From contig JAJRSO010000038.1 in the NCBI GenBank assembly GCA_024278755.1, forward strand, positions 1-64,000: a DNA stretch of 64,000 bases, read 5' to 3'. Shown here piece after piece: positions 1-64,000 of this stretch. The DNA is from Calditrichota bacterium (GTDB taxonomy: Bacteria > Calditrichota > Calditrichia > Calditrichales > Calditrichaceae). The stretch's first letter is position 1. Every line of letters starts with the position of its first letter. A program made the translations under genes and the position numbers. The notes beneath the pieces were generated by a model. The model was not told where the DNA came from, did no database searches, and worked only from the letters and a program-made list of their open reading frames with translations.

Positions 1-141
1 GGGATGCAATCAGCGTTCTAAATAATTAGAGCCCTAAGTTGGTTAGGAATCAAAAAAGGACTTTCAAAAGATAGAGTTAAAATTATGTAGAGCAGTCCCG
101 AAAGTCGGGATTGGTCCGGAGTTCGAATCTCCGCTGGCTCA
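1..141 (+). ncRNA. ssrA: tmRNA (ssrA), 3' portion; 5' end outside the window
   Basis: The 3' end folds as the tRNA-like part of a tmRNA. A perfect 5-bp T stem (117-121 with 129-133) encloses the loop TTCGAAT. It is followed directly by a 7-nt acceptor strand CTGGCTC (134-140) and a discriminator A (141). CCA is not encoded. Upstream, TAAATAATTAGAGCCCT (from 19) resembles the tag-stop and following helix of known tmRNAs, and TATGTAGA sits where tmRNAs carry a similar motif. Segment 59-65 can pair with 100-106 as a late pseudoknot stem. The 5' half and most of the peptide-tag frame lie before base 1. Read in the frame of the TAA at 19-21, the last tag residues would be GMQSAF, which is not the usual ALAA-like ending, so the exact frame is uncertain. 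A normal tRNA is excluded because no D or anticodon arm precedes the T arm. Confidence 0.6.
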
Positions 142-150
142 CGAGGGGAA

Positions 151-187
151 AAGCCTGTTTAACGTAAGTTGAACAGGCTTTTTTTTA
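151..187 (+). terminator. Intrinsic terminator of the tmRNA gene
   Basis: AAGCCTGTTT (151-160) and its near-perfect complement ending at 180 form a stable hairpin followed by a run of T (179-186). It lies 10 bases after the tmRNA 3' end and separates it from the following operon. Confidence 0.85.
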
Positions 188-358
188 TAAGATATACGCA
201 CAAGGGAGGATTCAAAATCATTGTTATTTTGTTTTTTTAGAGCCCCATCCGTAAATCTGTGAAAATTCGCGGCATTTTTTACCCTGTGTTATTTATACAA
301 AACGACTTTATACCCTTCTTGTGTATTTATTTATAATATACTTTTCAACTCGTTGTTC

Positions 359-379
359 GGCCGAATCTATAAATCGGCC
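359..379. promoter_or_regulatory. Inverted repeat, possible GntR operator
   Basis: GGCCGA (359-364) and TCGGCC (374-379) are exact inverted arms around a 9-base AT-rich spacer, about 65-80 bases before the GntR gene. A TATAAT hexamer lies at 332-337. FadR-type regulators usually bind short palindromes near their own promoters, so autoregulation of the hydroxyproline operon is a reasonable inference. No experimental or comparative support is available here. Confidence 0.35.
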
Positions 380-441
380 ATCATCCGACGAAGTTTTCCC
401 GTAAAAAATTTGAATTACCGTTTAAACTTTTCAAAATCGGG

Positions 442-1149
442 TTGCAATTTAAACATATCACTAATATATTACAGATATATTTAATAGGAGATCGTATTAT
501 CTTTACACCCAAACAAACAAAAAGCCTGGCGGAAACTGCCTACGAACGCATCGAAGAGATGATCGTTACCCTGCAATTGGAACCGGGGGCAGTGTTTTCC
601 GAAGCCGAATTGGCGGAAAGACTTCAGATTGGACGTACGCCGGTAAGGGAAGCATTGCAAAAACTTACCCAGTACAATTTAATAAAAACACTGCCGCGAC
701 GCGGTATGATGGTTATAGAAATCAATATCACCCAGCATTTGGCGCTGCTTGAAACGCGGCGAGTTTTAGAACGGCTGATTGTATCCCGGGCGGCGCGTAG
801 GGCCACCCCGCAACAGCGAAAAGCGTTACAAGCCTATGCGGAGATTATTCAGGAGGCTGCCAAGGAAAAGGATTTGGAAACCTTTATGCGCTATGATAAT
901 AAATTTGACCGTTTGGTGGAAAACGCTTCCGGCAATCCGTTTGCAGTCAAAGCCAATCAGCCCTTTCATGCCCATTGCCGTCGTTTTTGGTACTACTATC
1001 AGATAAACGGCGATTTGCAGCGTTCGGCCAATTTACACGCAGCCATTATGCGCGCCATCGCCGAAAGTGACGAAGAGAAAGCGGCAAACGCTTCGGACGC
1101 GTTTATGGATTATCTCGAAGAATTTACTAAAGCCGCTGTTCATATCTAA
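442..1149 (+). CDS. GntR-family (FadR/FCD type) transcriptional regulator
   Basis: Likely ligand-responsive regulator of the hydroxyproline operon that it heads. A winged-helix GntR domain spans about residues 27-95, with the typical segments AYERIEEMIV, SEAELAERLQIGRTPVREAL and LPRRGMMV. An all-helical FCD ligand-binding domain follows (about 102-228, beginning LETRRVLERLIVSRAA). The start is uncertain. The frame opens with TTG at 442 without a clear ribosome-binding site. TAGGAG at 485-490 would instead serve a non-standard ATT codon at 496, and either choice keeps the whole DNA-binding domain. The stop is 12 bases before the peptidase gene, so regulator and catabolic genes are probably co-transcribed. 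FCD members often bind small carboxylates, and proline or hydroxyproline derivatives would fit the context (inference). Confidence 0.85.
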   Translation: MQFKHITNILQIYLIGDRIIFTPKQTKSLAETAYERIEEMIVTLQLEPGAVFSEAELAERLQIGRTPVREALQKLTQYNLIKTLPRRGMMVIEINITQHLALLETRRVLERLIVSRAARRATPQQRKALQAYAEIIQEAAKEKDLETFMRYDNKFDRLVENASGNPFAVKANQPFHAHCRRFWYYYQINGDLQRSANLHAAIMRAIAESDEEKAANASDAFMDYLEEFTKAAVHI

Positions 1150-1161
1150 CCCGGAATATGT

Positions 1162-2451
1162 ATGTTGCAAAAATCTCTGTTTCTTCTTCTATTTGTAATG
1201 GGACTTGCTGTAGCCGGTTCTGCGGATTTACAGCGCTTATTAAATTCTGTTCATGGTCTTACTGTAAAAAAACTGCCTGCCGAAAAATCGTTTAGCGCTA
1301 GTTTTCAGATTTTCATTGAACAACCGTTGGACCATCAAGATCCGGAAGGAGCTCATTTTAAACAACAGATTATTTTATCTCACCGTTCATTCTCGGCGCC
1401 AACCGTTTTAGTCACCGAGGGCTACGGTATTTACGACAATCATACGCGTGAACTAAGCCAATTGTTACAGGCCAACGAAATCCGGGTGGAGCACCGCTTT
1501 TTCGGACGTTCCAAACCGGATTCCATGGATTGGGATAATCTGACCATTGCTCAGGAAGCGGCCGATTATCATCGGATTCAGCAAATTTTTAAAACGATTT
1601 ATAAAGGAAAATGGATCAGCACCGGTTGGAGCAAAGGGGGGCAGACCGCTGTTTTTTACCGCTTTTTTTACCCACAGGATGTGGATGCTACTTTAGCGTA
1701 TGATTCTCCATTTAACCTGCAACGCGAAGACACGCGCATCGACAGTTTCTTTAACCATGTGGGAACGGCGTTTTGCAGGCAAAAAATTAAAGCCTTTCAA
1801 AAAATGGCCTTACAACGCAAGGCGGATTTGTTACCTCTCTTTCAAAAATATGCCTTGCGGGAAAAATATCAGTTTTCCATTGGCTTGCAGGCCGCGCTGG
1901 AATATGCGATTCTGGAATATCCTTTTTCATTCTGGCAGTATCACAAATTAAACTGCGATTCCATTCCCACAAACAGCGCCTTTCCCCGGGCTATTTTTAA
2001 CCATTTGAAACTCGTAGTAGCGCTTTCGTCCTATTCAGATACAGCGCTGAATTCACCGGCCATGTACCAATTTTTCACGGAACTGGGCTACTACGGTTAT
2101 GTAACGGATGGGCTGGAACCGTGGTTGTCCGGCGCTTACGGTTATTCCAATGCGCTGTTTGCGCCACGAAACGCGGTTCTGAAATACCGTCCGCAGCGCA
2201 TGCAAAAAATTATACGTTGGCTAAAAGAAAACGCTTCGAAAATAGCCTTTATATACGGAAGCAACGATCCCTGGTCTGCTTCCGCGATTGATTTTCCAGG
2301 GCGGAAGGATCTACTTAAACAGACGCTTGGAGGGGGAAATCATTTTACGTTTATCCGCACGCTTCCCCAGATGGAGCAGAAAAGAATAATCGGAGCTCTT
2401 AAACAATGGCTTTATCTCGAGGAAAGGAGCAAAACCAATGACGGAGACTAA
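1162..2451 (+). CDS. Secreted S37-family prolyl tri/tetrapeptidyl aminopeptidase
   Basis: Alpha/beta-hydrolase serine peptidase with an N-terminal signal peptide (hydrophobic residues 5-18, cleavage near VAGSA). The nucleophile elbow is GWSKGG (Ser157). Asp369 in YGSNDPWS and His394 in GGGNHFTF complete a plausible triad, and HRFFGRSKP is typical of the S28/S37 group. Known S37 enzymes from Streptomyces release tri- or tetrapeptides ending in proline, which suits collagen-like substrates. At 429 aa it has near the usual family length. It sits between the GntR gene and the hydroxyproline dehydratase, whose start overlaps this gene by 14 bases. It is expected to act in the periplasm or outside the cell and to feed the POT transporter and prolidase encoded downstream. 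S28 rather than S37 membership is possible. Confidence 0.8.
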   Translation: MLQKSLFLLLFVMGLAVAGSADLQRLLNSVHGLTVKKLPAEKSFSASFQIFIEQPLDHQDPEGAHFKQQIILSHRSFSAPTVLVTEGYGIYDNHTRELSQLLQANEIRVEHRFFGRSKPDSMDWDNLTIAQEAADYHRIQQIFKTIYKGKWISTGWSKGGQTAVFYRFFYPQDVDATLAYDSPFNLQREDTRIDSFFNHVGTAFCRQKIKAFQKMALQRKADLLPLFQKYALREKYQFSIGLQAALEYAILEYPFSFWQYHKLNCDSIPTNSAFPRAIFNHLKLVVALSSYSDTALNSPAMYQFFTELGYYGYVTDGLEPWLSGAYGYSNALFAPRNAVLKYRPQRMQKIIRWLKENASKIAFIYGSNDPWSASAIDFPGRKDLLKQTLGGGNHFTFIRTLPQMEQKRIIGALKQWLYLEERSKTNDGD

Positions 2452-3496
2452 TTTTCAGAACCGCCTGGGATCCTTTCAGTGGCAGCCATCGTCAGACAGA
2501 GAACGGATTTGCACAATTGACGCCCACGCCGCCGGGGAACCGCTGCGAATTGTTTACAAAGGATTTCCGGAGTTGGAAGGGGAAACCATTTTAGAACGTC
2601 GCCGCTTTGCCAAAGAACAATTTGATGCGCTGCGTAAAACGGTAATGTGGGAGCCGCGCGGACATGCTGATATGTACGGCTGCATCCTTACGCCGCCGGT
2701 TACCGGGAATGCGGATTTTGGGGTTTTATTCACTCATAACGAAGGCTTTTCCACCATGTGCGGGCACGGCATTATTGCCGTAACCACCGTCATGTTGGAA
2801 GCCGGATTTCTGCAAAGTACCGAACCGCGCACCGTATTACGTATCGATACGCCGGCGGGTCTGGTAACGGCCACCGCGCACCTGCAGGGAAAACGGGTTC
2901 AGAAGGTCTCTTTTTTAAACGTACCCTCTTTTGTAGCTGCGCGGGAGTTGGAAGTGGATGTGCCGGGACTCGGCCGCGTGCGTTACGATATTGCTTTTGG
3001 AGGCGCTTTTTATGCCTTTGTGGACGCCGACGCCCTAAATATTGCCATGACAGCGGATAATTACCGCGGACTGATTGAAGCGGGCATGGCTATTAAACAA
3101 GCCGTGATGGCCTCACAAAAAATCAAGCATCCGTTTGAAACAGAGCTGAATTTCCTATACGGAACTATTTTTACAGGAGCGCCGCACGGCCCGCAGGCAG
3201 ACAGCCGTAACGTTTGTATATTTGCCGAAGGAGAGGTGGATCGCAGTCCCACGGGAACAGGCGTAAGCGCACGCATGGCTCTGCATTACGCCCGGGGGGA
3301 ATTAAAGGAGCGGGAAGAGATGATTATCGAAAGTATCATCGGCAGCCGGTTCAGCGGCCGGGTAGTGGAAGTAACTACATTTGGCCCGCACCGGGCGGTT
3401 ATTCCGGAAGTGAGCGGCAGCGCATATATTACCGGGCAGCATACGTTTTTAATTGATAAGCATGACCCGTTGAAAGACGGTTTTATTTTACGCTAA
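2438..3496 (+). CDS. trans-3-hydroxy-L-proline dehydratase (proline racemase superfamily)
   Basis: Predicted to dehydrate trans-3-hydroxy-L-proline to delta-1-pyrroline-2-carboxylate. The fold signatures of proline racemases are present: TIDAHAAGEP, FSTMCGHG and a glycine-rich DRSPxGTG loop. The first catalytic position is Cys108 (MCGHG). The second, normally Cys in racemases and epimerases, is Thr272 (DRSPTGTG). A Cys/Thr pair marks the dehydratase branch, including human L3HYPDH. At 352 aa the length is normal. The start ATG at 2438 is preceded by AAAGGAGC and overlaps the peptidase gene. The next gene encodes the reductase expected to use its product, which strengthens the call. Confidence 0.85.
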   Translation: MTETNFQNRLGSFQWQPSSDRERICTIDAHAAGEPLRIVYKGFPELEGETILERRRFAKEQFDALRKTVMWEPRGHADMYGCILTPPVTGNADFGVLFTHNEGFSTMCGHGIIAVTTVMLEAGFLQSTEPRTVLRIDTPAGLVTATAHLQGKRVQKVSFLNVPSFVAARELEVDVPGLGRVRYDIAFGGAFYAFVDADALNIAMTADNYRGLIEAGMAIKQAVMASQKIKHPFETELNFLYGTIFTGAPHGPQADSRNVCIFAEGEVDRSPTGTGVSARMALHYARGELKEREEMIIESIIGSRFSGRVVEVTTFGPHRAVIPEVSGSAYITGQHTFLIDKHDPLKDGFILR

Positions 3497-3509
3497 GCGG
3501 GATTTATCT

Positions 3510-4496
3510 ATGAACTCAACACTTAAATTCTTTTCCGCGCAGGACGTACATAAGGCGCTTTCTATGCAAGAAGCTATCCGGGCCATGGCCTCGGCTTTTA
3601 CTCAGTTGTCCGGTCAGAGGACTGTAACGCCATTGCGCAGTTCCATCGAGATTCCCGGAAGCGAGAACAGCGCGCTTTTTATGCCGGTTTATCTTCCGGG
3701 AAGCAGGAAGATAGCCGTCAAAACGGTTACCGTATTTCCGGGCAATACACAGCGGAAGCAGCCCGCTATTCAGGCTTTAATCACCCTGTTTGATGCACAA
3801 AACGGACAGCCCTTGGCCGTGGTGGACGGAACGGCCTTAACTGCCATACGCACGGGCGCAGCTTCCGGTTTGGCCACCGAACTGCTGGCGCGGACTGACG
3901 CGCAGGTATTAGCCTTATTTGGAGCCGGTGTACAGGGAGGTTGGCAAATAGAAGCAGTTTTGTCCGTTCGTTCCATACAAAAAGTGCTTATTTTTGATCC
4001 GGATAAACAGCGCGCCCAAACGCTGGCGGAGCATATCGTAGAACGGTATGATGTAAAAACAATCGTTTCAATTAATTCTGCCGAATTGCGGGAAGCGGAT
4101 ATTATTTGTACAGCTACCACTTCACAAGCGCCGGTTTTTAAGGATGCGGATTTGAAACCGGGTGTGCATATAAATGCCGTGGGCGCCTTTCGTCCGGACA
4201 TGCGGGAAATTCCGGCCCTAACCATGCAGCGCGCTTTGGTTGTTGTGGATGAACGCCGGGCCTGTTTAAAAGAAGCCGGCGAACTGATTATTCCCATTAA
4301 TCAGGGGGTGTTTGTTGCGCAACATATTTACGCCGAAATTGGCGATCTGACGGCCGGACGGGTAAAAGGACGTGAAAATAACGCGCAGATTACACTCTTT
4401 AAATCCGTTGGCAATGCGGTACAGGATTTAGCCGCCGCGGAAATCGTATTGCAGAACGGTTTAAAAATGAATTTGGGACAGACAGTTCAGATGTAA
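3510..4496 (+). CDS. Ornithine cyclodeaminase/mu-crystallin family; likely delta-1-pyrroline-2-carboxylate reductase
   Basis: NAD(P)-dependent enzyme of the OCD/mu-crystallin family, 328 aa. The N-terminal half carries substrate-binding signatures (AIRAMASAF, KTVTVFPGN). The nucleotide-binding fold starts at LALFGAGVQGGWQ with a GxGxxG pattern, followed by IICTATTS and the conserved HINAVGAFRPDMREI. Family members include true ornithine cyclodeaminase, alanine dehydrogenase and the reductases that turn pyrroline-2-carboxylate into L-proline. Its position directly behind a trans-3-hydroxyproline dehydratase (13-base gap) points to the reductase, completing conversion of trans-3-hydroxyproline to proline. 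The substrate assignment rests on context. Confidence 0.82.
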   Translation: MNSTLKFFSAQDVHKALSMQEAIRAMASAFTQLSGQRTVTPLRSSIEIPGSENSALFMPVYLPGSRKIAVKTVTVFPGNTQRKQPAIQALITLFDAQNGQPLAVVDGTALTAIRTGAASGLATELLARTDAQVLALFGAGVQGGWQIEAVLSVRSIQKVLIFDPDKQRAQTLAEHIVERYDVKTIVSINSAELREADIICTATTSQAPVFKDADLKPGVHINAVGAFRPDMREIPALTMQRALVVVDERRACLKEAGELIIPINQGVFVAQHIYAEIGDLTAGRVKGRENNAQITLFKSVGNAVQDLAAAEIVLQNGLKMNLGQTVQM

Positions 4497-4510
4497 AAAG
4501 GACATAAAAA

Positions 4511-5788
4511 ATGCTAAAGAAACATCCGGCAGGACTCTGGGTACTGTTTTCTGTGGAAATGTGGGAACGCTTCGGTTTTTACATCATGTCTGCCATTTAT
4601 GTTTTATATATGGACAAAGCGCTGCATTTTGACGATGCGCGCAAAGGATTGCTGTACGGCCTGTTTCTGGCAGCGGCCTATCTTTTTCCGTTGCTGGGCG
4701 GCTGGCTGGGCGATCGGGCGCTGGGACAATTGAATACGGTTCGAATCGGTCTGTGGTTGATGATTATGGGGTATGTGGGGCTGGCCCTGTCTTCTGCGGA
4801 GGCTTTAAACCCATTTTATACGGGACTGATGCTGGTGGCCAGTGGCACGGGAATCTTTAAGGTTAATATGTCGGTGTTTGTGGGTAATCTTTACCGCAAT
4901 AAAAGCGATCTGCGCGACGCCGGATTTAATATTTATTACATGGGCGTTAATGTGGGCGCCACTCTCGGCCCGCTGGCGGCAACGCTGATTGGCGCTTTTT
5001 TCAACCTGTATGTCCTCTCATTCTGGGCAGCGGCGGTTGGTTTGCTGATTGCCGTCCTCGCTCTGGAAATAGGCAAAAAACAGCTGACCGAAGCCGATTC
5101 CAACAGCACAACGGTTCAAAAACAAATTGCGCAAAATAAACAGGATATGAACAAAAAAGAATCTTTTCAGCGCATCGTGACCCTGTTGGTTCTGTTTCTT
5201 ATCGCCGGTTTATTCTGGATGCCGTTTTATCAGAACGGAATGGCCCTGACTCTGTTTGCCGACCGTTCTACGGTGACTTATACCTTTCTGCGTCCAGAAA
5301 CCTACGTTATGTTTAATGCTGTCTTTATCCTTTTACTAACGCCGCCCTTAGTGGCGTTTTATAGCTGGCTACGCAAACGCAACCGCGAACCCTCCACCCC
5401 TTATAAAATATTTTTTGGTCTGCTGCTAATGGCGCTGGCTATGGGAATTATGGTGATTGCTTCTCTAAGTGGCGGCAATGTCAATCAACCGGTCATGTCG
5501 CCGCTGTGGCTCATCATGACGTATCTGTTTATTACATTGGCCGAAATTCTAATTTCCCCCATGGGGCAATCCTATGTTTCGAAGGTGGCGCCTCAAAAAA
5601 TACAAGGGCTGATGATGGGCGGTTGGTTCGGTTCCACAGCCCTGGGAGCTTTAAGTTCCGGACTGTTTGGCCGTCTTTACAGTTCCATGCCCCATCATGC
5701 TTATTTTTTGGTATTAACAGGCATATCCCTGTTGGCGGCTGTGCTGGTTTTACTTTTTATGAAAAAATTGCAACGTTTCGCCCAATAA
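4511..5788 (+). CDS. POT/PTR-family proton-dependent oligopeptide transporter
   Basis: Inner-membrane major-facilitator protein with about 12 hydrophobic segments over 425 aa. The POT signature ExxER is present at residues 16-20 (VEMWERFGFY). GGWLGDRALG and GTGIFKVNMSVFVG match the other conserved POT blocks. The family imports di- and tripeptides with protons. Bacterial members are often 450-500 aa with 14 helices, so this is a compact version. It lies 14 bases after the reductase and before the prolidase. It is therefore the obvious importer for proline- and hydroxyproline-containing peptides made by the S37 peptidase. Confidence 0.9.
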   Translation: MLKKHPAGLWVLFSVEMWERFGFYIMSAIYVLYMDKALHFDDARKGLLYGLFLAAAYLFPLLGGWLGDRALGQLNTVRIGLWLMIMGYVGLALSSAEALNPFYTGLMLVASGTGIFKVNMSVFVGNLYRNKSDLRDAGFNIYYMGVNVGATLGPLAATLIGAFFNLYVLSFWAAAVGLLIAVLALEIGKKQLTEADSNSTTVQKQIAQNKQDMNKKESFQRIVTLLVLFLIAGLFWMPFYQNGMALTLFADRSTVTYTFLRPETYVMFNAVFILLLTPPLVAFYSWLRKRNREPSTPYKIFFGLLLMALAMGIMVIASLSGGNVNQPVMSPLWLIMTYLFITLAEILISPMGQSYVSKVAPQKIQGLMMGGWFGSTALGALSSGLFGRLYSSMPHHAYFLVLTGISLLAAVLVLLFMKKLQRFAQ

Positions 5789-5833
5789 ATACAGAGGGGA
5801 CGCCGACGATATATCACTAAAGCGGGAGAATAG

Positions 5834-7015
5834 ATGTTAATCAAAGAGAAATCAGCACAGGCAAAAGAAATTTTAAAAGAACTGCATATCGACACTTGGA
5901 TTACTTTTGTACGCGAAAGCCAGATAAACGGCGACCCGATTTTACCTTTTCTGGCCGAAGCGGATTTAACCTGGCATTCGGCGTTTATCATTAATCGGGA
6001 TGGCAGCAGTCAGGCGATTGTGGGTTTGTACGATCAAAAAACCGTGGAAGATACCGGCGTATGGGATAATGTTATCGGTTTTGTGGAAGGTATCGGTGAA
6101 CCGTTTAAAAACTATATAAAACAGTTAAATCCGGCTACTATCGCTCTAAACTATTCGGTGGGCAGTGAAATTTGCGACGGACTGACTCATGGCATGTACC
6201 TGACCATGATGGAACTATTGTCCGAAATCGGTCTGGCGGATCGGGTAGTCTCTGCCGAGAAAATTGTATCCGCTCTGCATGAACGAAAATCACCTTCCGA
6301 ACTGGCGAACCTACGCCTGGCCATCCGCCATACGGAAGAAATTTTTGATATGGTGGCCCGTTTCATAAAACCGGGGATGACGGAACGGGAAATTGCCGAT
6401 TTCATGAAGACCGAAACCAAACGCCGCGGACTGGATCTGGCCTGGGAACCGATGGTGTGTCCCGCGGTATTCAGCGGTCCGGAAACAGCGGGGGCGCATT
6501 ACAATCCTACCGGGAAAAAGGTGGAACGGGGCCACATCTTAAATATGGATTTTGGTGTGCGGGTGAACGGCTACTGTTCGGATATGCAGCGTACTTTTTA
6601 CATCTTAAAGGAAGATGAAACCAAAGCGCCGCCCGATGTTCAGAAGGGATTCGATACCATTGTTACGGCCATCGAAGAAGCGCGTCAGGCCATGTTCCCC
6701 GGCGGAGAAGGGATTGCTATCGACGCGGTGGCCAGGGAAGCGGTGCTTAAAAACGGCTACGAAGAATTTCCGCATGCTTTGGGACATCAGGTGGGGCGGT
6801 TTTCCCACGACGGGACCGCTATTCTTGGGCCGGCCTGGGAAAAATATGCCGAAAAACCGTTTCGCAAACTGGAGGAAAATATGGTTTTTACCCTGGAGCC
6901 CCGTTTAACTGTAAAAGGGCGCGGCACTGCCACCATCGAAGAGATGGTGCTGATCACCGATAAAGATGCGCAGTTTTTATCGCACCCGCAAACGGAGTTG
7001 ATTTACATTTTATGA
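5834..7015 (+). CDS. M24-family Xaa-Pro dipeptidase (prolidase)
   Basis: Cytoplasmic metallopeptidase expected to cleave X-Pro or X-Hyp dipeptides. The first 150 residues form the creatinase/prolidase N-terminal domain, and the rest is the pita-bread catalytic domain. All five dimetal ligands can be assigned: Asp239 (NMDFG), Asp250 (CSDMQR), His318 (HALGHQVG), Glu355 (TLEPRL) and Glu369 (ATIEEM). His222 in AHYNP is the usual substrate-side histidine. There is no signal peptide. An AGCGGGAGAA ribosome-binding region precedes the ATG. The stop overlaps the start of the activase gene by four bases (ATGA), which ties peptide hydrolysis to the radical enzyme system. Confidence 0.88.
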   Translation: MLIKEKSAQAKEILKELHIDTWITFVRESQINGDPILPFLAEADLTWHSAFIINRDGSSQAIVGLYDQKTVEDTGVWDNVIGFVEGIGEPFKNYIKQLNPATIALNYSVGSEICDGLTHGMYLTMMELLSEIGLADRVVSAEKIVSALHERKSPSELANLRLAIRHTEEIFDMVARFIKPGMTEREIADFMKTETKRRGLDLAWEPMVCPAVFSGPETAGAHYNPTGKKVERGHILNMDFGVRVNGYCSDMQRTFYILKEDETKAPPDVQKGFDTIVTAIEEARQAMFPGGEGIAIDAVAREAVLKNGYEEFPHALGHQVGRFSHDGTAILGPAWEKYAEKPFRKLEENMVFTLEPRLTVKGRGTATIEEMVLITDKDAQFLSHPQTELIYIL

Positions 7016-7830
7016 CGACGATACGCAAACAAACGCTTACGGGCGTAATTTATGATTTAAAAAAATATGCCATTCACGACGGCCCCGGCATTCGCACGAC
7101 CGTATTTTTAAAAGGCTGTCCGTTGAACTGCTGGTGGTGCCATAATCCCGAAAGCCGCAGTCCCAATCCGCAGCCCAGGGGTAATATGCGCCCCATTAAA
7201 AACTTGCCGCTTCTACAGAATAATCAAAACCTGATTGGCGTAGCAGTGACCGTGGATGCGCTGATACGGGAGGTACGTAAAGACATTTTGTTCTTCGATG
7301 AATCCGGCGGTGGGGTTACTTTTTCCGGCGGGGAGCCGCTGCTGCAACCCTGGTTTTTACAAGCCGCATTGCAGGCCTGCCATGCGGAAGGAATTCGTAC
7401 GGCTGTGGACACCACCGGGGTTGCTGCATTCGAAGCAATCGAATCCTTGGCTTCTTTTGTGGATTTATTTTTATATGATATAAAACTTTTGGATAATACA
7501 TTACACCGCAAATATACCGGTGTATCCAACCGGCTTATTTTGGAGAATCTGCTTAAAATGCACCGGGCCGGCTACCCGATTCGTATTCGGATTCCGCTCA
7601 TTCCTGACATCACGGATACGATGGAAAACTTACAGGCGATTTGCGATTTTCTGCTTAATAAAACCGGATTGCGGGAAGTGGAACTGTTGCCGTACAACAG
7701 CATGGGTAAAAGCAAATATGAGCGTCTGCAAATGGAATTTCGTCTGCAAAAACACACCATTCAAAGTGAAACTGAAATGGAAGCGAATCGGGAACGTTTC
7801 CGGCAAAAAGGTTTTCAGGTAGTGATATGA
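7012..7830 (+). CDS. Glycyl-radical enzyme activase (radical SAM), short form
   Basis: Activates the neighbouring glycyl-radical dehydratase by abstracting hydrogen from its glycine. The radical-SAM motif CxxxCxxC is C36-C40-C43 (GCPLNCWWCHNP). DGPGIRTTVFLKGC, SGGGVTFSGGEPLLQ, LYDIKLLD and LLPYNSMGKSKYERL are hallmark activase segments. Most activases of non-PFL glycyl-radical enzymes carry an inserted ferredoxin-like domain with two extra 4Fe-4S clusters just after the CxxxCxxC motif. Here residues 46-80 contain no cysteine at all, so that domain is absent and the protein (272 aa) resembles the pyruvate formate-lyase activase layout. Overlaps the prolidase stop by 4 bases. Confidence 0.9.
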   Translation: MTTIRKQTLTGVIYDLKKYAIHDGPGIRTTVFLKGCPLNCWWCHNPESRSPNPQPRGNMRPIKNLPLLQNNQNLIGVAVTVDALIREVRKDILFFDESGGGVTFSGGEPLLQPWFLQAALQACHAEGIRTAVDTTGVAAFEAIESLASFVDLFLYDIKLLDNTLHRKYTGVSNRLILENLLKMHRAGYPIRIRIPLIPDITDTMENLQAICDFLLNKTGLREVELLPYNSMGKSKYERLQMEFRLQKHTIQSETEMEANRERFRQKGFQVVI

Positions 7831-8041
7831 GGCGTTTTGGAAAGTGTTGCCGTCTCTGATTAAAAGGTAGCATTCGCTAAGCTTCGCCGAAAGAAAAAAG
7901 CTCTTCTGTTTTGGACGATTCTCATCAATTGTTTTTCTTTGCGCTCTCTGCGTATTGTTGCTCATCGGAAACAATTTGAGAACAGGAAAATCGAATTAAA
8001 ACGGAGGGCTTTAAACCCTTTACTAAAATCAGGAAAAAGTT
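7831..8041 (+). other. Spacer between activase and dehydratase genes
   Basis: No gene is supported in these 211 bases. The segment TTTGCGCTCTCTGCG (near 7938) is a low-complexity phrase like those in the dispersed repeat fragments elsewhere in the window. ATTGTT (7961-7966) and AACAAT (7971-7976) can pair. An AGGAAAAAG Shine-Dalgarno sequence precedes the next ATG. The gap could carry its own promoter or a processing site that lets the abundant radical enzyme be expressed above its activase. This is inference. Confidence 0.4.
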
Positions 8042-10402
8042 ATGAACGAACGTATTCGGAAATTACGCGCGCAATCCCTCGAAACCCAGGAGACGCTGGA
8101 TCAAGAGCGGGCGGTATTACTAACGGAGTTTTACCGTTCGCCCCAGGCGGCCCGCGTTTCTATTCCCGTAGCCCGGGCCATGGCCTTTAAATATATTCTG
8201 GAGCATAAAACCGTGTATATCGGCGACGGAGAGCTTATCGTTGGCGAGCGGGGTCCGTCGCCCAAAGCCGTACCCACTTATCCGGAACTCTGCGTCCATA
8301 CAAAGCAGGATTTGGACATTCTGCACCACCGCGAAAAGGTTACCTACACGTCCACGGAAAAAACGAAACAGGTTTTAACGGAAGCTATTTTACCCTTCTG
8401 GCAGGGGCGTTCCGTTCGCGACCGGATTTTTAAAGAAGTGGATGAAGACTGGAAGAACGCCTATGCGGCCGGCGTGTTTACGGAATTTATGGAGCAGCGT
8501 GCCCCGGGGCATACGGTTTTGGATGATAAAATTTACCGGAAAGGTATGCTGGATTTTAAGGCGGATATGGCGGCCGCAGTGCAGAAGTTGGATTTTTTCA
8601 ATGATGCCAATGCATTAGAAAAACGGGAAGAATTAAAAGCCATGATGGTTGCCGCAGACGCGATTATTTTATTCGCGCAACGTCATGCAAAAAAGCTAAC
8701 CGAACGGGCCGCAGAAGAAGGCGATTTACGCCGCAAAAATGAACTGGAAAAAATGGCGGAAATTTGTTCCCGCGTTCCGGCCCATGCGCCAACAACCTTT
8801 TGGGAAGCGCTTCAATATTACTGGTTTGTGCATTTGGGCGTTGTAACGGAATTGAACACCTGGGATTCCTTTAATCCGGGACGGTTGGATCAGCATTTAC
8901 TGCCGTTTTACGAACAGGGTTTGGCCGATGGCAGCCTGACCAGAGAGCGGGCCAAGGAATTACTGATGGCGTTTTGGATTAAATTCAATAATCAGCCGGC
9001 GCCGCCCAAGGTGGGCGTAACCGCACAGGAAAGCAACACGTACACCGATTTCTGCTTGATAAATGTAGGCGGCGTTACGGCAGAGGGACTGGACGCAGCT
9101 AATGAAATGAGTTATCTGATTCTGGATGTTATCGAAGAAATGCGTTTGCTCCAGCCCAGTTCCATGGTACAGATAAGTAAAAAAAATCCCGACCGTCTGC
9201 TAAAACGGGCCATGAAAATCATTAAAACCGGTTACGGCCAGCCATCGCTTTTTAATACGGACGCCATCGTGCAGGAGATGGTTCGCCAGGGAAAGGACAT
9301 CATCGACGCCCGCCTCGGAGGCGCCAGCGGCTGCGTGGAAGCAGGCGTCTTCGGAAAAGAAAGCTATATTTTAACCGGTTATTTTAATCTGGTAAAAATA
9401 CTGGAAATTACGCTGCACAATGGAACCGATCCCCGCAGCGGCAAACAGATCGGTCTAAAAACAGGCACGGCAGAATCCTTTTCTTCTTTCAATGCATTTT
9501 TTGAAGCCTTTCAAACGCAACTACGCGCATTTATTGACATCAAAATAAAAGGCAACCGCATTATTGAACAAATTTATGCGGCCTACATGCCCGCGCCCTT
9601 TCTGTCCATTTTAGTGGATGACTGCATTGCCGCGGGCACTGATTACAATGCAGGTGGCGCGCGCTACAATAATTCCTATATCCAGGGTGTGGGCATCGGA
9701 ACTATTACCGACGCTCTGTCCGCCATAAAAACCCTGGTGTATGAACAGCAGGCTTTTTCTATGGAAACACTAAAACAGGCGCTGGCAGCGAATTTTGAAG
9801 GCTACGAGAAACTACGGCGGCAACTGCTGGACGAAGCGCCCAAGTACGGCAATGACGATGACCGGGCAGACGCCCTTACTCAAAGGGTGTTTGAAACCTA
9901 TTTTAAAGAAATTGACGGTCGGCCCAACACAAAAGGCGGACACTATCGGGTGAATTTGTTACCCACAACCGTGCATGTCTATTTTGGACAGGTGGTTGGG
10001 GCTACACCGGATGGGCGTTTATCCGGTGTTCCGCTTTCCGAAGGTATTTCGCCGGTGCAGGGCGCGGATACGAACGGCCTGACGGCAGTCATCAAGTCCG
10101 CTGCGAAAATCGACCATTTGCGTACAGGCGGTACATTGCTCAATCAGAAATTTACTCCCCAGGTGCTTGCCAGCGAAGCGGGTTTGACCAAAGCCGTGCA
10201 ACTTGTACGCAGCTACTTCCGTATGGACGGGCATCATATTCAGTTTAACGTGGTGACGGCCGACACTTTACGCAAGGCACAGCAATCTCCGGATCAATAT
10301 AAAGATTTGATTGTTCGGGTGGCCGGCTACAGCGACTATTTTGTGGATTTAACCGAAGAATTACAGGACGAAATTATCCGCCGTACAGAGCAGGAAATTT
10401 AA
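8042..10402 (+). CDS. hypD: trans-4-hydroxy-L-proline dehydratase (glycyl-radical enzyme HypD)
   Basis: Predicted to dehydrate trans-4-hydroxy-L-proline to delta-1-pyrroline-5-carboxylate. The thiyl-radical Cys431 and base Glu433 lie in GGASGCVEAG. The glycyl-radical loop near the C terminus is VRVAGYSDYF (Gly762). Residues recalled as forming the Clostridioides difficile HypD active site (His160, Asp278, Ser334, Asp339, Phe340, Cys434, Glu436, Tyr450, Gly765) all have identical counterparts here three positions earlier: His157, Asp275, Ser331, Asp336, Phe337, Cys431, Glu433, Tyr447, Gly762. At 786 aa the length is typical. The name hypD collides with the unrelated hydrogenase maturation gene. 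No proC-type pyrroline-5-carboxylate reductase is in the window, so that step must be encoded elsewhere. Confidence 0.93.
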   Translation: MNERIRKLRAQSLETQETLDQERAVLLTEFYRSPQAARVSIPVARAMAFKYILEHKTVYIGDGELIVGERGPSPKAVPTYPELCVHTKQDLDILHHREKVTYTSTEKTKQVLTEAILPFWQGRSVRDRIFKEVDEDWKNAYAAGVFTEFMEQRAPGHTVLDDKIYRKGMLDFKADMAAAVQKLDFFNDANALEKREELKAMMVAADAIILFAQRHAKKLTERAAEEGDLRRKNELEKMAEICSRVPAHAPTTFWEALQYYWFVHLGVVTELNTWDSFNPGRLDQHLLPFYEQGLADGSLTRERAKELLMAFWIKFNNQPAPPKVGVTAQESNTYTDFCLINVGGVTAEGLDAANEMSYLILDVIEEMRLLQPSSMVQISKKNPDRLLKRAMKIIKTGYGQPSLFNTDAIVQEMVRQGKDIIDARLGGASGCVEAGVFGKESYILTGYFNLVKILEITLHNGTDPRSGKQIGLKTGTAESFSSFNAFFEAFQTQLRAFIDIKIKGNRIIEQIYAAYMPAPFLSILVDDCIAAGTDYNAGGARYNNSYIQGVGIGTITDALSAIKTLVYEQQAFSMETLKQALAANFEGYEKLRRQLLDEAPKYGNDDDRADALTQRVFETYFKEIDGRPNTKGGHYRVNLLPTTVHVYFGQVVGATPDGRLSGVPLSEGISPVQGADTNGLTAVIKSAAKIDHLRTGGTLLNQKFTPQVLASEAGLTKAVQLVRSYFRMDGHHIQFNVVTADTLRKAQQSPDQYKDLIVRVAGYSDYFVDLTEELQDEIIRRTEQEI

Positions 10403-10711
10403 CGCCGGAAGTAGCGATTAGAGAAAGCATTTTTAGAAATAAAGTGAGGAAATGAAGAATAATAATCTTGTATTCACGCTATTGTTTCTTTATCGAATCA
10501 TTTGGGATGAAAACGATAAACCCTTGGCACATATAAGAGTAGACTCTGATTAAAACAACAAAGGGCCTAACGCCTTATAAATAAAAGGCAAAGTATTCAG
10601 AAACAGAACCATGTTGTTTTTTCTTAGGAAAAACCATATCTTAAAATAATCCCTCTGGTAAAATCCGTTTTTTATTGGCAGTAATTTGTCTGTTAAAATA
10701 GAGGTAATAAA
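10403..10711 (+). other. Intergenic region with one possible micro-ORF
   Basis: Mostly AT-rich non-coding DNA. One 33-codon frame at 10452-10553 starts MKNNNLVFTL behind GTGAGGAA. It has no recognisable domain and could be chance. No clear rho-independent terminator follows the dehydratase gene. A TTGGCA-AATTTG pair near 10675-10690 looks like a sigma54 site but has the wrong spacing. Confidence 0.4.
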
Positions 10712-12139
10712 ATGAAATGGTTTCTATTTTCGATTATACTTTTATTTATTTCAAAAGTATCTGCCGATAGTGGCTGGAGTACGCCTGTACCGGTGACGGA
10801 TTCAAATAGCGATAATATAAATTGTACAACGGACTTTTTTGATTTTGACGGAGATTATCAACCGGACTCCCTTTTTATGTTCTGGGAAAAGTCCTCCGAC
10901 GGAAACACCACTTCAATTTATTATCGGGATCTGTATTCGATGTCTGAACCGAAAGTAGTTTTATCTCAGGAGAATGTGCATTTTACGAATCCTCAAATAA
11001 TGAAAAGCGCCAAAAATGATACCTTGTTTTATCTGTTTTATGAAACCGACCAGAACGGAACTAAAGATATTTACTTTTTAAAATATCTAAAGAACGGTAT
11101 GTTTTCAGAGCCGGCGCCTTTCAGAGCGACCGCTTACGAGGATAAAAATATTTTTACAACCAGCTTTGCCATTGTTTGGATAGAAGAAGATGATGTGTAT
11201 TATTCCGAATACGATTATACCGATTATTTTTCAGCGCCGCTTTTAATTGATGAGAACAATTGCGCAAACCCGGTGCTGCATGAACGCGGCTATATCGCCT
11301 GGGAAAAGATTATCGGAGAAAAAGCAGATATTTATTATTCGAATTATGCAGAAGGTGAATGGCAAAGTCCCGCCTTGCTGTATGGAATTGGGGATAACCG
11401 CCATTTGGTTTTTGATCAGCCGGATGGTATGGCCTACCTTGTATGGCAAAACAAAACCGCTTCGAAATGGAATATATTTTTTAAAGGAATGGAAGAAAAT
11501 CTACCGGTAGACAGTCTGGATTTCGCTCCTGCTTCCAATAAAACGGAACCCTCAATATTATTCATTAATTATGTTACCAAGGCGGGAGTGATAAATAATG
11601 CGCCGCCAAGCAGCGTATTGACGTTTGTGCTTGATTCCACCTATGCGCAGGACGAGATATTTGCCGGGGAATTCGATTTTGAGAATATCTCCAATAATGA
11701 GCAGAAAGATCGTCATCCGCAACTTTTCGAAAAAAGAGGATTGGGGCAGCCGTATAAAGTACTTAATATTTGGGAATCTCATGTAAACGATCGCTGGCAA
11801 CTATTTATAGCGGAAAAAGAGTATGATATCAATACGGTTGTTTCAAAAAAAATTATTCCCCATACCATTCAATTATATCAAAATTATCCAAACCCGTTTA
11901 ATCCCGAGACACGTATTCAGTATGCGTTAAACAGCAGGATTTACGTTACACTGATGATTTACAATGCGTTAGGGCAGAAAGTACGGACACTGGTAAAAGG
12001 TGAGAAGTCTCCAGGAAAATATGAGATTAATTGGAATGGTTTTGATGATAAGGGGCAGCGGCTTGCCAGCGGAACGTATTTTTATCAATTGGTTTCGGAT
12101 GGAATCGTGCAAACAAAACGAATGATTTATCTAAAATAG
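10712..12139 (+). CDS. Secreted protein with C-terminal T9SS/FlgD-type sorting domain
   Basis: Signal peptide at residues 1-18 (hydrophobic, ending KVSAD). The body contains repeated short beta-strand units with aspartate- and tryptophan-rich turns (for example IYYRDLYS, IFFKGMEEN), suggesting a beta-propeller. The last 80 residues hold YQNYPNPFNPETRIQYAL, a strand-rich segment with YNALGQKVRTL, then GTYFYQLVSDG. This is the standard C-terminal sorting domain of the FCB group. Exported proteins with this tail cross the outer membrane by type IX secretion. No enzymatic motif was seen and the function is unknown. It is followed after 14 bases by the KamA-family gene, which may be coincidence rather than pathway. 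Confidence 0.8.
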   Translation: MKWFLFSIILLFISKVSADSGWSTPVPVTDSNSDNINCTTDFFDFDGDYQPDSLFMFWEKSSDGNTTSIYYRDLYSMSEPKVVLSQENVHFTNPQIMKSAKNDTLFYLFYETDQNGTKDIYFLKYLKNGMFSEPAPFRATAYEDKNIFTTSFAIVWIEEDDVYYSEYDYTDYFSAPLLIDENNCANPVLHERGYIAWEKIIGEKADIYYSNYAEGEWQSPALLYGIGDNRHLVFDQPDGMAYLVWQNKTASKWNIFFKGMEENLPVDSLDFAPASNKTEPSILFINYVTKAGVINNAPPSSVLTFVLDSTYAQDEIFAGEFDFENISNNEQKDRHPQLFEKRGLGQPYKVLNIWESHVNDRWQLFIAEKEYDINTVVSKKIIPHTIQLYQNYPNPFNPETRIQYALNSRIYVTLMIYNALGQKVRTLVKGEKSPGKYEINWNGFDDKGQRLASGTYFYQLVSDGIVQTKRMIYLK

Positions 12140-12153
12140 GAACAGGTGTAAAG

Positions 12154-13233
12154 ATGCGCAAGAACGGGATACGGACATTAGAACAATTGGAAACATATGC
12201 GACTATTACAAAAGATGAAAAGCGCAAGCTTAAAAAAATTATCAGTGCGCATCCCATGCTGATTAGCCCCTATTATATGGGTTTAATTGACTGGAAGGAT
12301 CCCGATGATCCTATCCGCAAAATCGTAGTTCCATCCGCTCAGGAAAACCTGCCGCAGGGTAGTTACGATACCAGCGGCGAACGGGTGAATACAAAACTCC
12401 GCGGCTTACAGCATAAATATGCACAAACGGCGCTGATTCTAACGACCAATCAATGTGCTGCCTACTGCCGCCACTGTTTTCGCAAAAGGCTGGCCGGCGT
12501 GGTGACCGACGAAATTGTAACCGACTGGGATCTGATCGTCTCCTATTTAAAAGAGCATACCGAAATTACCAATGTTTTGTTAAGCGGCGGCGACCCCTTT
12601 ACGCTGCCGACGCAAAAAATAGCCGAGATTTTACATCGCTTATCCGAAATTGATCATCTTCGCTTTATTCGAATCGGTACGCGGATTCCGGTGGTTGACC
12701 CGGACAGGATTAGTAATGATACGGCATTGTTGGAACTGTTCGAAACGTATTCCCGCATCAATAAACAATTATTTATTATAACCCAGTTTAACCATCCCCG
12801 GGAACTTACGCCGCAAAGTATTACATCCATTAATAAAATGCACAAGGCCAATTTGGTAATTCGCAATCAAACCGTATTGCTAAATGGCGTAAATGATATA
12901 CCTGAAGTGCTGGCGGACTTGCAAACATCATTAAATAGCCATGGCGTCATTCCCTATTATGTTTTGCAGTGCCGTCCGGTGAAAAAGGTAAAGCATATAT
13001 TCCAGGTGCCTTTGATGACAGCGTCTAAAATCGTAGAGGACGCCCGGAAGCGGCTGGATGGACCGGCCAAGAGTTTCCGCTTTATCATGTCCCACCGAAC
13101 CGGGAAAATAGAAATTCTCGGGCAAATGGACGGGCGAATGTATTTTCGCTATCATCAGGCAAAAGACCAACGCTATGCGGGAAAATTGTTTTCTAAAAAA
13201 CTGGATGAAACAGACTCCTGGCTGACTCTATAG
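12154..13233 (+). CDS. KamA-family radical SAM enzyme (lysine 2,3-aminomutase-like, substrate unclear)
   Basis: Radical SAM, PLP-dependent aminomutase family protein of 359 aa. The cluster motif CxxxCxxC is C101-C105-C108 (CAAYCRHCF). LSGGDPF (about 143-149) and IRIGTR are typical of KamA proteins. The PLP-binding lysine probably corresponds to Lys318 (RTGK). In lysine 2,3-aminomutase two aspartates bind the substrate side-chain amine. The first, which follows the QC/VC pair, is Arg274 here (QCRPVKK). The second, seven residues before the PLP lysine, is Ile311. The enzyme therefore probably does not use free lysine. An acidic or other amino acid is possible, as is EpmB-like modification of translation factor P. 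Neighbours give no clear pathway. Confidence 0.78.
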   Translation: MRKNGIRTLEQLETYATITKDEKRKLKKIISAHPMLISPYYMGLIDWKDPDDPIRKIVVPSAQENLPQGSYDTSGERVNTKLRGLQHKYAQTALILTTNQCAAYCRHCFRKRLAGVVTDEIVTDWDLIVSYLKEHTEITNVLLSGGDPFTLPTQKIAEILHRLSEIDHLRFIRIGTRIPVVDPDRISNDTALLELFETYSRINKQLFIITQFNHPRELTPQSITSINKMHKANLVIRNQTVLLNGVNDIPEVLADLQTSLNSHGVIPYYVLQCRPVKKVKHIFQVPLMTASKIVEDARKRLDGPAKSFRFIMSHRTGKIEILGQMDGRMYFRYHQAKDQRYAGKLFSKKLDETDSWLTL

Positions 13234-13346
13234 CCTTACCATAGTTTTATTATCTAATAAACCAATATCCAATCGTTATCTTATAATTTGAAATACAATT
13301 TTAAAATTTTACCTTTTAAGTTCTTGACGATTAAACCTGAGTTTAA

Positions 13347-13922
13347 ATGAAGACTAAAAAAATAGCATTGCTCGATAATAACGACTCTTTTACCTATAAT
13401 ATCGTAGACTATTTACGGCGCCTTGAAACGATTGATCTGAGGGTCTTTAAAACCAATAAACTCTCCATTGCAGACCTGAAAAGATTTGATTCGATTATTA
13501 TCTCTCCTGGGCCGGGGCTTCCCAAAGATTTCCCCGTTCTTTTTAGTGTCCTTGAAAAATACCACGATTCAAAACCTGTTTTGGGGATTTGTTTGGGGCA
13601 TCAGGCAATCGGCGCATTTTACGGGGCTAAATGTCGTCCGGTTTTTCCTGTGATCCATGGGCAGGCTCATGCGGTAAAAATTACAAAATCATCCAGATTG
13701 TTTGATTCGGTTCCTAAAACGTTTAAGGCTGGATTGTACCATTCCTGGGCGATTGACAGGGATACGGTTTCTGAAGAATTAGAAATTACGGCGGTTTCGG
13801 AAAGTAAGGTAATAATGGCGGTCGCCTCCAAAAAATATGCCGTTTTTGGAATTCAGTTTCATCCGGAGTCGTATCTAACGGAAAATGGATTTACTATTTT
13901 AAAGAATTTTGCGGAAATGTAG
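13347..13922 (+). CDS. pabA: Aminodeoxychorismate/anthranilate synthase glutamine amidotransferase subunit
   Basis: Class I glutamine amidotransferase of 191 aa that supplies ammonia to the chorismate-binding partner encoded next. The N terminus LLDNNDSFTYN and the oxyanion region SPGPGLP are characteristic. The catalytic Cys82 is in GICLGHQ, and the His-Glu pair is in GIQFHPESY near residue 170. PabA and TrpG cannot be separated from sequence alone. The following pabB and pabC-like genes favour the folate (p-aminobenzoate) role. Eighty-five bases separate it from pabB. Confidence 0.87.
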   Translation: MKTKKIALLDNNDSFTYNIVDYLRRLETIDLRVFKTNKLSIADLKRFDSIIISPGPGLPKDFPVLFSVLEKYHDSKPVLGICLGHQAIGAFYGAKCRPVFPVIHGQAHAVKITKSSRLFDSVPKTFKAGLYHSWAIDRDTVSEELEITAVSESKVIMAVASKKYAVFGIQFHPESYLTENGFTILKNFAEM

Positions 13923-14007
13923 TGAAACAGATAACAATGAACAATTAATCATAGATAGCTATAAGTTGTAATTCTTTAATGAAATTTAAAATTTTTGGAT
14001 CGATGTA

Positions 14008-14979
14008 ATGGATATGAAGGATTTTATTAGTGGCGCAAATACTTTGGGGGAAAGCCGAACCCCCTTTATATTTGTAATCGATTTTGAGTTAACTAAACCC
14101 TTTCTGTGTACGGTTCGTAATGCCCTCAAAAAAAATATTTTTTTCAAAATAGGGAAGATAGGTAATTATCGGAAATCTTTAAAAAGAGATCAAAAAATAA
14201 GTCTGGACATCTCTCCCATTTCATACAAAAAATACAAGGTCGCGTTTGATAAAGTGGTGCAGCAAATTCTGGAAGGAAATACCTATCTTTTAAATCTGAC
14301 CTTCCCTACAGAAATTAAAACCGAATACAGATTAAAGGAATTCTTCCATTTTTCCCGTGCACCGTATAAACTTTTTTTTAACGAACAATTTATTGTCTTT
14401 TCTCCGGAATGCTTTGTAAAAACACAATCTGATTATATTTATTCATATCCGATGAAAGGAACCATTAACGCCGCTTTGCCGGATGCCGCCCGGTTGATTT
14501 TAGAAAATAAAAAGGAAGAGTGGGAGCATAATACCATTGTGGATCTCATCCGGAATGATCTCGCGCTGGTATCTAAGGATATTACGGTTACAAAATTCCG
14601 GTTTCTCAGTGAGATTTTTACGAGTCAAAAAAACTTATTGCAGGTAAGCTCAGAAATCAGGGGAATGCTCCCGACAAACTGGCAAGAAACGATTGGTGAA
14701 ATTTTAATTAAACTTCTTCCGGCAGGCTCTATCAGCGGAGCGCCAAAACAAAAAACATTGCAAATTATTAAGCAGGTCGAACAAACAAACAGAGGATATT
14801 TTAGCGGTATCTTTGGTATTTTTGACGGAGAAAATATTGATAGCGCGGTGACTATTCGTTTTATTGAAAAAAACGGAGATGGCTTGCAGTTTAGAAGTGG
14901 AGGGGGCATTACAGCCAACAGCAACCCCCTGCATGAATATAACGAAATGATTGATAAGGTTTATGTTCCCATTCGTTGA
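14008..14979 (+). CDS. pabB: Aminodeoxychorismate synthase component I
   Basis: Chorismate-binding enzyme that makes 4-amino-4-deoxychorismate with PabA. At 323 aa it consists essentially of the catalytic domain, without the long N-terminal extension of many PabB/TrpE proteins. Conserved blocks are visible in order: YPMKGTI, TIVDLIRNDL, LPAGSISGAPKQKT, GYFSGIFGIFDG and FRSGGGITANS. The lysine of the PMKGT block, where TrpE has alanine, matches PabB-type enzymes that form a covalent intermediate. The last 17 bases overlap the preferred start of the lyase gene, so the two are translationally coupled. Confidence 0.88.
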   Translation: MDMKDFISGANTLGESRTPFIFVIDFELTKPFLCTVRNALKKNIFFKIGKIGNYRKSLKRDQKISLDISPISYKKYKVAFDKVVQQILEGNTYLLNLTFPTEIKTEYRLKEFFHFSRAPYKLFFNEQFIVFSPECFVKTQSDYIYSYPMKGTINAALPDAARLILENKKEEWEHNTIVDLIRNDLALVSKDITVTKFRFLSEIFTSQKNLLQVSSEIRGMLPTNWQETIGEILIKLLPAGSISGAPKQKTLQIIKQVEQTNRGYFSGIFGIFDGENIDSAVTIRFIEKNGDGLQFRSGGGITANSNPLHEYNEMIDKVYVPIR

Positions 14980-15559
14980 AACAATTAAGATACTAAACGG
15001 TCATCCGCAAAATTTACTGTATCATCAACGCCGTCTGGATTTTGTTTTTGAATCGTATTTCAAGCAGGAATCCAGGTTTCGTTTACAAATGCTAATTAAT
15101 ATTCCCGCTAAATTTGCGAAAGGCCTGGTGAAACTTCGTTTTTTATACGGAGTAGATTTATATCGAATTGAGTTTTCGAAATATAAACCGCGCCGGATAC
15201 AGACCCTTAAAATTATCGAAAATGATTCCATTCGCTATTCTTTTAAATTAACGGATCGATCCCTGCTTGATGATTTATTCAAACAAAAGAAACAGAATGA
15301 TGATATTTTAATTATACAGAATCAATGCATCACCGATACTTCAATTGCCAATATTGTATTTGATACCGGCTCGGAGTGGGTTACGCCGGATACTCCGCTG
15401 TTAAAGGGCACCTGCAGGGCAAAACTTTTAGACGACGGTATCATAAAAGAAAGACGAATTGAATTAAAAGACTTCGAATCATTTAAACGTTTTGCACTGA
15501 TAAATGCACTGCTTTGTGGAAACCTGCGTTTCTTTCCAATTCAAAATATTCATATTTAG
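14963..15559 (+). CDS. pabC: Class IV aminotransferase fold, likely 4-amino-4-deoxychorismate lyase
   Basis: PLP enzyme expected to release p-aminobenzoate and pyruvate from aminodeoxychorismate. The ATG at 14963 (MFPFVETIKI) follows TAAGG closely. A TTG at 14951 would add four residues. Class IV signatures are a YHQRRLDF segment, the likely catalytic Lys95 in SFKLTDRSLL, then TDTSIANIVF and TPLLKGTCRAKLL. At about 198 aa it is short, as in the Bacteroidota-type PabC. It overlaps pabB. Position after pabA-pabB is the main reason to prefer lyase over a branched-chain aminotransferase. Confidence 0.82.
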   Translation: MFPFVETIKILNGHPQNLLYHQRRLDFVFESYFKQESRFRLQMLINIPAKFAKGLVKLRFLYGVDLYRIEFSKYKPRRIQTLKIIENDSIRYSFKLTDRSLLDDLFKQKKQNDDILIIQNQCITDTSIANIVFDTGSEWVTPDTPLLKGTCRAKLLDDGIIKERRIELKDFESFKRFALINALLCGNLRFFPIQNIHI

Positions 15560-15660
15560 CCTTTTATCCCAAAAAGGTTTTTTATCATTTATGCGGATAA
15601 TAGTGTATCTTTGGCATGCTCATAGAATCAAAAGACCTTATATTTTAGAAAAGAGAGAGA

Positions 15661-17247
15661 ATGACAGAACAGAAAACATTTAAAGATTTAGGACTATCGG
15701 AAAACGGGCTATTTGCCGTCAATAAAAAAGGCTTCGAAGAACCAACCCCCATACAAGCCGTCACCATTCCCGTAATGCTGCGGGACGATACTAACGTCAT
15801 TGCCCAGGCACAAACAGGAACCGGTAAAACAGCCGCTTTTGGTTTGCCGCTGATTGAAATGATTAATGAAAAATCCAATGCCGTTCAGGCGCTGATTTTG
15901 GCGCCAACAAGGGAACTGGCCATTCAGGTGGCGGAAGAGATCAATTCCCTTAAAGGGAAAAAAGCAATAAAGGTGGTTCCCATCTATGGCGGACAATCTA
16001 TCGATCAGCAATTGCGCCGCTTAAAACGAGGCGTGCAGATTGTGGTGGGAACGCCGGGCAGAATCATTGACCACCTAGGCCGCAAAACCTTAAAACTGGG
16101 CGAAATTGAACATCTTATTTTGGATGAAGCCGATGAAATGCTGAATATGGGCTTTATCGAAGATATGGAAAAAATAATGAAGTTCACCAATCCGGATAAA
16201 CGGACGCTGCTTTTTTCGGCCACCATGCCGGTAAAAATTAAAGAGCTGGCCCGCAAGTATATGGACGGATATGAACTTTTAAAAGTGAAAAAAGAGACGC
16301 TGACCACCAATCTGACCGAGCAGATATATTTTGAAGTTCGGGCTTCAGATAAATTTGAAGCGCTCTGCCGCATCGTCGATATTGAAGATGAGTTTTACGG
16401 ATTGGTCTTCTGCCGCACCAAAAGTGATGTAAATGCAGTCGTCTCCCATCTGATGGATCGCGGCTACGACGCCGAAGCGATTCATGGCGATATTACCCAG
16501 GCTCAGCGCGAAAAGACATTGCAGCGTTTTAAAAAGAAGCAGATTCATATTCTCATCGCCACAGACGTGGCGGCCCGGGGAATTGATGTCAACAATCTGA
16601 CCCATGTCATCAATTATTCACTACCGCAAGACCCGGAATCGTATGTGCATCGTATCGGGCGCACCGGACGCGCCGGGAAAGAGGGCACCGCGGTTACGTT
16701 TATTACGCCTAATGAATACAAACAGTTAATGTTCATCCAGCGTATTGCCAAAACAGATATTAAAAAATCCAAAATACCGCGGGTTAAAGATGTTATTAAA
16801 GTTAAAAAACGGAAAATTTACGAAGATCTGCATGCGATTCTTCAGGATGAGATTGATGAAAAATATTTTGCCTGGGCCCAAAAATTGCTGGAAGACAGAA
16901 ATCCCGAAGACATTTTGGCGGCTCTTTTAACCTATTGTTTCGAAGAAGAATTGAACCCGGAGACATACGGCACCATTGCCGAAACCGGTTCAAAAGGAAG
17001 AGCGCTTGCGCAGCATGGCACAACCCGTCTTTTTGTGGCCCTCGGTAAAAAGGATAAGATGAATGCCCGTAAACTGGTCGATATGATTTCGAGCCGGGTA
17101 TCCATAAAATCGCAGCAAATAAGCGATGTGCAAATGCTGGACCGATTTTCGTTTATCACCGTACCTTTTGATTTGGCCGAAAAAATTATTGTTAGTTTTA
17201 AAGAAAAGGGCAGAAAACCGCTGATTACACACGTTAAAAAGAAATAA
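15661..17247 (+). CDS. DEAD-box RNA helicase with DbpA-type RNA-binding C-terminal domain
   Basis: ATP-dependent RNA helicase of the DeaD/CsdA group, 528 aa. Motifs in order: Q motif GFEEPTPIQAVTIP, Walker A AQTGTGKT (50-57), Ia PTRELAIQ, Ib TPGRIIDH, DEAD box, SATMP, ATDVAARGID and HRIGRTGRAG. A linker of about 60 residues leads to a C-terminal DbpA-like domain (about 450-525, TRLFVALGKKDKMNARKLVD). Such proteins act in ribosome assembly and mRNA turnover, often in the cold. It starts at ATG 15661 behind AAGAGAGAG and appears monocistronic. Confidence 0.95.
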   Translation: MTEQKTFKDLGLSENGLFAVNKKGFEEPTPIQAVTIPVMLRDDTNVIAQAQTGTGKTAAFGLPLIEMINEKSNAVQALILAPTRELAIQVAEEINSLKGKKAIKVVPIYGGQSIDQQLRRLKRGVQIVVGTPGRIIDHLGRKTLKLGEIEHLILDEADEMLNMGFIEDMEKIMKFTNPDKRTLLFSATMPVKIKELARKYMDGYELLKVKKETLTTNLTEQIYFEVRASDKFEALCRIVDIEDEFYGLVFCRTKSDVNAVVSHLMDRGYDAEAIHGDITQAQREKTLQRFKKKQIHILIATDVAARGIDVNNLTHVINYSLPQDPESYVHRIGRTGRAGKEGTAVTFITPNEYKQLMFIQRIAKTDIKKSKIPRVKDVIKVKKRKIYEDLHAILQDEIDEKYFAWAQKLLEDRNPEDILAALLTYCFEEELNPETYGTIAETGSKGRALAQHGTTRLFVALGKKDKMNARKLVDMISSRVSIKSQQISDVQMLDRFSFITVPFDLAEKIIVSFKEKGRKPLITHVKKK

Positions 17248-18078
17248 TGTTTGCTCCCGGATTTTGAACATCATATAGGTGTCTCGTGAAAAACAAGGTG
17301 GCAATCTTTACGGATTGCCACGTATTACTCATATTTAAAAAATATACTATTTCATTTTGTGAGGGTAACACGAAAAAAAGCCGCGAATTTACACGGACGC
17401 ACAGATAGGACGAATGTTTTTTTATGCCAGATAAAACATTCGCATTAATTCGTGAAATTAAAGGCTTTTATAGTGAGTGCACGTATTGACCAAAATCGTT
17501 CAATGCCTGTTTAGAAAAAGATACCAAACAATTTTGTCGTAAGATTAAAAAAAGAGAGAGAAATCTGCAAATATAAGAATACCAAAAAACCGATGGTTTT
17601 TTGAATGGATATTTTTTCGACCTGTCCGCTTCTGGCGTGATGTAATGTATGGCTTATTTTTTTATATTTGTTCTTACCCGTACGCATCGACATAGAACCT
17701 TAAATATCATTATCCTCTCAAATAATTATTTGAAGCAAGTAAACCCACGATTTAAAAATAGATATTAAAAAACCATATTTACTCTTTTATTCACTAATAA
17801 AATTATTTATATTCGGGCAAAAATTGATTTATAAAATACGTCTTTCTTCCAGTAATTGATTTGTAGCTGAATTCAAATTAGTCGCATTTACTCTGCCAGC
17901 AACTGTTAAAAAGGACCATATTATTTCGTTTGGGCAGTATTTATTTAAATAAAATTATACCACCGATTTACACCGATGAAATGCATTAAAAACAGGCTCA
18001 ATTTGTTCGACCACTCCCCGGACGGATCAATATGGGATGTAAGAAATATGGTTTCACTCCACTTAAAGGAGGTGTATT
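17248..18078. other. Repeat-bearing intergenic region
   Basis: No convincing gene in 831 bases. A perfect hairpin GTGGCAATC/GATTGCCAC (17298-17321) lies downstream of the helicase gene but lacks a T-tract. A dispersed-repeat relative occupies about 17376-17485. A short phrase ACCGATTTACACCGATGAA (about 17962-17980) belongs to the same kind of low-information repeat. The rest is AT-rich. Confidence 0.5.
17376..17485 (+). repeat. Divergent relative of the dispersed CACGAAT repeat
   Basis: Contains CGCGAATTTACACGG, a GAATGTTTT/AAAACATTC hairpin in the middle and TTTTATAGTGAGT at its end. The first and last elements also occur in the two better-conserved copies at 19761-19886 and 32140-32265. 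It appears degenerate and carries no ORF. Limits are approximate. Confidence 0.4.
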
Positions 18079-19173
18079 ATGTTGTGCGTTTTATTTTGCA
18101 GGAAAAAAAGCTTTATAACTTTACCAAGACGATATATTCCTTTCCGGAATATATGGGTTTTTGTCCTGTTTTTCGTTTTATGGGTTTTACCGGCATATAT
18201 TCTTCAGGCGCAAAGTCTTCCGGGAGAGCACTCTTTTTCATCCTGTAAAAAAGAAGTGTACAGCCTTCAGTTTATTAATGAAGCAGATGGTTGGGCGGTC
18301 GGGAAAGACGGCGTTATTTTAAAAACAGTAAATGGCGGGGAAAGTTGGACAAAACAGTCAATTCAACAACATTTATACCTGAATGCTGTTCGTTTTGCAG
18401 ATGAAAAAACTGGTTATATCGTGGGTTATAACTGGAGCAAACAGCAGGGGATTATTTTAAAAACGGATAACGGCGGAATAGACTGGACGATGGTTTATTC
18501 CATAGAGAATCGAGTTCTAAACGCCGTTTTCTTTGTTGATACAAAGACCGGTTGGGCGGTTGGAGAACAAAACCTTATCCTAAAAACATCAGATGGAGGC
18601 GCACACTGGGAGGTTCAAAAAAGCACACTGGACGCCTGCTTTGAATCTATTTTTTTTATTGATAGCGAAAATGGCTGGATTGCCGGCTCTTACTACGATA
18701 ACGAGGATAAAGCTGTTATTCTGAAAACCAGCGATAGTGGAAAAACCTGGAAAAAACAGAGCTGTGGGCAGGCCACATGGATTCAGTCTCTTTATTTTAC
18801 GGATCAAAAAAACGGGTATGCCTGTGGTTGGCAGGAAGACATGGAAAAAGAAAAGACATCGGCAATTATTCTTAAAACAATCAACGGCGGAAACCGTTGG
18901 AGCCGTCAGTTAAAAAATGTAAACGGAATGCTAAATTCTATTTATTTTTGTAATGAAAAAACCGGCTGGGCAGCGGGATATAATCATCGCACAAAAGAAG
19001 AAGTACTTCTTAAAACTACCGATTCCGGCGCACATTGGCAATGCAAAAACTGTGGTATCCAATCCGAGATTTATACCATTCAGTTTATTGATGAGCAAAC
19101 CGGCTGGTTGGCCGGAGAGGGCGCCGTATATAAATCGGAGAATGGCGGCGAAAGCTTTGTGAGTGCAAAATAA
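18079..19173 (+). CDS. Secreted/membrane-anchored Ycf48/BNR-type beta-propeller protein
   Basis: The start is firm: AAAGGAGGTG lies 5-6 bases before ATG 18079. Residues about 25-45 are a strong hydrophobic stretch (signal peptide or anchor) after a long basic N-region. From about residue 60 there are six or more repeats of roughly 45 residues built on GWAVG...ILKTxNGGxxW, for example TGWAVGEQNLILKTSDGG. This is the Ycf48-like/BNR propeller pattern. Ycf48 itself assists photosystem II assembly, but bacterial homologues outside phototrophs have no agreed role. No C-terminal sorting domain is present, unlike the protein at 10712. It stands alone, flanked by long non-coding DNA. Confidence 0.75.
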   Translation: MLCVLFCRKKSFITLPRRYIPFRNIWVFVLFFVLWVLPAYILQAQSLPGEHSFSSCKKEVYSLQFINEADGWAVGKDGVILKTVNGGESWTKQSIQQHLYLNAVRFADEKTGYIVGYNWSKQQGIILKTDNGGIDWTMVYSIENRVLNAVFFVDTKTGWAVGEQNLILKTSDGGAHWEVQKSTLDACFESIFFIDSENGWIAGSYYDNEDKAVILKTSDSGKTWKKQSCGQATWIQSLYFTDQKNGYACGWQEDMEKEKTSAIILKTINGGNRWSRQLKNVNGMLNSIYFCNEKTGWAAGYNHRTKEEVLLKTTDSGAHWQCKNCGIQSEIYTIQFIDEQTGWLAGEGAVYKSENGGESFVSAK

Positions 19174-19493
19174 ACAGTTCCGCTTTATAATACACAAACG
19201 CAACATGTGCGCTATATTTTTTATGCCGGCAAAACGATAGAAAACTTTCAGGCAATAACAGCGTTTGGCTTGTTTATCATCATTTTATATCTATTTGCCA
19301 GAATAGCGCTTCGTCTCCGCAAATGTAGTGGAACAATAACTCCCACGGTACACGGCACGCTGGATTCTTTTTAAAGATAAAAAGAAAACGGTTGGAACAG
19401 CTAGCAGATAAAAAACGAAAGGAGCAGTCGTCTTATTATCGTCTGCCGGAAATAGAAAGAGTTTCTTTTAGATTTGTTTTTTAAAATCTAAAA

Positions 19494-19757
19494 TCAGGGA
19501 CATTCCGCATCCCCTTTGGGGCAGCTGTTGCAAAAGGAATGAAAACGGGGCGTCGACCAGCCGGTGCTTGTTTTATCCGAAATAAAATTATTGGTCATAA
19601 AACGGCAAACGCCATCGTTATCTTTATCGCTAAAAAGAACAGCGCCGCTCATTTTACGATACGGATTTTTAGAATCGCTGTAACGATTATATATCCATTT
19701 CATTATAATAGGCCTGATAAAAAATGCCGAAACTTCCGCCGGTATCTTTATCATCAA
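19494..19757 (-). pseudogene. Possible remnant of a cysteine-containing small protein gene
   Basis: An 87-residue minus-strand frame ending FCNSCPKGDAECP. Codon choice looks coding-like (GGC, GAT, AAC, GCG), unlike the surrounding AT-rich DNA. There is no ribosome-binding site before its first ATG, and the frame abuts the repeat at 19761. Beyond the repeat, on the same strand, a second frame (20065-19871) has a signal-peptide-like stretch (MIFILFLLYGFSHLLF). One reading is a secreted protein gene split by the repeat. I recognise no family. Confidence 0.3.
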
Positions 19758-19760
19758 TAT

Positions 19761-19886
19761 ATGAGTTCACTATAAAAACCACGAATTCCACGAATTTACA
19801 CGAATCTATTCAATGTAATTTCAATAAAAACAATCCGTGTCTTTCTGTGGAAATCAATGGCCATGCCTTTTTAAACTGGACTCATT
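19761..19886 (+). repeat. Dispersed ~125-bp repeat, copy A
   Basis: Begins near GAGTTCACTATAAAAACC and ends near ACTGGACTCAT. The central part, from ACACGAATCTATTC to TTTCTGTGGAAAT, is identical over nearly 60 bases to the reverse complement of copy B (32140-32265). It has no ORF and no obvious target-site duplication. Phrases such as CACGAATTTACACGAAT are known as low-information dispersed sequences in many bacterial genomes. The pair is close enough in sequence to suggest recent copying. Confidence 0.75.
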
Positions 19887-20557
19887 TTTTTATGGACTGA
19901 ACTGGTAATACCCAAATCTTTGGCATACCAATTTACTTCCTGTTCGAATAATAGATGTGAAAAACCATACAGTAAAAACAGTATAAATATCATGATCTTT
20001 GATTTGTGTTTCTTTTTTTGCTCCTTTGGTTTATTGAATGCTTTAAATATGTATCGATCCTGCAATATGTTTATTTACTAAAAAACATTCATTTTATTTA
20101 TTGGATTTTACTTTACTTGACTGTGCATTAGCCGCTTCGCGATCATTATTTAACCTTGTTTTTACTTGTTGATAAGCCGATGATTCGGATAAAATTTACT
20201 TTGGTAGGTTTTATTAAAACGCTAAAACTTGTCTAAGGCAATATTTAAATCGTGATTTACGCCATAGAGGTAACTATCGAAAAAGCCGGATTTAGAGACT
20301 GTATCAAGGCGTTTTTTCAAAATACGAAGCGCACGGTCAATGGACAAAAGGTCTTCTCCCAAAATCTTTTACCGCAACGAAATTATTCTCAGGCGGAGCC
20401 TTTGCCTTCTTCTTGGCAGAACCCGTATTCATTGCCTGAACCTAATGAGCCGCATCTTTTCGGGTTATTTCACACAGACTATGGTGGAAATGACAAGGTA
20501 TGGATCATTTTTTTTTTTGATTAATTAGGTTTTATGGGCATAAAGAGAATAGACTGG

Positions 20558-20577
20558 AATTGGCAGGGTGTTTGCTT
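20558..20577 (+). promoter_or_regulatory. Sigma54-type (-24/-12) promoter
   Basis: TTGGCAGGGTGTTTGCTTTT matches the sigma54 consensus TTGGCACGNNNNTTGCWT with GG at 20562-20563 and GC at 20574-20575, the exact required spacing. Transcription would begin near 20587, about 50 bases before the kinase at 20637. This would make the signalling cluster dependent on an NtrC-type activator such as the one at 47025-48389 (inference). Confidence 0.65.
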
Positions 20578-20636
20578 TTGAAACGGTATACAAAATATTT
20601 TTCAGGAACGAATAATTTACCAAAAGGAAATGGATA

Positions 20637-21488
20637 ATGACCCAGATCGAAAATTATGTTGATTTATACAATCAAATAAAACAAAATCTTAATAGTGTCA
20701 TATTTCACAACGAAAGCTGGTCAAATCTGGACACAATCCAAAATGTTACCGCTCAAAACAGCCTTCGGGAGCAACAGGAAGAGCCCCCAATAAGCCTTTC
20801 CAATATCAGGGAACTGGCGCATGATATCAATAATATGCTGGCGGTTATTTCGGGGTATCTCGAGTTAATAAAAGAAGAACCACAAGGAGACCAAGTTGAA
20901 TTATATATTGAGCGTAGTTTGGAGGCGGCCGGCATGCTTTCGGAATTAAATAAGCAGTACTTAAATGCCTCTCCACACTCAAAATCCTACGATAGTATAG
21001 ATTCTATCGTAAAGACGGTAAAGCAATCGCTTCTTGTTGTCATAGGCCTTCGTCCGGATATTCGCTATTCTATTTCCGTGCAACCGGGTACACATCTATT
21101 TGATATTAATCCTTTGCATCTTAGGCGTATCGTTCAGAATTTGGCAAAGAATGCTATTGAGGCAATGCCAGAGAGCGGTACGCTTTCCATTAAGTTTGAA
21201 AACGAAGAACGACGCTATGATACCGGATCGGGTTTTCAAACGCGGCCATATGTAAAAATGAGTTTTAAAGACGATGGTCGGGGAATTAGCAAAACAGAAC
21301 TAAAAAATATTTTTAATTCCGGATATACAACCAAACAAAATGGAACCGGGCTGGGGTTAAGAATTGCCCAATATCTGGTTCAGTATAATAACGGTCATAT
21401 TGATGTTTCATCTTCAAGAAAATCCGGAACGGTTTTTATGCTTCACTTTCCCGCCGTAAACTATCCGCAACTTAAGTTTTTTCTTTAA
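20637..21488 (+). CDS. Cytoplasmic sensor histidine kinase
   Basis: Soluble 283-residue kinase without membrane segments or a known sensor domain; residues 1-55 are unassigned. The dimerisation/phosphoacceptor helix carries His62 (ELAHDINNMLAVISGYLELI), in the HDxNN form seen in NtrB-like kinases. The ATPase domain is intact: N box NLAKNAIEAMPESG, G1 DDGRGIS, G2 GTGLGLRIAQYL. It is the first gene after a sigma54-type promoter. The receiver protein encoded next is the likely phosphate acceptor. How it senses is not visible. Partnership with the diiron protein at 22953 is suggested by synteny only. Confidence 0.88.
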   Translation: MTQIENYVDLYNQIKQNLNSVIFHNESWSNLDTIQNVTAQNSLREQQEEPPISLSNIRELAHDINNMLAVISGYLELIKEEPQGDQVELYIERSLEAAGMLSELNKQYLNASPHSKSYDSIDSIVKTVKQSLLVVIGLRPDIRYSISVQPGTHLFDINPLHLRRIVQNLAKNAIEAMPESGTLSIKFENEERRYDTGSGFQTRPYVKMSFKDDGRGISKTELKNIFNSGYTTKQNGTGLGLRIAQYLVQYNNGHIDVSSSRKSGTVFMLHFPAVNYPQLKFFL

Positions 21489-21593
21489 AAGTTCTTCTTT
21501 TTCTAAAGATAAATATGTAGAATACGAGTACTACAAGTTAGGTAAACGCATTTCAAAGAAGCAGATTAATCCGAATAAACAGGAAGTATACTA

Positions 21594-22601
21594 ATGTCCG
21601 ATACAGCTCCGTATACGATTTTACTTATTGATGATGAGGCGAATATATTAAAACTCTATTCTATGTTGCTTACCAAGTATGGCTATGTGGTGTATACGTT
21701 TGATAGCGCCATCGAAGCGCTTGAATTCATGAAAAAGGGCGAACATAAGATTGACCTGATTATTTCGGACCTGAATATGCCGGAGATGACGGGCTTACAG
21801 TTTTTGAATCAGATTAATAAAAATACAAAACATTCTTCCATCCCATTAATTTTTTTATCCGCTGTTTCCGACAGTAAGATTCATGTGGATGCGTATGAAT
21901 CCGGCGCCGTGGATTTTTTAACCAAGCCGGTACAGAAAGAAATATTTCTATCTAAAATAAAAGCTCTGCTTAAATCCTATTCGCTTAAAATCGTTCAGGA
22001 AAATATTTACCTCGAAGGTTCCCGGCCGGATAAAGAGGTAGACGATATTATCGCTGTTTGTGAGGCTGAGCGAATTTCGGGCTTTGCTGTTTTTCGGTAT
22101 GGTGGAAAATCTGCGGTTTTACATTTTAAAGGCGGTTTGCTGGAAGAAATTGAATGCGGCCCTTTGCAGGGAGCCGAAGCGCTCGAAGCCCTTTCGGCCT
22201 GGGAAACCTATTCTTTTTCTGTTTTTCAGGGACGATACGACGAACAGGTTGTCGAACGATTTTTACCGAGTCAACAGGACAAAAAGGCGGACCCGTCAGT
22301 CAATTTCCAAAAAGATAGCAGCCTCCCCTTAGAAGAAGGAATGCTGGAGATTGTTCATTTTCAGGATGATTTCCAAGCAGAATCTATGGAAAAATCAACA
22401 ATAAAGTTTAACCCGCTTTACCAGTTAAATAATGCATTTATCCACTCTGTTTCGGGTCTGATAAATCAGAAATTTATAACAGCAGAGCTGATGTTTACAG
22501 ACAATAAAGTATTGCAGGTAAATAAGTCCGGCGATTTAACCACAGCAATCGTATTTGAAAACAAAAAGTTCTGGCAGCGTTTTCAGGAGCAAAATGATTA
22601 G
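21594..22601 (+). CDS. Response regulator with receiver and PATAN (DUF4388) domains
   Basis: 335-residue protein. The receiver domain (about 8-125) has the acidic pair DDE at 13-15, phospho-acceptor Asp59 (IISDLNMPEMTG) and the conserved lysine in DFLTKPV. A PATAN/DUF4388-like domain follows (about 155-225, SGFAVFRYGGKSAVLHFKGG). The last 100 residues resemble a divergent further module. There is no DNA-binding domain, so output is likely protein-protein. PATAN regulators in cyanobacteria act on motility and transport complexes. The stop overlaps the next start (ATGATTAG). Confidence 0.82.
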   Translation: MSDTAPYTILLIDDEANILKLYSMLLTKYGYVVYTFDSAIEALEFMKKGEHKIDLIISDLNMPEMTGLQFLNQINKNTKHSSIPLIFLSAVSDSKIHVDAYESGAVDFLTKPVQKEIFLSKIKALLKSYSLKIVQENIYLEGSRPDKEVDDIIAVCEAERISGFAVFRYGGKSAVLHFKGGLLEEIECGPLQGAEALEALSAWETYSFSVFQGRYDEQVVERFLPSQQDKKADPSVNFQKDSSLPLEEGMLEIVHFQDDFQAESMEKSTIKFNPLYQLNNAFIHSVSGLINQKFITAELMFTDNKVLQVNKSGDLTTAIVFENKKFWQRFQEQND

Positions 22602-22938
22602 TCGTTATGAAATTGACGAAATGTTTCGACGTTTACAGGAAACGTCGGGAGTGTTGCATGCATTTTTGATTACAAGCGATCTAAATGTGTATGCCAGTGA
22701 CGAAAATATGATGCGAAACGATTCCGTTGAATTAAAAATAATTATGAAAGCGTCCCGCTTTCTGGACAGCATTCATGAGCAGACGAAAATGAATTTCAAA
22801 CAGGGACATTGGGCGTTTGAACGTCAATTATACAGTTTATATGCGGTGAATAATAACAAACTTTTACTTGTTCATTCGGAAAAACAGAATTGGGATAAAC
22901 TGGACGATTTAATAGTCGACTTTTTATTAACGTTATAA
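22594..22938 (+). CDS. Roadblock/LC7-like small protein
   Basis: The preferred start is ATG 22594, with AGGAGC at 22585-22590, giving 114 aa and overlapping the receiver-PATAN gene by 8 bases. The layout is a first helix (EIDEMFRRLQETSGV), then strand-rich segments HAFLITSDLNVYAS and QLYSLYAVNNNKLLLVHS, then a C-terminal helix. This matches the alpha-beta order of roadblock/LC7 (MglB-like) domains, which regulate small GTPases and signalling complexes. The sequence is divergent and the domain call is by pattern only. Translational coupling to its neighbour suggests a complex with it. Confidence 0.6.
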   Translation: MISRYEIDEMFRRLQETSGVLHAFLITSDLNVYASDENMMRNDSVELKIIMKASRFLDSIHEQTKMNFKQGHWAFERQLYSLYAVNNNKLLLVHSEKQNWDKLDDLIVDFLLTL

Positions 22939-22952
22939 AATTGGGGATGAAA

Positions 22953-24170
22953 ATGAGTGACAATGAAATTCGGTTAAACGAACCACAGAAAATTGCAAAC
23001 GGCATCTATTGGGTGGGGAAGCGTAGTGAAAAGGAACTGGAAGTAAATGTTTATCTGCGTGTATTTGAGGGCAACGGACATAAAATTAATATGTTAATCG
23101 ATCCCGGCCCCACAACCGATGTAGATATTATAAGCGATAAGATTGAAAAGGTGTTGGGCCCTGATTTTAAAATTCACTTTGCTTTTATCAACCATCAGGA
23201 CCCCGACGTGGCTATGAATGCCGTATATTTTCAGCGCCATTTTCCAAGCATGCAAATAATCACTACCGAAGACACCTGGCGATTGATTCGTTTTTTCGGT
23301 TTGAACCCGCAGCGTTTTATTGCCGTCGAAAAATATAAAAGTAGAAGAATCAGCCTTAAAACAGGGCATAAACTGGTATTTATTCCCACGCCTTACTGTC
23401 ATTTCCGCGGCGCCTGCGCCATTTATGATGAAACCGAACAGGTATTGTTCTCGGGAGATTTATTTGGCGGATTGTCGGAAAAACCGGATTTGTATGCCGG
23501 CGAGGATTACTGGAACGGAATGAAAATATTTCATCAAATTTATATGCCTGCCAATCTTGCGTTACACAATGCGGTTAATGCAATTCAAAAAGTGAATCCG
23601 AATCCCAAAATGATTGTTCCGCAACACGGAAGTATAATCAAAGATGCTCTGATTGCAAATTTTATGGAAAAAATAAAAAACCTTAAAGTGGGCCTTGATA
23701 TTACTTCCAATAATTCGCTTTTGGTGGAAAGCCATCTAAACACGGCCAATGAAATACTTAAAAATGTAAAATATAAGATTAACGAGACAATTGTTAACGA
23801 AGTTTTTGATGCTTTTAAATCGGACGGTTCGTTTCCGGAGATAATTATCTTTAATAAAGATAATCAAATAATCGGCTTTAATATCACGTTAAATGACGCC
23901 TTTCAAATGCTTATTGATAAACTTATTGTGGGACGCGAGAATACGGAAAAACGGCAAATAAGGCATATTATTTTAGATGCGCTGGCTAAATGGAATCTGC
24001 CCGCAGAACAGTTTAGTATTGAAGCAGATGAAAATACGGATGAGATGACAAATCTTGAAAGTAGTCAGATTTTCGAAGCGAATGAGGGAACTACTCAGGG
24101 GAAAGAAATAGAGCGCTTAAACATAAAAAAATTACTGGATTATTTTATTGAGCAGGGCGGCGGCGCGTAG
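22953..24170 (+). CDS. Metallo-beta-lactamase-fold diiron protein, oxygen-binding (ODP-like) sensor
   Basis: Start chosen at ATG 22953, since GGGG at 22943-22946 is well spaced for it. Residues 1-240 form a flavodiiron-type beta-lactamase domain. The usual HxExDH is NHQDPDV (His81, Asp83, Asp85, with Val in place of the last His). The remaining ligands appear as His in TPYCHFRGA, Asp in FSGDLFGG and His in PQHGS. There is no flavodoxin domain, so it is not an NO/O2 reductase of standard build. ODP proteins of this type bind oxygen at the diiron site and signal to chemotaxis kinases. The C-terminal 165 residues are unassigned. Encoded among kinases and a PATAN regulator. Confidence 0.78.
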   Translation: MSDNEIRLNEPQKIANGIYWVGKRSEKELEVNVYLRVFEGNGHKINMLIDPGPTTDVDIISDKIEKVLGPDFKIHFAFINHQDPDVAMNAVYFQRHFPSMQIITTEDTWRLIRFFGLNPQRFIAVEKYKSRRISLKTGHKLVFIPTPYCHFRGACAIYDETEQVLFSGDLFGGLSEKPDLYAGEDYWNGMKIFHQIYMPANLALHNAVNAIQKVNPNPKMIVPQHGSIIKDALIANFMEKIKNLKVGLDITSNNSLLVESHLNTANEILKNVKYKINETIVNEVFDAFKSDGSFPEIIIFNKDNQIIGFNITLNDAFQMLIDKLIVGRENTEKRQIRHIILDALAKWNLPAEQFSIEADENTDEMTNLESSQIFEANEGTTQGKEIERLNIKKLLDYFIEQGGGA

Positions 24171-24194
24171 TATTCGCAACTACTGGGTTTTCGA

Positions 24195-24362
24195 ATGCTG
24201 TTAAAAATTCCGCCCCATATTTTAAAAGAAAACAAGGTAGAAACACAAGAAGATTTAGTCGATATCGGCGTGACAACCAATACGGAATTTGCCGCCTACT
24301 TAATAAAAGCGGTGGAGAGTGTTTTAGGGAAACCTGTTCCGATGGAAATTATAGTTGTGTAA
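24195..24362 (+). CDS. Possible small protein (55 aa)
   Basis: ATG at 24195 gives a 55-residue frame, MLLKIPPHILKENKVETQED and onward, ending PMEIIVV. It sits in the 214-base gap between the diiron protein and the membrane kinase and fills most of it. Codon use resembles its neighbours. No good ribosome-binding site is visible and no family is recognised. It might be a remnant of a longer gene or a real accessory of the sensor cluster. Confidence 0.4.
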   Translation: MLLKIPPHILKENKVETQEDLVDIGVTTNTEFAAYLIKAVESVLGKPVPMEIIVV

Positions 24363-24384
24363 ATATGAATAGAGAGTAGTATCC

Positions 24385-26541
24385 TTGTTTAAACGACCGT
24401 TCTCCTGGGGGGGCGCCCTGCTGTTTTTATTTGTCAGCTTTGCCCCATTACTTTTTTCCGCTTTGGTTATTCGTTTCTATTCGGTTAATGAACGAACAAC
24501 GACTATTCATAATCGTTTAAAAAACAGCTCCGAGCAGTCCTCTCTTCTGCTTAAAAAGTATTTATCCGGTGATATTATAAAAAGTGCACAATCATTTGCC
24601 GATAGTTACAGGGAGTTCAGTAAACAACATTTTAATGCCGCCGAACAAACATTTATAGTAAAACAATGGTTAAAAAACAGTGTGTTCTCCGGCATTATTC
24701 TGCCCTCCTATGCGGGGAAAAGGAAAACGGTTTTTAATCCGGCGTTTGCATATAAACAAGGAGAGGAAGTCCTCTCCTTTGCATATAAACTGGCCGATTC
24801 TTTAGCCCGCATGAAACATCCTAACGAAACAGAGTGCCTTATTCACGCTTTTTCCGGAGAGAGCATTCCATATATTTTTACCTCCGTTCCACTTAAACCC
24901 GAAAAAAATATCCTAAGTTTTGCCCGCGGAAACGTTCTGCACAATTTGTTTAAAAGTCTTTCTTCCGACAATACAATCTCGCTTTTTCTGGTTGATGAGA
25001 AGGGCAATACGGAATGCGGCAATTTTAACAATAACGATGCCATTGTTGCAAACGAAATGATTGATTTTGTTCATGATTATCTAAAAGCAAATGTGAAAAA
25101 CCTATCGGTAAACGGAACCATTCTCGAGGCACAAATCGCGGACGGAGAAAAATATTTGTTTCTTTTTAAACATGAAAAGAATCTGAAACGAATAATTGTT
25201 GCCGTTAGCCCCGCCGTCACTTTTATCTCTGTTATAAACCATTTATACCTGCAAATAATTGTAATTTTCCTATTCACGTTACTGCTTGCCGCCGTTGCAA
25301 ATTACTTTGCATATACCCGTATTGTACGGCCGGTCTGCCGATTAATTAATGCTGCGGAAAAGGTGGCCAGAGGCGATTTTGATATAAGAATCGGAAAAAC
25401 GTACAATGACGAAATCGGGAATCTTTCCAGAATTTTTAACAAAACAATTGGACAAATACGGACATTTAATCAAATAAATATCGACAAAATAATTATAGAA
25501 CGGAAAAAGCTGGAGCACATCATCGAACAGTTGTCCGCCGGTATTTTAATCGTCGATCCCGAAAATACGATTATTATTTGCAATAGAACCTTTGCCGATT
25601 GGTATCAATTGGATGTTCAGACAATGGTGGGTAAAAAGCTGTCTGTCGTGAAAGAACTGGACGTATACTATGAACTGATAAAGAAACTTAGCTGGGAAAG
25701 AAGTAGTGAAGTAAAACAACAAAAGATTCGCCTTCAGCGAAAAGAAACAACGGAATACCGGATTCTGGACGTTTCGGCCTCTAATATTTTTTCTTCGGGG
25801 AAGACATTTCTGGCAACCAGTATTTATATTCGCGATATTACAAAAGAACATGAAATCGATAAGCTGAAATCCGAATTAATCTCAACCGTAGCGCATGAAT
25901 TACGTTCACCCCTTGTTTCCATAATCGGCTTTAGCGAAATGCTGTTAACAGATACTAAAACCGGCAGTTCGGAAGAGGAATATCTCGAAATCATACATTC
26001 GGAATCAAACCGGCTTGCCTCTTTTGTCGACCAGTTTTTGGATTTGACCAGAATAGAGGCCGGTTCTTTCCCCATAAATTTTAAAGAAGCCGATATCGGT
26101 AAAACCGTAAAACGGGTTGTGCGCCTTTATAAAACGCAGGCCCGTTTAAAAAATATTCAGATAGATACGGAGTTTAAGGTTCCGTTGTTAGTCCTTAAAT
26201 TCGATACGGAATTAATAGAACGCGCCATTGGCAATTACCTGACAAATGCAATAAAATACAGTCCTGAAAAATCAACAATAATCGTCCGTACCTATTTAAA
26301 GGAGGAATATTTTCATCTGGAGGTTGTGGACAACGGAAATGGAATTGCAGAGCAGAATTTAGCGCAGGTTTTTAATAAGTTTTATCGCGTTGCCGGTAGC
26401 AGAAGAAAACAGGAAAAGGGTAGCGGACTCGGTTTAGCCTTTGTAAAGCAAGTTATCGAAAAACACAAAGGGCGCGTTTATCTTACCAGCAAACTCAAAC
26501 AAGGAAGTCTTTTCGGCTTTGAACTACCTCTGGAATTATGA
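24385..26541 (+). CDS. Membrane PAS-domain sensor histidine kinase
   Basis: 718 aa, starting at TTG 24385 because no suitable ATG lies near the N terminus. Order of parts: transmembrane helix 1 (about 9-30), an extracytoplasmic region of about 250 residues, transmembrane helix 2 (about 285-310, IIVIFLFTLLLAAVANYF), HAMP (RIVRPVCRLINAAEKVARGD), PAS (about 380-490), phosphoacceptor helix with TVAHELRSPLVSIIGFSEML, and ATPase domain with NYLTNAIKYSP, VVDNGNGIAE and GSGLGLAFVKQVI. All catalytic motifs are intact. It is an orthodox envelope sensor at the end of the oxygen-sensor cluster. No separate response regulator follows, so it may share the receiver-PATAN protein. Confidence 0.9.
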   Translation: MFKRPFSWGGALLFLFVSFAPLLFSALVIRFYSVNERTTTIHNRLKNSSEQSSLLLKKYLSGDIIKSAQSFADSYREFSKQHFNAAEQTFIVKQWLKNSVFSGIILPSYAGKRKTVFNPAFAYKQGEEVLSFAYKLADSLARMKHPNETECLIHAFSGESIPYIFTSVPLKPEKNILSFARGNVLHNLFKSLSSDNTISLFLVDEKGNTECGNFNNNDAIVANEMIDFVHDYLKANVKNLSVNGTILEAQIADGEKYLFLFKHEKNLKRIIVAVSPAVTFISVINHLYLQIIVIFLFTLLLAAVANYFAYTRIVRPVCRLINAAEKVARGDFDIRIGKTYNDEIGNLSRIFNKTIGQIRTFNQINIDKIIIERKKLEHIIEQLSAGILIVDPENTIIICNRTFADWYQLDVQTMVGKKLSVVKELDVYYELIKKLSWERSSEVKQQKIRLQRKETTEYRILDVSASNIFSSGKTFLATSIYIRDITKEHEIDKLKSELISTVAHELRSPLVSIIGFSEMLLTDTKTGSSEEEYLEIIHSESNRLASFVDQFLDLTRIEAGSFPINFKEADIGKTVKRVVRLYKTQARLKNIQIDTEFKVPLLVLKFDTELIERAIGNYLTNAIKYSPEKSTIIVRTYLKEEYFHLEVVDNGNGIAEQNLAQVFNKFYRVAGSRRKQEKGSGLGLAFVKQVIEKHKGRVYLTSKLKQGSLFGFELPLEL

Positions 26542-27188
26542 ATTTAAAAATTTGGTCTCCTGCCAATTCGTAGGGATAAGCACAAAAAAGAAGACCCGTT
26601 GATTAACAACGAAACACGTGTTTTTATCAGTGCACATCCATGTCCAATCGCAGTGGTTTTTAAATCGCTGCCTTCAAAAACACATTGTACCAAAAATATG
26701 GTATGGAAATCAAAAAATATACATGTTTTGAAGGGTATATGGTAAAACCAATTGCAACCGCTTTTTTTAAAGTTTTATTAATTCTTTGAATTGTTAATAT
26801 CTATTTACTACATTAGTTAAAATTACTTAAGAATAATTTTTTATTGCATTGCCTGTTCAGATATTTAGGCGCTGCTTTCTTCTTGGGACTTCACTTTTGC
26901 TTCTGAATACGTATCTTATCAGGTTCAACGATTAGAATCGTACAAAATTTCGTAATTGCTTTTATTTTCCGAATCGGAGCTGGTATCGGGCATAATAAAA
27001 AATTAATATTTCAGTGAAAATTTCGCGTACGTTAAAAATGCCGATTTATTCCGGATGGTATGCTCTGCGGCATCGAAGCATTGGGGTATCCGATAAAACT
27101 AAATCATTATTCCAACCAAGGGCGGGATAAATCTATCCGCATGGAATAACGATTCACATAAAACCAATACATTCGAAGGGAGATTCAA
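26542..27188. other. Intergenic region with a long imperfect inverted repeat
   Basis: No gene is supported in about 650 bases. The left part holds a nested inverted repeat (26650-26755, listed separately). The rest is AT-rich. The segment before the next gene contains no clear promoter but ends with GAAGGGAGATTC, a good ribosome-binding region. Confidence 0.5.
26650..26755. repeat. Nested imperfect inverted repeat (long hairpin)
   Basis: Outer arms GCAGTGGTTTT (26650-26660) and AAAACCAATTGC (26744-26755) pair with one gap. Inner arms CCTTCAAAAACA (26671-26682) and TGTTTTGAAGG (26724-26734) pair almost perfectly. ACCA/TGGT flank the loop region. The phrase CATTGTACCAAAAATAT also occurs in altered form near 53842. 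It may be a short mobile-element remnant or a structured RNA. Confidence 0.4.
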
Positions 27189-27794
27189 ATGAAAAGCGCT
27201 GTTTTTATATTTACTATCTTATCCGTTCTGTTTTCCAATGCCACGGCACAGTTAGCCGATGATACCTGGAAAGAAGAAGAGGATAATACCGAATCATGGT
27301 ACACTTACTGGGGGGTGGGGTATGCGTCTGTGTCGTATCCTTCCGCTCTGCAGGTATTAATAGATTATTTGAATAAACAGGATGGAGTGGATAATACTTC
27401 GATTGCTTTGGATATGTTAGGCTTTTACTGGCACATAGCGCCCAAAACAATTGCAGGTATAATTATAAATACAGCGGGTGATCGTTTTACATATAATGGA
27501 GAGTATTTTCAGCTTAATCAATATATATACGGCGGCAGTGTAATTCATTATATGGGTGAACGGTTCGGCAGCGGTTTTTTTCTGCGGGCGGATGCCGGTC
27601 TGGCAAAACTGGTAATTCAGGATTCAGACGGTAATTCAACCGGCAGCGATAGCGGATTTGGATTTCTTGCGGGTGGCGGTTGGTCCATTGATTTCGGTGG
27701 GACCCGTATGTTGTTAAATGTCAATTATGCCATACGGAATATTGAAAGCGAAAAATATTCGGTACTCGGTTTTTCCATTGGCGGTTTATTTTAG
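27189..27794 (+). CDS. Putative outer-membrane beta-barrel protein
   Basis: 201 aa with a signal peptide (MKSAVFIFTILSVLFSNATA, cleaved before QLADD). The mature part is made of alternating hydrophobic strands with glycine-rich turns (GVGYASVSYPS, GSGFFLRADAGLAKLVI, FGFLAGGGWSIDFGG) and ends in Phe (GGLF), the usual C-terminal residue recognised by the BAM complex. An eight-strand barrel is likely. Function unknown. It converges on the FadL-like gene with a shared terminator. Confidence 0.7.
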   Translation: MKSAVFIFTILSVLFSNATAQLADDTWKEEEDNTESWYTYWGVGYASVSYPSALQVLIDYLNKQDGVDNTSIALDMLGFYWHIAPKTIAGIIINTAGDRFTYNGEYFQLNQYIYGGSVIHYMGERFGSGFFLRADAGLAKLVIQDSDGNSTGSDSGFGFLAGGGWSIDFGGTRMLLNVNYAIRNIESEKYSVLGFSIGGLF

Positions 27795-27813
27795 CTAATA
27801 GAGTATTAGATAG

Positions 27814-27843
27814 AAAAGGGGCGCGAAATCGCGCCCCTTTTTT
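27814..27843. terminator. Bidirectional intrinsic terminator
   Basis: AAAAGGGGCGCG and CGCGCCCCTTTT form a perfect 12-bp stem around a four-base AAAT loop, with T-runs on both strands. It lies between two convergent genes and should end both transcripts. Confidence 0.92.
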
Positions 27844-27850
27844 TAGACGA

Positions 27851-28975
27851 TTATTCGCCAAAATGGATGGTTGCTCCAATTGTAACTCTAAAGAAATTTT
27901 CTTTATAATCATAAAGATCGTATTTAATCGTCGTTGGTTCCATTTCAAAAGCGCCGTCTATAATAATCTTATTCATAATCAAACCGGCGCCCAGCGTAAG
28001 GACATTATCCACAATCTGGTTGTTGTCTTTATCTTCGGTGCCAAACAAAGGATTGGTATAAAAACCGATACGTAAGGGAATAACGGCGTTACCATTCATT
28101 AGCAAATATTCAAGGCCCAGATGAAACGAATTTAATTTATAGATATCGGGTTCCGATGCTTCTTTAAAATCATCCGATTTTGACCAGTCATGGCTCTTAT
28201 AATCAACGGCAATTAGTAGTTGATCGGTCGCTCTATACCCGATACCAATGCTGTAAAACAGAGGAATTGCCAGCTGGTCGCTGCTACCATCGCTTTCATA
28301 TTTAAGTGTATTGGGCAGGTTAAAATTTCCACCGACGGTAAACCTGTCCGAAGCTATAACCAAAAAACCAATATCCAGCCCCCCTCCGGAATATGTTTCT
28401 TCGGTGCCTTCCCAATCATTTGCCGAATTGGTTTCGTCTGTATAAGATGATTTTGAGCTACCGGTGTAAATATTCAGCGCCGCTCCCACCGAAATCATAT
28501 CATTAATTTTTATACCAACGGCTGGCGTAAGAGCGCCCACAGCGCCGTCAGTTTTACTTGTGATATTGCCCATATCGTATTTATAAATAATTTCACTATT
28601 AAAATCATAAAGCGTCCGGTAGGCAATTCCGCCTACAATCGTCATAGAACCAATTTTAAACGGCATGGCAAAGCTTAAAAAGTTAATCTGAAATCTGGAT
28701 TTTAAATCAATACCGGGCGCATCGTCCCAACCGTCAAACGTAATATTTCCAAAGCCAAAGCGGGTTATGGCGCTGGCTTCCATCGAATAAAGCTGGGTTA
28801 ATCCGGCACTGTTCCATGACATGGCCGTGGCATCGTCGGCAACACCGGTAAAGGCGTTTCCCATACCGGCGGCCCGTGCGCCATTTCCGGTAAAATTAAG
28901 ATCCTGTGCGTTTAATAACCCCATAAAAAGAACGGATATTGCAACAAAAAAAATGAAAGTTAATTTCTTACGCAT
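27851..28975 (-). CDS. OmpP1/FadL/PorV-like outer-membrane protein
   Basis: 374 aa with a signal peptide (ending LLNAQ) followed by NFTGNGARAAGMGNAFTGVA and DDATAMSWNSAGLT, the hallmark N-terminal plug region of the FadL/OmpP1-like family. The rest is a beta-barrel ending in IHFGE. FadL proteins take up hydrophobic compounds. The related PorV/UPF0164 proteins work in type IX secretion, so either role is possible in this FCB-type organism. It follows the CsgG-like gene by 26 bases on the same strand, suggesting a two-gene operon. Confidence 0.78.
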   Translation of the reverse strand: MRKKLTFIFFVAISVLFMGLLNAQDLNFTGNGARAAGMGNAFTGVADDATAMSWNSAGLTQLYSMEASAITRFGFGNITFDGWDDAPGIDLKSRFQINFLSFAMPFKIGSMTIVGGIAYRTLYDFNSEIIYKYDMGNITSKTDGAVGALTPAVGIKINDMISVGAALNIYTGSSKSSYTDETNSANDWEGTEETYSGGGLDIGFLVIASDRFTVGGNFNLPNTLKYESDGSSDQLAIPLFYSIGIGYRATDQLLIAVDYKSHDWSKSDDFKEASEPDIYKLNSFHLGLEYLLMNGNAVIPLRIGFYTNPLFGTEDKDNNQIVDNVLTLGAGLIMNKIIIDGAFEMEPTTIKYDLYDYKENFFRVTIGATIHFGE

Positions 28976-29001
28976 GATACCTCCTGATTAGTTTAACACC
29001 C

Positions 29002-30150
29002 TTATTTTGTTATGAACTTATCTCCAACCTGCAATATTTGACCCGCTGTGGTGCGAATGGTTCTGCCAGAAGCATATTTATCAAAAGGATCGGTGATTTT
29101 AATCTCGCCGACAATAGTGGTTTCTTTTCCTAAAATTTCACCGCTAACCGGATGTCTGATTTCTTTTCCCTCGCGGTAAATCGTACATTTAATACCTTTT
29201 TTAAGGCCGCCGGTTCGTCCCACATCTACCATAATATTACCTCCGTCTAAGCGAATGACGGTTCCCTGAATAAGCGGTAAACTGGAAACAAATTTTTTGG
29301 CAAGATAGGCAACCGTATTTTTAACGCTTTGCGCGTCCGAATGAGTAGAGTAGGCGTCATGCGCTACAATAATCATTGCGGTTTCCGTATCGATTGCCCG
29401 GGCGTCTAAGCTGATGGCGCCGTTCGGAGCGGCGGCCACACTGCCTAAAATTATTGCATCCACGCCTAAACCACGTCCCAATTCCGCAGCGGTGGAAGCA
29501 TCCAGTATTCCGCTGGCACCCAGTTTTTGTTCTTCAAGAACAGATTCCAGTTGAGAACGCTCTACAACCTTAAACCGATCTTCATTGAAAAGAGCCGTAA
29601 TCATCTTATCAAATACAATGTCGCCAAGATCGTGACTGGCGCCTTTATTTTCGAAGGGAAGCACAGCTACGCTCATGCGTTCCCCTACCCGTTTGATCCG
29701 TCCCGGTGTTTTTGCTTTGGGAGTAGCGCTTACTACGCTGGTTTTTAAATTCGGCTTCACTTCAACCGGAAGCGATTTTTCCTCGGGTATTTGTATCGGG
29801 CCTGCATTCTGAGATGTTTGATTTAGATATTCTCTGGCCCGGGAGGATGGCGCCTGTGCTAGTGATAGCTGCAGATAGTGTCTGGCATCGCTGATATTGC
29901 CAAGGTAAAACTGAGCAATACCCATTTCGCGATTCGGAAAATAAGAAATGAAATGCATGCCGTAAGTTCTTACTTTTTGTTTATCCGTATTTTCCTGTCG
30001 GAGTGCGGCTTCAAATTTTTCTACCGCAAGGCGGTAGTTGTTTTCCTGTATGGCTTCCACACCCTGTTGATAAAGTTGGAACCACTCTTCTGCCATTGCG
30101 CTACTGAACAGAATCAAAATAAAAAACAAAACAATATGATGCTTTTTCAT
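29002..30150 (-). CDS. TPR-CsgG-domain secreted/periplasmic protein
   Basis: 382 aa. A signal peptide (MKKHHIVLFFILILFSSAMA) is followed by a tetratricopeptide-like segment (about 20-110, YQQGVEAIQENNYRLAVEKF). A CsgG-like domain spans about 150-275 (MSVAVLPFENKGASHDLGD, VVERSQLESVLEEQKL, LGVDAIILGSV). The C-terminal part (about 280-382) is a small barrel like the C-terminal domain of FlgT-type proteins (VDVGRTGGLKKGIKCTIYR). There is no lipobox cysteine, unlike true CsgG. Such proteins occur with outer-membrane barrels and LPP20 lipoproteins. Likely role: envelope assembly or secretion accessory. Confidence 0.78.
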   Translation of the reverse strand: MKKHHIVLFFILILFSSAMAEEWFQLYQQGVEAIQENNYRLAVEKFEAALRQENTDKQKVRTYGMHFISYFPNREMGIAQFYLGNISDARHYLQLSLAQAPSSRAREYLNQTSQNAGPIQIPEEKSLPVEVKPNLKTSVVSATPKAKTPGRIKRVGERMSVAVLPFENKGASHDLGDIVFDKMITALFNEDRFKVVERSQLESVLEEQKLGASGILDASTAAELGRGLGVDAIILGSVAAAPNGAISLDARAIDTETAMIIVAHDAYSTHSDAQSVKNTVAYLAKKFVSSLPLIQGTVIRLDGGNIMVDVGRTGGLKKGIKCTIYREGKEIRHPVSGEILGKETTIVGEIKITDPFDKYASGRTIRTTAGQILQVGDKFITK

Positions 30151-30714
30151 TCTCTTCCTCTACATAAAAAAATTAGATAAAATTAAAGGACAACGGTTTG
30201 ATCGTAATAAAAATATACAATTTTTTTAATACAATTCTAATAATTATCTATTTTTAATCGAAAGAATTCATTGGAACTTAACTCAGCGCTTTAAAAAAAC
30301 AGGTTCCGTTTCGAATCGTGTGAATAAGAACAACCTCAAAATATGGCACCGATTACTACCCTGTCAGAGACGGATAGGCCTAAAAACGTATTAAAAAAGC
30401 CCTAAGAGTTTTCATAAAACCCTGTAATTAGGTATTGCTGTTTCCTGCTCTTTCATAAGTTTACAATGTAATTGCTTTATCTCCGTTTTAATCAGGCGCT
30501 TAAAGTTTTTGATTTTAATACAAACCAGAAAATAGTCACAAAAAGTAAATCTTTTTCTAAAGAATATTTTTTGCTGTCGTATATGATGTATTGATGTGAT
30601 TCTTGTATAAAAATAAAAAATCTTTTTTAGTAAAAAATTAATTTGTACATTAATTTATCGTTTCGTAAGAAAACCCGGATGCAACTGAATGTATTCAAAC
30701 AACCAGGAGGTGTA
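30151..30714. other. Divergent intergenic region
   Basis: Separates the minus-strand CsgG-like gene from the plus-strand barrel gene and must contain promoters for both. The DNA is AT-rich. No strong consensus promoter, terminator or ORF is seen apart from the AGGAGGTG ribosome-binding site at 30705-30712. Confidence 0.4.
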
Positions 30715-31347
30715 ATGAGAAAGACATTACTTAGTTTAATTTTATCTGTTTTTGTTTTACTTAATCTGTCTTTTGCACAAGGAGAAAAAGGTGTATTGTT
30801 TGGCATCAATGTGGCCAATCTTCATGGGGATGATGTGAGTGAGAATGCCGATCCGCGTACCGCATATGCCATTGGTTTTTATTCCACGATTCCCATTAAT
30901 GATTTGCTTAGTATTCGCCCGGAACTGTTCTATTCAATGAAAGGCTCAACCAGTAAATCATCCTACGATATGAATGGCTATAAAGAAACCTGGGAATCAA
31001 CTATTAAACTTAATTATGTGGAAGTCCCTGTATTAGCAGTTGTTAACCTTGCCTCACTTATAGAAATATTTGGCGGTGCGTATGTAGCCTATTTTTTAAA
31101 TGGCGAAACAGAAACAAAATGGACAACCGATTATAACGGTACAAAAGATTCCGGGACAAATACGGATGATATTAAATCCGATGATATCGAAAATCTGGAT
31201 TATGGCATTGTTGCCGGAGCGGCTGTTCGCCTGGGCATGTTTCGCGTTGGCGTCAGATACTCGGTGGGTATGGCTACATTGGATAACGATGGTAAAGCGG
31301 ATATAAAAAACGCAATGATTCAGTTGCTTGGTGGAATAATTTTTTAA
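30715..31347 (+). CDS. Outer-membrane beta-barrel protein (PorT-like)
   Basis: The start is set at ATG 30715 by a perfect AGGAGGTG at 30705-30712, giving 210 aa; an upstream in-frame ATG at 30643 lacks this. Signal peptide MRKTLLSLILSVFVLLNLSF, cleaved before AQGEKG. The pattern FGINVANLHGDD...SIRPELFYSMKGS...LNYVEVPVLAVVNL...YSVGMATLDNDG is that of the Bacteroidota outer-membrane beta-barrel (PorT) group, about eight strands ending in Phe. Function unknown. A strong terminator follows. Confidence 0.8.
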   Translation: MRKTLLSLILSVFVLLNLSFAQGEKGVLFGINVANLHGDDVSENADPRTAYAIGFYSTIPINDLLSIRPELFYSMKGSTSKSSYDMNGYKETWESTIKLNYVEVPVLAVVNLASLIEIFGGAYVAYFLNGETETKWTTDYNGTKDSGTNTDDIKSDDIENLDYGIVAGAAVRLGMFRVGVRYSVGMATLDNDGKADIKNAMIQLLGGIIF

Positions 31348-31399
31348 GACAACCAGTCTGACAGTTGCATCCAAAGAGACTGAAAAATGCAGTTTAAAT

Positions 31400-31430
31400 A
31401 AAAGCCCGGTTAATTTTAACGGGCTTTTTT
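31400..31430 (+). terminator. Intrinsic terminator
   Basis: AAAGCCCGGTTAA and TTAACGGGCTTT form a strong hairpin with one bulge, followed by a T-run (31425-31430). It ends the PorT-like transcript before rubrerythrin. Confidence 0.88.
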
Positions 31431-31518
31431 CTGTTCGTTTAAACCTTTTTTATTTCCTACCAATTTCATTATATTGTCTATGTTCATACTGCTATACTAA
31501 ATATAAAAGGAGATATTT

Positions 31519-32016
31519 ATGCCAACAACAACCGAAAACCTAAAAGACGCGTTTGCCGGCGAAAGCCAGGCCAATCAAAAATATCTTGCCTTTGCTAAAA
31601 GTGCGGAGAAAGAAGGCTTTGCCAATATTGCTAAATTATTTCGCACCACTGCCGCTGCAGAGCGCATACATGCCGAAGGGCATTTAAAAGCATTGGAGGC
31701 TGTCGGTTCTACCATTGAAAATCTTAAAGCGGCCATAGAAGGTGAAACGTATGAATTTACCGAAATGTATCCGCCGATGTACGAACAGGCCGCCGCAGAA
31801 AACCATAAAGCAAAAAAGATGTTTAAATGGGCCTTAGATGTGGAAGAAGTACACGCTCAGTTGTACAAACTCGCGCTCGAAGCGGCCAGCCGCGGCGAAG
31901 ATTTACCGGTTGGTGATATTTATCTTTGTCCGGTATGCGGCCATATTGAAATTGGCGCTCCGCCGGAGAACTGTCCCTTCTGTGGTGTCCCGGCAAAAAC
32001 GTATATTCAAATTTAA
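31519..32016 (+). CDS. rbr: Rubrerythrin
   Basis: Non-haem diiron peroxidase of anaerobes that reduces hydrogen peroxide, 165 aa. The four-helix ferritin-like domain has the paired ExxH motifs (AAERIHAEGH and VEEVHAQL) and the extra glutamates (FAGESQANQKY, TYEFTEMYPPMYEQ). The C-terminal rubredoxin-like domain has two CxxC knuckles (CPVCGHIE and CPFCGVPA) for one iron. The start ATG 31519 follows AAAGGAG. It appears to be transcribed alone. Its presence supports an anaerobic or microaerobic lifestyle with occasional oxidative stress. Confidence 0.95.
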   Translation: MPTTTENLKDAFAGESQANQKYLAFAKSAEKEGFANIAKLFRTTAAAERIHAEGHLKALEAVGSTIENLKAAIEGETYEFTEMYPPMYEQAAAENHKAKKMFKWALDVEEVHAQLYKLALEAASRGEDLPVGDIYLCPVCGHIEIGAPPENCPFCGVPAKTYIQI

Positions 32017-32350
32017 AACAGATTCGGTGATGGATTTCCCTCTTTTTTTAGGAGAGGGAAATTCCCTTCCGAAAGGGAATAGAGCGCACGGCATAGGGAA
32101 GGGAATTAAACAGGAACCTATAAAATAGCGCTACCATGGATGAGTCCAGTCTAAAAAGGCATAGCCAACAATTTCCACAGAAAGACACGGATTGTTTTTA
32201 TTGAAATTACATTGAATAGATTCGTGTAAAGTCGTAGAATTCATGATTTTTATAGTGAATTCATGTATTTATCAGAGCAAAATTAAATTCTTAACATATT
32301 CAAAAAGACAATCGTAGCAAGTAAAACTGAGAAGCCAAAGTGAACAACGT
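32017..32350. other. Intergenic hairpins and dispersed repeat
   Basis: Two overlapping hairpins follow rubrerythrin: ATTTCCCTC/GAGGGAAAT (32034-32062) and ATTCCCTT/AAGGGAAT (32061-32080). A third short match, GGGAAGGGAATT, lies near 32098. Then comes repeat copy B (32140-32265). No gene is visible. The hairpins may end the rubrerythrin transcript but are not followed by a clear T-run. Confidence 0.5.
32140..32265 (-). repeat. Dispersed ~125-bp repeat, copy B (inverted relative to copy A)
   Basis: The reverse complement matches copy A (19761-19886) almost throughout, including the identical central stretch of nearly 60 bases. One end carries TTTTTATAGTGAATTCATG, and the same TTTATAGTGAATT also occurs alone near 46578. 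The two copies lie 12.3 kb apart in inverted orientation, so recombination between them could invert the signalling cluster and rubrerythrin region. Confidence 0.75.
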
Positions 32351-34597
32351 ATGAAAATGCTTTTTGTCCCGATTTTTTTGTTCTTTTTTTTCGTTAATGT
32401 TCAAACGGTTTATGCACAGAGTTTGTTAATTAAAGGCGTTGTGCGCAGTGCCGAAACCAAAGAAGGCCTTTCGGGCGTAAATATTTATATATTGAATGCT
32501 TCAGTGGGAACCACTTCGGGAGATGAAGGTTGGTTTTATTTAAAGGTGCCGCCTGCTATAAAGAATAGCGTTCTTGTTTTTGATCATATCGCATTCGATA
32601 CATTGCATGTGCCCATAAAAAAGGCCGTGTATCAGCATGTTTTTAGTTTATCTCCAAAATTTATCAATAGTTCGGAAATCCGTGTTACTGCCGAGCGCGA
32701 ACCTGCCGAAATACTCAAAGATCTGCCCCTTTCCGTTACGATAATCGATGCAAATACCTTTAATGCACAGGGATATCTTGATGCGGGCGATCTTCTGCAA
32801 ACCGACCAGAGTATTCAGATAGAAGAAGATTATAACGGAAAAAAAACTGCGGCAATCCGTGGAGGAAACCCCGAAGATGTATCCGTATTATTTAACGGGG
32901 TAAAACTAAATAGCGCCTATGATAATATTTTTGACCTCTCAACCCTTAACCTGGATGATGTTGAAAAGATCGAAATTATCAAAGGAAGCAATACGGCCCT
33001 GTACGGTGCGGATGCTTTTTCGGGAGTGATTAATGTAGTGCCAAAGTTGTACAAAGATTATGCACTGCGTTTTCAGCAGAAAATCGGTACCTACGCGTCC
33101 GGTGAATGGAATCTGCAATTCAACCATAATTTTTTTAAACGATTAATCCTTTCGGCTACAATTAAAAAAGGCGGTTCCAAACGGTATTATGCCGACAGCA
33201 TTGGCGCCGACGCCTTTATTAAAACGAATGTTGCCTACTATACCGGCAGTATCATTTACAATTTATCCGAAACGAACAATGATTCGTCCGAACAACATAT
33301 CGCCTTGATGTACTTCAGCACAAAACAGGATTTTGAAAACCGATACTATAATGAAGAGGTGAATACCTTTAACCGGCTTCTCACTCTTCGTTATTTGGGA
33401 GATATTGCCGGTGTCTCCGGGTTCAATATCAATGGATCGCTACAATGGAATAATAATTTCCATGATTTGACGGCCGAAGACGGTTATTTGGTACGTGATT
33501 TTAAAAACAAAGTTGTATCGGCAAACCTGGAACACAGTTTTAAGATTCATACGTTTGATTTTTTAAACGCCCTCCAGCTGGAGCGTTCCTTACTTGATTT
33601 TCGGAACGAACGTTTCGTCTTCGGCGAAACGGAAACCGGACTCTCAAAAGCTCTTTTTGAGCGTGAGAAATACGGTTTTGTTTCGGTGATGAAACTTCAT
33701 ATTCCAACGGAAACGGACTTTTACAAATACACCGATTTTGATTTAAGCTACCGTTACGATCAAGTTATTAATTCCTATCAAAATATTTCATACCGCCAAA
33801 CAAACGCCCCATTGCCTTCGTTAAATGATAAAACCTGGCAATCGTCCATCTTAAAATTTGCCGCATATTTTTCGGGCGGCAATAAAAATATTAGCTTAAA
33901 TGGCTTTTTGAACTATGGGAAAAATGTCCGATTTCCTACCATGTACCAGCAAATTAGCGCACCCTTTGTTTTGCAAATCGATTCTCCGGAGCAAAACCTT
34001 GTTTTGGAACGCAGTCGTAGTTTCGAAATAGGCGCGTTTTTTTCCAAAAACGTTCAAACCGATGCCGATATTGTAGATAAAAAACTGCGTGTTAGTTATT
34101 TCAGAATTTATTATTATAATAAATACCGCATCTTTTATTTACCGGAAATACCGGTGCCTTTCTACGATACCGTTGCCGACGCCGAAATATCCGGTGTGGA
34201 AGCCAAAGCATCTTCTCAGGCTTTGGGCGGGTTAATCAACTACAGTTTTGCTATTTCGCGTTATTTTATTTCCGATCCCTCGGCTTTCCCTTTTAAATCG
34301 GATTTAAAAATGGTTGGTGATTTCAGGCTTAATTATGCCGGATTTGTTCTTCAGCTGCACTGGTTTAAGGAGAACGAACAAACCGGATTTGTGCGGAATC
34401 TGGACGGAGCCTTTACTGAAACAAAATTACCCGGTTTTATGAATTTAGACTTTCATCTTAAGAAAAATATTACATTCGGGCCTCTTAAACTTTTTTCTAA
34501 TATTAGTATTCGCAATCTTTTGGAAGATAAAACAGAATTGGGCGGTATTGCTCTGCGTGACCGTCGTGTTTATCTTACTTTTGGAATTCAGTATTAA
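32351..34597 (+). CDS. TonB-dependent outer-membrane receptor
   Basis: 748 aa. A signal peptide (ending VYAQS) is followed by a carboxypeptidase-regulatory-like domain (about 28-105, IKGVVRSAETKEGLSGVNIY). The plug domain (about 115-225) contains DLPLSVTIID, TAAIRGG, VLFNGVKLNS and IEIIKGSNTALYG. A 22-strand barrel extends to the C terminus (VYLTFGIQY). The architecture is that of SusC-like or siderophore/vitamin receptors. The cargo cannot be read from sequence. It lies 29 bases before a lipoprotein gene that shares the same regulatory-like domain, so the two may work as a receptor and surface partner. Confidence 0.9.
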   Translation: MKMLFVPIFLFFFFVNVQTVYAQSLLIKGVVRSAETKEGLSGVNIYILNASVGTTSGDEGWFYLKVPPAIKNSVLVFDHIAFDTLHVPIKKAVYQHVFSLSPKFINSSEIRVTAEREPAEILKDLPLSVTIIDANTFNAQGYLDAGDLLQTDQSIQIEEDYNGKKTAAIRGGNPEDVSVLFNGVKLNSAYDNIFDLSTLNLDDVEKIEIIKGSNTALYGADAFSGVINVVPKLYKDYALRFQQKIGTYASGEWNLQFNHNFFKRLILSATIKKGGSKRYYADSIGADAFIKTNVAYYTGSIIYNLSETNNDSSEQHIALMYFSTKQDFENRYYNEEVNTFNRLLTLRYLGDIAGVSGFNINGSLQWNNNFHDLTAEDGYLVRDFKNKVVSANLEHSFKIHTFDFLNALQLERSLLDFRNERFVFGETETGLSKALFEREKYGFVSVMKLHIPTETDFYKYTDFDLSYRYDQVINSYQNISYRQTNAPLPSLNDKTWQSSILKFAAYFSGGNKNISLNGFLNYGKNVRFPTMYQQISAPFVLQIDSPEQNLVLERSRSFEIGAFFSKNVQTDADIVDKKLRVSYFRIYYYNKYRIFYLPEIPVPFYDTVADAEISGVEAKASSQALGGLINYSFAISRYFISDPSAFPFKSDLKMVGDFRLNYAGFVLQLHWFKENEQTGFVRNLDGAFTETKLPGFMNLDFHLKKNITFGPLKLFSNISIRNLLEDKTELGGIALRDRRVYLTFGIQY

Positions 34598-34626
34598 CAG
34601 CATATAAAGTTTTTTTAGACATCTGT

Positions 34627-35577
34627 ATGGGAAAACGCATGAAAGTGGGCAATAAACAAATTATCACCGAAATCAAACTCATGACAGTCGGAATTTTCTT
34701 AATTCTTTCATGTACCAGCAATCCTTTTTTTGATAATAAGGTTGAGTCTGGCGGGAACAGAACCGTGCGGGGAACGGTTCAGTTAATGGACGGAGCGCCC
34801 GCCGAAAATGTTTTTGTTTGGCTCGAAGGATTTAATATCTCTGCGCGAACGGATAAAACAGGAAAATTTAAACTCACTTTACCTTTGCCACAAACTCAAC
34901 CGGGCGGGGGACTGACCGGACTTTATAAACTGTTTTACTATGTGGGGAATTATCAATATCAAACTTCGAACGTTGTTGTACGCAGAGGCCGTTTTGCTTA
35001 TGATACGGAAGCAATCGACAAAAATGGAAATATTACCAAAACCATTGTACTGCGTAAACTGTTGGATATTAAAACGGTCATTGAACCCGATACCATCGTT
35101 TTAATGAAAATGAAAACAAATAACAAAAGAAAATTTTCCAAAACGAATGCAGATACCATCTGGGAAACAAGCGCTGCTCCGGACGTAACCGTACATATTC
35201 TACTTACACCAAAACGGCAGAATGTGCAGATTCAGTATTATATGCTGGATAATAATGTTTCGGCCTGTGCCGGTTTTTCCGATCTAAATGAACCCGAAGC
35301 CAATGTGCGTTTTCTGTTCAGCACGTCGCGACGTGTATTAACAATACAGTCTGTCCCTTCGCAGACCGCGCTGGTGATGACAAAGCGTTGGTCGTATACC
35401 ACGTTAAAGCCCGGTAGGTATGCGGTACTTCCGTTTATTCTTATTGTTCAGGACGGTATTCCCGATGCACTTTATTCCGCTTTCGGAGAATATGCTTTTA
35501 CGGCAAATTCCGATTATCTGAATATCCCCTTTAAGGAAACACGAGACACTCTTCATATTATTCAGATATTATTTTAA
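34627..35577 (+). CDS. Lipoprotein with carboxypeptidase-regulatory-like domain
   Basis: 316 aa from ATG 34627, with a second ATG at 34639. A type II signal peptide ends in a lipobox (LILSC). The N-terminal third of the mature protein has a CarboxypepD_reg-like beta-sandwich (RTVRGTVQLMDGAPAENVFV, ARTDKTGKFKL). The rest is strand-rich with no known motif. It follows the TonB-dependent receptor and precedes the SLATT gene by 20 bases. It is probably exposed at the outer membrane and may help the receptor bind its substrate. Function unknown. Confidence 0.72.
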   Translation: MGKRMKVGNKQIITEIKLMTVGIFLILSCTSNPFFDNKVESGGNRTVRGTVQLMDGAPAENVFVWLEGFNISARTDKTGKFKLTLPLPQTQPGGGLTGLYKLFYYVGNYQYQTSNVVVRRGRFAYDTEAIDKNGNITKTIVLRKLLDIKTVIEPDTIVLMKMKTNNKRKFSKTNADTIWETSAAPDVTVHILLTPKRQNVQIQYYMLDNNVSACAGFSDLNEPEANVRFLFSTSRRVLTIQSVPSQTALVMTKRWSYTTLKPGRYAVLPFILIVQDGIPDALYSAFGEYAFTANSDYLNIPFKETRDTLHIIQILF

Positions 35578-35597
35578 AAAAAATTAAGGGAGAGAGA

Positions 35598-36188
35598 ATG
35601 GCAAACAGCCGGCAAAGCGATTTAGTGGTTTCGGACATTGGAAATCTGGACTGGTCCGTTGAAAACAGGTTGGAATCGTTGCAGTCTGTTTTTACTTATG
35701 TTACACAAATGGCCATAAAACAGATCGACTGGTATAAACAAAAGAAAAAAACGGTGCGGTTTTTGGCAAAATTATTTCGGGCCGGTACAATTCTAATTAC
35801 CACGATTGCTGCTTTGATGCCGATGTTTTCGGATATGGTTAAAATTGGTGGTAGGCCTCTTGACCCGGTTTGGGCTTCCATTGCCCTTGCTATCGGCGCC
35901 GCTTTGGTTGCCGCGGATCGTTTCTTTGGCTTTTCGGCTTCCTGGATGCGTTTCATTGACAGCGAAATCAAAATTGAAACGATTCTACAGGATTTTCAAC
36001 TCGATTGGGAAATGCAAAAAGCGGCATTAAAAGGCGAATTACCCGGCGACACCCAAATACAGGAACAGCTTCAGAAATGCAGAACACTGTTAAATAATGT
36101 GAATGATATCCTTACCAAAGAATCCGAGCAATGGCAAAATGATTTCAGAAACACATTAAAACAGATCGATAAAGGGGTGGCTCGATAA
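35598..36188 (+). CDS. SLATT-type two-transmembrane protein
   Basis: 196 aa. An N-terminal helix (LESLQSVFTYVTQMAIKQID) leads to two hydrophobic helices (about 58-75 and 90-107) separated by a short loop, then a long helical cytoplasmic tail (about 120-196). This 2TM-plus-helix layout matches the SLATT superfamily, best known as pore-forming effectors beside nucleotide-second-messenger or SLOG genes in immunity. Here no cyclase, SLOG or other defence gene is adjacent. The neighbours are envelope lipoproteins, so a membrane-sensing or channel role in this locus is more likely. The family call is by pattern. GGGAGAGAGA precedes ATG 35598. Confidence 0.6.
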   Translation: MANSRQSDLVVSDIGNLDWSVENRLESLQSVFTYVTQMAIKQIDWYKQKKKTVRFLAKLFRAGTILITTIAALMPMFSDMVKIGGRPLDPVWASIALAIGAALVAADRFFGFSASWMRFIDSEIKIETILQDFQLDWEMQKAALKGELPGDTQIQEQLQKCRTLLNNVNDILTKESEQWQNDFRNTLKQIDKGVAR

Positions 36189-36359
36189 GTGATTCTCCGA
36201 ATCCTAAAAGAACCAAATCAACAGGAAGAAGACTAAAGTTTTAGTTAGCAGTGCCGATCCTCGGGAAAACTTCAATGCCCGTGCAATACGCACAAAAAGA
36301 AGTTGCATCTGTTTAATATTTTTATACTTTTTACGTATACATTAATTCAGGAGAACAAA

Positions 36360-36968
36360 ATGAGAAACTTTACGTTCATTGTAATCATTGCAGCCGGACT
36401 GTTTTTCCTGTTTTCATGCACCGGTTCTTCTCGCAGAGTTGCGCGGATTGCGGTTGATCAGACAACCGATATCAGCGGCCGTTGGAACGATAGTGACGCC
36501 CGAATGACGGCTGAATATATGGTTAAAGATATGCTTAGCAGAAACTGGCTTGGAAATTACATAGAGCAAAACGATACAAAGCCGATCCTCGTGGTCGGTA
36601 AAATTCAGAATCGTACCAGCGAACATCTCGATGCCGCCGTTTTTATCCGGGAAATCGAAAAAGAACTCCTGAACTCCGGTGAAGTACGTTTTGTCGCTTC
36701 CGGGAAAGAACGCAATTCCGTACGCAAAGAACGTATGGAACAACAAAGTTACGCCTCGGTAGAATCGGCAAAAGAGCTGGCCAATGAACAGGCGGCCGAT
36801 TTTATGCTAACCGGCGCAATCGTTTCGGTGGAAGATACCTTTGAAGGCGAAAAAACGGTTTTGTATAAGGTGAGCCTGGAACTGGTGGATGTGGAAAATA
36901 ATGTTAAAGTATGGATAGGAAACAAAGATATTAAAAAACGTATTCATCAGGATAAATACAGTTGGTGA
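36360..36968 (+). CDS. LpoB-like lipoprotein
   Basis: The start is placed at ATG 36360 (AGGAG just upstream), giving 202 aa; the longer frame from 36303 lacks a site. The lipoprotein signal ends LFSC. The mature part matches the LpoB/YcfM fold: DARMTAEYMVKDMLSRNWL, ILVVGKIQNRTSEHLD, RFVASGKERNSVRKER, ANEQAADFMLTGAIVSV and YKVSLELVDVENNVKVWIG. In enterobacteria LpoB activates penicillin-binding protein 1B. In many other Gram-negatives, as here, the homologue is clustered with COG3014 and LPP20 lipoproteins, and its role there is not established. Its stop overlaps the region of the next start. Confidence 0.85.
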   Translation: MRNFTFIVIIAAGLFFLFSCTGSSRRVARIAVDQTTDISGRWNDSDARMTAEYMVKDMLSRNWLGNYIEQNDTKPILVVGKIQNRTSEHLDAAVFIREIEKELLNSGEVRFVASGKERNSVRKERMEQQSYASVESAKELANEQAADFMLTGAIVSVEDTFEGEKTVLYKVSLELVDVENNVKVWIGNKDIKKRIHQDKYSW

Positions 36969-36982
36969 TTCCCGGATTAAAA

Positions 36983-38356
36983 ATGCGTACATTCTCATTC
37001 CGTTTTTTATCTCTGTTGGCCGTCATATTGCTTTTTAGCGCCTGCGCAGGTTCGCTTCAATATATGAAATATGTGCAAACGGTGGATAAGGCTTTGCAGG
37101 CCGGGCAATATAAAAAAGCGGCTAAAAAGATAGATAAAGCGCGCAAACAGCATTTGTATTCCAAACACGATAAATTACTCTATTATTTAGACAAAGGAAT
37201 AATAGAACATTATGCAGGCAACTATGAAGAGAGCAACCGCTTTTTGGATAAAGCCGAAAAAACCATGGAAGATCTTTTTACACACAGTCTCTCTCAAATA
37301 GCGGTCTCCTTTTTATGGAATGATAAAATTATTGATTATTGGGGCGAAGTATACGAACGGCTTTATGTGAATGTTTTTAAGGCGCTTAATTACAGCCATT
37401 TAGGCAATATCGAAGATGCGTTGGTCGAAATTCGCAAAGTGAATATCAAATTGCAGGAAATGGATGATAAATATGGTTCTGCTTTACAGAAGACAGCAAA
37501 AAAACAAAAAATAGAAGTCGATGATAAAACGCCTTTTTACAGCGATGCCATTGCCCATTATTTAAGCGCTCTGTTTTATCTTGCGGAAGAAGAAGAGGAC
37601 AACAGCCGCATTTCTTTGCATAAGCTGAAAAAAGCCTGGGAAACCCAACCGGCCGTTTATGATTTTTCTATGCCGGAACCGGTCCGTGTGGAAAACGCAA
37701 TATTGCCAAATACGCTGAATATAATCGCCTTCACCGGAACAGCGCCCAAAAAGAAAGCGGCCGGCGGTAAAATTACAACTTATGAAGATTTTATCGGAAT
37801 TAGTGACCTCTCGCAGCCCGTGGCCCTTCCCAATATTCCGTTTCCCGGAGCTAAGCCCGGTTGGCATTTTAAATTTGCCTTTCCCGTTATTAAGGTTAAG
37901 CCGTCGCGTATTCGTGATATTCAGATTTTTGTGGATGGAAAAAAAACGGGGCATCTTGCGTTACTCGAAAATATGGGACGCGTGGCAGAATATACCTTTG
38001 AGAAACATAAAAATATGATCTATCTCAAAACAGTTTTGCGAACCGTTACCAAAGGAATTGCCGCGACTAAAGCGAAAAAGAAATTAAAAAAAGAAGCCGA
38101 TGCCGATTTTATATTAGGCGCATTTATTGATATGGCGGTGGATGCAGGCGTAGACGCAACGGAGCAACCCGATTTGCGTTGCTGGAACACCATGCCTCAA
38201 AAATGTTATATCGGGCGGATCACACTACCCGAGGGCCGCCATACGTTACAGATAAAATTTTTCGACAAACACAATAGACTCATTGATACCCAGACACGGA
38301 CAGATGTGCAATTATCGGAATCGATGAATTTACTGGAATTTATTTCATTAAATTAG
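36983..38356 (+). CDS. COG3014-family lipoprotein
   Basis: About 457 aa from ATG 36983; a TTG at 36962 would overlap the LpoB-like stop. Lipobox LLFSAC. Helical TPR-like repeats fill residues about 25-230 (AGQYKKAAKKIDKAR, HYAGNYEESNRFLDKAE, LGNIEDALVEIRKVN). A beta-rich C-terminal region has RDIQIFVDGKKTG and LRCWNTMPQKCYIGRITLPEG. This is the layout of COG3014 proteins, which occur next to LpoB- and LPP20-like genes in many Gram-negatives without an assigned function. Confidence 0.75.
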   Translation: MRTFSFRFLSLLAVILLFSACAGSLQYMKYVQTVDKALQAGQYKKAAKKIDKARKQHLYSKHDKLLYYLDKGIIEHYAGNYEESNRFLDKAEKTMEDLFTHSLSQIAVSFLWNDKIIDYWGEVYERLYVNVFKALNYSHLGNIEDALVEIRKVNIKLQEMDDKYGSALQKTAKKQKIEVDDKTPFYSDAIAHYLSALFYLAEEEEDNSRISLHKLKKAWETQPAVYDFSMPEPVRVENAILPNTLNIIAFTGTAPKKKAAGGKITTYEDFIGISDLSQPVALPNIPFPGAKPGWHFKFAFPVIKVKPSRIRDIQIFVDGKKTGHLALLENMGRVAEYTFEKHKNMIYLKTVLRTVTKGIAATKAKKKLKKEADADFILGAFIDMAVDAGVDATEQPDLRCWNTMPQKCYIGRITLPEGRHTLQIKFFDKHNRLIDTQTRTDVQLSESMNLLEFISLN

Positions 38357-38367
38357 GAATCGACAGA

Positions 38368-39405
38368 ATGATGAACTATAAAAAAACAATGTATTTTTTA
38401 ATCAGCGTAATTATTCTTTTAGGTTGTATGCCGGTTCGGGAAATTGCCGCATCGGCCGAAGGCAAACGCCCCCAATGGATTGATAATCCTTCCCGGCTCT
38501 ATCCGGAAAATGAGTTTCTCACCGGTATCGGCAGCGGCAGCACCCGAAAAGAAGCGGAAAACGACGCTTTTGCCAGTCTTGCAAAAATTTTTAGTGTTCA
38601 GATAAAAGTCAATCAATCTACAATCAACCGCTATCTCGAGGAAGATGTGGACGGGCAGAACAAAAGCACGTTTTCTTCTCTGCTTTCAGGCAGAACCTCC
38701 GCCCGATCCAATCAAAAATTAAAGAATATAAAAATTGCACGTACCTATTTTTCTGAAAAAGAAGGCGTCTATTATGTGCTTGCCGCAATGGATCGTTCGG
38801 AAACAGCCGCGCTGTACAAAGATGAAATACGCCGTAATAACGAAAAAATTGACACCTATTATCAGCGCTATGAAGAAAATAGTAAGAAGCTGCAGAAATT
38901 AAACTATTTAAATAAAACCATTGGTCTTACCCAAATAAATCTGCTGCTTAATGAACAATATAAAATAATAAGCGGACGCAGTGGCTGGACACCAACCATC
39001 ACCGAAAGTGATTTAAATGCGCAGCGTATGGAATTGCTTGATAAAATATCCGTTTCCATTCGACCGGACGGCAACGATGTTTCTGAAATTGCTTCCTATC
39101 TTAAAGAAGCGGTTTCTGATATCGGCTTTAAAATAAAAGAGGCTCCTGCTGATTTTGCGGTAAAATACAGTTTTAGCAGTAAAAAATCATCCTTATTACG
39201 TAAGAATACATCCGTTTTGAATTGGCATTTAAATATTAATTTAACGGATAATCTAAATCATAGGGATATTGGCGCGTTTAATGTGGCTAAACGAAGCGTT
39301 GGAATTTCGGAAGAGGCCGCCCGGTTGAAAATGATGCGCAGTGTACGTAAAGTGGTGTTAAGTGCGTTTAAGAAGAAGTTTAATAGGTATCTGAATTCAT
39401 TATAA
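38368..39405 (+). CDS. LPP20-family lipoprotein (long form)
   Basis: 345 aa with a lipoprotein signal (ILLGC). The LPP20 signature is clear: RPQWIDNPS followed by EFLTGIGSGSTRKEAENDAFASLAKI. The helical middle portion (about 150-185, charged) and a C-terminal domain (about 225-345) are additional to the core family. LPP20 homologues include Helicobacter Lpp20 and the vibrio flagellar lipoprotein FlgP. It is 12 bases after the COG3014 gene and so in the same operon. Confidence 0.8.
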   Translation: MMNYKKTMYFLISVIILLGCMPVREIAASAEGKRPQWIDNPSRLYPENEFLTGIGSGSTRKEAENDAFASLAKIFSVQIKVNQSTINRYLEEDVDGQNKSTFSSLLSGRTSARSNQKLKNIKIARTYFSEKEGVYYVLAAMDRSETAALYKDEIRRNNEKIDTYYQRYEENSKKLQKLNYLNKTIGLTQINLLLNEQYKIISGRSGWTPTITESDLNAQRMELLDKISVSIRPDGNDVSEIASYLKEAVSDIGFKIKEAPADFAVKYSFSSKKSSLLRKNTSVLNWHLNINLTDNLNHRDIGAFNVAKRSVGISEEAARLKMMRSVRKVVLSAFKKKFNRYLNSL

Positions 39406-39538
39406 ATGAAAAAATGGCGAAAAGTACAATAATGACTAAACTTGATCGTCGTCAATGTATATATTTGAATAATTTTGAATACTAACCAGGCTTTACTAAT
39501 TAAAGTCCATCTATTAACCCAACTCAAGGAGATTCACC

Positions 39539-40132
39539 ATGAAGAAGCATTTGATGATTTTATTTGCCTTAATCCTGTCTGTAACCTTGTTTACAGCTTG
39601 CGGCGGAGGCAGTAAAAAAGTAGTGAAAAATGATTCGATGGAAGCCTATGCCGATCCTTTTCAGGATTTGCAGGAAATAACAAACAATATTATTTCTGCC
39701 GGTGGTGTGGCCGCCGTAGGACAAGGTATCTCACGACGCCAGGATATCGCTAAGAAAAAAGCAGTAACCGATGCGCAGGGACAACTGGCCGAAATTTTCA
39801 GCACAAAAGTCCAGAAGATGAAAAAAATGTTTGTCGAAGAAATGGGCGGAGCGGATGACTCGGAAGTGAATGAAGCCTTTACCGATGTAACCAAAACTTT
39901 GTCAAGTACGGTTTTGCGCGGCGCAATTACAAAAAAAGTAAAATACATGCGCGATAAAGAGACCAAACAATTTACCGCCGGTGTTGTGGTTGCCGTTGAA
40001 CCGAATAAAGTAAATATGTCCATCTTTGATGAAATGAAAAACAATAAGCCGAAATTGTACGAACGTTTCCGCGCTTCAAAGGCCTATGATGAGCTGAAAA
40101 AAGAGATGGAAAATTACGAGAAAAATCAATAA
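39539..40132 (+). CDS. LPP20-like lipoprotein (short form)
   Basis: 197 aa with lipobox LFTAC, then a Gly-rich linker. The LPP20-like core is GGVAAVGQGISRRQDIAKKK and DAQGQLAEIF, without the upstream PxW. The C-terminal part is charged and helical (about 150-197). AAGGAG precedes ATG 39539. A strong terminator follows, so this gene ends the LpoB-COG3014-LPP20 transcript. Confidence 0.75.
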   Translation: MKKHLMILFALILSVTLFTACGGGSKKVVKNDSMEAYADPFQDLQEITNNIISAGGVAAVGQGISRRQDIAKKKAVTDAQGQLAEIFSTKVQKMKKMFVEEMGGADDSEVNEAFTDVTKTLSSTVLRGAITKKVKYMRDKETKQFTAGVVVAVEPNKVNMSIFDEMKNNKPKLYERFRASKAYDELKKEMENYEKNQ

Positions 40133-40143
40133 AAGTAGTGTTG

Positions 40144-40178
40144 AAAAGCGGATCGGGTTAATCTTGATCCGCTTTTTG
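40144..40178 (+). terminator. Intrinsic terminator
   Basis: AAAAGCGGATC (40144-40154) pairs perfectly with GATCCGCTTTT (40166-40176) and is followed by T-rich sequence. It ends the first envelope operon. Confidence 0.9.
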
Positions 40179-40405
40179 TTTTTTGAGCTTACATAAGAAT
40201 CCGAATACCGCTTGAAAAATTACCGGTTGCAGATGTTGTCTGTTCCAAATAAACGGCAGTTCTGAATCATTATGACAACCTTGGTTAACTTGCAATACGG
40301 GTACGAATTAGGTGTTTTATTTTTACAAGCAAACACTTCGGCGGATTATTGGTTTGGCCATATTTTTATTAAATCAATTTACAATACTTAAACAGCGACC
40401 GCGCG

Positions 40406-41179
40406 ATGAAAACTAATTCAATACGTTTTTTCCCGATACTTCTTTTTAGCATGGTCCTTTTTGTCCAGGCCACTGAAATTTATCCCGAATGGTTTCTTTT
40501 TCCCGGGCGTTATCCTAAAATTATAACCGGCTATACATATAACGGAATGACCGCCGATTCCGATGCGGCCAATATGTATTTGGCATATCGCGAATGTATT
40601 GTAGTTGGCACTCTGGAGATTTTAGAAGACGAAACAACTAACGATCTGCTGAAAAACAGTAATTATTTTTACTATTTTTCAGCAGATTCGGTTGAATCGA
40701 TTCGGAAAGCTCTTAAACCGGCAGACCGCTTTGACGTAAACATGTTCACCCACGATCAAATCTTTGCGTATTCATTAAATGAAACGGTTGATTTAAATGC
40801 GCCTCGTATCGATTCTAACACCCTTCCGGAACCGGCCTGGAAGGATAAAATATTTTTTGAAGATAATTTTTACTACTATGGGGTCGGTATGTACACTGCC
40901 ATCGGACGGGAGAATGATGCCTGGAAAACTGCGGAAGAACAAGCTGTTTTTACCATCTTAACCGCATTGGCTGTGAATGTGTATAAAATCCAGATTACAG
41001 AGAAGGATGCCGGATTCGGTAGCTCCGCATCCACATTTGACCAGATATCTTTTATAAAGTTAAAATTTTTATTAAAAAACATAACGATTCTGGAACGGTT
41101 TCCGGATCGTAAAAATAAACTTTTTTATGCCCTGGTGCGTATTCCTAAAAACAGCATAATTTCTCCAATGCTCCCATAG
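40406..41179 (+). CDS. Exported protein with two tandem LPP20-like units
   Basis: 257 aa with a signal peptide (ILLFSMVLFVQA) but no lipobox cysteine. Two halves repeat the LPP20 pattern. Unit 1 is YPEWFLFPGRYPKIITGYTY, then NMYLAYRECIVVGTLEIL. Unit 2 is EPAWKDKIFFEDNFYYYGVG, then AWKTAEEQAVFTILTALA. Each keeps the PxW start, the glycine strand and the helix that packs against it. It ends with strands (KNKLFYALVRIP). It is 15-30 bases before the next gene and probably begins a second envelope operon. Confidence 0.68.
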   Translation: MKTNSIRFFPILLFSMVLFVQATEIYPEWFLFPGRYPKIITGYTYNGMTADSDAANMYLAYRECIVVGTLEILEDETTNDLLKNSNYFYYFSADSVESIRKALKPADRFDVNMFTHDQIFAYSLNETVDLNAPRIDSNTLPEPAWKDKIFFEDNFYYYGVGMYTAIGRENDAWKTAEEQAVFTILTALAVNVYKIQITEKDAGFGSSASTFDQISFIKLKFLLKNITILERFPDRKNKLFYALVRIPKNSIISPMLP

Positions 41180-41209
41180 GGCTGCGTTTGCGCAATGAAA
41201 GGAAATCCC

Positions 41210-42385
41210 ATGACTAAAGCGATACTTTTAATTTTAACGCTCGCCGTGTCTCTTTTTGCCTATGATTTTAAAGTAACCGTAAAATGGGATGAGATGGCTG
41301 TAAATGGCGAAGCTGAAGCGATTTTACAGTACTACCACGATGGCCATATAGAAGCCGTTCGGGGTAATATGAACAAACCCTCTACCGATGGAAATGTACG
41401 GGTAAATAAAACATTCTCCGGCGGCTCACAGGAATTTATCATTGAGCATGCGGCCGGAAAACTATTCAATATTTGGGTTGTAAATGCCCTGATGGATGAA
41501 GATTTTGCCGGTGACGAAGATTATTTGATGCTTTCGGAATCGAAAGCGGTTGTCTGGGTGGAGGATAATGTAAACCAACAGACTTATCAGGTGGCGATTC
41601 CTGAAAAGCCCCCTGGTCTTGCTTTTCGCGGAGGCGCTATTGTCGATGCGGTTTTTTATTCCTTTGCGGAAATGTTTAAAACACAACGTCTGTACAAAGT
41701 GGAAATGGTACATGCCTTAACCGGGGAAAAACTGGCCGGTGTAAATATTGTTATAAAAAATAAGGCCACAGGGGAAACGGTGGCTATGGGCCAAACCGAT
41801 GCTAACGGCATCTTTAGTCAAAAGATGGATTATGGCAGCTACGATGTCTTGTTTACCAAAAAAGGCTTTTTATCGGGCAAACATGAATTTAAAATGGATA
41901 TTACAGAACTGCCGGTACGAATGAATTTTGCTCTGACTCCGGAGGTAAAAGAATATAGAATTGTTTTAACTTGGGGCGCTTTTCCAAAAGATTTGGATGC
42001 GCATCTTGCAGGACCTAATCCGGACGGAGGCAATTTTCATATTTGGTGGCGTAACAAAACAATGATTGGCGGTCGTAATTTTCTTGATGTGGATGATCAA
42101 AACGCCTATGGGCCGGAAACCATAACTATTTACAAGCCGGCGAAAGGAACATACCATTATGCCGTGCATAATTTCAGCGGACGGGGGCGGCGTGGGAAAA
42201 AAGATTTGTCTTTTAGCGGTGCGCATGTGGATGTGTATGCCAACGGACGGCTAATGGCCGACTATGATATTCCCATGGGGCAAAAGGGAAATGTATGGTA
42301 TGTGTTTGATATCCTGGCGGATCAAAGCATTGTAACACGGAACCGTATGTATGATTCGGTACAGAGCGCTTCTGTTATTCGTTAA
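41210..42385 (+). CDS. Exported protein with regulatory-like and DUF2135/YfaP-like domains
   Basis: The start is placed at ATG 41210 because AAAGGAAAT precedes it; ATG 41195 adds five residues. Length is 391 aa, with signal peptide MTKAILLILTLAVSLFAYDF. The middle (about 165-240) is a carboxypeptidase-regulatory-like sandwich (LTGEKLAGVNIVIKNKATGE, GQTDANGIFSQKMDYGSYDV). The C-terminal part (about 245-365) matches the YfaP/DUF2135 pattern with LTWGAFPKDLDAHLAGP, DVDDQNAYGPETI and GTYHYAVHNFSG. These are secreted adhesin-like folds. Function unknown. In line with the LPP20 genes on both sides. Confidence 0.72.
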   Translation: MTKAILLILTLAVSLFAYDFKVTVKWDEMAVNGEAEAILQYYHDGHIEAVRGNMNKPSTDGNVRVNKTFSGGSQEFIIEHAAGKLFNIWVVNALMDEDFAGDEDYLMLSESKAVVWVEDNVNQQTYQVAIPEKPPGLAFRGGAIVDAVFYSFAEMFKTQRLYKVEMVHALTGEKLAGVNIVIKNKATGETVAMGQTDANGIFSQKMDYGSYDVLFTKKGFLSGKHEFKMDITELPVRMNFALTPEVKEYRIVLTWGAFPKDLDAHLAGPNPDGGNFHIWWRNKTMIGGRNFLDVDDQNAYGPETITIYKPAKGTYHYAVHNFSGRGRRGKKDLSFSGAHVDVYANGRLMADYDIPMGQKGNVWYVFDILADQSIVTRNRMYDSVQSASVIR

Positions 42386-42627
42386 ATCATATGTTGTAAA
42401 CATTGCTGTCCAAATTAAACTGAGTTAAGGATAGAAATGTATTTTTGATGCCGCAAAGCTCTAATCTCCCTTAATAAGGGACGGGCTGTTTTGTAACATG
42501 AATAATCTTGCGAAACACTCCCCTTATTTTCCCCTTGATAGGGAAAGGTTCTATCTGTCTTTATTGAAACATAAGATTATTATTTTGGACGGATTTATTA
42601 TGTAATTATTCAGACGGGAGACTTGAG

Positions 42628-44091
42628 ATGCATTCTTTCTATAAATACCTGCTGTTTGTAATACCGGTAGTGCTGTTCACGACATCGATGCTGTATGCGC
42701 AGGATGATTTCCAGAAATGGCTGGAGAGGGATCAGAAACAATTCAAAACGTTTCTGTCTGAAGAAGACAAGGCCTTTTCCGACTTTTTAAAACAGGAATG
42801 GGAATCATTCAATTCTGCAAAGGGAACCAAACGGGATCAGGCGCCGAAACCGATAACGCTTCCCGCGGTAAAAGAAAAGCTTATTGCCGAACCGGAGGTG
42901 AAACCGCAACCGCTTAAAAAACTGCCCGAAATTCCCAAAACGCCGGTTGTTAAAAAAAAACCGGTGCCGCAACCGGTAGTGCATCCCAAAATGGAACGGT
43001 TCTCATTTAGTTTTTATGGCGTTCCGCTGCAACTTGATTACAAAAAAGATTTTACTTTAAGCATTTCCGGGCAAATTAATAATAAAATAATTAGTCGGTC
43101 CTGGGAAAGCATGAGCGGTAGCGCAACGTATAAAGATTTGGTTAGGCAACTTACTGCGTTACGCAAAGATATGGCTCTTAATGACTGGGGTTGGATTCAG
43201 ATGGTTCAAAGCTTTGCCAGGCAGCTTTTACCGGAATCCGAAAACAAACAGGTCCTTCTGATCTGGTTTGTTTTAAATAAATCCGGTTATGATGTGCGCA
43301 CCGCATACAGCCATAATACCATCTATTTATTGTTTCCATCAACCACTAGTATTTATGAAAACAGCTACATAACCATCGACGGGGTTAGATACTATTTTCT
43401 TAAAACGGTTAATTCGGATTTTCAACTGGATAAAAAAGTATACACGTATAAAAAGACCTATAAAAATGACAATAAAAAGGTTAGTCTGAGTGTTAGCCGC
43501 ACTCCGCGTTTAACCAATGAAATCCTGCACAGAAACCTTACTTTCAAATTTCGCGGAAGCCCTTATTCCATTCCCGTGCAATACGAAAAAGATGTCGTCA
43601 CTTTTTTTAAAGCCTACCCGCAGACACAGCTAAAAATATATTTTGACGCCCCAATGTCTGCCGAGGCAAATTCTTCTCTTTTAAATGCACTTCGGCCCTA
43701 TGTGGAAAATAAATCGGAACTGGAAGCGGTAAATTTTTTACTGCGTTTTGTCCAAACGTCTTTTTCCTATCAAACCGATGACCGGCAATTTGGTCGTGAA
43801 AAATACCTGATGCCAGAGGAGACGATTTTTTATCCCAATTCCGATTGCGAAGACCGCGCCATTTTGTTTGCTTATCTGGTGAAACATCTTTTGGGACTGC
43901 CGATAGTGGGTTTGGACTATCCGGGGCATATCGCTACGGCCATTTCTTTCGGTTCGCCGGGGCCGGGTAAAAATGTTTCATTTAATGGCATGGGCTTTAC
44001 CGTATGCGATCCTACGTATATCAATGCCGATGCCGGAATGGTAATGCCTCAGTACCGCAATGTGGCGCCGAAAATTATAAATTTATATTAA
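42628..44091 (+). CDS. Exported transglutaminase/cysteine-peptidase-fold protein with hendecad repeats
   Basis: 487 aa with a signal peptide (ending SMLYAQ). Residues 28-61 form an 11-residue repeat with Phe at 28, 39, 50 and 61 (FQKWLERDQKQ, FKTFLSEEDKA, FSDFLKQEWES). A Pro-Lys-rich linker follows (about 72-122). The C-terminal half has the transglutaminase-like triad: Cys in NSDCEDRAILFAYL, His in YPGHIATAI and Asp in CDPTYINADAG. Such proteins can crosslink, cleave or amidate peptides. The substrate is unknown. The hendecad module recurs in the FecR protein encoded next, which suggests the two proteins assemble together. Confidence 0.7.
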   Translation: MHSFYKYLLFVIPVVLFTTSMLYAQDDFQKWLERDQKQFKTFLSEEDKAFSDFLKQEWESFNSAKGTKRDQAPKPITLPAVKEKLIAEPEVKPQPLKKLPEIPKTPVVKKKPVPQPVVHPKMERFSFSFYGVPLQLDYKKDFTLSISGQINNKIISRSWESMSGSATYKDLVRQLTALRKDMALNDWGWIQMVQSFARQLLPESENKQVLLIWFVLNKSGYDVRTAYSHNTIYLLFPSTTSIYENSYITIDGVRYYFLKTVNSDFQLDKKVYTYKKTYKNDNKKVSLSVSRTPRLTNEILHRNLTFKFRGSPYSIPVQYEKDVVTFFKAYPQTQLKIYFDAPMSAEANSSLLNALRPYVENKSELEAVNFLLRFVQTSFSYQTDDRQFGREKYLMPEETIFYPNSDCEDRAILFAYLVKHLLGLPIVGLDYPGHIATAISFGSPGPGKNVSFNGMGFTVCDPTYINADAGMVMPQYRNVAPKIINLY

Positions 44092-44131
44092 ATACGGCAG
44101 TTTGTATTTTTGATATGGAGGAGAAAAAACA

Positions 44132-44923
44132 ATGAAATCTTTATTAATGGCTATAGTTATTTGGGCCGCCGCTATTCCTGTTACTGCCCAAAAACAAAAT
44201 ACGATTGGTAAAATATCATTTTCCATCGGAGATAATCATATTCAGAACCGGGGCAGCGTAAAGTGGAATAAGGTGCGCTTTTTCATACCCATAAACGAAT
44301 TTGACAAGGTAAAAACCTCTAAAAATTCCAGGTGCGAGGTAACCTTTCAGACAAAAAAAGTAATGCGTATCGGCGCCAATTCCACCGCCGAACTCACCCG
44401 TGATAAAGAGGGGGTTGAAGAGGTGAAAATGTCGCGGGGCCTGGCTTGGTTAAGTATATTTCTGCCGAAGGGTAAAACAAAACTAAGAGTACGTACTCCC
44501 TCGTCCGTATGCGCTATCCGCGGAACGGTTTATCGGTTAAACTGCGACAGCATTCAGACAACATACCGCTGCTATAAGGGAACCATTCAGGTAACGCCTT
44601 TTAAAAAAGATGGTAAAACGCCGGCGGATTCCAGTTTTTATATCAATTCCGGAGAAGAACTTATTGTTGTATCGGATTTTGAAGAATACAAAAAAATGCA
44701 GGAAAAAGAGATTAAAGATTTTGAACAAAAAGAGATGGACGATTTTGAAAAATTCATGCAAAAAGATCAGCAGGCCTTTGATGAGATGGTACAATCGGAT
44801 TTAAAAGAGTTTAAAGAGATGAGTGATTTTAGTTTTAAACACACCGCATTCGATAAAGATAAAGACGGTCAATCCGACTGGGTGAAATGGAATACAGAGC
44901 GCGATAAACTCATAAGTGAGTAG
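44132..44923 (+). CDS. FecR-domain exported protein with hendecad repeats
   Basis: 263 aa with signal peptide MKSLLMAIVIWAAAIPVTAQ. A FecR-like domain spans about 55-160: FDKVKTSKNSRCEVTF, MRIGANSTAELTRDKEG, VRTPSSVCAIRGTVYRL and CYKGTIQVTPF. The C-terminal part has phenylalanines at 205, 216 and 227 (FEKFMQKDQQA, FDEMVQSDLKE), the same 11-residue unit as in the preceding protein. It finishes with an acidic DKDKDGQSDW segment that could bind calcium. It has no sigma/anti-sigma partner and no membrane helix after the signal, so it is not a classical FecR regulator. GGAGG precedes ATG 44132. Confidence 0.75.
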   Translation: MKSLLMAIVIWAAAIPVTAQKQNTIGKISFSIGDNHIQNRGSVKWNKVRFFIPINEFDKVKTSKNSRCEVTFQTKKVMRIGANSTAELTRDKEGVEEVKMSRGLAWLSIFLPKGKTKLRVRTPSSVCAIRGTVYRLNCDSIQTTYRCYKGTIQVTPFKKDGKTPADSSFYINSGEELIVVSDFEEYKKMQEKEIKDFEQKEMDDFEKFMQKDQQAFDEMVQSDLKEFKEMSDFSFKHTAFDKDKDGQSDWVKWNTERDKLISE

Positions 44924-44930
44924 GTGGAAG

Positions 44931-45332
44931 ATGTTACATGAAAAACTTATAATTTTGGCTTTGTTGTTCGTTTCTTTGTCCTGTTCAAAGAAAGAGCCTA
45001 AAGATCAACTACCGAAAAACGCTGATAGCCTGAGTAACGTGCAGCAAGATGTTCTTGTTCCGGCTGATGCTCCCGCCTGGTACACCGCCAAACCCGAAAC
45101 GCGTGGTTTTATGTATGGCCGGGGAATGGCCCGTTCCCGAAGGGTGAATATTGCCCGGGATAAAGCGATTTTAAAAGCGCAGGCAGAACTTGCTGTACTG
45201 CTAAAGACAGATTCCACACTTACCGTACCGGTCGAACTGAAGGGAACGGCGATAAAAGAGCAGCTACAAATTAGAGAAGGTAAGCAGTGGCGGGTTTATG
45301 TTTTACTCGAAACGCCTGTCCCTGCGGAATAG
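44931..45332 (+). CDS. Small LPP20-family lipoprotein
   Basis: About 133 aa from ATG 44931, with AGGTGG just before; a GTG at 44916 overlaps the FecR-gene stop. Lipobox VSLSC. The core signature is APAWYTAKPETRGFMYGRGM followed by NIARDKAILKAQAELAVLL, a minimal LPP20 domain. It closes the second envelope operon and lies 5 bases before the dehydrogenase gene. Confidence 0.75.
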   Translation: MLHEKLIILALLFVSLSCSKKEPKDQLPKNADSLSNVQQDVLVPADAPAWYTAKPETRGFMYGRGMARSRRVNIARDKAILKAQAELAVLLKTDSTLTVPVELKGTAIKEQLQIREGKQWRVYVLLETPVPAE

Positions 45333-45337
45333 AATAA

Positions 45338-46477
45338 ATGAATATAATCGTACTCGGCGCCGGTTTAGTCGGCACGCCCATCGCATTGGATTTAGCACGG
45401 GACAAAAATTTAAAGATTACCCTGGTAGATAAAAGCGAACAAGCTCTGGAAAGAGCCCGGCGGGAGCCGCGCATTCAGACCAGAATACAAGATTTATCCG
45501 ATGCCGCTGAGGTGGTAAAACTCGTAAAACCGTTTGATTTTGTTATGAGCGCTGTACCAGGATTTATCGGGTATCGTACTTTAGAGGCGGTGATTGACGC
45601 CGGGCGGAATGTGGTGGATATCGCTTTTTTTCCCGAGGATCCTTTTAAATTGCATGAAAAAGCAATTAATAAGAATGTAACGGCCATAGTCGATTGTGGC
45701 GTTGCGCCGGGAATGAGCCATATCCTTACCGGTTATACGCAACAACTTTTGGATAGCGTACGGAAAGTGCGCATTTATGTTGGCGGCTTGCCAATTGTGC
45801 GTAACTGGCCGTATGAATATAAAGCCGTCTTTTCTCCTCTTGATGTAATTGAAGAGTATACCCGTCCTGCCCGAATAGTTGAGAACGGAAAAATCGTTTT
45901 TAAGCAGGCTCTGTCAGATGCGGAATATTTGGATTTTCCTCAAATCGGCACGCTGGAGGCGTTTAACAGCGATGGATTACGTACGTTAACCGAAACTATC
46001 AACGCACCTGATATGTGTGAAAAAACACTTCGGTATCCTGGACATATTCAATTAATGCGGGTTCTGCGTCATAGTGGTTTTTTCTCTAAAGAAGAAATAG
46101 ATATAAACGGAAATACCGTAATTCCTCTGGATGTAACCGCAAAACTGCTCCGGAAAGATTGGAAATTGAATCCCGGAGAGCAGGATCTGACCGTAATGAA
46201 AGTTGAAGTGGAAGGTCAAAAAGAAGGCGAAAATCTTTGCTATACTTTTGATTTACTGGATTATTTTGATGAACAATCGAATATCCACTCTATGGCCAGA
46301 ACGACCGGATATACTGCGTCAGTGGTTGCAAGGCTGGCCATGCAGGGCGAAATTGAGGAAAAGGGAATAGTCGTGCCCGAGTATCTTGGTAAATACCCGA
46401 AAATTGTACGGCAGATTTTAAAAGGACTAAAAGAGCGCGGTGTGGTTTACAAAGAAAAAATGGAGAAAAGGGGTTAA
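45338..46477 (+). CDS. Saccharopine dehydrogenase-family oxidoreductase
   Basis: 379 aa cytoplasmic enzyme. The N-terminal Rossmann motif is VLGAGLVGTPIALDL, with an acidic residue ending strand 2 (LVDKSE), suggesting NAD. DCGVAPGMSHILTGY and KTLRYPGHIQLMR are signatures of the saccharopine/lysine dehydrogenase group. Length and layout match the lysine 6-dehydrogenase-like subgroup rather than the bifunctional eukaryotic enzyme. The substrate is probably an amino acid such as lysine or a carboxylated amine. It follows the last LPP20 gene closely, but the functional link is unclear. Confidence 0.85.
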   Translation: MNIIVLGAGLVGTPIALDLARDKNLKITLVDKSEQALERARREPRIQTRIQDLSDAAEVVKLVKPFDFVMSAVPGFIGYRTLEAVIDAGRNVVDIAFFPEDPFKLHEKAINKNVTAIVDCGVAPGMSHILTGYTQQLLDSVRKVRIYVGGLPIVRNWPYEYKAVFSPLDVIEEYTRPARIVENGKIVFKQALSDAEYLDFPQIGTLEAFNSDGLRTLTETINAPDMCEKTLRYPGHIQLMRVLRHSGFFSKEEIDINGNTVIPLDVTAKLLRKDWKLNPGEQDLTVMKVEVEGQKEGENLCYTFDLLDYFDEQSNIHSMARTTGYTASVVARLAMQGEIEEKGIVVPEYLGKYPKIVRQILKGLKERGVVYKEKMEKRG

Positions 46478-46832
46478 TTTTTTCTTTGTAACAAACGGTC
46501 GCTACCGTTCTAGAAAATTCCATATCGGCGCGATGCTTTTTATATAGTTCATTCTTGTTCTGTCTTTGTTTACCCAAATTTTTATAGTGAATTTGGGTAA
46601 GTACAAAAAGCAAGGTCAAATCGTGTTCACTCTTGCTCACACCGAGCTTAATTATACATCAAATATAAAAATCTGAACATCTCCGGATGGCGTGTAAATG
46701 TTTGACATTTAAATTATTGTTTCTTTGAGACCTCTTTGATTTTTGTTGAATGAGTTTTAGAATTTTAATTATCCTTGCTTTTAACGTTTCCTATTTTTAT
46801 CTTAAGGGTGTACGAACGTAACAGGGAGAAAT
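46478..46832. other. Intergenic region with repeat end
   Basis: No gene in 355 bases. ATTTTTATAGTGAATTTGGG near 46575 is the same sequence that ends repeat copy B, standing here without the rest of the repeat. ACAGGGAGAAAT supplies the ribosome-binding site of the small gene that follows. Confidence 0.45.
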
Positions 46833-47024
46833 ATGATGCAATCGAAAAGAATTAAGGAAGACAGTTTTACGGAGTCGTTGTTTTTCTCGGATTCTGAACG
46901 GGAGCATTTTGAGGAACGGGCTGCCATTTTGGAATATGAAGCCGGAATGGAAAGAAAGGAAGCGGAGCGCCGAGCGTTGGAGAGTGTGATCGGAGCCCGG
47001 GTAAATTTACGCTGCGCGGTTTAA
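46833..47024 (+). CDS. Small acidic helical protein
   Basis: 63 aa (two adjacent ATGs at 46833 and 46836) behind AGGGAG. The central phrase FEERAAILEYEAGMERKEAERRALE is one long helix-turn-helix and resembles a short motif found at the ends of some phage- or plasmid-linked proteins in other bacteria. No enzymatic residues. It converges on the NtrC-type gene with no intergenic base (47024/47025), so transcripts must overlap. Function unknown. Confidence 0.5.
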   Translation: MMQSKRIKEDSFTESLFFSDSEREHFEERAAILEYEAGMERKEAERRALESVIGARVNLRCAV

Positions 47025-48389
47025 TCAGGTTGCCGGCATACTTCCTTTCTGGATTTTTAAGTATTGCAGTTTCGTTAGCAGAATCTCTTCGGCCAAACCG
47101 GCCTGTTTTGCCGTTTTACGCAGGTTCCAGTTATTTTGATTGAGAAGATTTAAAAAATAGAGTTTTTCAAATTCCATAAGCGCCGTATCGTACGTATTGC
47201 TTAAGACTTCAGATTCAATGGTTCTGTCCATTTGCAGAGCTGTGGCGGCCGTACCGTAATCAATGACATTGTTTTGAGAAAAAACAACCATACGATAAAT
47301 GGCCGATTTTAATTGCCTTACATTTCCCGGCCAGGCCGCATTTGTAATGATGGCTAATGCTTCGTCGCTGAAATGGGTGATATTACGGCCAAATTTCTGG
47401 CAGGCATTTACTAAGAATAATTCGGCCAGGGGGATTATATCTTCCTGCCTGTTCCGAAGCGGTTGAATATGCAAATTAACCACATTGAGTCGGTAAAAAA
47501 GGTCTTCACGAAATCGTCCGTTTTTTATTTCACTCTGTACATCTTTATTTGTTGCAGAAATAATACGCAAATCCGACTGAATCTCTTTGGTCCCTCCCAG
47601 CATTGTATACGTGCCATCGTGTAAAAAACGCAATAATTTGGCTTGTGAGGCAACAGGAAGGTCGGTGATTTCGTCCAAAAATAAAGTCCCGCCTTCGGCT
47701 TTGGCAATGAAACCTTCCTGACGTTCGTGAGCGCCGGTAAAGGCGCCTTTTTCATGGCCAAATAATTCGCTTTCGATAAGCTGTTCGGGAATAGCGCAAC
47801 AATTTACGGCGATAAAGGGGCCCGCTTCACGTTTACTTTGAAAATGGATAATTTTAGCCAACAGGTCTTTTCCAACGCCGCTCTCTCCATGAATAAAGAC
47901 CTTTGCGTCGGTGGGTGCCGCCTGTTGCACTTCGCGGATAATATTGACCATAGCGGGGCTTTTTCCCACCAGTGGAAATTCCCGGCTTATTTCGTTAAGC
48001 AGGGACTGGTTGGCCTGTGTTAAACGATTTTTTTCAAGGGCGCGGCGAATGGTAATACGCAGCCTGTCCACATCCAGCGGCTTTTCTAAAAAATCATACG
48101 CACCGATTTTTGTGGCTGATACTGCTGTCTGGAGCGTAGAAGAACCAGAGATCATTAGAATCGGAAGTTGTGGTTTTTTTTCGATGACCTGTTTTAAAAT
48201 ATCCAAACCGTTTTGGCTTTGGTTAAGCACCACATCAAGGAGTAATAAATCCCAGCTTTCAAAAATTGCCCGATGTAATCCCTTTTCGGCGTTGGTTTCA
48301 TATTCCAACGGTATCCGGTATAAGGAAAGCGCTTTTTGAACCTGTTCACAATAATTTTTCTGATCGTCGATTAAAAGTATTCGTTCCAT
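47025..48389 (-). CDS. NtrC-family sigma54-dependent response regulator
   Basis: 454 aa. The receiver domain has acidic residues at 8-9, phospho-acceptor Asp52 (LLLDVVLN) and the conserved lysine in DFLEKPLD. The AAA+ domain (about 140-370) has Walker A GESGVGKD (168-175), GAFTGA (215-220, the loop that contacts sigma54) and Walker B GGTLFLDE (233-240). A C-terminal Fis-type helix-turn-helix follows (about 415-450, NWNLRKTAKQAGLAEE). It activates sigma54 promoters; two such promoters are visible in this window. It begins 4 bases after the kinase-like gene, its presumed partner. Confidence 0.95.
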   Translation of the reverse strand: MERILLIDDQKNYCEQVQKALSLYRIPLEYETNAEKGLHRAIFESWDLLLLDVVLNQSQNGLDILKQVIEKKPQLPILMISGSSTLQTAVSATKIGAYDFLEKPLDVDRLRITIRRALEKNRLTQANQSLLNEISREFPLVGKSPAMVNIIREVQQAAPTDAKVFIHGESGVGKDLLAKIIHFQSKREAGPFIAVNCCAIPEQLIESELFGHEKGAFTGAHERQEGFIAKAEGGTLFLDEITDLPVASQAKLLRFLHDGTYTMLGGTKEIQSDLRIISATNKDVQSEIKNGRFREDLFYRLNVVNLHIQPLRNRQEDIIPLAELFLVNACQKFGRNITHFSDEALAIITNAAWPGNVRQLKSAIYRMVVFSQNNVIDYGTAATALQMDRTIESEVLSNTYDTALMEFEKLYFLNLLNQNNWNLRKTAKQAGLAEEILLTKLQYLKIQKGSMPAT

Positions 48390-48392
48390 TCT

Positions 48393-49202
48393 TTAATCCT
48401 TAATTCCCGTTAGTGTAAATGTCCAGTATCCGCCGTTTTGTTTTTCATAACATCCTTTTAATTCTGATTGGTGAAACAATAAAATCCGTTGCACAACGGT
48501 TAATTTCATCTTTGAAGAATCGTCCAAATCATCTGCCTTCAAAGGATCCGTATTGGCACATTCTGTTTCCAGGCCAAGATAGTTATGATTATATATTTCG
48601 CAGGTAACCATTTTTTGTTTTGGGTGGCTGCGCCTTAGTTTAAAATGTACAATTTGTTTTTGGGGCTTGCCGTACGTTAAACTAAGGAGATACGAAAAAA
48701 CGAGCCGCACTATTTGTATGTCGGATTTAAGCATGGGTAAGCCATTATCAAATCCGGTCATAAGTATTACGGCGGGATCGATATCGGATACGAAGGCTTC
48801 TGCAATATCGACAATATTTACCGGCTTAAAATGATGCATGTCTGTTCTGCAAAAAAGGATTGTTTCTTTTAGTCGTTCATTGGTCTCATCAATGGCCGTA
48901 AGAGCAGAAGTTAAAAATTCAGTTATCGAATCAGGCTGTTTTTTTGTATTTAGTTCCTGTTCGTTTAAGACAAATGATAAATTATGAAGGGCCATTGCTG
49001 TTGTGGCCAGTGGGTTTTTGGCATTATGCACCAAATGATTCAGAGTCTCTTCAAAAGATTTGTTTCGCTGCTGCATTGCTTTTAACGTCCGGCTGACTTT
49101 TCTATAACGGTAAAAAGATAAAAAAGCGATACCTGCCAAAAGTATAATCAGTATACTACATTTTAGCAATCGAATGGCTCCACGTTTGTTTTTATGATCC
49201 AA
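48393..49202 (-). CDS. Degenerate membrane-anchored histidine-kinase-like protein
   Basis: 269 aa. One transmembrane helix (about 14-31) is followed by a coiled linker and a phosphoacceptor-like helix LNHLVHNAKNPLATTAMALH with His59. The C-terminal half sits where the ATPase domain should be, but the nucleotide motifs are missing. The N-box region reads VRLVFSYLLSLTYG without asparagine, the G1 region reads EIYNHNYLGLE instead of DxGxG, and the GTGLGL region reads SSKMKLTVVQRIL. It may dimerise and receive or remove phosphate but is unlikely to bind ATP. Overlap-tight with the NtrC-type regulator. Confidence 0.75.
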   Translation of the reverse strand: MDHKNKRGAIRLLKCSILIILLAGIAFLSFYRYRKVSRTLKAMQQRNKSFEETLNHLVHNAKNPLATTAMALHNLSFVLNEQELNTKKQPDSITEFLTSALTAIDETNERLKETILFCRTDMHHFKPVNIVDIAEAFVSDIDPAVILMTGFDNGLPMLKSDIQIVRLVFSYLLSLTYGKPQKQIVHFKLRRSHPKQKMVTCEIYNHNYLGLETECANTDPLKADDLDDSSKMKLTVVQRILLFHQSELKGCYEKQNGGYWTFTLTGIKD

Positions 49203-49384
49203 TTTAGAAAAGTTTATTTACAGAAACAAACAGCAAATACATTGTAAAAAAATATCTGTAAACCGCCGGTTTAACAACAGACTAAGTTTAGATTGCCACA
49301 TTACGTCAGGTTTTGTAATTTACCAAGACGGGGGCATAATCATCTATTTGATCTAACCGGATACTTCGGGAAAGCGTTGTTATT

Positions 49385-50122
49385 ATGATGTTTGTTTTAT
49401 TGTTTTTAACCGGAATAACCGCCGGATTTATAAACGTGATGGCCGGAGGCGGTTCCACTTTAACTTTGCCGGTACTCATTTTTCTCGGTCTTGACGGCGC
49501 TCTTGCTAACGGAACCAATCGTCTGGCCATTCTGATTCAAAATATAGTGGCCGTTTACGGATTCCGGAAAAATAAATTCAGCGCTTTTAAAACCAGTGCC
49601 AAGTATGCGCTTATTACACTACCCGGAGCAGTTCTTGGCGCCTTTGCGGCCATTCAGCTGGATGATTTTTGGTTTAAAAAAATTTTAGGAGTAATAATTG
49701 TTTTTGTAATTGCAACGCTCGCTATTCCCAAACCAAAAGAAAAGAGCGGAAATGAAGAGATTACGCTGAAAAATAAGATATTCCTCTATACGTCATTGTT
49801 TGGGGCCGGGTTTTACGGTGGATTTATTCAGGCTGGCGTCGGCTTTATTCTGATGGCCATTCTTTTCTATTTTGGTAATCTAAATTTAATAAAAGTGAAC
49901 ATGCATAAAGTATTTATCGTCTTTGTTTATACTGTACCGGCCTTTTTGATTTTTGTATTCAGCGGAAATGTAGACTGGCTTTTAGGGCTCGTTTTAGCAA
50001 TGGGAAATGGTATTGGCGGTTGGATAGCCGCACGGCTTTCCGTAAAAAGAGGCGAAAAAATTATCCGTTTTGTTCTAATTATCGTTTTGATTGGAATGGC
50101 TGCTAAATTAGTCCTTTTTTAA
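49385..50122 (+). CDS. TSUP-family (TauE/SafE) membrane permease
   Basis: 245 aa, about eight transmembrane helices in two homologous halves. The hallmark N-terminal stretch is FLTGITAGFINVMAGGGSTL, and the second-half equivalent is GAGFYGGFIQAGVGFILMA. TSUP proteins move sulfite, sulfoacetate, taurine products or other organic anions. The substrate cannot be inferred. It lies 13 bases before the epimerase gene and diverges from the kinase-like gene. Confidence 0.85.
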   Translation: MMFVLLFLTGITAGFINVMAGGGSTLTLPVLIFLGLDGALANGTNRLAILIQNIVAVYGFRKNKFSAFKTSAKYALITLPGAVLGAFAAIQLDDFWFKKILGVIIVFVIATLAIPKPKEKSGNEEITLKNKIFLYTSLFGAGFYGGFIQAGVGFILMAILFYFGNLNLIKVNMHKVFIVFVYTVPAFLIFVFSGNVDWLLGLVLAMGNGIGGWIAARLSVKRGEKIIRFVLIIVLIGMAAKLVLF

Positions 50123-50135
50123 ACAGGAGAGAGGT

Positions 50136-51035
50136 ATGAAGGTTTTAGTAACCGGTGGAGCCGGTTTTATCGGTAGTCATCTTGTGGACAGGCTGGTCGA
50201 AGAGGGACACGAAATAATTGTTCTGGATAATTTGTTCCGGGGCAGTCTTAAAGCGCTTGATTCATATATTACCCATAAAAAAATAACTTTTTTAAATCGG
50301 GATATTCGTGATTATGAACAGGTTAAACAGGCTTGCAAAGGCTGTGAACTTGTTTATCATCTTGCCGCGCAATCCAATGTGATGGGCGCTGTGGAAGATA
50401 TCCGCTATTCTTTTTCGACCAATGTTGTGGGCACGTTTAATGTATTGCTTGCCGCCAAAGAACAGGGGGTGCGTCGGCTTATCTTTAGCTCTTCACGCGA
50501 AGCTTACGGAGAAGCCGGTTACCTTCCGGTGGATGAGAGTCATCCTTTAAATTCAAAAAATTCATACGGGGCAGGTAAGGCTGCTGGAGAAAAATACTGT
50601 CAGGTGTTTCAAAATAGCGGCGACTTGGAAGTTGTGATTTTACGGCTTGCCAATGTTTACGGACCGCGTGATTTTAACAGGGTCATTCCTATTTTTATTA
50701 AAAATGTAAAACAGGGAAAAGAACTTACCGTATTTGGCGGTCAGCAGTTGATTGATTTTATTGCCGTTCCTTTTGTTGTGAGTATGATGCGTCTTGCTGC
50801 CGAAAATAAAAAAGCGCTTTTTGGGCCTGTAAATATCGGTTCTGGCAGAGGGACGACCCTTTTTGAACTGGCTAGTCGAATTATGGCGCTTTCCGGTAAA
50901 AATAGTAAGATTAATGTCCTGCCGGCGCGAAATGCGGAGGTTGTAAAATATACGGCCGATTTAAAACGGTTTAAAGAGGTTTTTAAAACGGAGCCACCTT
51001 TGGATCCGTTGGATTATTTAAAGGCAATGCTTTAA
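50136..51035 (+). CDS. NAD-dependent epimerase/dehydratase (extended SDR, UDP-sugar type)
   Basis: 299 aa. NAD-binding VTGGAGFIGSHLVDRL, Asp at the end of strand 2 (VLDNLFRG), YHLAAQSNVMGAV, active-site Ser in SSSREAYGE and the YxxxK pair in NSYGAGKAAGEKY are typical of UDP-glucose 4-epimerase-like enzymes. The product probably enters envelope polysaccharide synthesis. AGGAGAGAGG precedes ATG 50136. Exact substrate unknown. Confidence 0.88.
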   Translation: MKVLVTGGAGFIGSHLVDRLVEEGHEIIVLDNLFRGSLKALDSYITHKKITFLNRDIRDYEQVKQACKGCELVYHLAAQSNVMGAVEDIRYSFSTNVVGTFNVLLAAKEQGVRRLIFSSSREAYGEAGYLPVDESHPLNSKNSYGAGKAAGEKYCQVFQNSGDLEVVILRLANVYGPRDFNRVIPIFIKNVKQGKELTVFGGQQLIDFIAVPFVVSMMRLAAENKKALFGPVNIGSGRGTTLFELASRIMALSGKNSKINVLPARNAEVVKYTADLKRFKEVFKTEPPLDPLDYLKAML

Positions 51036-51128
51036 TTTCAAATGTAAAAAAGACAAAAAAAAATTAATCCTTTGCAAAAAAAAACCGAATACCAATGCAT
51101 TGATGAGATTAATCGTAAGGAGCATTGC

Positions 51129-51464
51129 ATGCAATACACGTTTAAAACGGAAAAAGATATAATTGTCGTTGTTGTAAATGAAAAAAGAGCAACGGTTGAT
51201 TTTAGTGCCGAACTGAAAGAAGACCTGATGCTTAAAATTGAAGAAGAGAATAAAAATGTTATTGTGGATTTATCTGCTTCTGAGTTTGTAGACAGCTCGT
51301 TTTTGGGAACGCTTGTAGCAGGCCTTAAAAAAACAACAATGAAAAACGGCGACCTTAAACTTGTAGGCCTAAATCCTCCGGTTCGTGCAATGTTCGAATT
51401 AACGCGTCTTTATCGCATATTTGATATTTTTGAATCTGTTGAGGAAGCCTTAAACAGTTTTTAA
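51129..51464 (+). CDS. STAS-domain (anti-sigma factor antagonist-like) protein
   Basis: The start at ATG 51129 follows AAGGAGCATT; an earlier in-frame codon at 51072 lacks a site. 111 aa, single STAS domain: VIVDLSASEFVDSSFLGTLV contains the serine (DSS) phosphorylated by anti-sigma-type kinases in SpoIIAA/RsbV proteins. The later part LKLVGLNPPVRAMFELTRL is also diagnostic. No RsbW-type kinase or RsbU-type phosphatase is adjacent. Likely a partner-switching signal protein. Confidence 0.88.
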   Translation: MQYTFKTEKDIIVVVVNEKRATVDFSAELKEDLMLKIEEENKNVIVDLSASEFVDSSFLGTLVAGLKKTTMKNGDLKLVGLNPPVRAMFELTRLYRIFDIFESVEEALNSF

Positions 51465-51579
51465 AATTGCAGCTAAATAATAATTGATCTAAATCACTAT
51501 TAGGGATTCTTTTTTCCGTTACTTATTCCGTTTAATCATTGATTCTGGCCAGGAACCGGAGCTGCGTTGCAGGAAAATT

Positions 51580-53523
51580 ATGAGTTTTAAGTTTGAAAAA
51601 GAAATAATTGAAAACTTTGACAAGAGTATAAAGTACGAATGGCTTGAATATAACCGACAGGGAGCTTACTCCTCTTCAACCATTATCGGTATGAATACCC
51701 GCCGCGAACATGGCCTGTTAAATATTCCGTATAAGGATAATACACGCACCGCCGTCATCCTTTCCAAACTGGAAGAATCGGTGTTTATCAATAACCATCT
51801 ATATGAAATTTCCACCAATCAATATAGCACAAATATTTTCCCCGAAGGCTACCACTATCTCGATAAATTCAGCTTCGAGCCCTTCCCGACCTTTTATTTT
51901 AATATTGAAGAACGCCTGTTAAAAAAAACTCTTTTTTTGTTACGCGAACGTAATGTCCTCGTCATTCGCTATACTTTAAAAAATCAGGGCAGGCCGGTAA
52001 AACTGGTAATAAAGCCCTTCCTTGCAGGAAGAGACAGTGAAACGCTCGCAACGGAAATACAGGGGTTAAATACCGATACGTATCTGGGGCAAAATTTTGT
52101 TCGCTGGGCGCCGCGTCCCGACATTCCAGAATTAAATGTGCATTATAACCGGGGCGAATTTATTCCGGCAACATTGTGGTATCATAATTTTTTATACCAA
52201 AAGGATGATTATTCCGACGCCAAACCTGTGGAAGACCTATTGAATCCCGGTTTTTTCCAGGCGGAACTTCAGCCGTATCAGAGCCTTGACTTGTTTATTA
52301 CGACAGAAGACATTGCGGATATATCCATGGAATACGAACAGATATACCGTGAACAGGCGGCCATGCGCATCAGTTTTGACAATAAAGACACATTAAGCAT
52401 TCTCCAGTCAGGATTCTCAGTTACTTCGGATAGCGGTAAAAAAAATATCCCACTTTCTTTTTTTAAGAAAGAACAATCGCTTCGCGATCTTTTGTTTTGT
52501 ATGCCGGCGCTCCTTTCGGTTAAAAATAATGCGCAACAATTCCGCGCCCTATTTAACGAAATACTTGCACGTATGGAACATGGTCTGTTGCCAAACCGGT
52601 TTCCGATAAATGCAAAAGACGCTGTTTACGAAAAGGCCGATATCCCATTGTGGCTTATTAATTTTGCCTATACATATTATTTGCATACAGGGAGTATTTC
52701 AATATTTTCAGATGAGACAGTTCAGAAGTTTAAAGATATTATTGATAACTTTTCGAAGGGCACTTCCGCCAATATTTACGTGGATAAATCGGGGCTGGTA
52801 TTTAGCGGTGATAAAACTATCGACACCGGCTGGTTTCCGTTAAAAGATAAAGCGGGCAATGTCCTGCGTTATGGGTATCTGCTGGAAGTGAACGCTCTTT
52901 GGTACAACGCATTAAAAATAATGGCTGAAATTTTTCAACTGAAAAAAAAGAAGCGCCAGGCGTCAAAATACGAACGAATGGCAGAAAAAGCACAGGCTGG
53001 TTTTCAGAAAACATTTTATGATGAACAAACAATGCAGTTGTACGATTTTATTGGCATACAACGTCGCAACAGGGATTTTCGTTTAAATCAGATTATACCT
53101 CTTGTTTTGCCTTTTTCCGTTCTGGAACCGTCTATTGCCAAACGGGTTTTGCGGAAAATTGATGAAGAGTTGGTAACTCCGTATGGATTGCGGATCCTTA
53201 GCCATAAACAAAACAGATTTCTAACGGTCGATCCGAATTCGCTTTCGCGTAAGAGTCCGGTTTTTTATGAACAGGCCATTTGGCCATGGACAATCGCTTT
53301 ATATGTGCAGGCTGCTAAAAACTATAAACAGGGTAGCACGCATCTAAATCAGGATTTAAAAAAATATTTTCAGCCGGTTTTCGAGTTGCTGGAAGAGGGC
53401 GTTCTCGGTTTTTTCCCGGAGGCGGTCTATTTAAATGATATATTACACCCGTTTGGAATTCAGGATTCCGTAATGACCCTGGCCAACATAGCGCATTCAT
53501 TTACGTTGCTTCAGAATAAATAA
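51580..53523 (+). CDS. Glycogen-debranching-enzyme-like protein (GH133-related), divergent catalytic region
   Basis: 647 aa. The N-terminal domain is clear: WLEYNRQGAYSSSTIIGMNT and RREHGLLNIP match the GDE N-terminal block. The C-terminal (alpha/alpha) part keeps LEVNALWYNALKIM and YEQAIWPWTIALYV. The segment normally TWMDA, which holds a catalytic aspartate, reads DTGWFPLKD, and the usual YHQGTVWPW is shortened to YEQAIWPW. It may therefore act on a different alpha-glucan or be weakly active. It stands alone after the STAS gene. Amylo-alpha-1,6-glucosidase activity is plausible but not secured. Confidence 0.75.
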   Translation: MSFKFEKEIIENFDKSIKYEWLEYNRQGAYSSSTIIGMNTRREHGLLNIPYKDNTRTAVILSKLEESVFINNHLYEISTNQYSTNIFPEGYHYLDKFSFEPFPTFYFNIEERLLKKTLFLLRERNVLVIRYTLKNQGRPVKLVIKPFLAGRDSETLATEIQGLNTDTYLGQNFVRWAPRPDIPELNVHYNRGEFIPATLWYHNFLYQKDDYSDAKPVEDLLNPGFFQAELQPYQSLDLFITTEDIADISMEYEQIYREQAAMRISFDNKDTLSILQSGFSVTSDSGKKNIPLSFFKKEQSLRDLLFCMPALLSVKNNAQQFRALFNEILARMEHGLLPNRFPINAKDAVYEKADIPLWLINFAYTYYLHTGSISIFSDETVQKFKDIIDNFSKGTSANIYVDKSGLVFSGDKTIDTGWFPLKDKAGNVLRYGYLLEVNALWYNALKIMAEIFQLKKKKRQASKYERMAEKAQAGFQKTFYDEQTMQLYDFIGIQRRNRDFRLNQIIPLVLPFSVLEPSIAKRVLRKIDEELVTPYGLRILSHKQNRFLTVDPNSLSRKSPVFYEQAIWPWTIALYVQAAKNYKQGSTHLNQDLKKYFQPVFELLEEGVLGFFPEAVYLNDILHPFGIQDSVMTLANIAHSFTLLQNK

Positions 53524-54079
53524 GGCAAAATATTGACGCATATCGATCCGTGTAGGTAATAACAAATACAAAAAAAGCCACAGATTTCCATCACACCAGA
53601 GGCGGGCAGAATAAAAAAACAGGAGAAAAGCCGAGCAATTCTATTTGTTCTGTTTTAGTTTACCTGGCAAACCGTTGCCATTTCGCGCTTAACAAATAAA
53701 GAAATCGTAGCCGCAAATGCGCCAATGAACCCTAAATAAAAGAAACAATACATTTAATCGATGGAAAGCGGCGCTCCTCCGCGATATAATAATTAAATCA
53801 GTGAACATCCGTGGCTTGAAAAAACTACCCACACAAAACGTCATCGTACCAAAATATTCCATGGCTATATCGAATGGAACGCATTGGAATAAATCTTCCG
53901 GAACTACGTATTACTACCAAAAAACACAAATTATACAATACGGCAAAAATTTCTAAAGTGATATTTAACTATTACGTTTTAACTTAAAAACACAAGACAA
54001 ATAAACAATAATAAAGGGTTTGCTTTCAAAAAAAATATGCGTATATTAACCAATAAGTTTAACCAAAAGGTTAAAAGAA
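53524..54079. other. Intergenic region with repeat fragments
   Basis: No gene is supported. AAAAAAAGCCACAGATTTCC (near 53568) and CAGTGAACATCCGTGGCTTG (near 53800) are fragments of the low-information dispersed-repeat family. CATCGTACCAAAATATTCC near 53842 echoes part of the inverted repeat at 26650-26755. The right end contains the palindromic operator before the TetR gene. Confidence 0.45.
54046..54075. promoter_or_regulatory. Palindromic operator for the TetR regulator
   Basis: TTTAACC (54058-54064) and GGTTAAA (54069-54075) are perfect inverted arms with a 4-base A spacer. A further TTAACC at 54046-54051 repeats one arm. The site ends four bases before the TetR start codon and overlaps its ribosome-binding region, so binding would repress the whole export operon. 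This is inference from position and symmetry. Confidence 0.55.
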
Positions 54080-54709
54080 ATGGGTAAAAATATTTCAAAA
54101 GAAGAACTAATCCTGCAAACCGCGATGCAGCAGTTTATCGAAAAAGGAAGACACGGGGCAAAAATGCAGGAAATCGCAGATAAAGCCGGGATTAATAAAG
54201 CGCTATTACATTATTATTATCGCAGTAAAGAAAAACTTTATGCAAAGATATTTGAGTTTCTTATCTGGAACAATGTTTCTGAAGTATTTAAATTGTTTGA
54301 AGAGGATATCTCTTTTACAGAGTTTATTCGTAAATTTATTTATAGCTATACCGACCTGCTCAACAAAAACCCTAAAATTCCCATGTTTTTATTGCGGGAG
54401 TTGAGCGAAGGAGGAAACACCGTTAAGGCGGTGCTTAAAAACTTAGTGGACAGTAAAAAATTTAGTGTCGAGAAACCACTAACGATTATTAATACTGCCA
54501 TGCAAAAAGGTGAAATGGTGCAGATGGATCCGAAACAGTTTATTGCCACTCTGGTCGGTTCATGCCTCTTCTTTTTCATTGCAGAGCCCATCTTTGCCAC
54601 CCTGTTTATTGATGAGTCTTCCTTTAATCGTGATGCGTTTATAGAAAAACGAAAAGAAGCTATTTATCAGACGATTTTATATGGAGTCATTCCCAGAGGT
54701 GAAGCATAA
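54080..54709 (+). CDS. TetR-family transcriptional regulator
   Basis: 209 aa. The N-terminal helix-turn-helix region (about 8-52) reads ILQTAMQQFIEKGRHGAKMQ and then AGINKALLHYYYRSKEKLYA, the typical TetR pattern. The C-terminal ligand domain resembles the CecR/YbiH-type and AcrR-type regulators of drug export. Its last base is the first base of the TolC-family start codon, which ties it to the YbhGFSR-like operon. It probably represses that operon through the palindrome just upstream. Confidence 0.9.
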   Translation: MGKNISKEELILQTAMQQFIEKGRHGAKMQEIADKAGINKALLHYYYRSKEKLYAKIFEFLIWNNVSEVFKLFEEDISFTEFIRKFIYSYTDLLNKNPKIPMFLLRELSEGGNTVKAVLKNLVDSKKFSVEKPLTIINTAMQKGEMVQMDPKQFIATLVGSCLFFFIAEPIFATLFIDESSFNRDAFIEKRKEAIYQTILYGVIPRGEA

Positions 54710-56022
54710 TGAATGGACATGATAATAAATACGGGTTTAAACTATTTTATGGATTAGTAATAGTATGCTTCATGCTGCTTACTGTTTCGGCCTTCGGTCA
54801 AAACATCAAGCAGGCAGTGGCAGAAGCCATAAAAAATAATCCACGTATAAAAGCGCAGCAAAGCCAGGTACGGGCAGCCGGATTAGAAACAGAAGCCGCT
54901 TTTGGCGAATCATTGCCAGAATTGAATTTTGATATTTCCTATAATCATGTAACGGATATTCCTGAATTTAAAATTCCGTTTATCGGGAGTAGTGTAAAAA
55001 TAGGAACCTACGATAAATTTGATAGTGGGATTTCATTGAAATACGTATTATTCTCCGGATTTGCCCGGCAAAATGCCATTACTTTAAAAAAGCAAATGCG
55101 AAAAATTCATACAATCGGTCTGGAAAAATTAAAAAAAGAAGTCGCTTTTCAGACTATTGCAATATATCGCAAAGTTCAGGCGGATAAAATAGAAAAGGCG
55201 GTTTTAAGTGCATCCGGAAAACGTATAGAAAATCAATTAAAAAGAACCCGCTCCCTTGTTAAGGAGGGAATGATGTTATCTCTCGATACACTGAATCTAA
55301 GTTTGGCTTTGCTTGAGAATGAAAATAAAATGTTAGTTGTCGAAGCCAATTTACAAATTGATTTACAATTTTTACAAAACTTAACCGGTACAAATACAAT
55401 TCCCCTCGAAACGCTTCCTGTTTTTAAAGACGCTCTTGTATCGCAATGGCAAAAACAAAAAAACGAGCAATTAAAACTGCTCGATATTCAGAAAAATATG
55501 GCAGAAACCAGCGCAGCACTACACCGCTCGGCTTTTTATCCCAAAGCGGTTGTGCAGGCGGCCTATCGCTATGGGAAACCCGGATTGGATGTTATAAGCA
55601 ATAAGTGGATGGATTATGGAATTTGGGGCGTAGGAGTAAGCTGGAACCTCTTTAATGGCCGTGCGGACCAACTGAAAAAATAAGCGGCAATGGCCGATAT
55701 GGAACGTTTAACCTGGACTCGCGCGGCAATGCGCGAACAGTTAGGCCTAGATTTTGACCGAATTCTAAAAGAATACGAATTATTACGTAAAAAGGGCCAT
55801 TTACTACAGAAGGTAAAAGAAACTGCAGAACGTAAACTACAGGTTGTGAAAAAACGTTATGAGCAGAAAACGGTTTCTGTAAACGATTTTAAAAATGCGG
55901 AACTGGAATTGACAGAAGCAGAGCTTAATTGTTCGCGATTATTACTTCAGCTTGCTTTAAAACGAAATGAAATTGAATATAAAAGTGGTAAACCAATCAG
56001 TGAATGGAGTTTAGCCCGATGA
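54709..56022 (+). pseudogene. TolC-family outer-membrane efflux protein, interrupted by an in-frame stop
   Basis: Two parts in the same reading frame make one TolC-family protein. Residues 1-324 (54709-55683) have a signal peptide, IKQAVAEAIKNNPRIKAQQS and the first outer-membrane-factor repeat up to WNLFNGRADQLKK. A TAA codon (55681-55683) follows. Translation could resume at ATG 55690, and the second part (to 56022) contains KVVKKRYEQKTVSVNDF and LELTEAELNCSRLLLQL, the last two helices. A single base change (for example CAA to TAA) explains the stop. Neighbouring genes look intact, so this may be a recent mutation, a sequencing error, stop readthrough or two co-assembling polypeptides. Confidence 0.8.
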
Positions 56023-56894
56023 AACTACTACTTAGTCTTTTATCCACTCTTCTTTTATTTTCGTGTACGGCGGGAGATACGGATAATCATATTTATAACG
56101 GCCGCATGGAAAGCGATATCATTCGAGTATCCGCGCAAAGCGCCGGCCTTGTGGATACCGTGGCCGTCGAAGAGGGACAGAAAGTGCGGAAGGGGCAATT
56201 TTTAGCGCTTATTAATAGTGATAAAACCGGTTTTCAGCTACAGCAACAACAACTTCAGCTTCAGGAAGTTTCCTTAAATATGCAAAGTCTGAAAGCGCGG
56301 CTTAAAGAATTAGACGCACAATTAAATCTTGCAAAAAGCACACTCATAAAAACCGGAAAGATGGTGACTGCGGGTGCGGCGACGGCTCAAAAGAAAGACG
56401 AACTTAATGCCCGGGTTTCCGTTTTAAAGGCAAAAAAAGAGGCGCTGGCGGCACAGATGCAAACCGTTGTAAATAAAAAACAGCAAATTGAAAAAGCCAT
56501 CGATTTAACCAGACTGTTGCTCGCCGATGCGCGTATCGTCTCTCCTTCAGACGGCCGTATCCTAAATCAATTTATCTACCGCGGCGAACTTGCCGTACCC
56601 GGTAAAGTGCTTTTTGAAATTGCCAATCTCTCCCGAATGGAAGCAGTGATATATTTGCCCCTCGAAAAACTAAGCAATATAAAGCTGGGCCAGGAGGCGG
56701 ATATTTTAGTAGATGGGCGGCAAAAACGGTTTCAGGGAAAAGTTAGATGGATTTCCAGTGTTTCGGAGTTTACGCCTAAAACGATTTTAACCAAAGAGAC
56801 ACGCACAACATTAGTTTACCAGGTTAAAATTGCCGTACCGAATCCGCATGGGGTTTTAAAGATTGGAATGCCCGTGGATGTTGCTTTTAATTGA
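56019..56894 (+). CDS. Membrane-fusion (HlyD/YbhG-like) lipoprotein
   Basis: The start is taken at ATG 56019, overlapping the TolC stop as ATGA; ATG 56004 would add five residues. 291 aa with lipobox LLFSC. The biotinyl-lipoyl-like half-motifs are VSAQSAGLVDTVAVEEGQKV (about 25-55) and ARIVSPSDGRILNQFIYRGE. Between them lies a coiled coil of about 110 residues (QLQQQQLQLQEVSLNM onward). It should link the inner-membrane ABC pump to TolC. Confidence 0.88.
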   Translation: MKLLLSLLSTLLLFSCTAGDTDNHIYNGRMESDIIRVSAQSAGLVDTVAVEEGQKVRKGQFLALINSDKTGFQLQQQQLQLQEVSLNMQSLKARLKELDAQLNLAKSTLIKTGKMVTAGAATAQKKDELNARVSVLKAKKEALAAQMQTVVNKKQQIEKAIDLTRLLLADARIVSPSDGRILNQFIYRGELAVPGKVLFEIANLSRMEAVIYLPLEKLSNIKLGQEADILVDGRQKRFQGKVRWISSVSEFTPKTILTKETRTTLVYQVKIAVPNPHGVLKIGMPVDVAFN

Positions 56895-56923
56895 AGATAA
56901 AATAAAATCCAAAAAAGTATTAA

Positions 56924-57850
56924 ATGACTGCAATTATGAATCAGCCCATTCGTGTCGAAAATCTATATAAAACATATGGCGATGTAAACGCGGTGAAGAA
57001 GGTCTCTTTTTCGGTAAATGAAGGAGAGATATTCGGACTTATTGGTCCTGACGGTGCCGGCAAAACCACTATTATCCGTATTTTGGTTTCGTTGCTCAGG
57101 GCCGATTCCGGCAGAATTAGTTTTAAAGGTAGAGATGTCGCCGGGAATACGGCTTTTGTGCGCGCAAATATAGGCTATATGCCACAGCGGTTCAGTCTGT
57201 ATCCGGATTTAACCGTGGATGAAAATCTGAATTTTTTTGGCGACTTATTCCGCATTCCAAAGGCGATCCAAATACAGCGAAAAGAACGTCTGTTTGAGTT
57301 TTCTAAACTGGCGCCTTTTAAAAAAAGACGAACCGGTCAGCTATCTGGCGGAATGAAACAAAAACTGGCTCTCTCCTGTATGCTGATGCACGAACCGCAG
57401 GTCATTATTCTGGACGAACCGACGTTTGGCGTCGATCCCATTTCCCGTGAAGAATTCTGGTGCATCTTAAAATCTCTGGCACAAAACGGAACGACGGTTT
57501 TTGTAACTACCGCCTATATGGATGAAGCACGCCTGTGCGACCGTGTGGGGCTTATATTTGAAGGCGATGTTTTGGCTATCGACACACCCGATAAGCTGCT
57601 AAAAAGCTTCACGGGCTCCTTATATCGTGTTGGGTCCGCATCGCCGCATACGGCATATGAAAAATTACAAAATAATCCCATGTTTGTTTCGGTCGATTTA
57701 TTTGGCGATGGAATTCATATTACAGGAGATCAAGCGCTTACCGTGAACAAAATAAAAAATGAAATGGAGCGGCTGGCGCTTTCCTATTCCGCCGTCAGTA
57801 AAATCCATCCGGAGATGGAAGACTTGTTTTTAAGCTTAATGAAGAAGTGA
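56924..57850 (+). CDS. ABC transporter ATP-binding protein (YbhF first-half-like)
   Basis: 308 aa. Walker A GPDGAGKTT, Q-loop YMPQRFSLYPD, signature LSGGMKQKLAL, Walker B VIILDEPTFGVDP, H-loop region FVTTAYMDE, where the switch histidine is replaced by Ala-Tyr. The C-terminal extension (about 235-308) is typical of this exporter group. Together with the next protein it corresponds to the two halves of the fused E. coli YbhF. A second possible start lies at ATG 56936. Confidence 0.92.
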   Translation: MTAIMNQPIRVENLYKTYGDVNAVKKVSFSVNEGEIFGLIGPDGAGKTTIIRILVSLLRADSGRISFKGRDVAGNTAFVRANIGYMPQRFSLYPDLTVDENLNFFGDLFRIPKAIQIQRKERLFEFSKLAPFKKRRTGQLSGGMKQKLALSCMLMHEPQVIILDEPTFGVDPISREEFWCILKSLAQNGTTVFVTTAYMDEARLCDRVGLIFEGDVLAIDTPDKLLKSFTGSLYRVGSASPHTAYEKLQNNPMFVSVDLFGDGIHITGDQALTVNKIKNEMERLALSYSAVSKIHPEMEDLFLSLMKK

Positions 57851-57851
57851 T

Positions 57852-58595
57852 ATGATTGCCGTAGAAGTAAAAGAATTAACCCGACGATTCGGGAATTTCA
57901 CCGCGGTTAAGAAAGTAAGTTTTTCCGTGCGAAAGGGAGAAATTTTCGGTTTCCTTGGCGCTAATGGTGCGGGTAAAACAACCACAATCCGTATGCTTTG
58001 CGGTTTATTGGTGCCCTCTTCGGGTCAGGCGCGGGTAGCCGGACTGGATGTGTACACAGAATACGAACAGATAAAAAAGAATATCGGTTATATGAGCCAG
58101 CGATTCAGTTTATATGAAGATTTAACCGTACGTGAAAACATCCGCTTTTATGGCGGGGTGTACGGGTTAAGTCGCGCCCAAATAAAGGAACGAACGGAAG
58201 AACTACTATCTTTTTTAAAACTGCACGAGCAGGCCCATAAACTTACCGCATCTCTGCCGCTCGGCTGGAAGCAGCGTCTCGCGCTCAGCACGGCCATGCT
58301 GCATAATCCTCAAATTATATTTTTGGATGAACCAACCAGCGGAGTGGATCCGGTTTCTCGTAAGAATTTTTGGTTGTTGATTTACCAGTTAGCCTCGGAG
58401 GGGCGAACGATTTTTGTTACCACGCATTTTATGGATGAAGCTGAGTACTGCAACCGGGTGAGCATTATGCAGGATGGTGTGATTGCAGAACTTGATTCGC
58501 CTCAGGAATTAAAGAAGAAATACCATGCTTCAAATATGCAGAGTGTATTTATGAATGTTGTAAAAAGAGCGCAGAATGAACCGGATTCTTTTTAG
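57852..58595 (+). CDS. ABC transporter ATP-binding protein (YbhF second-half-like)
   Basis: 247 aa. Walker A GANGAGKTT, Q-loop YMSQRFSLYED, Walker B IIFLDEPTSGVDP and H-loop FVTTHFMDE are intact. The signature is ASLPLGWKQRLAL instead of LSGGxxQ, the form usual in the second ATPase of YbhF-type exporters. It probably pairs with the preceding protein as an asymmetric dimer. It starts one base after the previous stop and overlaps the permease start by 20 bases. Confidence 0.92.
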   Translation: MIAVEVKELTRRFGNFTAVKKVSFSVRKGEIFGFLGANGAGKTTTIRMLCGLLVPSSGQARVAGLDVYTEYEQIKKNIGYMSQRFSLYEDLTVRENIRFYGGVYGLSRAQIKERTEELLSFLKLHEQAHKLTASLPLGWKQRLALSTAMLHNPQIIFLDEPTSGVDPVSRKNFWLLIYQLASEGRTIFVTTHFMDEAEYCNRVSIMQDGVIAELDSPQELKKKYHASNMQSVFMNVVKRAQNEPDSF

Positions 58596-59679
58596 TATTA
58601 TTAAAAAAGAGTTTTGGCATATCCTGCGGGATTATCAAACGCTAATGGTTATTCTGGCCTGGCCGGTATTGATGTTACTGCTATTCGGTTACGCTGTTAC
58701 GCTGGAAATGCGGCAGATAGAAACAGTAGTCGTCGATCAGTCGCATACGCCGCAAAGCCGTGATTTTATTAATGCACTGGCTTCCACTTCTTTTTTTAAA
58801 ATGGTCGATAGTGATGTGCCACAGCATGATTTTGAACATATTTTACAGGAACGGAAGGCCCGCTGTATTCTTGTTTTATCACCCGATTTTGCACAATCAC
58901 TGCAAGTAAATCCCGAAACCAAAATACAGTTGCTGATAGACGCCAGCGATCCCAATGCTGCAAATTATATACAAAACTATCTTATGCAAATAAGCGCGCA
59001 ATATAATTTTAAAACAAATACTAAGCTGGTGTTACCCTTTGTTGTCGAACCTCGCATTCTATATAATCCGGATTTAAAATCCTATTTTTTCTTTGTACCG
59101 GGACTTGTGGCAGTGATCATTTTACTCATAAGCGCTTTGCTGACCAGTATTGCCATTGTACGGGAAAAAGAGGTGGGGACGATGGAACAAATCCTGGTTA
59201 GTCCGGTGCATCCGATACAGATTATCATAGGAAAGACGATTCCTTACACGGTAATCGGTTTTCTGGACAGTGCATTGGTTTTATTAATGGGCCACTATCT
59301 TTTTCATGTCCCTATAATTGGCTCTTTGTGGTTATTGACCTTTAGCATGTTTTTATATATTGTAACCGGCCTCAGTTTTGGCCTGCTTATTTCGATTATT
59401 ACCAATTCTCAACAGGTCGCTATGCTGGCCGTTTTAATGTCTACCATGCTGCCCACCATTATGATGAGCGGTTTTATTTTTCCGGTGGAAAGTATGCCGG
59501 TTTTGTTCCAATATGTTAGCGTCATCATTCCTGCCACTCATTTTTTAACCATTATCCGCGGGATTTTGTTAAAGGGCAGTGCCTTTGCGGATTTAGTGCC
59601 GCAGCTTAGCTATCTTGCGCTAATTGCCGGATTTTTAATAACCCTGAGTATTCGTAAATTTAAAACCACGCTGGAGTAA
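58576..59679 (+). CDS. ABC-2 family permease (YbhS-like)
   Basis: 367 aa. N-terminal transmembrane helix (about 18-40), a periplasmic domain of about 130 residues, then five C-terminal helices containing VREKEVGTMEQILVSPV and the IIPATHFLTIIRGILLKG motif. This is the ABC2_membrane_3 layout of the YbhS/YbhR pair. Forms a heterodimer with the next permease. It starts within the ATPase gene, indicating translational coupling. Confidence 0.92.
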   Translation: MNRILFSIIKKEFWHILRDYQTLMVILAWPVLMLLLFGYAVTLEMRQIETVVVDQSHTPQSRDFINALASTSFFKMVDSDVPQHDFEHILQERKARCILVLSPDFAQSLQVNPETKIQLLIDASDPNAANYIQNYLMQISAQYNFKTNTKLVLPFVVEPRILYNPDLKSYFFFVPGLVAVIILLISALLTSIAIVREKEVGTMEQILVSPVHPIQIIIGKTIPYTVIGFLDSALVLLMGHYLFHVPIIGSLWLLTFSMFLYIVTGLSFGLLISIITNSQQVAMLAVLMSTMLPTIMMSGFIFPVESMPVLFQYVSVIIPATHFLTIIRGILLKGSAFADLVPQLSYLALIAGFLITLSIRKFKTTLE

Positions 59680-59685
59680 TAATTC

Positions 59686-60810
59686 ATGCAGCGCATTTTA
59701 TATATTATTCAAAAAGAGTTCCGGCAAATTCTTCGGGAAAAGGTCTTTATCGGTTTAATTTTTGGCTCTCCGTTTATACAGATAGTGATCCTTGGTTTTG
59801 CCATTACAATGGATGTAAAAAATGTTTCTCTTGCCGTTGTGGATTACGACCATTCCGTATACAGCCGCCGCCTGATCGATGCCTTTACCGTAGCGGGCTC
59901 TTTCCGGTTCGAAGGCGTCCTTACGTCGGAAAAGCAGGTGAAAATTGCGCTGGATAAGGGAGATATAAAACTGGCGCTGATAATTCCTCCTCATTTCGAA
60001 CGGGATTTAATAAACGGCAGCCATCCAAAAGTCCAGGCCCTGGTGGATGGTGTCGACGGAAATTCAGCCGGCGTTGCCCTGGCCTATGTCAATCAAATTG
60101 CTATTAAACTGCAAAAAGAATGGCTCAAAAATGCGGGCGTCACGGTTTCTAAAATAAAAGAAATACATCTAACCACCATCGAACCGCGTATGCAATACAA
60201 TGCCAGCCTTGAGAGTGTAAATAATATCGTCCCGGGAATCCTTGCGGTTATGCTTATGATAATTACGTCCTTTTTAACGGGAATGAGTATTGTGCGTGAG
60301 CGGGAAATCGGCACACTTGAACAATTGATGGTAACGCCCATTCGCAGTTACGAACTTATTTTAGGTAAAGTTATTCCCTTACTTATAGTTGCCTTTTTAT
60401 TGCTTAATGTGGGAATAATTGCAGCCGGTCTGGTTTTTAATGTATGGATGAAAGGAAATATTTTTGCGCTCTATCTAACGGCGTTTTTTTTCAGTTGGTC
60501 CACGTTAGGCGTTGGTGTGTTTGCATCCACTATTACGCGTACTCAGCAACAGGCCATGTTTGTCGCCTATTTTTTTATGATATTTGCAACCTTGCTATCC
60601 GGTTTTTTTATCCCCATCGAAAATATGCCCAAAGTTATTCAGGGCATTACCTACCTAAATCCCTTGCGCTATTTTATGGTAATTATCCGTGAAATATTTT
60701 TAAAAGGAACGCCCCTTAATCTTTTGTGGCAGGAGACGCTGGCGATGGCCCTTTTTGGGATGGGCACTTTTGTTTTTGCCAGCCTGCGTTTCAAAAAACG
60801 AATCAGTTAG
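59686..60810 (+). CDS. ABC-2 family permease (YbhR-like)
   Basis: 374 aa with the same layout as its neighbour: one N-terminal helix, a periplasmic domain, then VREREIGTLEQLMVTPI, FFIPIENMPKVIQGITYLNP and LRYFMVIIREIFLKGTPL. The two permeases are clearly paralogous. Last gene of the export operon. Known YbhGFSR systems export cationic drugs and some antibiotics. The physiological substrate here is unknown. Confidence 0.92.
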   Translation: MQRILYIIQKEFRQILREKVFIGLIFGSPFIQIVILGFAITMDVKNVSLAVVDYDHSVYSRRLIDAFTVAGSFRFEGVLTSEKQVKIALDKGDIKLALIIPPHFERDLINGSHPKVQALVDGVDGNSAGVALAYVNQIAIKLQKEWLKNAGVTVSKIKEIHLTTIEPRMQYNASLESVNNIVPGILAVMLMIITSFLTGMSIVREREIGTLEQLMVTPIRSYELILGKVIPLLIVAFLLLNVGIIAAGLVFNVWMKGNIFALYLTAFFFSWSTLGVGVFASTITRTQQQAMFVAYFFMIFATLLSGFFIPIENMPKVIQGITYLNPLRYFMVIIREIFLKGTPLNLLWQETLAMALFGMGTFVFASLRFKKRIS

Positions 60811-61125
60811 TACCCAAAATTCTGAAGTAAGAATTGGAAAATCCCAAAAATCAAGCGCCAAACAAGAAATAAACGCTAATTTTTAAAATTTAAATTTTCC
60901 CCTAAAAAGTGATTTTTGTTTACGATTTAAGTTCTTGGGAATTGGTGATTCTCAATAGTTGGAAATTTTCTTAAAAAATTACAGGTAATGAGAAATAATT
61001 CACTAAAGATAAAATTCGGATAAATTTGAGGCCTTTAATGACGAGGTTTTAAACGGATTAAATAAAAAGATTAATGGCACGCAATTTGTGAAATATATAG
61101 CAGAATAGAATTTTAAGGGGAAAAT
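60811..61125 (+). other. Intergenic region upstream of the hydrogenase operon
   Basis: No gene in 315 AT-rich bases and no clear terminator after the permease gene. The right end contains the sigma54-type promoter and the AAGGGG ribosome-binding site (61115-61120) for hydB. Confidence 0.5.
61074..61090 (+). promoter_or_regulatory. Sigma54-type (-24/-12) promoter
   Basis: TGGCACG-CAAT-TTGTG matches TGGCACGNNNNTTGCW with GG at 61076-61077 and the -12 G at 61088, exact spacing; only the -12 C is T. Transcription would start near 61100, 25 bases before the hydB start codon. This suggests hydrogenase expression under control of an NtrC-type activator. Confidence 0.62.
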
Positions 61126-62181
61126 ATGCATTTAAAAAATCCATTAACTCTACAAAACAAGGGATATGTATTTTTCGATTCCGAAACCATGAAAACATTT
61201 ATTTCCTTCTTAATGAATCAGGCCGAGTTGATCGCCGCTCATAAAAAAGGGGAATCCTCCTATGTGTTTCGTGCAGCGGAAAATGTCGACGAAGTAATTC
61301 TGGACTACCCGCGTACCATTCAGCCTTTGAAAAAATTCTTTTTGCCTCCCAGAGAAACGCTTCTCAATTTCAATTTGGAAGAGAATGATTTTGATGTGCC
61401 TGATATGGAAACCAAAAAACGCATTTTTTTCGGAGTGCATTCATATGAACTTCAGGCTATTCATATTTTGGATTATAATTTTAAACGGGGGAATCCCGAA
61501 TCAAATTATCTGAAAAAACGCGAAGAATCTCTTTTTATTGGTATCTCGTATACGCCGGATGAATACCATTTCGGAAAATCCGTTGGCCTGGAAATTGAAA
61601 AAACGGAAGGAATGTGCCTGTATATCGAGCCTATGGAAGCGGGGTATTATATGTTCGTTGTGGATGATAACGGACTAAAGCTGCTTACCGAGTTTAGTTC
61701 CGAAACGGTTGCATTAAAGACGGAAACTATAAAACCACAACCGAAAGAATTTCAGAAAAAGATTAAATACCACTATAACCGCCTTCCGCAGGTATTTGAT
61801 AAGGTGTACGACTCGTCCGTATGGAAAAAGGTTTCGGAAAAATGCGTTGGCTGCGGAACCTGTAATCTGCTTTGTCCCACCTGCTATTGTTTTGATGTTC
61901 GTGATGAGATTGAACTGGACACAATCAATGGCAAACGAGAGCGTTTTTGGGACGGTTGTATGTTAAACACCTTTGCCGAGGCGGCCGGCGGTGAAAATTT
62001 TAGGGATAAACTGCATAACCGTACCAGGCACCGTTTATTTAGAAAATTTAAATACATAACGGAGCATTCCGGTGAATTATCCTGTGTGGGCTGCGGACGT
62101 TGCACCAGCTTTTGTCCTGCAAATATCAGCATTATCGATATTATCAATAATTTGATCGAAGAAGTTTCATTAAACAGTTAA
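61126..62181 (+). CDS. hydB: Sulfhydrogenase/group 3b hydrogenase iron-sulfur subunit beta
   Basis: 351 aa. The N-terminal domain (about 1-230) is typical of HydB, with FFGVHSYELQAIHILD. Two ferredoxin-type cluster motifs follow: CVGCGTCNLLCPTCYC near residue 240 and CVGCGRCTSFCP near 320. It passes electrons between the flavin subunit and the NiFe heterodimer. Gene order hydB-hydG-hydD-hydA is the same as in the archaeal sulfhydrogenase operon. It is the first gene after a sigma54-type promoter. Confidence 0.92.
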   Translation: MHLKNPLTLQNKGYVFFDSETMKTFISFLMNQAELIAAHKKGESSYVFRAAENVDEVILDYPRTIQPLKKFFLPPRETLLNFNLEENDFDVPDMETKKRIFFGVHSYELQAIHILDYNFKRGNPESNYLKKREESLFIGISYTPDEYHFGKSVGLEIEKTEGMCLYIEPMEAGYYMFVVDDNGLKLLTEFSSETVALKTETIKPQPKEFQKKIKYHYNRLPQVFDKVYDSSVWKKVSEKCVGCGTCNLLCPTCYCFDVRDEIELDTINGKRERFWDGCMLNTFAEAAGGENFRDKLHNRTRHRLFRKFKYITEHSGELSCVGCGRCTSFCPANISIIDIINNLIEEVSLNS

Positions 62182-62199
62182 GCTGACGGGTGGAAACGT

Positions 62200-63033
62200 A
62201 TGGAATTACAAACCAAAGATTTATATAATCCTTCGATGGCAGATATTGTTGCCGTGGAAGAATTAACGGAAACCGAAAAGAGGTTTGAAATACAACTTCC
62301 GGGTGATACGGCCTTGAAGCATAAACCCGGACAATTTGTGGAGGTCTCTATTTTCGGGTTTGGCGAAGCGCCTATTTCAATCTGTTCATCGCCAACTAAA
62401 AGGAGTACAACCTTTGATTTAACTATTCGAAAAACAGGGCGTTTAACCGATAAAATACACCTGCTTACTGCAGGTAGTAAGGTCGGGATTAGAGGACCGT
62501 TCGGCAATGGATTTAATGCTTCTGATTTTGAGGGAAAAGATATCCTGTTTATTGCGGGTGGCATTGGCCTGGCGCCTTTGAAATCGATGATAGATTACAC
62601 CATTGACAAACGTGATGATTTTAAACGAATTATTATCGTATATGGCACAAAGAAGCCTTCCGAAATTTTATTCCCTTCGGAGATTAAAAAATGGCAGGAA
62701 CGCGATGATGTGGAATTTTATATGACCGTTGATCATGCGGATGCAGACTGGAAGGGAAATGTGGGTGTTATTACCACACTCATTCCGCCACTTAAACTGG
62801 ATGAGGAAAATACGGTAGCCGCCGTTGTCGGACCTCCGGTAATGTACAAATTTACAGCAATGGCGCTTAAGGCAAAACGCCTACCCGACAAAAATATTTT
62901 TATGTCATTAGAGCGCAGAATGAAATGCGGTGTGGGCAAGTGCGGACACTGCCAGATTAACAACAGCTATGTTTGTCAGGACGGACCGGTTTATAATTAT
63001 CTGCGTGTGAAAGAATTGGAGGAGGCCATATGA
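62200..63033 (+). CDS. hydG: Hydrogenase FAD/NAD(P)-binding subunit gamma
   Basis: 277 aa diaphorase of the ferredoxin-NADP reductase superfamily. FAD block (about 75-95, FGEAPISICSS, RKTGRLTDKIH), RGPFGNGF, nucleotide-binding GGIGLAPLKSMIDY and a C-terminal 2Fe-2S cluster motif MKCGVGKCGHCQINN followed by YVCQDG. It couples the hydrogenase to NAD(P)(H). The name hydG here is the sulfhydrogenase gamma subunit, not the FeFe-hydrogenase maturase. Overlaps hydD by 4 bases. Confidence 0.93.
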   Translation: MELQTKDLYNPSMADIVAVEELTETEKRFEIQLPGDTALKHKPGQFVEVSIFGFGEAPISICSSPTKRSTTFDLTIRKTGRLTDKIHLLTAGSKVGIRGPFGNGFNASDFEGKDILFIAGGIGLAPLKSMIDYTIDKRDDFKRIIIVYGTKKPSEILFPSEIKKWQERDDVEFYMTVDHADADWKGNVGVITTLIPPLKLDEENTVAAVVGPPVMYKFTAMALKAKRLPDKNIFMSLERRMKCGVGKCGHCQINNSYVCQDGPVYNYLRVKELEEAI

Positions 63034-63788
63034 GTAAGCCAAAGGTGGCGTTTTTTGACTTTACGAGCTGTGAAGGATGCCAGTTAAATAAATTAAATTT
63101 TGAAAATGATTTACTTGATATGCTCAAATTAGTGGATATTGTTGAATTTAGAGAAGCCATGGACGACACCGCCGATGAATATGATATCGCATTCATCGAA
63201 GGCAGTATCAGTTCACCAACCTGCGTGGAACGTATCCATGATATTCGCCGGCGAACAAAAATTCTGGTTGCTTTAGGTCAATGTGCTGTTTCGGGTGGAA
63301 TTAATGCTATGAAAAATGATCAGCCCTCGGACTGGGTTCGGGAAGAGGTCTATGGCGATGATAAATACCTGTTTCCGTCTCTCCCGGCTATGCCCGTGCG
63401 CGCGGTGGTTAAAGTGGATTATGAAGTCCGGGGCTGTCCTATGAGCGCGCCGGAGTATTTACATGTGTTAAAATCCCTCGTATTGGGCCGGAAACCGGAA
63501 ATCTTTGATCATGCTGTGTGTGTGGAATGCAAGTTAAAAGAAAATGAATGCGTGTTAGATAAGGGAATGTTTTGTCTTGGTCCCGTTACCCGTGCCGGTT
63601 GTGATGCACTATGTCCGTCTTTTGGGCAATACTGTACCGGATGCCGCGGCCCTGTTTCGAATATAAATAAGAACGGAACAATAGAAATGTTAAAAGCCCA
63701 CGGTTTTTCGGTAACCGAAGCAATGAAGCGTATGAAATTATTCAATACCAATGATATGGAAAAAAGCATAAGCTGGGGGAACAGATGA
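63030..63788 (+). CDS. hydD: NiFe hydrogenase small subunit (delta)
   Basis: 252 aa. The proximal-cluster motif is FFDFTSCEGCQLN near residues 8-20, then ALGQCAVSGG and RGCPMSAPEY. The C-terminal part has additional cysteines (CVECKLKENEC, CLGPVTRAGCDALCP, CTGCRGP) for two further 4Fe-4S clusters. No twin-arginine signal, so it is cytoplasmic, as expected for group 3. Overlaps hydA by 4 bases (ATGA). Confidence 0.94.
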   Translation: MSKPKVAFFDFTSCEGCQLNKLNFENDLLDMLKLVDIVEFREAMDDTADEYDIAFIEGSISSPTCVERIHDIRRRTKILVALGQCAVSGGINAMKNDQPSDWVREEVYGDDKYLFPSLPAMPVRAVVKVDYEVRGCPMSAPEYLHVLKSLVLGRKPEIFDHAVCVECKLKENECVLDKGMFCLGPVTRAGCDALCPSFGQYCTGCRGPVSNINKNGTIEMLKAHGFSVTEAMKRMKLFNTNDMEKSISWGNR

Positions 63789-64000
63789 GCCGAGACCTTT
63801 CGATTAATGTACATCATATTACCCGGGTCGAGGGCCATGGTAATATTGTAGTGGATATGAAAAACGGGGTGCTGAATAAAGCACAACTGGATATTGTTGA
63901 ACCGCCGCGTTTTTTTGAAGCGATGATGAAAGGACGTAGTTATCACGAGGCGGCGATCATCACATCGCGGATTTGCGGAATTTGTTCTCTGGGGCATCAG
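63785..64000 (+). CDS. hydA: NiFe hydrogenase large subunit (alpha), 5' end only
   Basis: Partial gene running off the right edge; 72 codons are visible. It starts MSRDLSINVHHITRVEGHGN (L0/RxEGH motif) and reaches RICGICSLGHQ, the L1 RxCGxC motif that binds the NiFe centre. The C-terminal CxxC motif is outside the window. It is cytoplasmic and completes the bidirectional group 3b-like enzyme with HydBGD. The ATG overlaps the hydD stop. Confidence 0.95.
   Translation, partial: MSRDLSINVHHITRVEGHGNIVVDMKNGVLNKAQLDIVEPPRFFEAMMKGRSYHEAAIITSRICGICSLGHQ

Follow-up and report, generated by a model that had tools for sequence, protein, structure and literature searches.

Organization of the gene run

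The window analyzed here comprises 64,000 nt at the beginning of a 322-kb contig from the draft genome of a member of the Calditrichota (G000; 3.94 Mb, 96% complete, 79 contigs). Since the window begins at the contig end, nothing upstream of base 1 is visible. An earlier note on this DNA described a directional run of eight genes at positions 442-10402, extending from a regulator gene to hypD, in an environmental lineage of the FCB group. All eight open reading frames were found at these positions on the + strand, and the affiliation to the Calditrichota agrees with the proposed lineage. The features of the run are as follows:

452..484, + strand: three tandem 11-bp repeats, AACATATCACT AATATATTACA GATATATTTAA, candidate GntR operator
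496..1149, + strand: GntR/FCD-family transcriptional regulator (PF00392 and PF07729 over cut-off)
1162..2451, + strand: S37 serine peptidase, predicted to be secreted and to cleave after proline (PF05576, 229.5 bits)
2438..3496, + strand: racemase-family Cys/Thr dehydratase (PF05544, 392 bits)
3510..4496, + strand: OCD-family reductase, predicted delta1-pyrroline-2-carboxylate reductase (PF02423, 232.7 bits)
4511..5788, + strand: POT/PTR2 proton-coupled di/tripeptide importer (TIGR00924, 243.6 bits versus a cut-off of 130.2; PF00854)
5834..7015, + strand: M24 metallopeptidase, predicted Xaa-Pro dipeptidase or aminopeptidase (PF00557, 157.9 bits)
7012..7830, + strand: radical-SAM HypD activase of a short type without ferredoxin-like domain (TIGR02494 over cut-off)
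8042..10402, + strand: HypD, PFL-like and Gly_radical domains (NF043068, 1275.6 bits, over the cut-off of 1100)

The Pfam cut-offs were exceeded by all eight proteins (GntR and FCD, S37, Pro_racemase, OCD_Mu_crystall, PTR2/POT, M24, Radical_SAM, PFL-like and Gly_radical). The intergenic gaps ranged from -14 to +46 bases, with the exception of 212 bases between the activase gene and hypD, so that hypD may have its own promoter. About 310 bases follow downstream of hypD. The next two genes, for a protein with a signal-like start and a sorting-domain-like C-terminal end and for a KamA-family protein, showed no visible link to the hydroxyproline run. Promoter and terminator scans gave results near the shuffled expectation, and Rfam returned nothing above threshold over positions 1-14000. 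The 3' end of a tmRNA was weakly suggested at positions 1-134.

The regulator and its candidate operator

The regulator gene had been taken to start at TTG 442. This start is probably wrong: the GntR proteins of relatives begin about 18 codons further downstream, the ATT at position 496 is preceded by AGGAG, and the conserved triple repeat overlaps positions 442-495. We therefore consider ATT 496 the probable start. AT-rich triple 11-bp repeats directly before the GntR start were also present in G008, G005, and G004, and were thus common to all four genomes that have this GntR gene within a HypD cluster, while the remaining upstream region looked unrelated by eye between these genomes. The score of the repeat matrix is circular and not independent, since the matrix was made from these four sites. 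The repeats are a candidate operator to which the GntR protein may bind. In two further Calditrichota genomes, G024 and G031, both without HypD, GntR proteins with 55-57% identity adjoin Cys/Cys HypE-like genes, which suggests that the regulator is tied to hydroxyproline whichever enzyme serves.

The predicted trans-3-hydroxyproline branch

The gene at 2438-3496 had been described as a trans-3-hydroxyproline dehydratase with a Cys/Thr pair, followed by an OCD-type reductase. The catalytic pair was indeed intact, with the Cys in an MCGH motif and the Thr in an SPTGTG motif, and both proteins belong to the proposed families. A Cys/Thr pair marks trans-3-hydroxyproline dehydratases (PMC4364671); a proline racemase identity was rejected on the same grounds. 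The best solved structure for the dehydratase was 6r76 (447.5 bits), which is the T. litoralis enzyme (PMC9309405), and the best NCBIfam model, NF045511, reached 414 bits, short of the required 540. The reductase, which is the only member of the ornithine-cyclodeaminase family in the genome, best matched structure 6t3e, by name a delta1-pyrroline-2-carboxylate reductase (257 bits), and stayed below the cut-offs of NF045512 (LhpI type; 137 bits of 400) and PRK06141 (295 of 322). As the activase also misses its NCBIfam cut-off, these three proteins were assigned from their residues, their nearest solved structures, and the gene context. A Cys/Thr dehydratase followed by an OCD-family reductase is also the arrangement of the known trans-3-hydroxyproline pathway of T. 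litoralis, bacteria, and mammals. Unlike in the known pathway (T3LHypD and Pyr2C reductase), the pair is encoded here in one operon together with a trans-4 branch of the glycyl radical type.

Proposed peptide capture

The S37 protein has a single N-terminal hydrophobic segment (residues 5-23) and the Ser-Asp-His motifs GWSKGG, NDPW, and GGNH. MEROPS lists one S37 enzyme, which cleaves after Pro (PMC9147577). The ExxERFxxY motif is present in the POT protein as EMWERFGFY. The earlier note named the M24 protein a prolidase. Its family holds, and it carries the metal-ligand motifs and has proline dipeptidase 5cdl and aminopeptidase P 2zsg as nearest solved structures. It passed none of the NCBIfam cut-offs for prolidases or aminopeptidases (best 105.5 of 393), and it cannot be named a prolidase with confidence. 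The substrates of both peptidases are predictions from their families.

HypD and its short activase

All ten residues that were mutated in the C. difficile HypD are kept in the protein encoded at 8042-10402, each shifted by three positions (H157, D275, S331, D336, F337, C431, E433, Y447, T642, and G762). The protein is thus predicted to be a HypD acting on trans-4-hydroxyproline. As in the HypD cluster of gut Clostridiales (C. difficile; PMC7077986), the gene for a radical-SAM activase is adjacent.

The product of this activase gene is missing the eight-cysteine ferredoxin-like domain of most such activases. Its CxxxCxxC motif, CPLNCWWC, is followed by 59 residues without any Cys before SGGE, compared to 85-122 residues with 7-10 Cys between the same motifs in long HypD activases. 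The best specific model for the sequence was NF043069 (T4HPD_activ_SAM), with 296 bits below the cut-off of 425 due to the missing domain insert. The predicted role as HypD activase is unaffected by this, since HypD is adjacent and TIGR02494 is over its cut-off. The AlphaFold model (pLDDT 93.6) had the pyruvate formate-lyase (PFL) activase 3c8f/3cb8 as best PDB match. Pyruvate formate-lyase activating enzyme is likewise short, has no auxiliary clusters, and shows the same fold (TM 0.82-0.84 by query length), but the partner of the activase described here is HypD. A second, uncharacterised glycyl radical enzyme of the same genome has a long, eight-cysteine activase.

Of 82 classified activases, 40 were short and 42 long. 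In a HypD tree of about 80 loci, one single branch divided the short-activase from the long-activase types (support 98), and the short group formed one clade when a distant outgroup was included (support 99). A tree of the activases without the insert agreed with the HypD tree at a weaker support of 76. The trees indicate that the difference arose once in this HypD branch; given the great length of the outgroup branches, loss and not gain is the likely direction, but not a secure one. We consider it rather likely that a large HypD subfamily lost the activase ferredoxin domain once and that a single radical-SAM cluster activates HypD there. This subfamily includes Calditrichota, Ignavibacteriota, Bacteroidota, Zixibacteria, Asgard archaea, and others. 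A partial literature search found no description of a short HypD activase.

Conservation of the cluster

The set was compared in 40 Calditrichota genomes, 19 of which matched HypD and 19 the racemase family. In G008, all eight genes recur in identical order. In G004 the eight genes lie on two contigs with the break inside the reductase gene, and G005 has a reduced version without S37 and POT. On a short contig of G002, HypD, dehydratase, reductase, M24, and S37 are present in a different order. G037 and G039 show a further reordered arrangement, with activase, HypD, aminopeptidase P, an EamA transporter, dehydratase, reductase, POT, and M24; in G039, a PutP-like symporter is encoded downstream of the cluster. 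HypD and the trans-3 dehydratase were linked in 7 of the 13 genomes having both (G004 counted as linked). Random placement would give this with a probability of about 6e-13, a value that ignores shared ancestry, due to which the genomes are non-independent. The gene content is kept in six relatives. The scattering that would have spoken against the cluster was found in part, as at least seven genomes (G007, G009, G010, G014, G029, G030, and G036) carry HypD and the activase unaccompanied by the other genes.

A clear Cys/Cys enzyme was found in four Calditrichota genomes (G024, G028, G031, and G033), all without HypD. The HypE oxidative hydroxyproline pathway shares two features with the run: a related GntR regulator, seen in G024 and G031, and the same pair of dehydratase and reductase, which in G028 lies next to the Cys/Cys HypE-like gene. 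It differs in that HypD takes the place of HypE in the run.

The earlier note took HypD clusters to be known mainly from gut Clostridia, together with proC. This view did not hold: such clusters number in the hundreds and are spread over many phyla. A survey of 84,980 species confirmed at least 567 relatives, and the best 80 of these came from Calditrichota, Ignavibacteriota, Bacteroidota, Chloroflexota, Planctomycetota, Aminicenantes, Asgard archaea, and others. No proC was detectable near HypD in these 80 within the flanking sequence covered, which was short for many of them. HypD and a Cys/Thr trans-3 dehydratase were also found together in Melioribacteraceae, Desulfobacteraceae, Desulfosporosinus, and a further member of the Bacillota, and the joining of both branches is not unique to the lineage studied here. 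Combined trans-3/trans-4 hydroxyproline clusters were not described in the literature covered by our partial search.

Probable fate of P5C

As claimed before, proC is absent from the cluster. The proC gene that was to be sought elsewhere in the genome was also not found: two models did not detect it in G000 or in a congener (72% complete draft). Likewise, proA and proB were undetected in G000, as was proA in 39 and proB in 38 of the 40 Calditrichota genomes. The proC, proA, and proB models each matched 12 of 14 control genomes; with a draft of 96% completeness in 79 contigs, such absences are not proof. G000 does encode a P5C dehydrogenase (TIGR01236, 778 bits, over the cut-off of 613.6; TIGR01237 is not the right model) and a proline dehydrogenase over the Pfam cut-off, both outside the run. 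Since these two genes are elsewhere and the run has no collagenase, the term "complete" island is too strong. The joining of the trans-3 and trans-4 branches with peptide uptake was supported.

With proC, proA, and proB undetected and both dehydrogenases present, the two branches most likely meet at P5C, which would be oxidised to glutamate rather than reduced in the manner of clostridial Stickland metabolism. The run differs from the clostridial HypD cluster in the lack of proC, its predicted oxidative fate, the activase without ferredoxin-like domain, and the joining to a trans-3 branch and peptide uptake. An oxidative fate of P5C is also supported elsewhere: HypD is encoded near proline dehydrogenase in Melioribacter roseus and relatives, and among three such Ignavibacteriota/Bacteroidota loci, one also has P5C dehydrogenase. 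Because other Calditrichota carry proC, the oxidative fate would hold for this genus and some relatives, not for the phylum. For C. abyssi, of the same phylum, fermentation of peptides and an incomplete glutamate-to-proline route are described (PMC5317091). The need of the proline dehydrogenase step for an electron acceptor counts against the oxidative explanation.

Proposed function of the operon

We propose, with a probability of roughly 80%, that the run is a GntR-regulated operon for the anaerobic use of hydroxyproline-containing peptides. The S37 peptidase, predicted to be exported, would trim peptides after proline or hydroxyproline, the POT transporter would take up di- and tripeptides, and the M24 peptidase would release the imino acids. 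HypD, its glycyl radical installed by the short activase, would dehydrate trans-4-hydroxyproline to P5C. In the other branch, the Cys/Thr enzyme would dehydrate trans-3-hydroxyproline to pyrroline-2-carboxylate, which the OCD-family enzyme would reduce to proline and the proline dehydrogenase of the genome would oxidise to P5C. P5C dehydrogenase would then convert the P5C of both branches to glutamate.

Collagen is a plausible source of the peptides. The same pathway might instead serve hydroxyproline-rich proteins of plants or algae, or free hydroxyproline that other microbes employ as a solute, an alternative that we regard as possible but the less probable one. Hydroxyproline occurs in plant cell-wall components (PMC9309405), trans-4-hydroxyproline is accumulated as a solute by Halobacillus halophilus (PMC5655121), and the lack of a collagenase in the run fits as well. 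However, a trans-3 branch would be most useful on collagen, the named source of both isomers (PMC9309405), and the presence of genes for peptide uptake speaks against free hydroxyproline as the sole source.

It is unlikely, by our estimate, that the operon mainly supplies proline for protein synthesis with energy gain being secondary, even though proA, proB, and proC were undetected and the reductase is the only OCD-family protein of the genome. Without P5C reductase, HypD has no route into proline synthesis, and the genes for both dehydrogenases show a degradative route. Moreover, collagen contains trans-3-hydroxyproline only as a minor residue. Proline salvage could coexist with the peptide-degrading function.

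We give very little credence to a Stickland-type use as in C. difficile, with hydroxyproline as electron acceptor and P5C being reduced to proline, which is racemised and then cleaved by D-proline reductase. The HypD of gut Clostridiales does work reductively and is encoded near P5C reductase (PMC7077986), but this reductase is absent from the cluster and undetected in the genome. The only racemase-family gene of G000 is of the Cys/Thr type, so there is no proline racemase of that family. A search for the D-proline reductase PrdB gave no match; the search was weak, and no control matched either. That unrelated genes came together by chance in this assembly only was rejected as next to impossible: several relatives carry HypD and activase alone, but six have the gene set, in at least three arrangements, with a linkage far above random.

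We concluded that the run is real and conserved, an operon for hydroxyproline peptides in which known enzymes are combined in a new arrangement. It provides a phylum with few cultured members with a testable pathway for hydroxyproline peptides and shows that trans-3 and trans-4 branches are co-encoded repeatedly. It also suggests that a glycyl radical enzyme could supply an oxidative route to glutamate instead of Stickland reduction. What the auxiliary clusters do in glycyl radical activases is described as largely unknown (PMC10239695, PMC11528403). If the loss of the activase domain is true, a HypD clade without auxiliary clusters would be a natural experiment on the purpose of the ferredoxin domain, and one that is directly testable.

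Activase types and glycyl radical enzymes

The activases that accompany HypD, the glycyl radical trans-4-hydroxyproline dehydratase, fell into two types, a short one without the auxiliary ferredoxin domain and a long one, and a single branch of the HypD tree separated the short-activase from the long-activase types (window 7012-7830; loci L044-L061 and L078-L157). A long activase accompanied the divergent HypD (54% identity; L056 9957-12419) of the Calditrichota genome G019, in which a dehydratase-reductase-aminopeptidase P cluster (L063) was located apart from this HypD. The window's own genome encodes a second glycyl radical enzyme and its activase on contig C29 (L069 4095-6407 and 6328-7332). 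This enzyme reached no NCBIfam cut-off, and its activase was of the long, eight-cysteine type.

Neighboring genes

Upstream of the operon, the contig edge (window 1-140) weakly resembled a tmRNA 3' end, with a score below the gathering score. A KamA-family radical SAM protein is encoded at window 12154-13233; it scored similarly against the 2,3-aminomutase models for lysine, glutamate and arginine, under each cut-off. At related clusters, a 23S rRNA-intervening-sequence protein gene lies between activase and HypD in G005 (L045 7387-7758), and an M64 (IgA-peptidase family) metallopeptidase gene adjoins the reductase and trans-3 dehydratase genes in G030 (L065 7337-8812).

HypE-like genes

Cys/Cys HypE-like genes of the racemase family were present in three further Calditrichota genomes:
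L041 84-3179, G028
L166 326-2067, G024
L165 7731-9391, G031
They adjoin the dehydratase-reductase pair or a related GntR gene, and all three genomes lack HypD. HypD and HypE thus seem to substitute for each other among the genomes.
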